Origin: Actinomycetes bacterium
GTDB lineage: Bacteria; Actinomycetota; Thermoleophilia; Gaiellales; Gaiellaceae
Direction of reading: 5' to 3'
DNA: 33,178 nucleotides
NCBI GenBank assembly: GCA_023251945.1
Contig: JAHEXT010000007.1
Location: 1 to 33,178, forward strand
Below are positions 1 to 33,178 of the stretch, one piece after another. Each line of letters begins with the position of its first letter. Position 1 is the stretch's first letter. The position numbers and the translations under genes were made by a program. A model generated the notes under the pieces. It saw only the letters and a list, made by a program, of their open reading frames with translations. It was not told the origin of the DNA and ran no database searches.

Positions 1-92
1 TCCAAGATCGTCTCGCGGTCCCGGAGGAACACGCCGAGGCGCGGGAGCGCGGCGGGCAGCGAGACGACGACGACGGCGCTCGAACGGCGCAT
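1..92 (-). CDS. Start of a probable membrane protein gene (partial, runs off left edge)
   Basis: Read on the minus strand from an ATG at 92-90, an open frame of 30 codons runs to the window edge without a stop. It encodes a short basic start (MRRSS), a hydrophobic run of Val, Ser, Leu and Ala, then LPRLGVFLRDRETIL. That layout resembles the first membrane segment and luminal Asp/Arg loop of polytopic glycosyltransferases, which would fit the locus. It would be divergent from the gene starting at 123. Too little is present to assign a family; the frame itself is seen, the function is a guess. Confidence 0.4.
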   Translation of the reverse strand, partial: MRRSSAVVVVSLPAALPRLGVFLRDRETIL

Positions 93-122
93 CAGAGAGC
101 CGACGACGATACTTCGGCGCGG

Positions 123-875
123 ATGGGCGACACGTCGCGGGAACGGTACGCGGTCGTCTCCTGCCACGTGGAGCGACCGCTCGACGACGCCGTCTGGGCG
201 CGCTTCTCGGCGCTCCAGGAGCTGAGGCCGGGTGGGTTCGCGGTCGCGGCTCTGATGCGACCTGCAGATGCAGCATCGGGCGAAGACGAGGCCGTCTGGC
301 TCGAGCGCGCGCGTGAGGCGGCGGCTCGTGGCCCGCTCGGCCACCACACCCACTGGACCGCCCCGGGCCATGCCAGGCCGACTCGCGACGGCGCGGGCAA
401 GCGTGTGCTGGCCGAGGGTGCGCGGTTACGCGAGCTCGGGCTCGCTCCTACGCTCTTTTGCGGCGGCGGCTGGTACACGGACGCCGAGGTTGCCGACGCG
501 TGTGCTGAGCTCGGGTACGTCGACTGCACGCTTCGCGCCGCCCGCCCGCCATATCTCTCGCCGGGCGAGCTGTGGGCCTCGTTCGAGGCGCCGGCCCGGA
601 TTCGGCTTCCTTCGGGTCGCGTCCTTCCCGTGATCCCGACGACACACTCGCTCGGCGATCTCGCCCGCGCACTCGTGCGCCGGGGGCCGCTTCCAGGTGT
701 CGTGCATGCGTACCTCCACGACACCGATCTCCTGGATCGGCGCCGACGCGCGGTGCTGAGGACCGTTCTCGCATTGCTGGCACGGCGTTCACGCCCGACC
801 GACCTGGACGAGCTCGCCCGGACGATCGGCCCCGCTGCACCCGAGATCGCGTGGAACGACGTGGCCCGGTTCTAA
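123..875 (+). CDS. Polysaccharide deacetylase-like (NodB-fold) protein
   Basis: A 250-residue soluble protein with no signal peptide. It resembles NodB-fold carbohydrate esterases, which remove acetyl groups from glycans using a metal held by an Asp and two His. Visible elements are an HHTH cluster at residues 74-77, a GWYTD segment near 116-120, THSLGDL near 174-180, and VHAYLHDTDL at 194-203, which resembles the last conserved strand of the fold. A clear Asp-Asp motif 1 is not evident, so the metal site may be altered or the enzyme may act on an unusual substrate. The ATG at 123 is the first start in frame. The stop TAA at 873-875 overlaps the promoter of the next gene. Its place next to a priming sugar transferase suggests glycan editing. 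The family call is moderate; the substrate is unknown. Confidence 0.55.
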   Translation: MGDTSRERYAVVSCHVERPLDDAVWARFSALQELRPGGFAVAALMRPADAASGEDEAVWLERAREAAARGPLGHHTHWTAPGHARPTRDGAGKRVLAEGARLRELGLAPTLFCGGGWYTDAEVADACAELGYVDCTLRAARPPYLSPGELWASFEAPARIRLPSGRVLPVIPTTHSLGDLARALVRRGPLPGVVHAYLHDTDLLDRRRRAVLRTVLALLARRSRPTDLDELARTIGPAAPEIAWNDVARF

Positions 876-878
876 GAT
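873..878 (+). promoter_or_regulatory. -10 element of a leaderless promoter (TAAGAT) for the sugar transferase
   Basis: TAAGAT lies exactly 6 nt before the GTG start at 885, so transcription should begin at or next to the start codon. It overlaps the stop codon of the preceding deacetylase gene. The same spacing recurs at 12050 and 29808. No convincing -35 was seen. Confidence 0.55.
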
Positions 879-884
879 CACGGG

Positions 885-2393
885 GTGTCCAAGGCCGCTC
901 CGCCGGCTGAGTCGCAACACCACGCGCCGGCGCCGTCACCGTCGCGAGGAGACGTCCGCGCCTCCCGCCTCTACCTCCTCTCCCGCGGGCCGATTCTGAC
1001 CCTCGTCCGGCGGACGCTGTCCGTCGTCGCGCTCGTCGTCCTGGACGTCGTCGGCCTGGCACTCGGGATCTACCTCGCGCTCGTGTTGCGGCAGGTCGTG
1101 TACGGGGAGCTCGACATCTTCTGGAACCTGCTCTGGCGACAGGAGCGGGAGTGGCTCCAGTTCGTCGCCCCGATCACGATCCTGGTCTTCGCCCAGGCGG
1201 GTCTGTACCGGCGGCGCGAGCGGCGGCCGGGCGCCGGGCGCATCCTTGCCTCGCTCATCGTCGTCGCGCTCGTCGTGCTGGCCTTCGGGATCGGGACGGA
1301 GTACCACTTCACGACCTCTGGCCTCATCCCGACCTCGGTCGTCGTCTCGGCACTGACGATCGGCCTGCTGCGCGCGGCCTACGAATCGATCTCAGCAGAG
1401 CTCATGCGGGCGGCCGGAATCCGACGCCGAGTCGTGCTCGTGGGAGAGGGAGAGACCCTCGTCAGGCTCAGGCGTTCGCTCGCCGCGACTCGGGGCGGCC
1501 TCGCCTACGAGTTCGTCGGCGCGGTCGCGCGAGAAGGGGCACCCGGGCTCCGACTGCTGGGTGGGCGGGAGGAACTGCCGCTCGTCCTCGAGCAGGTGCG
1601 GCCCGACGAGGTCATTCTCGCGGAGGCCGACTTCGACGAGCGCACCGTTCTGGAGGTCGTCGAGCAAGCGCACCGGAAGGGGATCAAGGTACGACTCGCG
1701 CCCGCGACGACCGAGCTCCTCGTCCAGCGTGGCGAGTACGTCCCGGGGGAGGGAGCCCCGCTCTTCGAGCTGCGTCCGCCGGTGCTCACCGGCTGGGATT
1801 GGGCCGTCAAGAGGACCTTCGACCTCGTCGTGGGTGTGCTCGTAGCTGTGCTCCTTCTCCCTCTGTGGCTCCTGATCGCTCTCGCGATCAAGCTCGACTC
1901 GCGAGGTCCGGTGTTCTACGTCGACCGGCGGATCGGAGTGGGCGAGCGCGAGTTCGGGATGCTCAAGTTCAGGACGATGATGGCCGGGGCAGCCGAGACG
2001 CAGGCCGACCTCGAGCAGGCCAACGAGGCGGGCGGCGCCCTCTTCAAGATTCGCGACGACCCGCGGGTCACGCGGGTCGGGCGGGTCCTGCGGCGGCTCT
2101 CACTCGATGAGATCCCGCAGATCGTGAACGTCCTGCGCAGAGAGATGAGCCTCGTCGGCCCGAGACCGCTCCCGCTGCGCGACTACCGGCTCCTCGAGGA
2201 CTGGCACCGCGCCCGCTACGCGGTACTCCCCGGGATGACGGGGCTCTGGCAGATCTCCGGCCGCTCGGGCCTGACGTTCGACGACCTCGTCCGGCTCGAC
2301 TTCACGTACCTCGAGAACTGGTCGATCTGGCTCGACGTCACGATCATCGCGAGGACGATCCCAGCCGTCATCACGCGCCGTGGCGCCTACTGA
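885..2393 (+). CDS. Exopolysaccharide priming sugar transferase (WcaJ/CpsE-type polyisoprenyl-phosphate transferase)
   Basis: A 502-residue integral membrane enzyme expected to transfer a sugar-1-phosphate from an NDP-sugar to undecaprenyl or decaprenyl phosphate, the first step of repeat-unit assembly on the inner face of the membrane. The N-terminal part has four membrane segments (about 43-68, 92-107, 119-137, 147-163). A CoA-binding-like Rossmann region (about 181-295) follows. A re-entrant helix (311-337) leads into the bacterial sugar transferase domain. Landmarks in that domain are KFRTM at 361-365, the catalytic Asp-Glu dyad in LSLDEIPQ (D408, E409), GPRP at 425-428 and a GLWQISGRS segment at 453-461. 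Length and layout match complete WcaJ-like proteins. The start is GTG at 885, supported by TAAGAT 6 nt upstream. It is one of two priming enzymes in the window (the other is 23983-25821). The family is secure; the donor sugar is unknown. Confidence 0.92.
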   Translation: MSKAAPPAESQHHAPAPSPSRGDVRASRLYLLSRGPILTLVRRTLSVVALVVLDVVGLALGIYLALVLRQVVYGELDIFWNLLWRQEREWLQFVAPITILVFAQAGLYRRRERRPGAGRILASLIVVALVVLAFGIGTEYHFTTSGLIPTSVVVSALTIGLLRAAYESISAELMRAAGIRRRVVLVGEGETLVRLRRSLAATRGGLAYEFVGAVAREGAPGLRLLGGREELPLVLEQVRPDEVILAEADFDERTVLEVVEQAHRKGIKVRLAPATTELLVQRGEYVPGEGAPLFELRPPVLTGWDWAVKRTFDLVVGVLVAVLLLPLWLLIALAIKLDSRGPVFYVDRRIGVGEREFGMLKFRTMMAGAAETQADLEQANEAGGALFKIRDDPRVTRVGRVLRRLSLDEIPQIVNVLRREMSLVGPRPLPLRDYRLLEDWHRARYAVLPGMTGLWQISGRSGLTFDDLVRLDFTYLENWSIWLDVTIIARTIPAVITRRGAY

Positions 2394-2399
2394 GATCGA

Positions 2400-3020
2400 C
2401 TACGACTCGTACGCGAAGTGCGAGACGAACGCGCAGTTTCCGCGGAGCTCCCAGGTGAAAGGATCGTTGTCGACCCGGAGCTCGTCGGCGTAGAGCTCTG
2501 TACCGGCAATGTGATACCCGGGGATCCCGCAAGCAACGCGCTCTTCCGTCTCGACCGGTCGCGACGCACGGAGGGTTACGGCTTCGCCCACGCGCAGCTC
2601 GTGCACATCCGGGCCATGCTCGATCTCGATCCGGCTGGGGCGGACGTCGAGCAGACGACTGGCCTTTCGCACCCAGGGCAGTCGCAGAATGCCTTCGCCT
2701 CCGAGCCGGCCGAGGAGGATGTCGGAGAGAGCTTCCCGCTGGCTCTTGTCGCCGCGTTCGTCGACGTGGAGAACGAACCGCCACGGAGAGCCCGGCTCGT
2801 CGTCGTCGTACCAGCAGACGAGGACCGCGGCGAGCCCGTCCAGGTCGACCTCCCGCGCGAAGCCGTCCTCGATCTGCCAGGAGAGCGCTCCGAAGCACGT
2901 GCCGTAGGTCGAGCGTCCTCCCCCCGGTCGGGCCCCGATCATCCGGCAGGGACAGATCGCCTCGCAGTTGCAGGACTCGAAGTACGTGCCGGCGATCCGC
3001 CAGGGAGTCAGATCGGACAC
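2400..3020 (-). CDS. DUF1326 family protein
   Basis: A 206-residue protein opening with WRIAGTYFESCNCEAICPC, the characteristic start of the DUF1326 family, whose function is not established. Cysteines at 17, 19, 23 and 25, with another at 42 (TYGTCFGA), suggest a metal site or a redox cluster; that is inference. The frame is open further upstream, but those codons overlap the start of the plus-strand gene at 3091, and the GTG at 3020 places the conserved WRIAG block at residue 7, so 3020 is preferred. It sits alone on the minus strand between polysaccharide genes, its stop only 6 bp from the end of the priming transferase. Nothing ties it functionally to glycan synthesis. Confidence 0.85.
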   Translation of the reverse strand: MSDLTPWRIAGTYFESCNCEAICPCRMIGARPGGGRSTYGTCFGALSWQIEDGFAREVDLDGLAAVLVCWYDDDEPGSPWRFVLHVDERGDKSQREALSDILLGRLGGEGILRLPWVRKASRLLDVRPSRIEIEHGPDVHELRVGEAVTLRASRPVETEERVACGIPGYHIAGTELYADELRVDNDPFTWELRGNCAFVSHFAYES

Positions 3021-3090
3021 GTTGCCGCCTAGCGTATAGCCGGGGCAAGGTCGTCCGCGCCCGCGGGCTCCTTCGCCATACTCAGGCGCG

Positions 3091-4296
3091 ATGAGGGCGC
3101 CCAGGATCCTGGCGGTCGCATCCGCGATCGACCTCGACTTCCGGTACGGCTGCACGCCCGCGTGGTGGCAGCTCTGGAAGGGGATGTACGAGGCCGGCGT
3201 CGACCTCGTCGTGACCCCCTACCGGGGACGGCCGGTCGAGTCACCCTGGTGGCGCGTTGCCCCGAATCCCGCGTACCGGGAGGGCGAGTCGTACCAGGCG
3301 GTTCGGGACGCACTCGCGCGGCTGAAGGGTGACCGCTATCTCCGGCGCGCCGAGGCCAGTCCGGAGGAGAGCGGGTTCGACAAGCTCACGCGGGAGGCGG
3401 TTCGCCGTTTCGTCACGCCGCGCTGGAGGCGGCACCTCGAGCGGCTCGTCGAGCGCGAGCACCCCGACGCGGTCCTCGTCTTCACCGTCCCCATGGCTCA
3501 TCTCCGCGGCATTCCGACCTTCCTCCGGGAGCGCTATGGGCTTCCCGTCGTCTTCTACGACGGAGACGTCCCCATGAGCCTGCCCGAGTACGGCGGCATG
3601 GACACGGGCTTCAACCCGTACCACGGCGCCGACCCCTCCGAGTACGACTGCGTCCTCTCGAACTCCGAAGGCGGGATCCCGCGACTGCTGGAGCTCGGGG
3701 CCCGTCGGGCAGAGGCGCTCTTCTGGGCGGCCGACCCCGAGTTCTTCGCGCCGCTCGAGGTCGAGAAGGAGGTGGACGTCTTCTTCTACGGCTACGGCGA
3801 CAAGTTCCGGCGCGACTGGATGGGGACCATGGTCGGGGAGCCCTCGCGGCTCGCTCCCAAGCTCGACTTCGCGCTCGGCGGGCTCGACTTCCAGGGCGAC
3901 ACGGGGGCTGCGCGGCTGCTCGGAGACGTCCCCTTCAACGCCTTCGCACGGGCGATCTCGGCCGCGCGCGTGAACCTCAACCTCACGCGCCGTCCGCACG
4001 CCACCGTTCCCTCCTCCTCCACCTCGCGGCCCTTCGAGCTCGCGGCTTCGGGAGCGGCCATCGTCTCGAATCCGCACGCAGGGATCGAGCACTGGTTCGA
4101 GCCTGGCAGGGAGGTCGTCGTCGTCGAGAGCGTCGAAGAGGCCGTCTCGACCTATCGCGACCTCGTCTCCGATCCGGGTCAGGCGGAGGAGATGGGCCGG
4201 CGCGCACGGGAGCGGGTCCTCGACGAGCACACCTACGCCCATCGGGCGCGCCGGCTGCTCGAGCTGGTCGGGCTGGGGTCCGGAGTTCACGCGTGA
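3091..4296 (+). CDS. CgeB-like glycosyltransferase
   Basis: A 401-residue cytosolic protein resembling the CgeB group of GT-B glycosyltransferases. The N-terminal Rossmann half begins RILAVASAIDL. A central segment (about 151-165) carries FYDGDVP. The C-terminal donor-binding half includes VNLNLTR (294-300), TSRPFELAASGAAIVS (311-326) and NPHAGIEHWFEPGREVVV (327-344), the pattern of the Glyco_trans_1_2 domain. No signal peptide or membrane segment is present. It starts at ATG 3091 and is likely transcribed from a promoter just upstream (CATACT at 3077-3082). Its final codons overlap the next gene by 4 nt (GTGA), implying coupled translation with the GT2 enzyme. It probably adds one sugar of the repeat unit; donor and acceptor are unknown. 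Confidence 0.82.
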   Translation: MRAPRILAVASAIDLDFRYGCTPAWWQLWKGMYEAGVDLVVTPYRGRPVESPWWRVAPNPAYREGESYQAVRDALARLKGDRYLRRAEASPEESGFDKLTREAVRRFVTPRWRRHLERLVEREHPDAVLVFTVPMAHLRGIPTFLRERYGLPVVFYDGDVPMSLPEYGGMDTGFNPYHGADPSEYDCVLSNSEGGIPRLLELGARRAEALFWAADPEFFAPLEVEKEVDVFFYGYGDKFRRDWMGTMVGEPSRLAPKLDFALGGLDFQGDTGAARLLGDVPFNAFARAISAARVNLNLTRRPHATVPSSSTSRPFELAASGAAIVSNPHAGIEHWFEPGREVVVVESVEEAVSTYRDLVSDPGQAEEMGRRARERVLDEHTYAHRARRLLELVGLGSGVHA

Positions 4297-5021
4297 GCTT
4301 CAACCGGATCGTCGCCGTCGTCCCCGCGTACAACGAGAGCGCCGCGATCGGGGGCCTCGTCGACGAGATCAGGAGCTTCGATCCCGCTCTCGACGTCGTG
4401 GTCGTCGACGACGCCTCGACTGACGAGACCGCGGCGATCGCCGCCGCCCATGGCGCGACCGTGCTCCGCCTACCGTTCAACGTCGGCATCGGCGGTGCCG
4501 TCCAGACCGGGTTCAGGTACGCGCTCGAGCACGAGTACGAGACGGCCGTCCGGCTGGACGGAGACGGCCAGCACGACCCCCGCGAGCTGCCGAAGCTCCT
4601 CGCACCGCTCGAACGGGGCACCGCGAACTTCGTGATCGGCTCGCGCTTCGTCGATCCGGGCGGGTCGTACCGGCCGCCGTTCGCCCGCCGCGTCGGAATC
4701 AGGGTCTTTGCGCGGCTCGTCTCGCTCCTCGGCGGCCAGCGGGTCACCGATACGACCTCGGGGTTCATGGCGCTAGACCGCGTGGGTATCGCGCTCTTCG
4801 CCGAGGAGTTTCCGCACGACTACCCGGAGGTCGAGGCGACGCTCGTCGCGCTCCGAAGCGGGCTTCGGCTCGCACAGGTCCAGGTCGAGATGCGCGAGCG
4901 CGAGACCGGCTCGTCCTCGATCACGTTCGTCCGCTCGGTCTACTACCTGGTCAAGGTGACGCTCGCGCTGCTCGTGGCCAGCCTCCGCCGCTATCCACGG
5001 CTCGAGGGAGCCCGACGGTGA
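4293..5021 (+). CDS. GT2 family glycosyltransferase (polyprenyl-phosphate sugar synthase-like)
   Basis: A 242-residue GT-A enzyme similar to dolichyl/polyprenyl-phosphate mannose or glucose synthases. It has VVPAYNES at 9-16, VVVDDASTDET at 36-46 and the metal-binding DGDGQHD at 89-95. SGFMALDR (156-163) and a RERETGSSS segment (201-209) sit in the positions typical of this subgroup. It has a hydrophobic C-terminal stretch but no extended membrane anchor. Such enzymes make lipid-linked monosaccharides used by membrane glycosyltransferases, several of which are nearby (5370, 14886, 21851). It is translationally coupled to both neighbours by GTGA overlaps (4293-4296 and 5018-5021). The adjoining DUF2304 protein is a common partner of this GT2 type. 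Family confidence is high; the sugar is unknown. Confidence 0.88.
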   Translation: MSFNRIVAVVPAYNESAAIGGLVDEIRSFDPALDVVVVDDASTDETAAIAAAHGATVLRLPFNVGIGGAVQTGFRYALEHEYETAVRLDGDGQHDPRELPKLLAPLERGTANFVIGSRFVDPGGSYRPPFARRVGIRVFARLVSLLGGQRVTDTTSGFMALDRVGIALFAEEFPHDYPEVEATLVALRSGLRLAQVQVEMRERETGSSSITFVRSVYYLVKVTLALLVASLRRYPRLEGARR

Positions 5022-5398
5022 CTCCGGTTCGTGTCTCGATCGTCGGCGTCATCGCGTCCCTCCTTCTCATCCTCGTCGTCCTCGAGCTCATCCGTGGGCG
5101 GCGGCTGAAGGAGCGGTACGCGCTCCTCTGGCTCGCGACCGGCCTTGTCCTGCTCGTGCTCTCCGCCTGGCGCGACGGGCTGAACACGATCGCCGGCTGG
5201 CTCGGCGTGACGAGCTACCCGCCCGCCGTTCTCTTCGCCGTCGCCACGCTCTTCATCCTCCTCGTCCTGCTCCACTACTCGACAGTGATCTCGAAGCTGA
5301 CCGACGAGAACGTCGAGCTGGCACAGCGCGTCGCCCTCCTCGAGGAGCGAGTTGGCCGCCTCGGGCCGCCTAGCGAGCCGCCGGCACGGGCGGACTGA
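5018..5398 (+). CDS. DUF2304 small membrane protein
   Basis: A 126-residue membrane protein with three hydrophobic segments (about 6-24, 35-52 and 67-86) and a charged tail ending in a short coiled-coil-like stretch (ENVELAQRVALLEERVG). The LKERYALLWLATGLVLLVLS segment is typical of DUF2304, a family regularly found next to polyprenyl-phosphate GT2 enzymes and thought, without firm proof, to support membrane recruitment or flipping of their products. The GTG start overlaps the stop of the GT2 gene (GTGA). The last 29 bp overlap the end of the convergent gene 5370-7178, so the two transcripts are antisense there. Confidence 0.8.
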   Translation: MTPVRVSIVGVIASLLLILVVLELIRGRRLKERYALLWLATGLVLLVLSAWRDGLNTIAGWLGVTSYPPAVLFAVATLFILLVLLHYSTVISKLTDENVELAQRVALLEERVGRLGPPSEPPARAD

Positions 5399-7178
5399 AG
5401 ACGAAGACGTCGCCCTGCTCAGGGTCGTCCGCCCAGTTCGTTCCGACTCCGATCCGGTATGTCGCACCCGCCGGGGGTGGGGACGAGTCCACGAATACCC
5501 GCTTGCGCGTCGTCGCGATGACATCCGACTTCAGGACGCAATACGCGGCACGGCTGCGGTCTCGGTGGTCGCAGCCGACGTCCGGCCCAGGGGCGTCCGT
5601 GCGGTACACGCGATAGAAGACGTTCGCCAGCCACGGGCCTCCCGACGTCCAGGTGAGCCGCTCCCCGGCGCTCACACGGCGCGCCTGCACCTCGATGCCC
5701 TCGTCCACCGACGTGAGGAAGGCCGTGTCGCCCTCGTGCTCCTGCCACACCGCCTTCGCCGGAGTCTGGATCGGGTTCGAGGCCGCGATCGCCACGGCCG
5801 GAATCGCAACGCTCGCGACGAGGACGAGCACGACCCAGCGCACCGAGGCCGACGCGGCAGCCGGCTGGCGCAAGCGCCCTCCGAGCCGGCGGGCGAGAGT
5901 CGGAACCAGGAGCGGGATCGACGCGAGCAGCACGAGATACGCGGGCCACGCGGGCAGCAGCAGGCGCCAGAACGTGTTCGCCTCGATGCTCGCCCGGGTG
6001 GAGAAGCCCTTGACGAGGAGGAACGCCCCGAGCCAGCCGACGAGGAGAGCCGCGATCGCGCCACGCCGAACCCGAAGAATCGCAAGGAGGCCCGCGAACG
6101 GAACCCACTGCGCGAGACGTGCGCTCCAGAAGAACTCCCGCAGCTGGCTCATCTGGTTGCGCCAGTGGTCGAGGTCGAGCTCGAAGTAACGGTTGAGCGA
6201 GAGGTCGATCGCCGCGAAGCCAGCTCCTGCCGCGAGGCGCGTCTCCTCGAGCGAGAAAGCCGGGACGCGCCCCAGCCCACGCTCCTTCCAGAGTGCGAGC
6301 ACGAGCAGGCTGGGTACGATCGCCGCGGCGAAAGCGAGCCCCTTGCGCCACTGCCGGGCCACGAGGTAGGCGAGCACTCCACCGACGGCCATGAGCAGGT
6401 TCGGGGGCTTCAGGCCGCCGGCTGCTCCGAGGAGGAGGCCCGCCAGGACAGGGTCCGCAAGGCGGCTCACCGAGAGCGAGCGAACGACGAAGAGCGCAGC
6501 CGCGAGCACGAGGACCATCGAGGGGTAGTCCGTCATCGCTGTCAGCCCGAGCGCCTGAGGGAGGAATTGTTCGACCCACTTCTCGTGGTAGCGGTCGACG
6601 AAGAGGGGGATTGCCGCGAACGGAGCGATCACCCACAGCAACGATGTCCAGTATCCGAGCAACCGTCCCCCGATGCGAGCGGCGATGCCGTACACGCACA
6701 GCAGAGCGATCGGCCCGAGGACGAGCACGTCGAGCAGGACGATCGGCGGCAGCGCCTGGACGTAGGTCGGCCCCCTCGCCCATGTGATCGGGGCGACAAC
6801 GAAGGACCACAGGTAGCCGAGCTCGGTCGGGGGCAGCTCGAGCTGCCCCAGGAGCCACCCCTGTGTCGTGATCCAGATCTGGTCGCCGCCCTGAAAGTAG
6901 ACCCACCCGTTGTGCTGCACGGAGAGCGCGACTGCGAGGGTCGCCGCAATCTGCACGCCGATGAGCGTCCCGAGAACCGGACGCGGCCGCTCGAGCAGGC
7001 GATCGACGGCGTGGCCCGCGGAGCGGGTGGCCGCGACGAACGAGCGAGCCAGGAAGACCCGCCCGCGATGAGCGATCTTGTCGAGTCGCGGCGCTCGTCG
7101 CCGCGACGCCGCACCCTCAGTCGCGCGCATCGCGGGCCGGTACGGGCGCTCCCCGCGTTCCTGCCTCGCGTCGCGCAT
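5370..7178 (-). CDS. Multi-pass membrane glycosyltransferase-like protein
   Basis: A protein of up to 602 residues with a basic N-terminus (about 1-70, rich in Arg), then roughly ten hydrophobic segments, ending in a soluble C-terminal domain of about 130 residues. The first extracytoplasmic loop holds FQGGDQIWITTQGWLLGQLE; an Asp in this loop is the position used for catalysis by GT-C enzymes that draw sugars from polyprenyl phosphates. I see no close match to the two other membrane glycosyltransferases here, so it is a separate lineage. The ATG at 7178 is 16 bp from the end of the epimerase gene upstream; an internal ATG at 7130 is an alternative because neither has a strong ribosome site. 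It is probably co-transcribed with 8248-9447 and 7194-8138. It could instead be a structural membrane protein of unknown role. Confidence 0.68.
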   Translation of the reverse strand: MRDARQERGERPYRPAMRATEGAASRRRAPRLDKIAHRGRVFLARSFVAATRSAGHAVDRLLERPRPVLGTLIGVQIAATLAVALSVQHNGWVYFQGGDQIWITTQGWLLGQLELPPTELGYLWSFVVAPITWARGPTYVQALPPIVLLDVLVLGPIALLCVYGIAARIGGRLLGYWTSLLWVIAPFAAIPLFVDRYHEKWVEQFLPQALGLTAMTDYPSMVLVLAAALFVVRSLSVSRLADPVLAGLLLGAAGGLKPPNLLMAVGGVLAYLVARQWRKGLAFAAAIVPSLLVLALWKERGLGRVPAFSLEETRLAAGAGFAAIDLSLNRYFELDLDHWRNQMSQLREFFWSARLAQWVPFAGLLAILRVRRGAIAALLVGWLGAFLLVKGFSTRASIEANTFWRLLLPAWPAYLVLLASIPLLVPTLARRLGGRLRQPAAASASVRWVVLVLVASVAIPAVAIAASNPIQTPAKAVWQEHEGDTAFLTSVDEGIEVQARRVSAGERLTWTSGGPWLANVFYRVYRTDAPGPDVGCDHRDRSRAAYCVLKSDVIATTRKRVFVDSSPPPAGATYRIGVGTNWADDPEQGDVFVFSPPVPAAR

Positions 7179-7193
7179 CGTCGCGACGGGCGA

Positions 7194-8138
7194 TCATGCC
7201 GAACGAGGCTCCCCGACACCCGCGGTTCGGGCAGCGCGGTACCAGGCGACGGTTCGCTCGATTCCCTCGCGGAGCGGCGTCCACGCTTCGAAGCCGAAGA
7301 GCTCGCGTGCTCGGCTCGTGTCGAGGCTCCGTCGCGGCTGTCCTCCGGGCTTCGTCGTGTCCCAGACGATCCGGCCGCGGAAGTCGGTCACGTCCGCGAC
7401 CAGTCCGGCGAGCTCGCTGATCGAGATCTCCTTCTCGGCGCCGAGGTTCACCGGCTCCGGGCCGTCGTAGCGTTCGGCCGCGAGGACCAGCCCTTCGACG
7501 CAGTCCTCGACGAAGAGAAACTCGCGAGTGGGCGAGCCGTCGCCCCAAAGAACCACGTCCTCGCCGCGCTCGTCCGTTTCGATCATCTTGCGGATCAGGT
7601 GCGCGATGACATGGCCCGTCTCGAGGTCGAAGTTATCCCTCGGGCCGTAGAGGTTCGCCGGAAGCAGGAAGATCGCGTTCAGCCCGTACTGCTCCCGGTA
7701 GGCTTGCGCTCCCACGAGAACGGCCTTCTTGGCCACGCCGTAGGGGGCGTTCGTCTCCTCCGGGTAGCCGCTCCAGAGGTCCTCCTCCCGGAAGGGAACG
7801 GGCGTGAGCTTGGGATAGGCGCAGACGGTGCCGGCGATGACGAGCTTCGGCGTCTTGTGGATTCTCGCCTGTTCGAGCACGTGCGCTCCCATCGCCAGGT
7901 TCGCGTACCAGTAGCGACCGGGGTTCGCGCGGTTGGCACCGATCCCGCCCACCTCTGCCGCGAGATGGAAGACGAGCTCTGCGTCGGCGTCCTCGAACAT
8001 CCGCGCGGTGTCGTCCAGGTGTGTGAGGTCGTAGTCGGCGCTGCGGGCGACGACGACGTCGTGCTCGTCGCGCTCGAGCCGTTCGACCAGATGCGAGCCG
8101 AGGAAACCTCCTCCGCCTGTGACGAGGACGCGCGTCAT
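7194..8138 (-). CDS. GDP-L-fucose synthase-like epimerase/reductase
   Basis: A 314-residue short-chain dehydrogenase/reductase of the GDP-fucose synthase group, which epimerises GDP-4-keto-6-deoxymannose at C3 and C5 and reduces it with NADPH. Visible features are the nucleotide site [11 protein letters not shown] (6-16), the group-specific [10 protein letters not shown] (64-73), Cys106 in TVCAYPK, the YGVAK motif (Tyr133, Lys137), and His176 in ETGHVIAH. These correspond to the catalytic Cys, Tyr, Lys and His of the family. Its length is normal (about 310-320). It follows the 4,6-dehydratase gene on the same strand, giving the two-step route from GDP-mannose to GDP-L-fucose or a related 6-deoxy sugar. 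The gap upstream is 109 bp and contains part of repeat copy A. The family is well supported; the exact product is inferred. Confidence 0.88.
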
Positions 8139-8172
8139 GCGCCCCTCGCTGCGAACCTCTCCTGCTTCTGGC

Positions 8173-8315
8173 GCGACGCTGGCAAAGGAGGACGCCGGTT
8201 CGGAGCGCAGGACAGTACCTCGAGTACGGCCAAGCGACGAACCGGCGTCATCCTGCCGCCCAGGGTCGTGAGTCCGGCGCAGCCGGGCTGTGCTCGGCGG
8301 GAGCCGGACGGCCAG
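8173..8315 (+). repeat. Structured repeat copy A: putative pseudoknotted RNA element of unknown family
   Basis: 143 nt that align along their whole length with 12481-12625. Identical blocks are AAAGGAG (8184-8190), GCGCAGGACAGTAC (8205-8218) and CATCCTGCCGC (8249-8259); GTACGG-CAAGCG (8224-8236) differs at one base. Predicted stems on the plus strand: outer stem 8173-8183/8258-8269 (one bulge, one mismatch); a perfect 12-bp stem 8191-8202/8238-8249; a pseudoknot GCAGGA 8207-8212 with TCCTGC 8251-8256; a GTAC hairpin 8215-8218/8224-8227 with a 5-nt loop; and a final hairpin GTCCGGC 8272-8278/8303-8309 enclosing CCGGGC 8283-8288/GCTCGG 8292-8297. A G-U pair (8286-8294) favours the plus strand as the RNA strand. 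Its 3' half overlaps the end of the dehydratase gene on the other strand. The repeat is seen directly; an RNA function is inferred. Confidence 0.75.
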
Positions 8316-9447
8316 AAACGGGAGAGCCGGTGGGCAGCCAGTCGACGCGGCCTATCCAGCGCTCGCGTGTCTCGGCGTACCAGCGGATCGTCTGCAGGAC
8401 GCCTTCCTCCCAGGAGACCCTCGGCTGCCAGCCCGTCTCTCTTGTGAGCTTCTCATGGCCCACGCGGAGCGCGAGCACGTCGCTCGCACCGGGCCGCGAG
8501 CGAGTGGCCACGGACACGACTCGCCGGTCGTCGGGCCAGAAGCCGTGCTCCTCACCGATCCGGAGGATCAGCTCCGCCCAGTCCCGCACGGAGATGTTCT
8601 CGCCACGGCCGTACACGTACACGTCGCCTGCGATGCCCTGAGCCGCGACGGTGAGGTGGCCTCGGACACCGTCCGTGCAGTAGCAGAAGTCGCGCATCGG
8701 GTCGAGGTTCCCAAGCTCGACCGACTCTCGCACGAGGGCCTGCGTGACGATCGTCCCCGTCACGTAGCGTGGATTTTGGCGTGGCCCGTAGTTGTTGAAC
8801 ATCCTCGTGACGACTCCCGGCACGCCGAAGGCGTCGTAGTAGTTCATCGTCAGGAAGTCGGCCGCCACCTTCGACGTGGCGTAGATCGACTTCGGATTGA
8901 TCGGCGAGCGCTCGTGGAGGATCACTCCGCCTGAATCGTCGAAGTCGTGCTGGTCCGCAAGTGCCTCGTGCACGTTCCCGTACTCCTCGGACGTGCCCGC
9001 GGTGTCGAACTTCTCGACGTCGAGCTCCCAGTCGACGATCGCCTGGAGCAGGTTGAGCGTGCCCAGCACGTTCGCCGCGACCGTCTCATACGGCCGGTGC
9101 CAGGACTCGCCGACGTGCGCCTGCGCCCCGAGGTGGAACACGTACGGACGATCTGGCGCCTGGCGGAGCTCGCGCACGAGGTAGTCCACAGAGGTGCGGT
9201 CGGTGAGATCGGCAAAGTGCACCTTCAGGCGATCCCGGAGGTGGGAGATGTTGGTGAGCGCGCCGCTCGAGGTCGCACGGACGAAGGCGTGGACGGTTGC
9301 GCCGAGCTCGACGAGGGCGTCCGTAAGGTGCGAGCCCATGAACCCGTCCGCGCCGGTGACGAGCACCGTGCGTCCGTCGTAGACGTCGCCGAACTCCCGG
9401 CGGAGATCGTCGAGCGTGCCGCCTGTCCAGAGGCTGTCGTTCGGCAT
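8248..9447 (-). CDS. NDP-sugar 4,6-dehydratase, probably GDP-mannose 4,6-dehydratase type
   Basis: A 399-residue extended SDR enzyme. NAD site [10 protein letters not shown] is at 31-40, the active-site Thr-Ser-Glu in TAGTSEEYG (T152, E154) matches the GDP-mannose dehydratase pattern rather than the Asp-Glu of dTDP-glucose enzymes, and the YATSK motif gives Tyr189 and Lys193. [14 protein letters not shown] (218-231) and [10 protein letters not shown] (245-254) are substrate-domain landmarks; the latter also occurs in other NDP-sugar dehydratases, so the nucleotide is not certain. It would feed the epimerase/reductase 7194-8138. The frame stays open far upstream, but homology starts at ATG 9447, which also leaves 21 bp to the divergent flippase gene. 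The last 22 codons or so (8251-8315) lie inside repeat copy A and look like a foreign tail added beyond the normal domain end near residue 375. Confidence 0.85.
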
Positions 9448-9468
9448 GGTGCGTACGCTTCCGCGTCG

Positions 9469-10962
9469 GTGAGCAAGCGTACAGACTCGCCCGGCTTGGG
9501 CTCGCTCGCGAGCGGCGCGCTCACTGCGGCCTCGATGCTCGTCGTGACGGTCTTTGCCGCCGCCGTCGGCGTCGTCATCGCCCGCGAGTTCGGCCGCAGC
9601 GAGGAGACCGACGGCTTCTTCACCTCGTACGGCGTCTTCATCGTGATCGCCCTCGCAGCGCAGGCGATTCGGATTGCACTTCTCCCGGCACTCGCCCGCG
9701 CTCGGGACGAGGGCAGGCTCGCCGGAGAGATCGCCGGGTACGCGATCGCCCTGGCCGCGGTCGCCGTCCCGCTCGTGGTGCTCGTCGAGCTCGCGGCCGA
9801 CGAGATCGCCGGCGTGCTCACCGGGGACGGATCGGCGGTTGCGCAGGATGCGAGCGCCGAGGCTCTCCGCTGGATGGTCCCTGCCGCGGCTGCCTACCTG
9901 TTCGCTGGGCTCGCCGCGAGTGGCCTCGCTGCCCTCGACGACTACGCCACCGCTGCGCTGGGTTACGCGGTGGGCAGCGCTGTGGGTCTCCTCTTCATTC
10001 TCGCGCGAGTCGAGCCGGACGGGATCATCGCCGTGGCCTGGGGGATGGCGCTCAATGCCACCGTCGCCGTCGCGATTCCCGCCGCCGGCCTCGTCTTCCG
10101 AGCCGCTCGAGAGCGAATGCCTGCCGTCGCGGTGCGTCCGAGCGGGCCTCCGCTGAAGGAGCGGTTGGCCAGGTTCGCGGCAGCCGCTGCCCTGCCGATT
10201 GCGCTGCAGATGCTCTACGTCGTGTGTCTGCCGTTCGCCGGGCGGCTCGGGACCGGTGCGGTGACGAGCTTCGGATACGCCTACCTCGCGGCGGCGAGCC
10301 TTGTCACGGTCACCGCGTTCTCCCTCGGCCTCGTGACCTCGGTGCCGCTGACGCGCGCCGGTCTCGGGCCGGCGCGCGCGGCCCTGCACGTCGTGTCTGC
10401 CTCCTGGATCGCGCTCGCGCTCATCGGCGCCGCGGCAGGAGTCTTCGCGCTGGCCGGCGGTGACGTGATCGAGGCGGTTCTCGGAGACGCCTACGGCGGC
10501 GGTGTGGGGGAGGAGGTCGGGCGGCTCGTCGTCGTCCTGAGCCCGTGGATGATCGCGTCGGTTGGGGTGAACGTCGCGTTCCCGCTCGCCTTCGTCGACG
10601 GCCGGACGCGCGCGCTCCCGTGGATCGCTGCCCTCGCTCTCGCTTTCCAGGTGCCGCTCGCGTGGTCTGCGGCGGAGCTGCTCGAGCTCGACGGCCTGGC
10701 GCTTGCGCTCGCGGTGACCACGTTCCTCGTCCTCGGCGCGCTCCTCCGCGAGCTCGGCGCGCTCGTCGATGCAACCCGCGGCCTCGCGACGGCCGCCGCC
10801 GTCGTTGCCGCGATCACTGTCGGCGCCTTTCTCCCGCCCGCGCTCGTCCTCGGATCGGCAGCGGCTGCGCTGGCCGGACTCGGGCTCTACGCGGTGCTCG
10901 TGGGCGCGCTTCGGCCCGCCGGGCTCAGGGTGTCCTGGGGCTACCTGCGGGCTCTTCGCTGA
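9469..10962 (+). CDS. Wzx/MurJ-like lipid-linked oligosaccharide flippase
   Basis: A 497-residue polytopic membrane protein with about 12-14 hydrophobic segments spread over its length, of the MOP/MVF flippase type. The first segment contains SMLVVTVFAAAVGVVIAREF, followed by GRSEETDGFFTSYGVF, a stretch resembling the conserved start of MurJ and Wzx proteins (short basic/acidic loop, then DGFF). Members move undecaprenyl-linked glycans across the membrane. Given the locus, it more likely serves the surface polysaccharide than lipid II, but sequence alone does not decide this. The GTG at 9469 is chosen because upstream codons overlap the divergent dehydratase start; only 21 bp separate the two starts. 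Its last 38 bp overlap the convergent GT4 gene. Confidence 0.8.
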   Translation: MSKRTDSPGLGSLASGALTAASMLVVTVFAAAVGVVIAREFGRSEETDGFFTSYGVFIVIALAAQAIRIALLPALARARDEGRLAGEIAGYAIALAAVAVPLVVLVELAADEIAGVLTGDGSAVAQDASAEALRWMVPAAAAYLFAGLAASGLAALDDYATAALGYAVGSAVGLLFILARVEPDGIIAVAWGMALNATVAVAIPAAGLVFRAARERMPAVAVRPSGPPLKERLARFAAAAALPIALQMLYVVCLPFAGRLGTGAVTSFGYAYLAAASLVTVTAFSLGLVTSVPLTRAGLGPARAALHVVSASWIALALIGAAAGVFALAGGDVIEAVLGDAYGGGVGEEVGRLVVVLSPWMIASVGVNVAFPLAFVDGRTRALPWIAALALAFQVPLAWSAAELLELDGLALALAVTTFLVLGALLRELGALVDATRGLATAAAVVAAITVGAFLPPALVLGSAAAALAGLGLYAVLVGALRPAGLRVSWGYLRALR

Positions 10963-12016
10963 CGGCCGCGGAGTAGACGGTCTCGTGCCTGCGAGCCGTC
11001 TCCTCCCACGTGAACTCGGCTGCACGCACGAGTCCTCGTCCACGGAGCTCGTCAATACGCTCGACCGACTCGAGGATGCCCGCCGCGATCGACTCCGCAT
11101 CCGACGGGTCGAACAGGATGGCCGCATCGCCGCACACCTCCGGGATCGCGCCCGCGCGAGCCGCGGCGACTGGGCAGCCTGACGCCATCGCCTCGAGCGG
11201 CGGCAGCCCGAATCCCTCGTAGAGGCTCGGAAAGACGAGGCAGGCCGCGCGTCGATAGAGCGAGGCGAGCTCCTGAGTGGGCACCACACCAAGCCGCTCC
11301 ACTCCGTCCGGGAGCGGGTCGAGCCGCTCGAGCCCACCTCCTGTGAGGACGAGGCGTAGCTGCGGCCTTGTCTGCCGAAGCGACGCGAAAGCCTCGAAGA
11401 GCCGGACGTGGTTCTTGTGCGGCCAGGGACGCGCCGGATAGAGGAGGAACGGCTCGCGTTCCTCCGCGCCCGGGCGGAAGACCGCGTGGTCGATCGCGAG
11501 CGGGATCACGTGCACTCGCGTGGGATCGAGCCCGAGCAACTCGAGCACGCGATGTCGAACGAACTCGCTCGGCACGATCACCGCCGTGGCCGCGCGCGCG
11601 GCGCGGTCGTAGGCGATCCGGCGGAACGACCGACGCGCCGGACCGAAGAAGTCGGGGTGGTCACGGTGCTGGATGTCGTGAAGCGTGACCACCGTCGACG
11701 TCTTCACCTGAGGGACCGGCACTGTGAGCGCGTAGTGGACGACATCCAGAGTCTCGAGTCCCGACTGGAGCTCGCGCGAGCGGAGCGCCGAGACCGCCAT
11801 CGACGGGATTCGCGATGGGCCCCGACGCCCGACGGGGGGCTCGCGAACCTCGATTGCCGGGAGGCCGCCCGCGGCATCTCTCGCTCGCGCGGGAACGAAG
11901 ACCGTGTAGTCGAGGGTTCCCACGCCGGCAAGTGCCCGAACGAGCTCGCGGGCGTACGTCTCGGCGCCGCCGAGGTCGCCCGGGGCGAGCGTGAGCAGAG
12001 AGATCCCGACGCGCAC
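10925..12016 (-). CDS. GT4 family glycosyltransferase
   Basis: A 363-residue GT-B retaining glycosyltransferase. The N-terminal domain begins VRVGISLLTLAPGDLGGAET with the glycine-rich acceptor loop at 13-20. The linker shows VVTLHDIQHRDHPDFFGP (109-126). The C-terminal donor domain has RPWPHKNH (196-203) and the E-x7-E motif in LYEGFGLPPLEAMASG (E267, E275). A longer frame exists upstream, but the GTG at 12016 aligns with the usual start of the fold and lies 8 nt after a TAGGAT element. Related GT4 proteins here are 16979, 18498 and 19463. It is transcribed divergently from the small gene at 12062. The donor and linkage are unknown. Confidence 0.88.
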   Translation of the reverse strand: MRVGISLLTLAPGDLGGAETYARELVRALAGVGTLDYTVFVPARARDAAGGLPAIEVREPPVGRRGPSRIPSMAVSALRSRELQSGLETLDVVHYALTVPVPQVKTSTVVTLHDIQHRDHPDFFGPARRSFRRIAYDRAARAATAVIVPSEFVRHRVLELLGLDPTRVHVIPLAIDHAVFRPGAEEREPFLLYPARPWPHKNHVRLFEAFASLRQTRPQLRLVLTGGGLERLDPLPDGVERLGVVPTQELASLYRRAACLVFPSLYEGFGLPPLEAMASGCPVAAARAGAIPEVCGDAAILFDPSDAESIAAGILESVERIDELRGRGLVRAAEFTWEETARRHETVYSAAVSEEPAGSPRTP

Positions 12017-12024
12017 CGGAGTCG

Positions 12025-12030
12025 ATCCTA
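12025..12030 (-). promoter_or_regulatory. -10 element (TAGGAT on the minus strand) for the GT4 gene ending at 10925
   Basis: Read on the minus strand, TAGGAT is followed by 8 nt and then the GTG start at 12016, so the transcript would be leaderless or nearly so. The opposing -10 for the gene at 12062 is only 20 bp away, making this 45-bp gap a back-to-back promoter. Confidence 0.45.
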
Positions 12031-12049
12031 TTCGTGTAGGTGCCCCGGC

Positions 12050-12055
12050 TAGAAT
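12050..12055 (+). promoter_or_regulatory. -10 element of a leaderless promoter (TAGAAT) for the coiled-coil protein gene
   Basis: TAGAAT is followed by exactly 6 nt (GCCGCG) and the ATG at 12062. This is the standard geometry of actinobacterial leaderless promoters, with transcription starting at the A of ATG. No good -35 hexamer is visible 16-18 bp upstream. Confidence 0.55.
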
Positions 12056-12061
12056 GCCGCG

Positions 12062-12460
12062 ATGCCCTCTGATGGAGCCGAAAATGAGCAATCTGCAGGG
12101 GTTTCCGTCGATGTCGAGGAGCTCTTCCAGCGCCTGAAGGACGAGGTCCGCCGCTCCGGCTCGGACCCTGGCGCGGCGCCTGGAAGCGGCGACGAGCGCC
12201 GCGCGGCGCGCGCCGAAGCGGAGCGGCTCTGGCCGGTCTCGGCGGACCGGGCGTTACGGCTGCGGCCCGGCGTCCGGGGCGGTCTCGCGACACCGGTGAA
12301 GGCTGTCCTCCGGAAGCTCATGCGCTGGTACGTCGAGCCGCTCGCCTACGACCAGCGCTCGTTCAACGCCGCCGCGCTCCGCCTGCTCGACGACCTCCAG
12401 GAGCAGGTCGACCGCCTCGAGGCCGAGGTCGAGGCGCTCCGCGCCGATCGTCGGGCATGA
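12062..12460 (+). CDS. Small conserved-looking coiled-coil protein of unknown function
   Basis: A 132-residue soluble protein with no signal peptide or membrane segment. The middle has RKLMRWYVEPLAYDQRSFNA (about 83-102), a segment I associate with N-terminal regions of actinobacterial methyltransferases and glycosyltransferases in exopolysaccharide loci (from memory, not checked). The C-terminus (about 103-128) is a heptad-like helix with DDLQEQVDRLEAEVEALRAD, predicting a coiled coil. The rest is rich in Ala, Arg and Glu and probably flexible. It may be a scaffold or a free-standing version of that N-terminal region; a specific role cannot be given. It has its own leaderless promoter and is followed after 20 bp by repeat copy B. 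Confidence 0.72.
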   Translation: MPSDGAENEQSAGVSVDVEELFQRLKDEVRRSGSDPGAAPGSGDERRAARAEAERLWPVSADRALRLRPGVRGGLATPVKAVLRKLMRWYVEPLAYDQRSFNAAALRLLDDLQEQVDRLEAEVEALRADRRA

Positions 12461-12480
12461 CCCTCCCTCGCGTTCCTGGG

Positions 12481-12625
12481 GCGTCGCTCGCAAAGGAGGC
12501 GAGCGCGAGGCGCGCAGGACAGTACATGAGGTACGGACAAGCGCCGCGCGCGACGCATCCTGCCGCGAGCGGCGTCAGCCTCCGGCGGAGCCGGGCTTTG
12601 CCCGGCGGGAGCCGGAGGCGGCCAG
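12481..12625 (+). repeat. Structured repeat copy B: putative pseudoknotted RNA element, next to the glycosyltransferase operon
   Basis: 145 nt homologous to 8173-8315. Identical blocks include AAAGGAG (12492-12498), GCGCAGGACAGTAC (12512-12525) and CATCCTGCCGC (12556-12566). Predicted plus-strand structure: outer 11-bp stem 12481-12491/12565-12575 (two G-U pairs); an interrupted stem 12499-12513/12541-12556 whose sequence differs almost completely from copy A yet still pairs; a pseudoknot GCAGGA 12514-12519 with TCCTGC 12558-12563; a GTAC hairpin 12522-12525/12531-12534; and a 9-bp hairpin 12578-12586/12611-12619 enclosing CCGGGC-TTT-GCCCGG (12591-12605). It ends 10 bp before the ATG of the GT4 gene at 12636, so it would form the leader if transcribed with the operon. 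No gene is visible between 12461 and 12635. Confidence 0.75.
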
Positions 12626-12635
12626 GGATGCGGGC

Positions 12636-13661
12636 ATGAGGATTGCTGTATGTCGGCCCCAAGTGCCGTTCGTTCGGGGCGGGGCCGAGATCTTCACCGA
12701 CACGCTCGTCGAGGAGCTCCGCGGCCGCGGGCACGAGGCCGACCTCGTCTCTGTGCCGTTCAAGTGGTACCCCGGAGCACGGGTGCTGACGCAGGCCTTC
12801 CTCTGGCGCATGCTCGACCTGGAGGAAGCGGACGGGAGGCGGATCGATCTCGTCGTGGCGACCAAGTTCCCCTCGTATCTCGTCCGCCACCCGGACAAGC
12901 GGGTCTGGCTGGTTCATCAGTTCCGCCAGGCGTACGAGCTCGACGGCACCGAGCTCGGCCAGTTCGGTGAGTCCTCGGAGGAGCGAGCCCTGCGCCGGAA
13001 GGTGCAGGCGCTCGACCGAATAGCGCTCGGGGAGGCGACGGCTCTCTTCGCCATCTCCCGCAACGTCGCCGACCGGCTCGAGCGCTCGACCGGTCTCCGG
13101 GCCGAGGTGCTGACGCACCCGCCACAGGAGCTCGACTTCCGGTGTGATGGATACGGCGACTTCGTGCTCTCCGTCAACCGGCTCGACCGCGCCAAGCGCA
13201 TCGACCTCCTGCTCGAGGCGGCGGCGCTCGACTCCTCCCTCGAGGTCGTGATCGCCGGGGATGGGCCGGACCGTGAGCGGCTCGAGAGGCTGGCCCGCGA
13301 CCGCGGGCTGGATGGTCGAGCACGCTTCGCGGGACGCGTCTCCGAGCAGGAGCTCGCGGAGCTCTACGGGCGCTGCCTCGCCGTCTACTACGCCCCTCTC
13401 GACGAGGACTTCGGCATGGTGCCGTTCGAGGCGTTCCTCTCGGAGAAGCCGGTGCTCACGACGACGGACGCGGGAGGCCCGCTCGAGGTCGTCGCCGACG
13501 GCAGAACCGGCCTCGTCGTGTCGCCCGACGCCGCCGAGCTTGCGCGAGCCGCGGGCTGGCTGAGGGAACATCGCGACGAGGCGGCGTCCTTCGGGCGTGC
13601 CGGAAAGGCGATCGCGGCCGAGGTGACCTGGGACCGGGCGATCTCGAGGCTGCTCACATGA
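12636..13661 (+). CDS. GT4 family glycosyltransferase, first gene of the nine-gene operon
   Basis: A 341-residue GT-B enzyme. The acceptor domain starts MRIAVCRPQVPFVRGGAE, with the glycine loop at 13-18 (VRGGAE). The donor domain opens with FVLSVNRLDRAKRIDLLLEA (176-195). GDGPDRERLE is at 208-217. The E-x7-E pair is E257 and E265 in DEDFGMVPFEAF, followed by SEKPVLTTTDAGGPLEVV, a tail typical of this GT4 branch. The ATG at 12636 has a weak AGGG about 9 nt upstream and lies just after repeat copy B. Its stop overlaps the next start (ATGA, 13658-13661). The sugar is unknown. Confidence 0.9.
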   Translation: MRIAVCRPQVPFVRGGAEIFTDTLVEELRGRGHEADLVSVPFKWYPGARVLTQAFLWRMLDLEEADGRRIDLVVATKFPSYLVRHPDKRVWLVHQFRQAYELDGTELGQFGESSEERALRRKVQALDRIALGEATALFAISRNVADRLERSTGLRAEVLTHPPQELDFRCDGYGDFVLSVNRLDRAKRIDLLLEAAALDSSLEVVIAGDGPDRERLERLARDRGLDGRARFAGRVSEQELAELYGRCLAVYYAPLDEDFGMVPFEAFLSEKPVLTTTDAGGPLEVVADGRTGLVVSPDAAELARAAGWLREHRDEAASFGRAGKAIAAEVTWDRAISRLLT

Positions 13662-14893
13662 AGGCGGCCTACCTATCGCCGATGCCGCCGGAGCGCACGG
13701 GGGTCGCCGACTACAGCGCGCTGCTCGTGCCCGCACTCCGCGAGCGACTGGACGTGACCGTGGTCCGGCGTGGTCGCAAGCGAGCACCGCGCGGAACGGA
13801 CGTCTCCCTCTACCACGTCGGCAACAACCCGGACGCCCACGCCTGGATCGTCGATGCGCTGCGGCGCCGGCCCGGCGTCGTCGCGCTCCACGACTTCGTG
13901 CTCCACCACCTCGTCGCGGGGATGACGATCGGGCGGCGCGACGGCCACGGCTACCTCGACGCGATGGAGCGGGAGCACGGCGTGGTCGGGCGCCTCCTCG
14001 CCCACGGCGTCCTCGACAAGCGGATTCCGCCGCTCTGGGAGTCGAGGCCGGAGGACTTCCCGCTCGCCTGGCTCGCGCTCGAGCACGCGACCGGGGTGAT
14101 CGTGCACTCGGGCACGGTTCGCGACCTCGTGCGGAGGGCAGGGTATGCAGGCCCCATCTGGGTCGTGCCTCATCCGGCCTGGCCGGTCCCCGAGCTCGAG
14201 CCGGAACGCGTCGCTTCGGGACCGGTGATCGGCTGCTTCGGCGTCGTCAACGCGAGCAAGCGGATCCCGGAGCTCCTCAGGGCGTTCGCACGAGTCCGCG
14301 AGCCGTACCCGAATGCGACGCTGCTGCTCGTCGGTCCGACCTCTCCGGGCTTCGACCTCGACCGTCGGCTCCAGCGGCTCGGACTCGTGGACGACGGGCT
14401 CGTACGGGAGGGGTGGGTGGACGAGCAGCGACTCTGGACGCTGATGGCGGGCGTCGACGCGTGCGTCAATCTTCGCCACCCGACGATGGGTGAGACGTCC
14501 GGCAACGTGATCCGCTCGCTCTCGCTCGGAAAGCCGCTCGTCGTCAGCGACGTCGGCTGGTTCTCCGAGCTCCCACAGGAGGTCGCGCTCAAGGTGCCGG
14601 TCGACGACAGCGAGGTCGAGACGCTGACTGTCGCGCTCGAGCTCCTCCTGACGCGAGAGGACGTGCGCAAGGAGATGGGTGAGGCAGCCGTCGAGCTCGC
14701 GCGGCGCGAGCACGACCTCGACCGCGTCGCGGATCTCTACGCGGGCGCGCTCGAGGCGGCGGCCGGCGGCGGCGCAGTGGCCGACTCGGTGCTTCGGGAG
14801 GTGAGCGAGGCCGCGGCGGACGTCGGGATCTCCCCCGATGCGGCGGAGGCGGAGGAGATCGCCCGGCGGCTGGCCGAGGTCGAGCTTGGGTAG
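13658..14893 (+). CDS. GT4-like glycosyltransferase with altered E-x7-E motif
   Basis: A 411-residue GT-B protein starting MKAAYLSPMPPERTGVADYS, the usual N-terminus of a GT4 branch acting on polysaccharide repeat units. VVALHDFVLHHL is at 74-85. The donor domain has CFGVVNASKRIPELLRAF at 193-210 and RHPTMGETSGNVIRSLSLGK at 273-292. Here the first motif Glu is present (E279), but the second, normally eight residues on, is Ser287. That substitution is common in this branch as I recall it, so activity is not excluded. A C-terminal extension of about 60 acidic, Ala-rich residues follows the fold. It overlaps the previous gene by 4 nt and the next by 8 nt. Confidence 0.83.
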   Translation: MKAAYLSPMPPERTGVADYSALLVPALRERLDVTVVRRGRKRAPRGTDVSLYHVGNNPDAHAWIVDALRRRPGVVALHDFVLHHLVAGMTIGRRDGHGYLDAMEREHGVVGRLLAHGVLDKRIPPLWESRPEDFPLAWLALEHATGVIVHSGTVRDLVRRAGYAGPIWVVPHPAWPVPELEPERVASGPVIGCFGVVNASKRIPELLRAFARVREPYPNATLLLVGPTSPGFDLDRRLQRLGLVDDGLVREGWVDEQRLWTLMAGVDACVNLRHPTMGETSGNVIRSLSLGKPLVVSDVGWFSELPQEVALKVPVDDSEVETLTVALELLLTREDVRKEMGEAAVELARREHDLDRVADLYAGALEAAAGGGAVADSVLREVSEAAADVGISPDAAEAEEIARRLAEVELG

Positions 14894-16982
14894 GACCATC
14901 CGCCTCGTCCCTGCCTGGGCCTGGCTCCTCGCGATCGTCGTCGGCTCCGCGGTTTTCCGGGCGGTCCTCGGCCGGGGGATCGTGGCTCCCTTCATCATGG
15001 TCGACGAGGTGATCTGGGCGGAGCTCGCGCGCGGTCTCGGCGACGCAGGCAGGCCGCTGGTTCGCGGGTACGCCGATCCCGGGTACGGAATCGTGTACCC
15101 GCTCGTGATCGCCCCGGTCTACGCGCTCTTCGAGAGCCTGCCGGACGCGTACGCGGCGGTGAAGACGGTCAACGCGACGGTGATGTCGCTCGCCGCCGTT
15201 CCAACGTACTTCCTCGCACGCCGCGTCGTGGGCGAGGGGCTGTCGCTCCTCGCGGCGCTCCTTGCCGTGGCGATTCCGTCGCTCGCCTACACCGGCACGG
15301 TGATGACGGAGAACGTCTTCTACCCGCTCTTCCTCGTCGTCACGCTCGTGCTCGTCCTCGTGCTCGAGCGGCCGACCGTTCTCCGCGTCTCGCTTCTCGT
15401 GGGTCTCGTCGTGCTCGCGTTCGCGACGCGGGTCCAGGCGCTCGCGGTCGTTCCCGCGGTGCTGCTCGCCCCGCTCCTCCTCGCGGTGTTCGAGCGCCGT
15501 GGACTACGGGCGACGCTCTCCCGCTACCGCCTCCTCTACGGGGGGATCGTCGCTCTCGGCCTGGTTGCGCTCGTCGCCCAGCTCGTCGGAGGCCGTTCGC
15601 CGCAGGACCTCCTCGGCGCCTACTCGCCGGTCAGCGATGCGAGCTACCAGGTCGGGGAGGTCCTCCGCTACCTCGTCTGGCACGTCGCGGAGCTCAGCCT
15701 CTACCTCCTCGTGATCCCGGTCGCGGCGACGATCGTCCTCGTCGGCCGTGCCCGCTCACTCGACGCGCCGCTCCAGGCCTTCCTCGCGGCGACGATTGCG
15801 CTGACGGCATGCCTGGTGCCGGTCGTGGCGACCTTCGCGTCCCACTTCTCGGACCGGATCGAGGAGCGAAACCTCTTCTACGTCGCGCCGCTCTTCCTCA
15901 TCGCGCTCCTTGCCTGGGTCGAGCGCGGCGCGCCGCGGCCCCGTGTGCTGGCCGTCGCCGCCGCGGTTGCGTCGGCGCTGCTCGTCCTCTTGATCCCCTT
16001 CGACCGGTTCCTCACCACCTCCGCGATCACGGACACGCTGCTGCTGCTCCCCTTCTGGTCGCTCCAGGACCGGATCGGCTCCGGCTGGATCACGCCCGTC
16101 GCGCTCGCGCTCGCCGCCGGCCTCGCGGCGGCCTTCTTGTTCGTGCCGCGCCGGTATGCACTCGCGTTGCCACTCCTCGTGCTCGCGCTCTGGGCGGTCG
16201 CGGTGAAGCCGATCTGGTTCGGGAAGCACGGCTTCGAGCGGTTCTCCCGCGGGTCGCTCTTCCAGGGAATCCGCACGGCGCAGCCCGACTGGGTCGACCG
16301 CGCGCTGCCGCGAGACGCGGAGGCGGCGTTCCTCTGGTCCGGTCTCACCGACCGGCTGACCGTCAATCAGAACGAGTTCTTCAGCCGCGGCGTCGGGCCG
16401 GTCTACTACGTGTCGAGCCCGACTCCCGGCGGTCTTCCGGAGACGAGGGTGAGGATCGACCGAGCCACGGGAGACGTGACGCTTCCCGGCGGCAGGCCCG
16501 TCACGGACCGGTACCTGCTCGCCGACTCGTCCTTCGAGCCCGACGGCAAGCCCATCGCGCGCGACAGGGGATGGGGAATCACGCTCTGGCGAGTGAATCC
16601 GCCGCTCGTGTCCGCCGTTCGGATCGACGGCCTGTATCCGAACGACACCTGGTCGGGCAGGACCGTCACATACGTGCGGCGGCGCTGCGCTCCAGGCCGG
16701 CTCTCCGTCGTTCTCTCGAGCGATCCGAGCCTCTTTCTCGAGCCCCAGACGGTCGTGGCCCGCTCGGACGGAAAGGTGGTCGGGCGCGTGCTGTTGCGAC
16801 CGGAGGGAAGAGCCGTCTTGGGCCTTCCGGTCGCTCCTTCGCCGGGGACGGAAGAGTGCCGCGTCGTCTTCACGGTCACGCCGACCGCGGTGCCTGCGAA
16901 GGTCACCGGCGGGGCCAATCCGGACCCGCGCGAGCTCGGCGCCCACTTCAACCGGTTCGTGTACAAGCCGGGTTCGAGATGA
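14886..16982 (+). CDS. Large membrane glycosyltransferase (GT-C-like) with soluble C-terminal domain
   Basis: A 698-residue protein with about eleven hydrophobic segments up to roughly residue 450 and a C-terminal extracytoplasmic domain of about 240 residues. The first loop holds FIMVDEVIWAELARGL with the Asp-Glu pair D40-E41, the catalytic position of GT-C enzymes of the ArnT/PMT group, which transfer sugars from polyprenyl-phosphate donors outside the membrane. It is a clear paralogue of 21851-23986: both share the DE loop, an AYAA-K segment, ALAR/FLARRVV, and a similar last block (RELGAHFNRF here, RQLGAVVEAGF there). A TTG at 14886 with GAGG 8 nt upstream is preferred; an ATG at 14838 would add 16 mostly Arg residues and a 56-bp overlap. 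Its stop overlaps the next ATG (ATGA). Confidence 0.78.
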   Translation: MGRTIRLVPAWAWLLAIVVGSAVFRAVLGRGIVAPFIMVDEVIWAELARGLGDAGRPLVRGYADPGYGIVYPLVIAPVYALFESLPDAYAAVKTVNATVMSLAAVPTYFLARRVVGEGLSLLAALLAVAIPSLAYTGTVMTENVFYPLFLVVTLVLVLVLERPTVLRVSLLVGLVVLAFATRVQALAVVPAVLLAPLLLAVFERRGLRATLSRYRLLYGGIVALGLVALVAQLVGGRSPQDLLGAYSPVSDASYQVGEVLRYLVWHVAELSLYLLVIPVAATIVLVGRARSLDAPLQAFLAATIALTACLVPVVATFASHFSDRIEERNLFYVAPLFLIALLAWVERGAPRPRVLAVAAAVASALLVLLIPFDRFLTTSAITDTLLLLPFWSLQDRIGSGWITPVALALAAGLAAAFLFVPRRYALALPLLVLALWAVAVKPIWFGKHGFERFSRGSLFQGIRTAQPDWVDRALPRDAEAAFLWSGLTDRLTVNQNEFFSRGVGPVYYVSSPTPGGLPETRVRIDRATGDVTLPGGRPVTDRYLLADSSFEPDGKPIARDRGWGITLWRVNPPLVSAVRIDGLYPNDTWSGRTVTYVRRRCAPGRLSVVLSSDPSLFLEPQTVVARSDGKVVGRVLLRPEGRAVLGLPVAPSPGTEECRVVFTVTPTAVPAKVTGGANPDPRELGAHFNRFVYKPGSR

Positions 16983-18088
16983 CGCGTCCTCGCGGTTCCG
17001 AGGCGGCCAGTGCCGTGAGGATCGCCTTCGACGTCTCCCCGCTCTCGCATCCGCTGCTCGGGATCGGGAACTACATCCGCGGCTCGCTCGCAGGCCTGGT
17101 GGAGGCGTCTGCGGGACAGCACGAGATCGTCGCGTTCGCGCCGACGAGCATCCTCGGCCCGGACCGGATCCGAGGTGCACTGAAAGGGATCGACGTCGAG
17201 TTGCGCACGTGGCGCCTCCCGTACTCGCATGCGGTGCGCACGGCATGGAGCACCCTGGGTCATCCCGCCGCCGAGCGTCTGCTCGGCCCGCTCGACGTGC
17301 TCCACTTCTCGGACTGGATGTACCCGCCACAACGGGCCGGCGTACGGGCGACGACGATCCATGATCTCGTCCCGCTACACCACCCGGAGTGGACGACGGC
17401 CAGGACGCGCTCGATGCACACGCGCAAGTACCGCAACACCGCGCGAACGTGCGACGTCGTCTTCGTGAACTCGGACTACACAGGCCGGGACGTGACCGAG
17501 ACGCTCGGCATCCCGCCCGACCGTGTGCGAGTCGCCCATCCCGCCGTGAAGGAGGCATTCCGAGCGGACGGCCCGGCGGCGGACCTCGGAGCACCCTACG
17601 TCCTCACCGTTGCGACGCTCGAGCCGCGCAAGAACCTGCAGACCCTGGTCGAGGCGCACCGTCTGCTGACCGGCGACCTGCAGCTTGCCGTCGTCGGCTC
17701 GGAGGGCTGGGGAGAGCAGCCTCTGCTCGACGACCCACGGATCCACCGCCTCGGCTACGTGTCGGACGCGGAGCTAGCGCGCCTCTACCGTGGCGCCGCT
17801 GTTGCCGTCTACCCCTCGCGCTACGAGGGATTCGGGATTCCGGTGATCGAGGCGATGGCATGCGGCGTGCCGGTGGTTGCGTCCGCGCATCCCTCCCTCG
17901 ACGAGGCATGCGGCGACGCGGCCGTACGCGCCGATCCCGACGACCCGGCGGCCATCGCGGCAGCGATCGAGAGCGCGCTCGTGGATCGCGACCGCCTCGC
18001 CGCTGCCGGCCGCGAGCATGCGAAGCGGTTCACCTGGCGTGCGGTGGGGGAGACGTTCCTGCGCGGGTACGAGGAGGCGACACGGTGA
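16979..18088 (+). CDS. GT4 family glycosyltransferase
   Basis: A 369-residue GT-B enzyme. VRIAFDVSPLSHPLLGIGNY (13-32) is the N-terminal strand and acceptor loop. TTIHDLVPLHHPEW (125-138) ends the first domain. VATLEPRKNL (211-220) provides the Arg-Lys pair that contacts the donor phosphate. The E-x7-E motif is E283/E291 in RYEGFGIPVIEAMACG. It closely resembles 18498-19466 and, less so, 19463-20476, suggesting tandem duplication. The ATG at 16979 overlaps the previous stop (ATGA), and its own stop overlaps the Nudix gene start (GTGA at 18085). It probably adds a mannose- or rhamnose-type residue, but the sequence does not fix the sugar. Confidence 0.9.
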   Translation: MTRPRGSEAASAVRIAFDVSPLSHPLLGIGNYIRGSLAGLVEASAGQHEIVAFAPTSILGPDRIRGALKGIDVELRTWRLPYSHAVRTAWSTLGHPAAERLLGPLDVLHFSDWMYPPQRAGVRATTIHDLVPLHHPEWTTARTRSMHTRKYRNTARTCDVVFVNSDYTGRDVTETLGIPPDRVRVAHPAVKEAFRADGPAADLGAPYVLTVATLEPRKNLQTLVEAHRLLTGDLQLAVVGSEGWGEQPLLDDPRIHRLGYVSDAELARLYRGAAVAVYPSRYEGFGIPVIEAMACGVPVVASAHPSLDEACGDAAVRADPDDPAAIAAAIESALVDRDRLAAAGREHAKRFTWRAVGETFLRGYEEATR

Positions 18089-18501
18089 GGAGCACCGATG
18101 AGGTGCTCCTGGTCGTCTACCGCCCGAGGGCCGAGTTCCTCGTCCTGCTGCGATCGCCCGAGCGTCACGGCTACTGGAACCCCGCTGCCGGCGGGGTCGA
18201 ACAAGGGGAGTCGCCGGTCGAGGCGGCTCTTCGCGAGCTCGAAGAGGAGACCGGTCTCACGCACCCGGTTCGCTTCGAACCGCTGGCGCTCGAGCTCGGA
18301 TACCGGCGACCCGACGGCGGCGAATGGATCACGCTCCACCCATACTCGGTGGAGGCGCCTCCGGGCTGGGAGCCGGTTCTGAACGACGAGCACGTCGAAT
18401 ACCGGTGGTGCTCCGCGGAGGAGGCGGACCGTCTGCTCACCTACCCAGAGCCGCGGGAGGCGGTCCGCGCGGTCGCGCACCAGCTCGGGGTGAGAACGTG
18501 A
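18085..18501 (+). CDS. Nudix hydrolase
   Basis: A 138-residue protein with a complete Nudix box: the stretch GGVEQGESPVEAALRELEEE (residues 33-52) followed by TGL satisfies G-x5-E-x7-REL-x-EE-x-G-L. WNPAAGGVEQGE resembles enzymes acting on nucleoside or dihydroneopterin triphosphates, but the family is too broad for a substrate call. It is nested between two GT4 genes with GTGA overlaps on both sides (18085-18088 and 18498-18501), so it is made together with them. A role in hydrolysing nucleotide sugars or clearing NDP by-products is possible inference. Length is typical for a minimal Nudix domain. The GTG start is fixed by the overlap and by the first beta strand, DEVLLVVYRP. Confidence 0.88.
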   Translation: MRSTDEVLLVVYRPRAEFLVLLRSPERHGYWNPAAGGVEQGESPVEAALRELEEETGLTHPVRFEPLALELGYRRPDGGEWITLHPYSVEAPPGWEPVLNDEHVEYRWCSAEEADRLLTYPEPREAVRAVAHQLGVRT

Positions 18502-19466
18502 GAGTTGGGGTGGACACCTCGCCGTTGATCAAGACGCGGGCCGGCACTGCGCGCCATGTCCGTGGGCTCGTCGGTGCCTTGCGAGGCCGCCCCGGTGTCG
18601 AGCTCGAGCTCCTCTCCTTCGGCGGTACCGGCCGCGTTTCGAGCGTCGCCCGCGACGCCCTCTGGTACCCGATCGGACTCCCGCGACGGGCGCGGGACCT
18701 CGAGCTCCTCCACTGCACGACGTTCCGCGGCCCGGCACGGGCGCGCGTCGCGACCGTCCTCACCGTGCACGACCTCGCCCTCCTGCGGACGCCCGAGGCC
18801 TTTCCGCGCTGGCACCGGCTGTACGGACGGGCAGGGCTCCGCAAGGTTCTCCACGCAGCAGATGCGGTCGTGGCCGTCTCGGAGTTCACGAGGGAGGAGC
18901 TCGTCGCGCTCGCCCAGGTCCCGGGGGAGCGCATCAGGGTCGTCCCGAACGGCGTCGACGCGGTGTTCACCCCGCAGGGCCCTGCCATGGAGGGGAACTA
19001 CGTCCTCGCGGTAGCGACGCTCGAGCCGCGCAAGAACCTCGCGCGGGCGGTCGAGGGGGCGCGTCTCGCCGGCGTCGAGCTTCGCGTCGTCGGTGCTCAC
19101 GGATGGGGCGGCGTCGAGGTTCCCGGGTGGGTGGGCGAGGTGCCCGACGCCGAGCTCGCGGCCCTCTACCGGGGGGCTCGGTGCCTCCTCTACCCGTCGT
19201 TGTACGAAGGCTTCGGGATCCCCGTCCTCGAGGCGATGGCGTGCGGCACTCCTGTGGTCACGTCCCGCGGAACGGCGATGGAGGAGGTCGCGGGCGGAGC
19301 GGCGGTTCTCGTGGACCCGCTCGACGAGGCGTCGATCGCGGCCGGCCTTGCCGAGGCGGACGCCCGGCGCCACGAGCTCATGGAGCTCGGTCTGGCCCAC
19401 GCGCGCCCGTTCACGTGGGAGCGCGCGGCCGACGGGGTGGAGGCGTTGTGGAGAGAGCTCGGGTGA
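18498..19466 (+). CDS. GT4 family glycosyltransferase
   Basis: A 322-residue, compact GT-B enzyme starting VRVGVDTSPLIKTRAGTARH. VLTVHDLALLRTPEAFPRWH (87-106) and VSEFTREELV (127-136) belong to the acceptor domain. VVPNGVDAVF (148-157) is the hinge, followed by VATLEPRKNL (172-181), and the E-x7-E motif is E237/E245 in LYEGFGIPVLEAMACG. It shares long stretches of pattern with 16979-18088 and 19463-20476, so the three look like duplicated copies that diverged in acceptor domains. It starts at GTG 18498 overlapping the Nudix stop and ends overlapping the next GTG (19463-19466). Confidence 0.9.
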   Translation: MRVGVDTSPLIKTRAGTARHVRGLVGALRGRPGVELELLSFGGTGRVSSVARDALWYPIGLPRRARDLELLHCTTFRGPARARVATVLTVHDLALLRTPEAFPRWHRLYGRAGLRKVLHAADAVVAVSEFTREELVALAQVPGERIRVVPNGVDAVFTPQGPAMEGNYVLAVATLEPRKNLARAVEGARLAGVELRVVGAHGWGGVEVPGWVGEVPDAELAALYRGARCLLYPSLYEGFGIPVLEAMACGTPVVTSRGTAMEEVAGGAAVLVDPLDEASIAAGLAEADARRHELMELGLAHARPFTWERAADGVEALWRELG

Positions 19467-20476
19467 GACTCGTCGTCGTCGACGCGGATGTATTGGGGCG
19501 TCATCGGACGGGCGACGAGACGTACGTGCGCAACCTCCTCCGCGAGTTACCGCCCCTCGCCGAGCCGGCTGGGGTCCACATCGCCGCCGTCACTCGCCGG
19601 CCCGATCTCGTTCCCGACGGTGTCGAGCCGGTGGAGCTCAGCGTGCGCTCGCAGGAGCTGCGGATGGCGCTCTCGCTTCCACGCACGCTTCGGCGCGTCG
19701 GCGCCGCGCTCTGCCACACGCAGTACGCTCTCCCGGTCCGGGCGCCGTGCCCGTGCGTCGTCACGGTGCACGATCTCTCGTTCGAGCGTGAGCCGAAGCT
19801 CATGGGGCTCAAGGACAGGTTGATCTTTCGCACGGTTGTCCCACGAGCGGTGCGGCGGGCGGCGCGCGTCCTGACCGTCTCCGAGCGGACGAAGCGTGAC
19901 CTCGTCGAGCTCTACGGCGTTCCACCGGAGCGCATCGTCGTCACGCCGAACGGCGTCGACCCGGCTTTCTCCCCCGGCGACGGCTCACGCGATTACGTCC
20001 TCGCAGTGGGGGCGATCCAGCGCCGGAAGAACCAGCTCACCGCACTCGAGGCGGCGTCGGCGGTCGGTCTGCCGCTCGTCGTGGCCGGGCCCGAGAAGGA
20101 GCCCGCGCTGGCCGAGGAGTTACGGGCGCGCGGCGCACGGCTCGAGGGACACGTGGAGACCGAGCGGCTCGCGGAGCTCTACCGGGGTGCAGCCTGCCTC
20201 GTGCAGGCATCGCGCTACGAAGGGTTCGGTCTTCCCGTGCTCGAGGCGATGGCGTGCGGGACACCGGTCGTCGCTGTCCGGGAGCCAGCGCTCGAGGAGG
20301 TCGCGGGCGACGCTGCGGTCTTCGTCGAGGAAGCGGGCCTCGCGGACGGGATCCGGCGGGCGCTCGACGAGCGCGACCGGCTCGTGGCTGCGGGTCTGGA
20401 GCGCGCGCTTCGTTTCAGCTGGCGCACCGCCGCCGAGCGGACGCTTGCCGTCTACCGGGACATACTCGAGGCGTGA
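19463..20476 (+). CDS. GT4 family glycosyltransferase
   Basis: A 337-residue GT-B enzyme. VRLVVVDADVLGRHRTGDET (1-20) contains an acceptor loop lacking the usual double glycine. VVTVHDLSFEREP (99-111) is conserved. VTPNGVDPAF (160-169) is the hinge, and the donor-binding stretch reads VGAIQRRKNQ (182-191), where the Glu-Pro of its two relatives has become Gln-Arg. E-x7-E is E253/E261 in RYEGFGLPVLEAMACG. It is the third of three similar GT4 genes in this operon. GTG 19463 overlaps the previous stop, and its stop overlaps the next start (GTGA at 20473). Confidence 0.9.
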   Translation: MRLVVVDADVLGRHRTGDETYVRNLLRELPPLAEPAGVHIAAVTRRPDLVPDGVEPVELSVRSQELRMALSLPRTLRRVGAALCHTQYALPVRAPCPCVVTVHDLSFEREPKLMGLKDRLIFRTVVPRAVRRAARVLTVSERTKRDLVELYGVPPERIVVTPNGVDPAFSPGDGSRDYVLAVGAIQRRKNQLTALEAASAVGLPLVVAGPEKEPALAEELRARGARLEGHVETERLAELYRGAACLVQASRYEGFGLPVLEAMACGTPVVAVREPALEEVAGDAAVFVEEAGLADGIRRALDERDRLVAAGLERALRFSWRTAAERTLAVYRDILEA

Positions 20477-21231
20477 AAGTCTCGGCCGTCGTCGTCTCGC
20501 ACGGGCACTCGGCCGAGCTCGCGCGCTCCCTGCCCGCGCTCGTGCTGCAGGTGGACGAGACGCTCGTGATCGTGAACGCGCCCGGATCCGTGGACGTCGT
20601 CCCCGAGGGCGTGCGTGTGATCGAGAACCCCAAGCCGCTCACGCTCTCGGCGAACATCAACGTCGGCATCGCCGCGACCTCGGGCGAGTACGTCGTCGCG
20701 GCGAACCCGGACACGAGCCCGGAGCCGAATGCGGTGGCAGCTCTCGTCTCGTTCGCGGATGGCCATCCTCGCTGTGGCATCGCCGCGCCGCAGATGCGCT
20801 GGCCGGACGGGACGTGGCAGCCCTCGCGGCGGCGGTTCCCCACGGTCCGCGGGACCATCGTCCGGCGAACGCCGCTCCGCCGCTACCGACCCCCGTACGA
20901 GACGCAGCGAGAGCACTACGAGCTGGACGAGCGTCCCGGCGAGCCCGTCGAGGCCGACTGGATGCTCGGAGCGTTCCTGCTCATGCGCCGCACGATGCTC
21001 GACGAGCTCGGAGGGTGGGACGCCGGGTACCGGCACTACTGCGAGGACATCGACCTCTGCTACCGGGCGAAGCTCGGCGGCTGGGAGCGCTGGTACATCC
21101 CCGGGGCCGTCGTCATCCACGACTACGCGGCCGTGATCGACCGCAGCTTCCTCTCTCGTCACACGCTCTGGCATCTGCGGGGGATGGCGCGCTTCGTGCG
21201 CAAGCACCCGGAGCGGCTGCTCGCTCTATGA
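20473..21231 (+). CDS. GT2 family glycosyltransferase (rhamnosyltransferase-like)
   Basis: A 252-residue GT-A enzyme resembling WbbL-type rhamnosyltransferases. VSAVVVSHGHS (3-13) is the first strand. NINVGIAATSGEYVVAANPD (61-80) gives an Asn-Pro-Asp in place of the usual DxD metal motif, a normal variation in this group. ADWMLGAFLLMRR (161-173) and the catalytic-base region CEDIDLCYRAKLGGW (190-204) follow. VVIHD (213-217) is a further conserved His element. It has no membrane anchor. It lies next to a methyltransferase and GT4 genes, consistent with repeat-unit assembly. Overlaps are GTGA with the gene before and ATGA with the gene after. Confidence 0.88.
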   Translation: MKVSAVVVSHGHSAELARSLPALVLQVDETLVIVNAPGSVDVVPEGVRVIENPKPLTLSANINVGIAATSGEYVVAANPDTSPEPNAVAALVSFADGHPRCGIAAPQMRWPDGTWQPSRRRFPTVRGTIVRRTPLRRYRPPYETQREHYELDERPGEPVEADWMLGAFLLMRRTMLDELGGWDAGYRHYCEDIDLCYRAKLGGWERWYIPGAVVIHDYAAVIDRSFLSRHTLWHLRGMARFVRKHPERLLAL

Positions 21232-21854
21232 ACTCCAAGGAAGACCAGTACGCGCGCCAGGCCGAGGAGTGGACGGACCGCGCGTACGCCGATGCCGCCG
21301 CGTACCTCTCGCACCGCGCGGCTCTCGTCGTGACGCTCGGACCGTTGCTCGAGGCGGGCGACGAGGTGCTCGACCTCGCCTGCGGCGACGGGGGTCTCGG
21401 CCAGCTCCTCCTCGACCGGGGTCTCCGTTACCGCGGGGTCGACTCGACGCCGGAGATGGTCGCCGAAGGGAGCCGGCGCCTCGGCGCCCGCGCCGCGATC
21501 GAGCTCGGCAATCTGAACGACTATGTGCCGCCCGCGCCGGTCGCAGCAACGACCGTCTTCCGGGCGCTCTACTACGCCCGCGACCGGCAGTCGTTCTTCC
21601 GCCACGTCGCGAGATTCACGGAGAAGAAGCTCGTCTTCGACCTGAACCCGCGCCAGTACCGCCTCGACGAAGTGCTCGCGGACCTCCGCGTCGCGGGCCT
21701 CGGGCGGGTCGCCCTGCGCCCGTTCTTCCTGCCTCAGACGGTCGCCCTGCCCGGTCCTGTCGTCGCCGTTGCCCGTGCTCTCGAGCGGTCGGGCCCGCCC
21801 GCTCGGCTCGCGCTTCGGTTCCGGTTCACGTATCTCGTCGCCGCGTCTCGCTAG
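21228..21854 (+). CDS. SAM-dependent methyltransferase (class I)
   Basis: A 208-residue protein with the SAM-binding motif VLDLACGDGGLG at 47-58, followed by YRGVDSTPEMV, where the Asp would bind the ribose. The N-terminal EDQYARQAEEWTDRAYAD resembles the lid helix of small-molecule methyltransferases. The C-terminal half is rich in Arg and hydrophobic residues. As the last gene of the glycosyltransferase operon, it may O-methylate a sugar or a chain end, which in some systems stops polymerisation; that is inference. It starts at ATG 21228 (ATGA overlap), and its stop overlaps by 4 bp the stop of the convergent gene 21851-23986, leaving no room for a terminator. Confidence 0.83.
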   Translation: MNSKEDQYARQAEEWTDRAYADAAAYLSHRAALVVTLGPLLEAGDEVLDLACGDGGLGQLLLDRGLRYRGVDSTPEMVAEGSRRLGARAAIELGNLNDYVPPAPVAATTVFRALYYARDRQSFFRHVARFTEKKLVFDLNPRQYRLDEVLADLRVAGLGRVALRPFFLPQTVALPGPVVAVARALERSGPPARLALRFRFTYLVAASR

Positions 21855-23986
21855 CCACCGAAGAGCGGCTGGAAACCCGCCTCGACGACCGCGCCGAGCT
21901 GGCGGCTGTCGCTCTCGGACGGGTCGAGGTCGTGCGGTGAGAACGTCGGCTTGATCGTCACCTCGACACGCCACGGCACGTTCGGAGCCGCGAGCGCGAA
22001 TCCCTTCGCTCGGCAGTGGTGGAGGATCTTGGTCTGCGTCCCCGTGACGTGTGCGATCGCAGGCTGCTTGTCGGGACCTATCGTGACCGGTCCGATCCGG
22101 ACGGTCGCCTTGCCCGGGACGTCCTTGCCGCACCATGCGACTCGCGAGAGCTTGACCACCGCGAAGCCGGGCCCGTCGCGGGAGACGTCGTACCGCGAAT
22201 ACGAAGCCTCCCGTGACATCCAGCCGTCCGAGAAGATGCCCGTGATCCCGGAGGCGAGCTTCAGCGGCCGCCCGTCGAGCCGGTAGAGCGTGGCGCCGCG
22301 TCTCCGTCCGACGACGGGCGCCTGGAGCTCGACCCCGTTCAGGGCGAGTGCGTAGCCGGTCTCGGGCGACGGCGAGAGGGTCCCGTCCGCGTCTCCGAGG
22401 TCCGGAGTCAAGATCGGTCCGCCGACAGCCGTGGCGGTGCCGTCGAGGCTCCACATCTTCCGAATCGACGGGTTGAAGAACTCCGTCAGCCAGATGTTTG
22501 TGCCATCGGAGATCTGCTGGCCGATGACGACGACCGACTTGCCTCCGGTCACTTGGTCCACCCAGTCGTAGGGCCGCGGTAGGTTGTGCGCGATCCGCGT
22601 GGAGAGAAGACGCTCTCCCTCGGCGGCGTACACCTCGGCGGTCATGCTCCACACGAGGACGGCGACGGCGGCAGCCCCGGCAACCGCTGCGAATGCGACC
22701 GAGCTGCGTCGCAGCAGCTTGAGCGCGAGCACGACCGCGAGCGCGACCATGCAGGCGACCAGCAGCATGTTCTCGATCGTTCCTTCGGCCCAGCCCAACT
22801 CGCGGTTCGCGAAGGCGGCCATCGAGAGGCCGTGCGCCTCGTAGTAGGGGTACTGCTCGAGGTGGAGTGGGGTGCCGGAAACGACGTAGACGGTGAAGAT
22901 GGTCGCCCCGGCGATCGCCCAACCGCGGCCGACCCCGCGTGCGATTGCGAGCGCCGTCGCGGAAAAGAGGATCGGACAGAGGTAAATGACGTTTCGCTCG
23001 ACCACGAGAGTCGCGAATACGGTCGAGATGTACGCCCCCTTGATTCCTGCGTACCAGATGAAGGCGGCGAGCGCCGCGACGCTCGTGACGACGAACGCGC
23101 GCGTCTCCGGGTCGCGCCGTTCGCCCTTGGGCCGCGAGAGCGCTGCGATGCCGGCAAGCACGGGCAGCACCCCGACTCCGATCGCCAGGGCGCCCATCGC
23201 CCACACGCCGTGCTCGAAGACGCGTTCCTTGTAGAAGCCGGTCGTGTTCCGCCAACTCGTCGAGAGGTGCCCCATCAGAGCCGAGAATCCGACGGCGACG
23301 CCGACGGCCAGCGTGACCGCTCCGACCCAATCCCACCGCGACCAGCCTGAACGCCACTCTCGGACCCGCTCGGACTGCCATGCGAGCCAGAGCAGGCCGA
23401 GCGCGAGCACGGCGAAGAGGACGGCGAGCTGCGTCCGCGTCAGCGCCGCTGCGGTCGACACGAGCACGGCCGCACCGATCCGGCGCCATCCGGGCCGAAC
23501 GAGCGCGCGTGCGATCAGCCAGAGAGCGAGCGTCGAGAGGGGATACGCGAGCGGCTCCTCGACGAGGATCGACGAGTACGCGAGCGCAGGCACGGCGGTC
23601 GACGCACCGGCGGCCGCAAGCGCGTACCAGCGTGGGACGACGAGCCGCGCGAGCGCATACGCGGGGAACACGGTCGCGGTCATGGCCAGAACGAGCACGA
23701 GCTTCGCGGCGGCGTAGGCGGCGGACGTCGAGCCGAGCCACCAGACGGGGGCGAGCACGTACGCCACGAGCGTGGCAAGCCCCCCGTACGCCTCGCCCCG
23801 CCGCGCGGGCGATCCCGTCTCCCCGATCGCGCGCGAGAGCTGCGTGAGCTCGAGCTCGTCTGTGAAGATCGTGGGCACGGGGTGGCGTGACGCCTGCCAC
23901 GAGTAGAGCGCCGCGAGCCCGAAGTACAGGACGAGAAGCGGGATCGCCCCCTGCACACGGGCAAGAAACGCGTCGAGCCGGTTCAC
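21851..23986 (-). CDS. Large membrane glycosyltransferase (GT-C-like), paralogue of the 14886 gene
   Basis: A 711-residue protein. A short N-terminus (VNRLDAFLARVQ) precedes about eleven hydrophobic segments up to roughly 470, then a soluble domain of about 240 residues. The first loop contains PTIFTDELELTQLSRAIGET with Asp43-Glu44, the expected catalytic position of GT-C enzymes. The soluble part contains DWVDQVTGG, a NIWLTEFFN stretch and the closing SDSRQLGAVVEAGFQPLFGG, which matches the end of the 14886 product in pattern. The GTG start at 23986 overlaps the stop of the upstream gene (GTGA read on the minus strand), so it is coupled to the PGT-CapD fusion gene. It probably attaches a sugar to the glycan or lipid outside the membrane; the substrate is unknown. 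Confidence 0.78.
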   Translation of the reverse strand: MNRLDAFLARVQGAIPLLVLYFGLAALYSWQASRHPVPTIFTDELELTQLSRAIGETGSPARRGEAYGGLATLVAYVLAPVWWLGSTSAAYAAAKLVLVLAMTATVFPAYALARLVVPRWYALAAAGASTAVPALAYSSILVEEPLAYPLSTLALWLIARALVRPGWRRIGAAVLVSTAAALTRTQLAVLFAVLALGLLWLAWQSERVREWRSGWSRWDWVGAVTLAVGVAVGFSALMGHLSTSWRNTTGFYKERVFEHGVWAMGALAIGVGVLPVLAGIAALSRPKGERRDPETRAFVVTSVAALAAFIWYAGIKGAYISTVFATLVVERNVIYLCPILFSATALAIARGVGRGWAIAGATIFTVYVVSGTPLHLEQYPYYEAHGLSMAAFANRELGWAEGTIENMLLVACMVALAVVLALKLLRRSSVAFAAVAGAAAVAVLVWSMTAEVYAAEGERLLSTRIAHNLPRPYDWVDQVTGGKSVVVIGQQISDGTNIWLTEFFNPSIRKMWSLDGTATAVGGPILTPDLGDADGTLSPSPETGYALALNGVELQAPVVGRRRGATLYRLDGRPLKLASGITGIFSDGWMSREASYSRYDVSRDGPGFAVVKLSRVAWCGKDVPGKATVRIGPVTIGPDKQPAIAHVTGTQTKILHHCRAKGFALAAPNVPWRVEVTIKPTFSPHDLDPSESDSRQLGAVVEAGFQPLFGG

Positions 23987-25821
23987 AGAAGCGTTGCCTC
24001 GACCTGCTCGGGAGCGGAGAACTCGATTCGACGGTGGACGATCCGGCACGGGATGCCGGCTCCCTCCGCGGCCCGAATCACGGCGTCGAGCCGCTCCTGC
24101 GGTGCACCGGGAATGGTGACGAGCACTTCCTCCGCCCGCGTGGTCGCGATTGCGCGGGCGGCCTCGTCGAGCGCCCCGGCCACTGTGATCCCCAGGATGC
24201 GCCGTCGCCGTACGCGCGGGTTGTCGTCGAGGAAGCCCACCACCCGAGCCTCGTGGCCGTCGCGGAGCTCCCTGGCCAGGCTGCGCCCCGAGCGGCCGGC
24301 GCCGACGATGAGCACGCGCCGGCGGTGCCCGCGCAGCGTCCTCATCTCGGGGAGCAGTCGGAGTGCCAGCCGCGACGCGCCGACGAGGCCGGTGCAGAGG
24401 ACCGCGTAGACGACGAAGATCTCCACGGCCGAGAACGACCCGATCGGGCGGAGCGTGCGCAGGAGCGCGTACGCGATCACGGCTGCCGCGGCGCACGCGA
24501 CGGCGATCGGGACGACGTCACGCGCAGTGGCGAACCGCCAGACCCGCCGGTACACGCCGAGTCCGACGAAGAGCACGTACTGCGTCGCGAGCAGGATCGG
24601 GAGCGCGGACAAGAACACCGAGCGCTCGTACTCGGTTCCGAAGCCGCCGACCACGAGGAGGTACCCGGCCAGGAACGAGAAGCAGATGAGCACGAAGTCG
24701 ACCACGACCTCGACGAGGCGGCGCGGCTCGAAGAAGAGGGCGTGCCAGAGCGACGGCTCAGGCCCCACTGCGCCGCTTCGCGAACGCTCCTCGAGGTCGC
24801 TCAGGAAGCTCGCGAACTGGACGAGCAGGACGAACGTGACCAGGACGCCGACGGCGGTGAGGCGGGCGTTGTCGAGCACGTTATAGGCGAGCGCCGTCGC
24901 CCCGAGCGCGCCGGCGACGAGCGCGAGCAGGAGGACGGCCTTCGACTCCGACAGCCCGTAGTAGACGAGACGGTGCGACGTGTGGTCGCGGCCGCCCTGG
25001 GTGACCGGCCTTCGCTGCGCGAGCCGGACGACCGTGACGAGCGTCGTGTCCAGGATCGGGACGGCCAGGATGAGAAGCGGCAGGAGGACCGTCGCCACCG
25101 TCGTTCCGGCGACGGTCCAGCTCGAGGCAAGCGCGAGCGAGGCGAGCCCGAAGCCGAGCACCTGGCTCCCCGAGTCGCCCATGAAGACCGCGGCCGGGCG
25201 TCCCGGCCTCAGGTTGAAGGGGAGGAAGCCCGCGCACGCGAGCCCGAGCGCGAGTGCGAGCACGAGCACGGTGTCATTCGGGTGCTGCGTCACGGCGTCG
25301 ATCGCGAAGTACCCGCAGGCGATCGCGGCAAGGGTCGCCGCCAGGCCGTCCATGTTGTCGAGCAGGTTGAAGGCGTTGGTGATCCCCACGAGCCAGAGGA
25401 GCCCGATCGCCCACGCGAGCACGTCGTTCTGGACGATCTGGACCTGGAGGCCGCTCGCGAGCACGATGACCGCCGCCGTCACCTGGACGGCGAGCTTCGC
25501 CACCGGGCTCAGGCGGCGGAGGTCGTCGACGAGGCCGGCGGCGAAGAGGAGCGCAGTACCAGCGAGGATCCCCGCGAGCTCCCCGCTCCACTCGACGACG
25601 CCCGCCGCGACCGCGAGGAGCACTCCCGCCGCGAAGCCCGCGAAGATGCCGACGCCGCCGAAGGTGGGCGTCGGCTGCTCATGCCAGCGCTCGTCGGTCG
25701 GGTGGGCGACGAGGCGGCTGCCCAGCCGCGTCCGCAGGAGAGCCCAGAGAACCGCGAGTGTGATTGGAAACGCGGCGATCGCGACGATCGCATCCACAGC
25801 CACGGAAGGGTAGTCGAGCAT
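23983..25821 (-). CDS. WecA/MraY-type phosphoglycosyltransferase fused to a CapD-like N-terminal module
   Basis: A 612-residue membrane protein with two parts. Residues 1-340 are a polytopic GT4-superfamily transferase with the full motif set: PTFGG (52-56), Asp pair D99-D100 in GLVDDLRR, NAFNLLDNMDGLAA (149-162), FMGDSGSQVLG (213-223) and HTSHRL (280-285). Such enzymes move a sugar-phosphate from a UDP-sugar to a polyprenyl phosphate. Residues about 365-490 add four more membrane segments, and 500-600 form a Rossmann domain (VLIVGAGRSG 503-512, VGFLDDNP 528-535), the arrangement that precedes the dehydratase domain in CapD/PglF proteins, here with no dehydratase. Upstream codons in frame run into the transposase remnant, so the ATG at 25821 is chosen. 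It is coupled to 21851-23986. Confidence 0.85.
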   Translation of the reverse strand: MLDYPSVAVDAIVAIAAFPITLAVLWALLRTRLGSRLVAHPTDERWHEQPTPTFGGVGIFAGFAAGVLLAVAAGVVEWSGELAGILAGTALLFAAGLVDDLRRLSPVAKLAVQVTAAVIVLASGLQVQIVQNDVLAWAIGLLWLVGITNAFNLLDNMDGLAATLAAIACGYFAIDAVTQHPNDTVLVLALALGLACAGFLPFNLRPGRPAAVFMGDSGSQVLGFGLASLALASSWTVAGTTVATVLLPLLILAVPILDTTLVTVVRLAQRRPVTQGGRDHTSHRLVYYGLSESKAVLLLALVAGALGATALAYNVLDNARLTAVGVLVTFVLLVQFASFLSDLEERSRSGAVGPEPSLWHALFFEPRRLVEVVVDFVLICFSFLAGYLLVVGGFGTEYERSVFLSALPILLATQYVLFVGLGVYRRVWRFATARDVVPIAVACAAAAVIAYALLRTLRPIGSFSAVEIFVVYAVLCTGLVGASRLALRLLPEMRTLRGHRRRVLIVGAGRSGRSLARELRDGHEARVVGFLDDNPRVRRRRILGITVAGALDEAARAIATTRAEEVLVTIPGAPQERLDAVIRAAEGAGIPCRIVHRRIEFSAPEQVEATLL

Positions 25822-25891
25822 CCTGTCGCCCCTGCCCGCAAGGAGCGCCGCTGGCCTCGCGCCTACAATTGCTGCGGTGGCAGGACTGGTG

Positions 25892-25916
25892 TGTTGCAGC
25901 AGCTGATCGTGCAACA
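25892..25916. repeat. Inverted repeat TGTTGCA/TGCAACA
   Basis: TGTTGCA (25892-25898) and TGCAACA (25910-25916) can form a hairpin with an 11-nt loop. A third TGTTGCA follows at 25933-25939. It lies just outside the first GACCTGACCCC repeat at the edge of the decayed transposase, so it may be part of the element's end, or part of the upstream region of the gene starting at 25821. Confidence 0.45.
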
Positions 25917-25921
25917 ACGTG

Positions 25922-25932
25922 GACCTGACCCC
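25922..25932. repeat. Left copy of direct repeat GACCTGACCCC bounding the RAYT remnant
   Basis: An 11-bp sequence repeated exactly at 26432-26442, on either side of the transposase-derived coding remnant. Its complement, GGGGTCAGGTC, resembles the REP-type motif I recall beside RAYT transposases in other genomes (memory, not checked). Confidence 0.5.
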
Positions 25933-25935
25933 TGT

Positions 25936-26387
25936 TGCAAGCGCGTCGACGAGTGGCGCTGGTCGAGCCACCAGGCGACGATGGGAGCGCGACCTTCGGG
26001 GTTTCTCGCCACCGACCTGCTCCTCTCGTACGTCGGCGAGAGCCGGCCAGAAGCTCGATCCCGCTATCTCGCAATCGTCGAGGCAGACGCGGATCCAGCA
26101 GGACCGGCCCATCCGATCCTCGACGGCGACGGTCGCTTCGCCGCCCTCCACTTGGAGCGTCTCGAGCCAAGTCCCGAGCACCCGCGCGCGTCCTGAGGCT
26201 GCCGCGGCCACCGCTCGACGAGCTCCTCACGAGCTCAGCCGACGCCGCTTCGATCGTGCACGCCGACCGCGAGCACGGGTACAGCATGCGCCAGATCGCA
26301 ACCCACCTCCGTTGCGGAGTCACGACCGTACACCGGCGCATCCGAGACAATGAGGCACGGCAACGCGTGAGACCTCGTAAAGGTTGA
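25936..26387 (+). pseudogene. Decayed RAYT (REP-associated Y1 transposase) C-terminal remnant with frameshift
   Basis: The only sizeable non-coding stretch (25822-26543) carries a broken transposase. Reading frame 25936-26196 encodes CKRVDEWRWSSHQATMG and GFLATDLLLSYVGESRPEAR, the region after the catalytic core in RAYT/Y1 proteins. It ends at TGA 26194-26196. Shifted by one frame, 26193-26387 continues as LRLPRPPLDELL and HADREHGYSMRQIATHLRCG, a C-terminal helix-turn-helix typical of some RAYTs. The N-terminal catalytic part (HUH motif and Tyr) is absent, so it cannot be active. It is flanked by GACCTGACCCC direct repeats at 25922 and 26432. The flanking genes belong to the polysaccharide locus, so the insertion split or joined modules between the PGT fusion gene and wzm. 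Confidence 0.72.
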
Positions 26388-26431
26388 TCTTGCCGGACGT
26401 CTGCGGCTATCCCGCTCAGCGGAACATGGAA

Positions 26432-26442
26432 GACCTGACCCC
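26432..26442. repeat. Right copy of direct repeat GACCTGACCCC bounding the RAYT remnant
   Basis: Identical to 25922-25932 and placed 45 bp after the end of the helix-turn-helix frame. The pair delimits a segment of about 520 bp that likely corresponds to the residual element. Confidence 0.5.
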
Positions 26443-26528
26443 GGTCGGGGGAGCCAGCCCGCAGACCGAGCTCCCGCACACAGTGAAGTGTCAGTCCGTT
26501 TGCGGCCTGCGCAGACCACGACACCTCC

Positions 26529-26534
26529 TAGACT
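26529..26534 (+). promoter_or_regulatory. Probable -10 element (TAGACT) for wzm
   Basis: TAGACT lies 9 nt before the ATG at 26544, giving a leader of only a few bases. A TTGCGG at 26500-26505 is too far away (23 bp) to be a standard -35. Confidence 0.4.
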
Positions 26535-26543
26535 GATTCGTCG

Positions 26544-27344
26544 ATGACTGTGTACGCGGACGTACTCCGCTACCGCGAGCTTTTCGGGAGCCTGTTCCGG
26601 CGCGACATACGGGCGAAGTACCGGGGCTCGGTCCTGGGGCTCGGCTGGTCGCTCCTCCACCCCCTGGTGCTCATGCTCGTCTACCTGCTCGTGTTCTCGG
26701 TGCTCTGGCGGGTGGCCGAGGTCGGCAGCGACGACTACTGGCTCTTCCTCCTCTGCGGTCTTCCCGCCTGGGTCTTCTTCGCGACGGCCTCGCAGGCGTC
26801 GTCGCGGAGCCTGCTCGAGAACGCGAACCTCATCCGCAAGGTGCGCTTCCCACGCCAGCTCGTGCCGCTCTCGATCGTCGGCACGAACCTCGTCAGCTTC
26901 GCAGTCATGCTCGTCGTCGTCGTCGTCCTCAGCCTCGTGACGATTCCGGAGGCGCGCGCGACGGTCTGGCTCGCGTTCCCGCTGGGCGCTCTCTTCGCGT
27001 GCATCGTCGCCGGGTTCGCCCTCGCGATCGCATCGCTGAACGCGCTCTACCGGGACGTCGAGCACCTGCTTCAGGCGCTGCTCCTCCCGTGGTTCTTCCT
27101 GACGCCGATCCTGTACAGCCTCGACCAGCTTCCCGGCGTGGACGAGTACCCGGTGTTCGCGTTCGTCCTCCACTGGGTGAACTTCCTCACGCCGCCGATC
27201 GAGGCGATGCGAGCAGTGCTCTTCTACGGGGACGCACCCGCGGCCGGCGACGCGGTCTACACGGTGGTCGCGGCTGTGGTCGCGCTGTCCGTCGGGGCGT
27301 TCGTCTTCAGCCGCTCGGACGACCGGATCGCCGTCGAAGTCTGA
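26544..27344 (+). CDS. wzm: Polysaccharide ABC exporter permease (Wzm/ABC-2 type)
   Basis: A 266-residue ABC-2 type permease. The N-terminal cytoplasmic segment LFRRDIRAKYRGSVLGLGWS (17-36) is the typical amphipathic gate before the first membrane helix, followed by LLHPLVLMLVYLLVFSVLW. Six hydrophobic segments are visible, with a PRQLVPLSIVGTNLVSF stretch in the middle and YRDVEHLLQALLLPWFFLTP (169-188), a re-entrant region characteristic of polysaccharide and teichoic-acid exporters. It would pair with the ATPase at 28275-29480 to export a finished glycan on its lipid carrier. The partner is not adjacent: a minus-strand gene lies between, and its last 38 bp overlap this gene. It starts at ATG 26544 after a TAGACT element. 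Confidence 0.9.
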   Translation: MTVYADVLRYRELFGSLFRRDIRAKYRGSVLGLGWSLLHPLVLMLVYLLVFSVLWRVAEVGSDDYWLFLLCGLPAWVFFATASQASSRSLLENANLIRKVRFPRQLVPLSIVGTNLVSFAVMLVVVVVLSLVTIPEARATVWLAFPLGALFACIVAGFALAIASLNALYRDVEHLLQALLLPWFFLTPILYSLDQLPGVDEYPVFAFVLHWVNFLTPPIEAMRAVLFYGDAPAAGDAVYTVVAAVVALSVGAFVFSRSDDRIAVEV

Positions 27345-28143
27345 CGACGGCCCGGCCCTCGAAGAGGGCGTCGGCGCCGGAGAACGCCGGGAGGCCGTCG
27401 TGGGTCTCGGGCTCGCGGCCGTCCAGGAGCGAGGGGAAGAGGAGCGGATGCCCGAAGCGCGGGTTGCGTCCTCCTCCCGGGGCCCATGCAGCCAACCGAC
27501 GCCGCTCTCCCCGCGCGCCGACGCCACCGCCGATCTCGATTGCTCCGCCCACCGCGCCATAGCCCTCCTCGTGCGCGTCCAGGAGGAGGCGCGACCAGTC
27601 CGGGGCAGGCTGCGCGCCGGGGACGAGATGAGCCACGGCGACCGCGTCTTCCTCGACGACCGGCTCCTCCTGCGCCGCGAGAGCTGCCTCCGTCTCCGGG
27701 TCGTTCGCCCCGTGGACGACGACCCGGAGCCGTCGCTCCGCGATCCTCGGCCGTACTTCGACAGGGAGATCGAGCGGTGTCGAGCCGACCTCCTGGAACC
27801 AGAAGCGGAGCTCCTCGACGAGGTCGAAGGCGAGGCGATACCTCCCGGGAGGGCGGGGAGCGACAACGGCGACGTCGAGCTCCACGGCCTCGCCGGGCTC
27901 GACCCTCCGCGGAAACGCGGCGCGAACGCCGTCCCAGACGATCGGGTTCCCGAGCGGGTCGAGCCAGTGGTACGAGAGCTGGACCCCTTCCCGGCCTCGG
28001 GAGCGCCACGGCGCCGACCCGGCGTTCTCGAGCCGGAGCTTCGCCCGGCCGGCGACGCCGGCGTGCGACTCGTCGAGCTCGTAGCCGAGCCAGCGTACGG
28101 CGAGCGGTCCGGGGGGCACGGGGTGCTCGCCGACGCGCTCCAT
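27307..28143 (-). CDS. Beta-sandwich protein with a degenerate glycosyltransferase-like C-terminus
   Basis: A 278-residue protein without signal peptide or membrane segments. Residues about 14-133 read as an immunoglobulin-like sandwich: LRLENAGSAPW (36-46), LSYHWLDPLGNPIVWDGVR (56-74), VEPGEAVELDVAVVAP (81-96), PGRYRLAFDLVEE (99-111). After RPRIAERRLRVVVHG (131-145) the C-terminal part has APDWSRLLLDAHEEGYGAVG (180-199), which recalls the central region of GT2 enzymes but lacks any DxD or other catalytic signature; this link is tentative. It sits antiparallel between wzm and wzt. Because Wzt carries its own glycan-binding sandwich, a glycan-recognition role is plausible inference. The ATG at 28143 is preferred over an upstream TTG. 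Its end overlaps wzm by 38 bp. Confidence 0.62.
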   Translation of the reverse strand: MERVGEHPVPPGPLAVRWLGYELDESHAGVAGRAKLRLENAGSAPWRSRGREGVQLSYHWLDPLGNPIVWDGVRAAFPRRVEPGEAVELDVAVVAPRPPGRYRLAFDLVEELRFWFQEVGSTPLDLPVEVRPRIAERRLRVVVHGANDPETEAALAAQEEPVVEEDAVAVAHLVPGAQPAPDWSRLLLDAHEEGYGAVGGAIEIGGGVGARGERRRLAAWAPGGGRNPRFGHPLLFPSLLDGREPETHDGLPAFSGADALFEGRAVVRLRRRSGRPSG

Positions 28144-28169
28144 CGCGAGGGCTAGCAACCCGTGCGCAT

Positions 28170-28201
28170 GACCGGAATCCGCTGAAGCGCGGATTCCGGT
28201 C
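28170..28201. repeat. Perfect 13-bp inverted repeat between divergent genes
   Basis: GACCGGAATCCGC (28170-28182) and GCGGATTCCGGTC (28189-28201) pair perfectly around a 6-nt loop. It lies between the divergent genes 27307-28143 and 28275-29480, so it is not placed as a terminator for either. It could be an operator, a REP-like palindrome or part of a 5' leader. Confidence 0.6.
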
Positions 28202-28219
28202 GCGCGAAGATCCCTGAAG

Positions 28220-28238
28220 GCGGCCGCTTCGCGGCCGC
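28220..28238. repeat. GCGGCCGC inverted repeat
   Basis: GCGGCCGC (28220-28227), TTC loop, GCGGCCGC (28231-28238): each arm is self-complementary, and together they form an 8-bp hairpin. It lies 24 bp upstream of the wzt -10 element. Function is unknown; it may accompany the 13-bp palindrome at 28170. Confidence 0.5.
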
Positions 28239-28261
28239 GTCGCAGCTACCCATCGAGCCTC

Positions 28262-28267
28262 TAGTCT
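28262..28267 (+). promoter_or_regulatory. -10 element (TAGTCT) for wzt
   Basis: TAGTCT is followed by 7 nt and the ATG at 28275, giving a leaderless or nearly leaderless transcript. It means wzt has its own promoter, separate from wzm. Confidence 0.5.
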
Positions 28268-28274
28268 AGGCTCG

Positions 28275-29480
28275 ATGCTCGGCGAGATCAGCGTCGAGGG
28301 CGTCTCGCGCCGGTTCCGCGTCCACGCCCGGGAGGCGCACACGCTCAAGGATCTCTTCGTCCAGCGAGGACGGACCGAGGCGGTCGACATCTGGGCGCTC
28401 CGGGACGTCTCGTTGCAGGTCGCCCGAGGGGAGGCGGTCGGGCTGATCGGGCGCAACGGGTCCGGGAAGACGACGCTGCTCCGGGTCGTCGCGGGAATCA
28501 TCAAGCCGACGGCCGGGCGGGTCGGAGCGGAAGGCCGGATCGGCTCGCTGCTCGAGCTCGGCGCCGGCTTCCACCCGGACTTCAGCGGCCGCGAGAACGT
28601 CTTTCTGAACGGCGCGCTCCAGGGCCTCCGCCGCGCCGAGATCCGCGGCCGGTTCGACGAGATCGTGGCGTTCGCCGAGCTCGAGCACGCGATCGACCGG
28701 CCGGTGCGGACGTACTCGTCGGGGATGACCATGCGGCTCGGGTTCGCCATCGCCGCGTTCCTGGACGCCGACATCCTGCTCCTCGACGAGGTGTTCGCGG
28801 TCGGCGACGAGGCGTTCCAGCGGAGGTGCTTCGGCCGGATCTTCCGTTTCAAGCAGGAGGGCGGGACGATCGTCTTCGTCTCGCACGACGCACAGGCGGT
28901 GGAGCGCCTCTGCGAGCGGTCCGTGCTGCTCGAAACGGGCCGCGTTGCCTTCGACGGCCCCACGCGAGAGGCGGTGACGCGCTACCGCCGCGCCCTCGCC
29001 GACGAGACCGACCCGGCCGAGCGCGGGGCGGGGCTACGAGAGTGGGGCTCCGGCGAGGCGACGATCGCCTCTGCGGTTCTCGTCGGGCAGGAGGGCGGTG
29101 AGCGCCTCCAGTTCCTCTCCGGCGAGCCCTTCGCACTGCGGGTCGCTGTCGCCGCGGCCGACGGTATCCCGCCACCGCGGTTGCAGCTCGAGCTGCGCGA
29201 CGACGCCGGCACGCTGGTCGCCGGAGAGGCGGTCGATCTGCGTGACCTCGGCTGGGCGGGAGGCCCGGCGGAGCGCGCCATCCTTTTCGAGATGGTCGCG
29301 CTGCCGCTCGCCGAGGGCCGGTTCCATCTCCGGCTAGGCCTGACGGACGAGGGTGGGGAGCGGCTCTACCACTGGCTCGACGACGCGCTCGTCTTCGTCG
29401 TCTACCCGGGCGGCGAGGAGCGCGGGGTGGTCCGCTTTGAAGGGAGCTGGGCTATCGAGGAGAACTCAGGGAGCCGATGA
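28275..29480 (+). CDS. wzt: Polysaccharide ABC exporter ATPase (Wzt) with C-terminal glycan-binding domain
   Basis: A 401-residue ATPase. Walker A is GRNGSGKTT (59-67), an SLLELGAGFHPDFSGREN stretch (91-108) is the Q-loop region typical of polysaccharide exporters, the signature is YSSGMTMRL (147-155), Walker B is ILLLDE (167-172) and the switch His is H204. About 155 residues follow the ATPase and read as a beta-sandwich (LQLELRDDAG, FHLRLGLTDEGGERLYHWLD), matching the Wzt C-terminal domain that binds the chain end of the exported polymer. With the Wzm permease 26544-27344 it would power export across the inner membrane. A leaderless promoter lies upstream. Chain-terminal modification is often needed for recognition; the methyltransferase at 21228 is a candidate, by inference. 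Confidence 0.93.
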   Translation: MLGEISVEGVSRRFRVHAREAHTLKDLFVQRGRTEAVDIWALRDVSLQVARGEAVGLIGRNGSGKTTLLRVVAGIIKPTAGRVGAEGRIGSLLELGAGFHPDFSGRENVFLNGALQGLRRAEIRGRFDEIVAFAELEHAIDRPVRTYSSGMTMRLGFAIAAFLDADILLLDEVFAVGDEAFQRRCFGRIFRFKQEGGTIVFVSHDAQAVERLCERSVLLETGRVAFDGPTREAVTRYRRALADETDPAERGAGLREWGSGEATIASAVLVGQEGGERLQFLSGEPFALRVAVAAADGIPPPRLQLELRDDAGTLVAGEAVDLRDLGWAGGPAERAILFEMVALPLAEGRFHLRLGLTDEGGERLYHWLDDALVFVVYPGGEERGVVRFEGSWAIEENSGSR

Positions 29481-29487
29481 TCGGCCT

Positions 29488-29781
29488 ATGAGCGCGCGCA
29501 CCTGTCCCGACTGGCCGAAGCTGATGGAGATGGCATCCGACCTCCAGTTCAAGCACTTCACGGTGGCCGAGGCGCAGCTTCCCGCCGACGCGCTGACGCA
29601 TATCTCTCACGTGTCCCTCGACGAGGTGGAGATCTGCTGCGACCTCGACCACCACGTGTTCAATCCGGCCCACACCGATCCGGAGGTGTGCGCCGCGTTG
29701 CGCGCATCGCATTGGTTCGACGTGAACGAGTGGGCGACGTCGGGTCCAGGCACCGCCGGGTCCGCGCCGCACGCCGCCTGA
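29488..29781 (+). CDS. Small Cys/His-containing protein of unknown function
   Basis: A 97-residue soluble protein. Notable features are Cys6 and Trp9 near the start (CPDWPKLMEM), FKHFTVAEAQLPADALTHI (about 21-39), and a central VEICCDLDHHVFNPAHTD segment with paired Cys, paired His and another His, which could bind metal. A SHWFDVNEWATSGPG segment (about 73-87) precedes a short tail. I recall similar unnamed actinobacterial proteins but no function. The ATG is 7 bp after the wzt stop, so it may be co-transcribed with it, although its content does not suggest export. A hairpin follows 2 bp after the stop. Confidence 0.65.
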   Translation: MSARTCPDWPKLMEMASDLQFKHFTVAEAQLPADALTHISHVSLDEVEICCDLDHHVFNPAHTDPEVCAALRASHWFDVNEWATSGPGTAGSAPHAA

Positions 29782-29783
29782 TC

Positions 29784-29803
29784 GGGCGAGGCAAGCCTCG
29801 CCC
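29784..29803 (+). terminator. Hairpin after the 97-residue protein gene (possible terminator)
   Basis: GGGCGAGG (29784-29791), loop CAAG, CCTCGCCC (29796-29803) form a perfect 8-bp stem. It sits between the end of the small gene and the promoter of the F420 operon, a natural place for a terminator. No T tract follows, so it would be an intrinsic terminator only of the atypical GC-rich kind. Confidence 0.45.
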
Positions 29804-29807
29804 CCAC

Positions 29808-29813
29808 TACGCT
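29808..29813 (+). promoter_or_regulatory. -10 element of a leaderless promoter (TACGCT) for the F420 operon
   Basis: TACGCT is followed by exactly 6 nt and the GTG start of cofC at 29820. The spacing equals that at 873 and 12050. It follows the hairpin at 29784-29803, so the F420 genes probably form a separate transcription unit from wzt. Confidence 0.5.
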
Positions 29814-29819
29814 TCGCGC

Positions 29820-30362
29820 GTGCCGACGATCGTCGTCCCGTACCGTGCCGACGCGAAGCGGCGGCTACCGGCGCCGATTCGTGCCGCCGCGGCGGTGGCG
29901 ATGCTGGGGGACGTCGTCGCCGCGGCGCTCGAGGTCGGACGGGTGCTCGTGGTCACGGATGATGCTGCCGTTGTCCCGCCGGGTGCAGAGGCGGTGCCGG
30001 ATCCGGGAGACGGGTTGGGCGCCGCCGTCGCAGCCGGCCTCGCTCGGGTCGATGGGCCCGCACTTGTCGTCAACGCGGACCTTCCATGTGCAACGCCCGA
30101 AGCAATTCGTCGGCTCGGCCACGCTGGCCTCGCGCTCGTCGAAGCCGAGGACGGGACGACGAATGCACTCTCGCTCCCCGATCCGGCACTGTTCGCGCCG
30201 CTCTACGGCCCCGAGAGCGCAAAGCGGTTCCGCGCGCACGCTCCGTTCGCGACGGTTGAGATTCGGGAGCTCCAAGCGGACGTCGACACGGGCGAGGACC
30301 TCGAGCGGCTTTCGCTGCTCCTGGGACCTCGCACGCGGGCGCTCCTCGCCGTCCACGCTTGA
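29820..30362 (+). CDS. cofC: CofC/FbiD: guanylyltransferase of coenzyme F420 synthesis
   Basis: A 180-residue nucleotidyltransferase that activates a three-carbon phosphate (2-phospho-L-lactate in archaea, phosphoenolpyruvate in mycobacteria) with GTP for F420 assembly. It shows VPYRADAKRRLPAP near the start (the short KxRL-type NTP loop), GDGLGAAVAAGLA, VVNADLPCATPEAI with the conserved Asp-Leu-Pro, DGTTNALSLPDPALF, YGPESAKRFRAH and VDTGEDLERL, all in the order expected for the family. It is somewhat shorter than many relatives (about 200-220). The start is GTG 29820 with TACGCT 6 nt upstream. It overlaps cofD by 4 nt (TTGA). Neighbouring cofD and cofE make the identification firm. Confidence 0.88.
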   Translation: MPTIVVPYRADAKRRLPAPIRAAAAVAMLGDVVAAALEVGRVLVVTDDAAVVPPGAEAVPDPGDGLGAAVAAGLARVDGPALVVNADLPCATPEAIRRLGHAGLALVEAEDGTTNALSLPDPALFAPLYGPESAKRFRAHAPFATVEIRELQADVDTGEDLERLSLLLGPRTRALLAVHA

Positions 30363-31273
30363 ACGTCGTCGTCCTCTCGGGAGGTGGCGGCGGGGCGCGC
30401 TTCGCGCGCGGCCTTCAGGACGCGCTTGCGCCGGGCGAGCTGACGGTCGTCGGGAACGTCGGGGACGACGTCGAGGTGCTCGGCCTGCACGTCTCGCCCG
30501 ACCTCGACAGCATCCTCTACACGCTCGCCGGCGTCATCGACGAGGAGCGCGGCTGGGGCCGCGCCGGGGAGACCTGGAACGCCCTCGCCGCCGCGGCGGC
30601 CTGGGGTGGCGAGGAGTGGTTCCGGCTCGGCGATCTCGACATCGGGCTCCATCTCGTGCGGACCCGCGCGCTCCGGGAGGGCACTCGACTCTCCGAGATC
30701 ACGGCCGGGTTGGTGGAGAAGGCGGGACTCGAGACGAGGATCCTGCCCGCGACGGACGACCGGCTTCGAACGCGTGTCGTCACACCGGCCGGCGAGCTCT
30801 CGTTCCAGGAGTGGTTCGTCGGCCGGGCACACCGGGACGAGGTGGATACCGTCGTCTTCGACGGCGCGGGTCAGGCGCGGCCGGCGCCCGGAGTGTTGGA
30901 CGCGCTCGACGCCGCCGACTCGATCCTCGTCGCGCCGAGCAATCCGTACGTCTCGATCGGGCCGATCCTCGCCGTTCGAGGGATCCGGGAGGTGATCGAG
31001 GGGCGGCGGGCCCGTTGCGTCGCCGTGAGTCCCCTCATCGGCGGGAGGGCGGTCACGGGCCCTCTCGACCGTATGCTCCGGCGCATGGCGGGCGGTACGA
31101 CTCCTGCGCATGTCGCTCTCAGCTACAGAGGGCTGATCGACGCGCTCGTGATCGACGAGGCCGATGCACCGTGTGAGGCTCCGGTGGAGCTCGTGGTGAC
31201 GAAGACGCTGATGCGCGATCGTGCCTCGGCCCGCCGGCTCGCCGAGGTCGTGCTGGAGGCCGCTTGCGGGTAG
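30359..31273 (+). CDS. cofD: CofD/FbiA: phospholactate (or phosphoenolpyruvyl) transferase of F420 synthesis
   Basis: A 304-residue enzyme that couples the activated three-carbon unit to the deazaflavin Fo. The N-terminal VVLSGGGGGARFARGLQDA is the family phosphate-binding loop. NVGDDVEVLGLHVSPDLDSI is the substrate region, GWGRAGETWNAL follows, and APSNPYVSIGPILAVRGIRE is the conserved C-terminal-half motif. Late elements LIGGRAVTGPLDRML and VIDEAD also fit. The start is a TTG overlapping the cofC stop (TTGA). Full length for the family. Fo synthase (CofG/CofH or FbiC) is not in the window. Confidence 0.93.
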   Translation: MNVVVLSGGGGGARFARGLQDALAPGELTVVGNVGDDVEVLGLHVSPDLDSILYTLAGVIDEERGWGRAGETWNALAAAAAWGGEEWFRLGDLDIGLHLVRTRALREGTRLSEITAGLVEKAGLETRILPATDDRLRTRVVTPAGELSFQEWFVGRAHRDEVDTVVFDGAGQARPAPGVLDALDAADSILVAPSNPYVSIGPILAVRGIREVIEGRRARCVAVSPLIGGRAVTGPLDRMLRRMAGGTTPAHVALSYRGLIDALVIDEADAPCEAPVELVVTKTLMRDRASARRLAEVVLEAACG

Positions 31274-31884
31274 CCATCGTCGGGGGAACAGGGCCGTTCG
31301 GGCGTGCGCTGGCAGCGCGCCTACGAGAGTCTGGAGACGAGGTCGTGATCGGATCGCGCGAAGCTGCTCGCGCCGCGGCGACCGCGGCCGAACTCGGCGT
31401 CGAAGGCTCGACGAACGCAGAGGCCGTGCGCCGTGCTGACATCGTCGTGCTGGCGACGAAAGCCGACGCGGCGCTGAACACGGCTCGTGACCTCCGGGAG
31501 GCCATCGGCACGACGCCCGTTCTCTCCGTTGCGTCGGAGCTCCGCATCACGGCCGGAGGTGTCCTGCCGTCGCCCGAGCCGGCGTCGATCGCCGAGCGGA
31601 TCCAGGCGGAGCTCGAGGGGCCGGTCGTCGCAGGGCTCCACTCGCTCGCGGCGTCGAACCTCGGCTCCGAGCAGCCACCGGACGAGGACGCCTTCGTGTG
31701 CGGTGACGATGCGCCGGCAAAGGGCTTGGCCCTCGATTTGGCCGCACGAGTCACGTCCGGCCGAGCGCTGGATGCCGGGCCACTGGCGAGCGCGCGGGCG
31801 CTCGAGGGCCTGACGGCCGTCATCGTCAACCTCAACAAGCGCTACCGAGTGCACGCCGGGCTCCGCGTCACCGGCATCGAGTGA
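31264..31884 (+). CDS. npdG: NADPH-dependent F420 reductase (F420:NADP oxidoreductase)
   Basis: A 206-residue Rossmann protein that exchanges hydride between F420 and NADP. It starts LRVAIVGGTGPFGRALAARL, the NADP-binding loop (VGGTGPFG), followed by VVIGSREAARAAATAAEL, whose Ser-Arg after strand 2 is the usual NADP 2'-phosphate contact. VVLATKADAALNTARDL and AGLHSLAASNLG match the F420-binding half. NLNKRYRVHAGLRVTGIE closes the protein as in NpdG homologues. The TTG start at 31264 overlaps the cofD stop by 10 bp; no better start exists. It ends with a GTGA overlap with cofE. Its position inside the synthesis operon ties cofactor production to its reduction. Confidence 0.88.
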   Translation: MRVAIVGGTGPFGRALAARLRESGDEVVIGSREAARAAATAAELGVEGSTNAEAVRRADIVVLATKADAALNTARDLREAIGTTPVLSVASELRITAGGVLPSPEPASIAERIQAELEGPVVAGLHSLAASNLGSEQPPDEDAFVCGDDAPAKGLALDLAARVTSGRALDAGPLASARALEGLTAVIVNLNKRYRVHAGLRVTGIE

Positions 31885-32624
31885 CCGGGGAGGTTCGCCT
31901 GATCCCGCTGCGCGGGATCCCGGAGCTCGACGAGGGAGACGACCTCGGCGCGATGCTCGTGGAAGCGGCTGCGCGCGCCGGAGGGCTCGACGCCGGTGAC
32001 GTTCTCGTCGTCGCGCAGAAGGCGGTCTCCAAGGTCGAGGGCAGGATCGTTCATCTCTCCGACGTCGAGCCCTCGGCCCGTGCGCGCGAGCTCGCGGGCG
32101 ACGAGGACGCGCGCCGCATGGAGGTGATCCTGCGCGAGAGCCGCGACCTCGTGCGCACGCGGCCGCCGCTCGTCATCGCCGAGACGAGCCACGGCTTCGT
32201 CTGTGCCTCGGCGGGTGTCGACGCATCGAACGCCACGGGGCCGGACACCGTGGTCCTGCTCCCACGCGATCCGGACCACTCCGCCCGCCGCCTCCGCGCC
32301 CGCATCCACGAGCTCACGGGGGTCGACGTCGGCGTCATCGTCAGCGACTCCTTCGGCCGGGCGTTTCGGCGCGGCACGACAGACGTGGCGCTCGGCGTCT
32401 CCGGACTCGCGCCGCTCCGCGACCTTCGAGGACAGCGCGACTCGGCCGGCTACGAGCTCCACTCGACGGAGATCGCGGTCGCGGACGAGCTCGCGGGTGC
32501 GGCGGAGCTCGTGATGGGCAAGACCGAGGGCGTGCCGGCGGTCGTCGTGCGGGGAGTCGCGGTGGCGGGGGAGGGGAGCGGGGCAGACCTACTCATGCCG
32601 CGCGAGCGCGATCTCTTCCGCTAG
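31881..32624 (+). CDS. cofE: CofE: F420-0:gamma-glutamyl ligase
   Basis: A 247-residue GTP-dependent ligase that adds the glutamate tail to F420-0. RLIPLRGIPELDEGDDLGAM opens the protein, DVLVVAQKAVSKVEGRIVHL is the GTP and metal region, and VIVSDSFGRAFRRGTTDVAL is the strongest family signature, followed by LRDLRGQRDSAGYELHSTEI and VMGKTEGVPAVVVRG. Length equals the stand-alone archaeal CofE; the nitroreductase-like C-terminal domain that mycobacterial FbiB carries is absent, so dehydro-F420-0 reduction, if needed, must come from another gene. GTG 31881 overlaps the npdG stop. It is the last gene of the F420 run. Confidence 0.93.
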   Translation: MTGEVRLIPLRGIPELDEGDDLGAMLVEAAARAGGLDAGDVLVVAQKAVSKVEGRIVHLSDVEPSARARELAGDEDARRMEVILRESRDLVRTRPPLVIAETSHGFVCASAGVDASNATGPDTVVLLPRDPDHSARRLRARIHELTGVDVGVIVSDSFGRAFRRGTTDVALGVSGLAPLRDLRGQRDSAGYELHSTEIAVADELAGAAELVMGKTEGVPAVVVRGVAVAGEGSGADLLMPRERDLFR

Positions 32625-32638
32625 CCTGCGTGCCGGAA

Positions 32639-33043
32639 ATGCGGAAGCTCGCTCTCGTCCTCGCCGCACTCGCGGCCGCGGTCGTCGCCGCGAGCCCGGT
32701 CGGAGCCGCCGGATCGAAGACGGTCGTCACCGTGCGGTTGAAGGAGTGGGGGGTCCTGCCAACACCCCTGAAGACCAAGCACGGAGTCGTCGTGTTCTCG
32801 GTGAAGAACATCGGCAAGCTCGACCACGAGCTCGTCGTCTTGAAGACGAACGTCGCGCCGACCAAGCTGCCGGTCAAGAAGGCGAAGGCGCTCGAAACCG
32901 GCCGCGTCGGCCGCGTCGGCCCGCTCAAGCCGGGCACCTCTGCCACGCTGGTCCTGACGCTCAAGCCCGGCAAGTACGTGCTGATCTGCAACGTGCTGGG
33001 GCACTACAAGGCGGGGCAGCGGACCGGCTTCGGAGTCACGTAG
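32639..33043 (+). CDS. Secreted cupredoxin-like protein with Gln at the axial ligand position
   Basis: A 134-residue protein with a clear signal peptide (MRKLALVLAALAAAVVAASP, cleavage likely after VGAAG). The mature part is a small beta barrel: VTVRLKEWGVLPTPLKTKHG, VVFSVKNIGKLDHELVVLKT with His63, then LKPGKYVLICNVLGHYKAGQ with Cys117 and His122. These are the two His and one Cys of a type 1 copper site. The usual axial Met in C-x4-H-x4-M is Gln127, as in stellacyanin-type sites. It probably carries electrons or copper outside the membrane. An ATG at 32639 is preferred over GTG 32630 because it gives the cleaner signal peptide; TAGCCT at 32622 may be its -10. Confidence 0.8.
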   Translation: MRKLALVLAALAAAVVAASPVGAAGSKTVVTVRLKEWGVLPTPLKTKHGVVVFSVKNIGKLDHELVVLKTNVAPTKLPVKKAKALETGRVGRVGPLKPGTSATLVLTLKPGKYVLICNVLGHYKAGQRTGFGVT

Positions 33044-33104
33044 GGCACGAGCCCGCGGCGCTAGCTGGACTAACCACACACCTGCAAGACGGCTGATTGC
33101 GTCC

Positions 33105-33157
33105 GGGCCTCCCGCGAGCCTTGTGGTCGACCAAGACCAAGCTCGCGAAGGAGGCCC
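33105..33157 (+). promoter_or_regulatory. Hairpin that would hide the ribosome binding site of the next gene
   Basis: GGGCCTCC (33105-33112) pairs with GGAGGCCC (33150-33157), and CGCGAGC (33113-33119) pairs with GCTCGCG (33141-33147), separated only by a 2-nt bulge. The 3' arm contains the Shine-Dalgarno core AAGGAGG (33148-33154), 5 nt before the ATG at 33160. In the folded RNA the ribosome site is paired, suggesting control of translation by unfolding. It could also be the folded end of an insertion sequence. Confidence 0.55.
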
Positions 33158-33159
33158 AG

Positions 33160-33178
33160 ATGCGTGAGGGAGTGTGCC
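33160..33178 (+). CDS. Start of a gene running off the right edge
   Basis: ATG at 33160 follows a strong AAGGAGG at the ideal 5-nt spacing, the best ribosome site in the window. Only six codons (MREGVC) are visible, so no function can be assigned. A strong ribosome site within a long inverted repeat is also common at the ends of insertion sequences; the next few hundred bases would decide. Confidence 0.4.

Follow-up and report, generated by a model that had tools for sequence, protein, structure and literature searches.

The closest described counterparts of the element studied here are mobile palindromes of three kinds. RPEs (Rickettsia palindromic elements) are palindromic sequences of about 150 bp that insert in genes and are translated in frame (PMC10969869; PMC3733652). 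REPs, which carry an unpaired GTAG or CGTC tag, are described in PMC3733652 as 20–40 bp long and intergenic; they lie between tandem or convergent genes and supply stop codons to their neighbours with their termini. Actinobacteria do not occur in the text of that paper. Among MITEs, QMITE2 of Coxiella has direct repeats of 7–9 bp, as given in PMC10969869.

The window, i.e., the whole stretch of 33,178 nucleotides analysed (contig JAHEXT010000007.1), contains two copies, A and B, of a palindromic element. The window comes from a member of the Gaiellaceae, a family of soil bacteria. The element works like known mobile palindromes, yet the full set of features of any known kind was not found in it. 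As in RPEs, in-frame insertion in protein genes occurs (the C-terminal extension made by copy A; recG of genome G023). Unlike RPEs, the element has an unrelated host and apparently an unrelated sequence, most copies lie exactly at gene ends, and a long hairpin with a conserved internal loop stands beside the palindrome. The second hairpin, located after GCGTCAG, is REP-like, and the taste for gene ends is shared with REPs. However, in contrast to REPs and REPINs, the element measures about 158 nt and has both a closing stem and a core of 100 nt, and no association with RAYT was seen among 10 Y1 loci; the inner GCGTCAG contains CGTC, but in most copies read it does not form a stand-alone tagged REP. 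Like the MITEs QMITE2 and ERIC, it is short and non-coding, with terminal inverted repeats and a location at the 3′ ends of ORFs; it is multi-copy and without a transposase gene of its own, with conserved inner arms of 8 bp and six copy-specific outer positions. Unlike in MITEs, these outer six bases change with the target, the element is very G+C-rich, and no parent transposon was found among RVT_1 and Y1 loci.

The element occurs in many copies, with covarying stems and in both orientations relative to genes; sister genomes have empty sites in its place, and direct repeats of 8–9 nt flank some copies. Judging from the copy number, the even orientation, the empty sites and the direct repeats, copies A and B are very probably two insertions of one non-autonomous mobile palindrome of about 158 nt, of the MITE/REP kind, and not a conserved leader.

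Copies A and B and their empty sites

The features of copy A and the dehydratase gene (positions in the window) are as follows:

8248–9447, minus strand: gene of an SDR sugar-nucleotide dehydratase (PF16363 GDP_Man_Dehyd); element DNA makes up its last 23 codons and its stop
8251–8319, minus strand: element-encoded C-terminal codons, 23 residues
8248–8250, minus strand: stop codon TGA of the dehydratase, falling within a conserved motif of the copy A core, CATCCTGC
8164–8319, plus strand: copy A body, inner terminal arms GCTTCTGG / CCAGAAAC included
8157–8163, plus strand: copy A outer 5′ arm CTCTCCT, complementing 8320–8326 with one T.G pair
8320–8326, plus strand: copy A outer 3′ arm GGGAGAG, lying within the dehydratase frame (TGSP)
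8172–8272, plus strand: copy A core, match to covariance model R1 with 81.2 bits
8273–8311, plus strand: copy A second hairpin, REP-like, GGCGCAGCCGGGC...GCTCGGCGGGAGCC
8135–8155, minus strand: putative displaced native tail of the dehydratase
7194–8138, minus strand: downstream gene, GDP-L-fucose synthase-like (272.7 bits, below the cut-off of 500)

The sequence-only reading had assigned the C-terminal codons and stop of the dehydratase gene to a repeat, and this stands: the minus-strand frame enters the repeat and terminates there, the proline codon at 8320–8322 being the last before the element codons. The count is corrected from about 22 residues to 23 codons plus TGA. The frame does run past the dehydratase fold, though family matches stop at residue 351 (PF16363) to 368 (NCBIfam models, all under cut-off), not near residue 375 as had been supposed. 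The bounds first given for the repeat, 8248–8315 and 12565–12625, were too narrow: A and B align over about 156–158 nt (about 8164–8319 and 12472–12629), both on the plus strand, with paired arms just outside. The insertion of copy A in the last dehydratase codons took the native stop out of frame, and the element supplies 23 codons and TGA. This explains the odd end of the dehydratase protein as the product of a recent insertion. Past copy A lies TTCGCAGCGAGGGGCGCATGA (8155–8135), and TGSP joined to it would read FAARGA before a stop, resembling the PLAAR and PLAAQ ends of sister proteins. The native tail thus appears to be displaced, not lost, a survival which the earlier reading overlooked.

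Seven same-genus dehydratase orthologues have no element after the gene and end in DW(L/M)PTG(T/A)PLxxx before the stop: TGTPLAAR (G001), TGTPLATK (G003), TGAPLAAQ (G005), TGTPLGVNP (G006), TGAPLTTT (G007), TGTPLTTP (G008) and TGTPLTRT (G010). The 23-residue tail is present in none of them. In G001, G003, G005, G007 and G008, the dehydratase stop abuts the following start codon or overlaps it; G006 has about 70 nt between the dehydratase and the following start, and in G010 another sequence comes next. A more distant homologue (74%) in G004 is also without the element and has a different, longer tail.

Copy B is located at a stop/start overlap, with the following features:

12472–12629, plus strand: copy B body
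12480–12578, plus strand: copy B core, R1 match with 114.2 bits
12466–12471, plus strand: copy B outer 5′ arm CCTCGC, in imperfect pairing with GCGGGC at 12630–12635
12452–12460, plus strand: left direct repeat CGGGCATGA, containing the stop codon of the upstream ORF (12062–12460)
12631–12639, plus strand: right direct repeat CGGGCATGA, within which the downstream glycosyltransferase starts (codon at 12636)
12636–13661, plus strand: glycosyltransferase (PF00534) 3′ of copy B

The 9-nt direct repeats bracketing copy B are intact, which suggests that this copy is young. Its outer arm forms four Watson–Crick pairs and one T.G pair with the flank, out of six positions. The site is empty in five sisters (G001, G005, G006, G008 and G009), where the overlap is unbroken and the upstream stop lies inside the NTGA that starts the glycosyltransferase; other short spacers are found in G003 and G007, and G004 has diverged. 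In the search for further empty sites, the flanks of 7 of 18 copies were submitted, and clean ones at stop/start overlaps were obtained for three more copies, L004 (three sisters), L008 (four) and L069 (four). Two further sisters carry a different spacer at the L004 site. Copy L011 is absent from three sisters, and G003 retains a 3′ remnant only. The empty sites and the orthologue tails, both proposed earlier as checks, support the claim of a mobile or copied element over that of a conserved leader of one gene class.

Architecture and distribution of the element family

The alignment of the core comprised 37 copies and 104 columns and yielded a structure of 33 pairs, from which model R1 was made. 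In this alignment, 91.3% of cells are paired, 21 of the 33 pairs show changes on both sides, and 45 further pair types occur. Cells with both-side changes numbered 104 versus 31 expected, and none of 500 shuffles reached any of five measures. Moving the partners by 1–3 columns brought core pairing down to 23–41%; this control is biased towards the structure, which was drawn from the same sequences. RNAalifold independently gave a similar helix order with 26 pairs. The fold z-scores of the plus strand are −5.68 for A and −5.84 for B, with none of 200 shuffles equally stable. On the minus strand they are −4.07 and −5.98; being a palindrome, the element folds well on this strand too.

From the outside inwards, the element consists of outer arms (about 6 bp), inner arms (8 bp), the core helix, the joint GCGTCAG, the second hairpin and the 3′ arms. 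The inner arms are commonly GTTCCTGG/CCAGGGAC, with a T.G pair. The core is a long irregular hairpin with the conserved internal loop RGGACA-GURC-NNNN(N)-GYAC-GGNCAAG, and the second hairpin features GGAGCC...GGGAGC. The arms of the latter pair at 6.15 of 7 positions versus 3.84 with partners swapped (maximum 4.33, n = 48), and genomes that lack the core can have this hairpin by itself. A second type of core, about 80 nt long, has the joint, hairpin and terminal stem in common with the first. The model of this type, R2, built from eight sequences, matches 32 of 299 genomes of the class, all of them Gaiellaceae, including one copy in the own genome (G000:C58:5944-6022). The second type was seen at L174:2669-2747 and 9931-10010, at L179:3092-3173 and in L041, L045, L046, L047 and L054.

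The sequence-only reading knew two copies of the repeat. The own genome, a draft of 1.28 Mb in 73 contigs and 63.2% complete, has 36 matches at E ≤ 1, of which 13 are long copies (about 156–160 nt) with E ≤ 3e-20. With the covariance model, 13 strong matches were obtained, plus another with E 0.97. The copies C61 and C73 are 96% identical. Of 61 relatives, the own genome included, 30 have a match at E ≤ 0.001, and the R1 core is present in 38 of 103 Gaiellaceae genomes (E ≤ 0.01). At E ≤ 0.001, R1 is positive in 33 of the 299 class genomes, 30 of them Gaiellaceae; the three outside the family are weak (best E 1.1e-7). The complete genome G007 has no match to either model.

In several own-genome copies (L002, L003, L005, L007, L017), another palindrome, CCCCAGAAAGTGC...GCACTTTCTGGGG, replaces or interrupts the ends. 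Tandem or partly duplicated copies were also seen (L158:2572-2671 and 2708-2807, L071, L139), e.g., two consecutive ones at a secA stop codon. The window further contains three direct repeats of 65–74% identity (17773–17934, 19154–19315 and 20167–20328) inside long ORFs, probably tandem paralogous genes.

No Rfam family matched at gathering score across the window, and at E up to 5 there were only two sub-threshold matches in 8100–12700. A tRNA search found nothing, nor did searches of phages with copy B and of plasmids with copy A. A search of PMC Open Access papers with a non-exhaustive set of synonyms turned up no description of such an element for Gaiella, Gaiellales or Thermoleophilia.

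Placement relative to genes and the outer arm

Out of 96 copies, 91 were examined for orientation, with gene direction taken from a codon score trained on ten ORFs of the window, not from a gene finder. Both neighbours were called for 52 copies: 23 are sense-tandem, 24 antisense-tandem, 5 convergent and none divergent. The earlier argument from orientation, copy A being antisense and copy B sense, therefore generalises. The neighbour genes are unrelated (rpmB, secA, pdhA/pdhB, yebC, tRNA genes and others, named by eye from translations except for recG). Most right-hand genes entering the 3′ end (22 of 33 called) have their stop between −5 and +3 relative to the outer arm; 4 stop earlier and 7 later. 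Five of these seven read on clearly (L143, L127, L147, L152 and L013), copy A being among the clear cases, while two (L066, L134) depend on misplaced arms. Among 25 left-hand genes, 23 stop before they reach the outer arm; the other 2, one of them recG of G023, run through the element. In tandem-sense copies, a start codon is often within the 3′ arm. In G023, an 827-aa RecG frame (NF008168, 763 bits, cut-off 718) reads straight through a copy at L148:4065-4164 (G023:C1:33764-33863), in frame between ...VEQRRALALA and PHVLHMTATPIPRTL. The five clear cases and recG indicate that gene ends made by the element are recurrent and not peculiar to copy A.

In genus g11, copies are found beside tRNA genes (L061–L063, L140, L144, L150, L154, L160, L166, L167, L172, L174 and L177), and several touch the tRNA 3′ end. 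At a tRNA-Leu site common to four genomes of this genus, the second hairpin has matched changes. These would fit selection in place, and so count against the mobile reading, if the copies were one old insertion; the tRNA copies and the secA copies within one genus are putative orthologues.

The six outermost bases of the 5′ arm are copy-specific, and their pairing partners lie in the 3′ flank. These bases pair at 4.63 of 6 positions versus 3.22 with partners swapped (maximum 3.65 in 1000, n = 94), and the observed score is lowered by 3′ arms that the arm finder misplaced in some of the 94 copies (lengths far from 113–175, and some wrong inside this range, such as L134, L066, L125 and L009). 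Past position six, pairing in the terminal stem drops to 0.5 and below (n = 94). Of 72 better-placed copies, 51 have Watson–Crick pairs at five or six of the six outer positions. In the cases checked, the 3′ flank consists of native gene sequence, as shown by the sigma-factor genes of sisters, which have the same CTCAG end without the element. Identity of the outer 5′ arm tracks the 3′ flank (r 0.70) and not the body (r 0.16; 72 copies, 1609 pairs), hence inheritance of the arm from a parent copy was rejected. Some inheritance is nevertheless favoured by the imperfect arm of copy B and by the common arms of near-identical copies (L130/L137), which speak against a strict copying rule. Candidate origins of the outer arm are extension by fold-back, correction of the palindrome once it has inserted, and a choice of targets that pair with the arm.

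Direct repeats of at least 8 nt flank 5 of 63 copies, versus 0.59 expected, a few copies having repeats of 8–11 nt. Most of the 63, copy A included, have no clear direct repeat, and strict target duplication is not supported as a general feature. Wobble pairs are lopsided, with 61 T.G/G.T versus 2 C.A/A.C in the inner terminal stem and, mildly, 31 versus 12 in the core. This points to the plus strand as the folded one and does not tell RNA from single-stranded DNA.

Explanations of the element and their meaning

It is most improbable that the element is a cis-regulatory structured RNA that leads surface-polysaccharide genes in the manner of a riboswitch, in which case copy B would be at its functional site and copy A would have strayed. 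The covariation of the core on the plus strand, the wobble bias towards that strand and the frequent start codon in the 3′ arm would suit a leader, but the near-equal numbers of sense and antisense copies leave no fixed orientation upstream of one gene class, the neighbouring genes are unrelated, and Rfam offers no family at gathering score. Retrotransposition of a structured RNA is also improbable, if less so. It would proceed by target-primed reverse transcription; the end of the cDNA would fold back onto its own beginning and copy 6–10 nt of the target, leaving an arm complementary to the 3′ flank. The favoured plus-strand fold, the correlation of the outer arm with the flank instead of the body and the direct repeats of 8–11 nt are consistent with it; on the other hand, RVT_1 is found in only 2 of 103 Gaiellaceae genomes, neither copy-rich, and the outer arm of the young copy B is not an exact complement of its flank.

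We consider it unlikely, though less so than either of these, that the element is of the REP/RAYT type and moved on single-stranded DNA by a Y1 (IS200-like) transposase, its arm pairing being the pairing of guide to cleavage site. Y1_Tnp is present in 70 of the 103 family genomes, the second hairpin occurs without the core, and the folded plus strand is favoured. The placement is also REP-like, downstream of genes and between tandem or convergent ones, and according to PMC3733652 the GTAG ends of REPs often supply a TAG stop to neighbours. Against this route, three assemblies have no Y1 match, namely the own genome (63% complete), G016 with 9 copies of the element and G020 with 7, and in two of three Y1 loci inspected (L315 and L316, not L323) the Y1 gene lies between inverted repeats GGGGTCAGGTCTTC that bear no relation to the element. 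Copy B, moreover, has a 9-nt target duplication. To our knowledge, such a duplication is not expected of the Y1 single-strand mechanism. Among the RVT_1 and Y1 loci covered, no transposase or other helper was tied to the element, and no autonomous transposon sharing its ends was found: R1 had no match in 12 RT and Y1 loci, no REP-like hairpin was present in 13, and the 10 Y1 loci examined had no flanking copies of either. Among 96 copies read, none has an ORF between core and hairpin.

For the mobile palindrome that we prefer, the following course may be suggested. An enzyme working on the folded plus strand would move the element. Insertions would survive where harm is small and would accumulate at gene ends; the neatest sites would be stop/start overlaps (NTGA), where target duplication would leave both genes whole. 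The outer 5′ arm probably derives from the target and was formed as the element inserted or afterwards, e.g., by fold-back extension or later palindrome correction.

A wider proposal is put forward tentatively, and we regard it as doubtful: the element may represent a previously unnamed superfamily of the Gaiellaceae (core types I and II), in which the target completes the terminal stem, the 5′ arm acquiring, or being chosen for, complementarity of at least six bases to the 3′ flank, so that the stem is closed across each junction. If this is true and the arm is a guide, an element without its own protein would choose its target by base pairing; if the arm is copied, it would be the record of a fold-back step in an undescribed insertion route. 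With an alignable family, empty sites and target-complementary arms, the movement of helper-less palindromes becomes directly testable. Since C-termini made by the element recur (five clear cases and the in-frame recG insert), protein tails in Gaiellaceae genomes that carry it are not to be taken as conserved domains.
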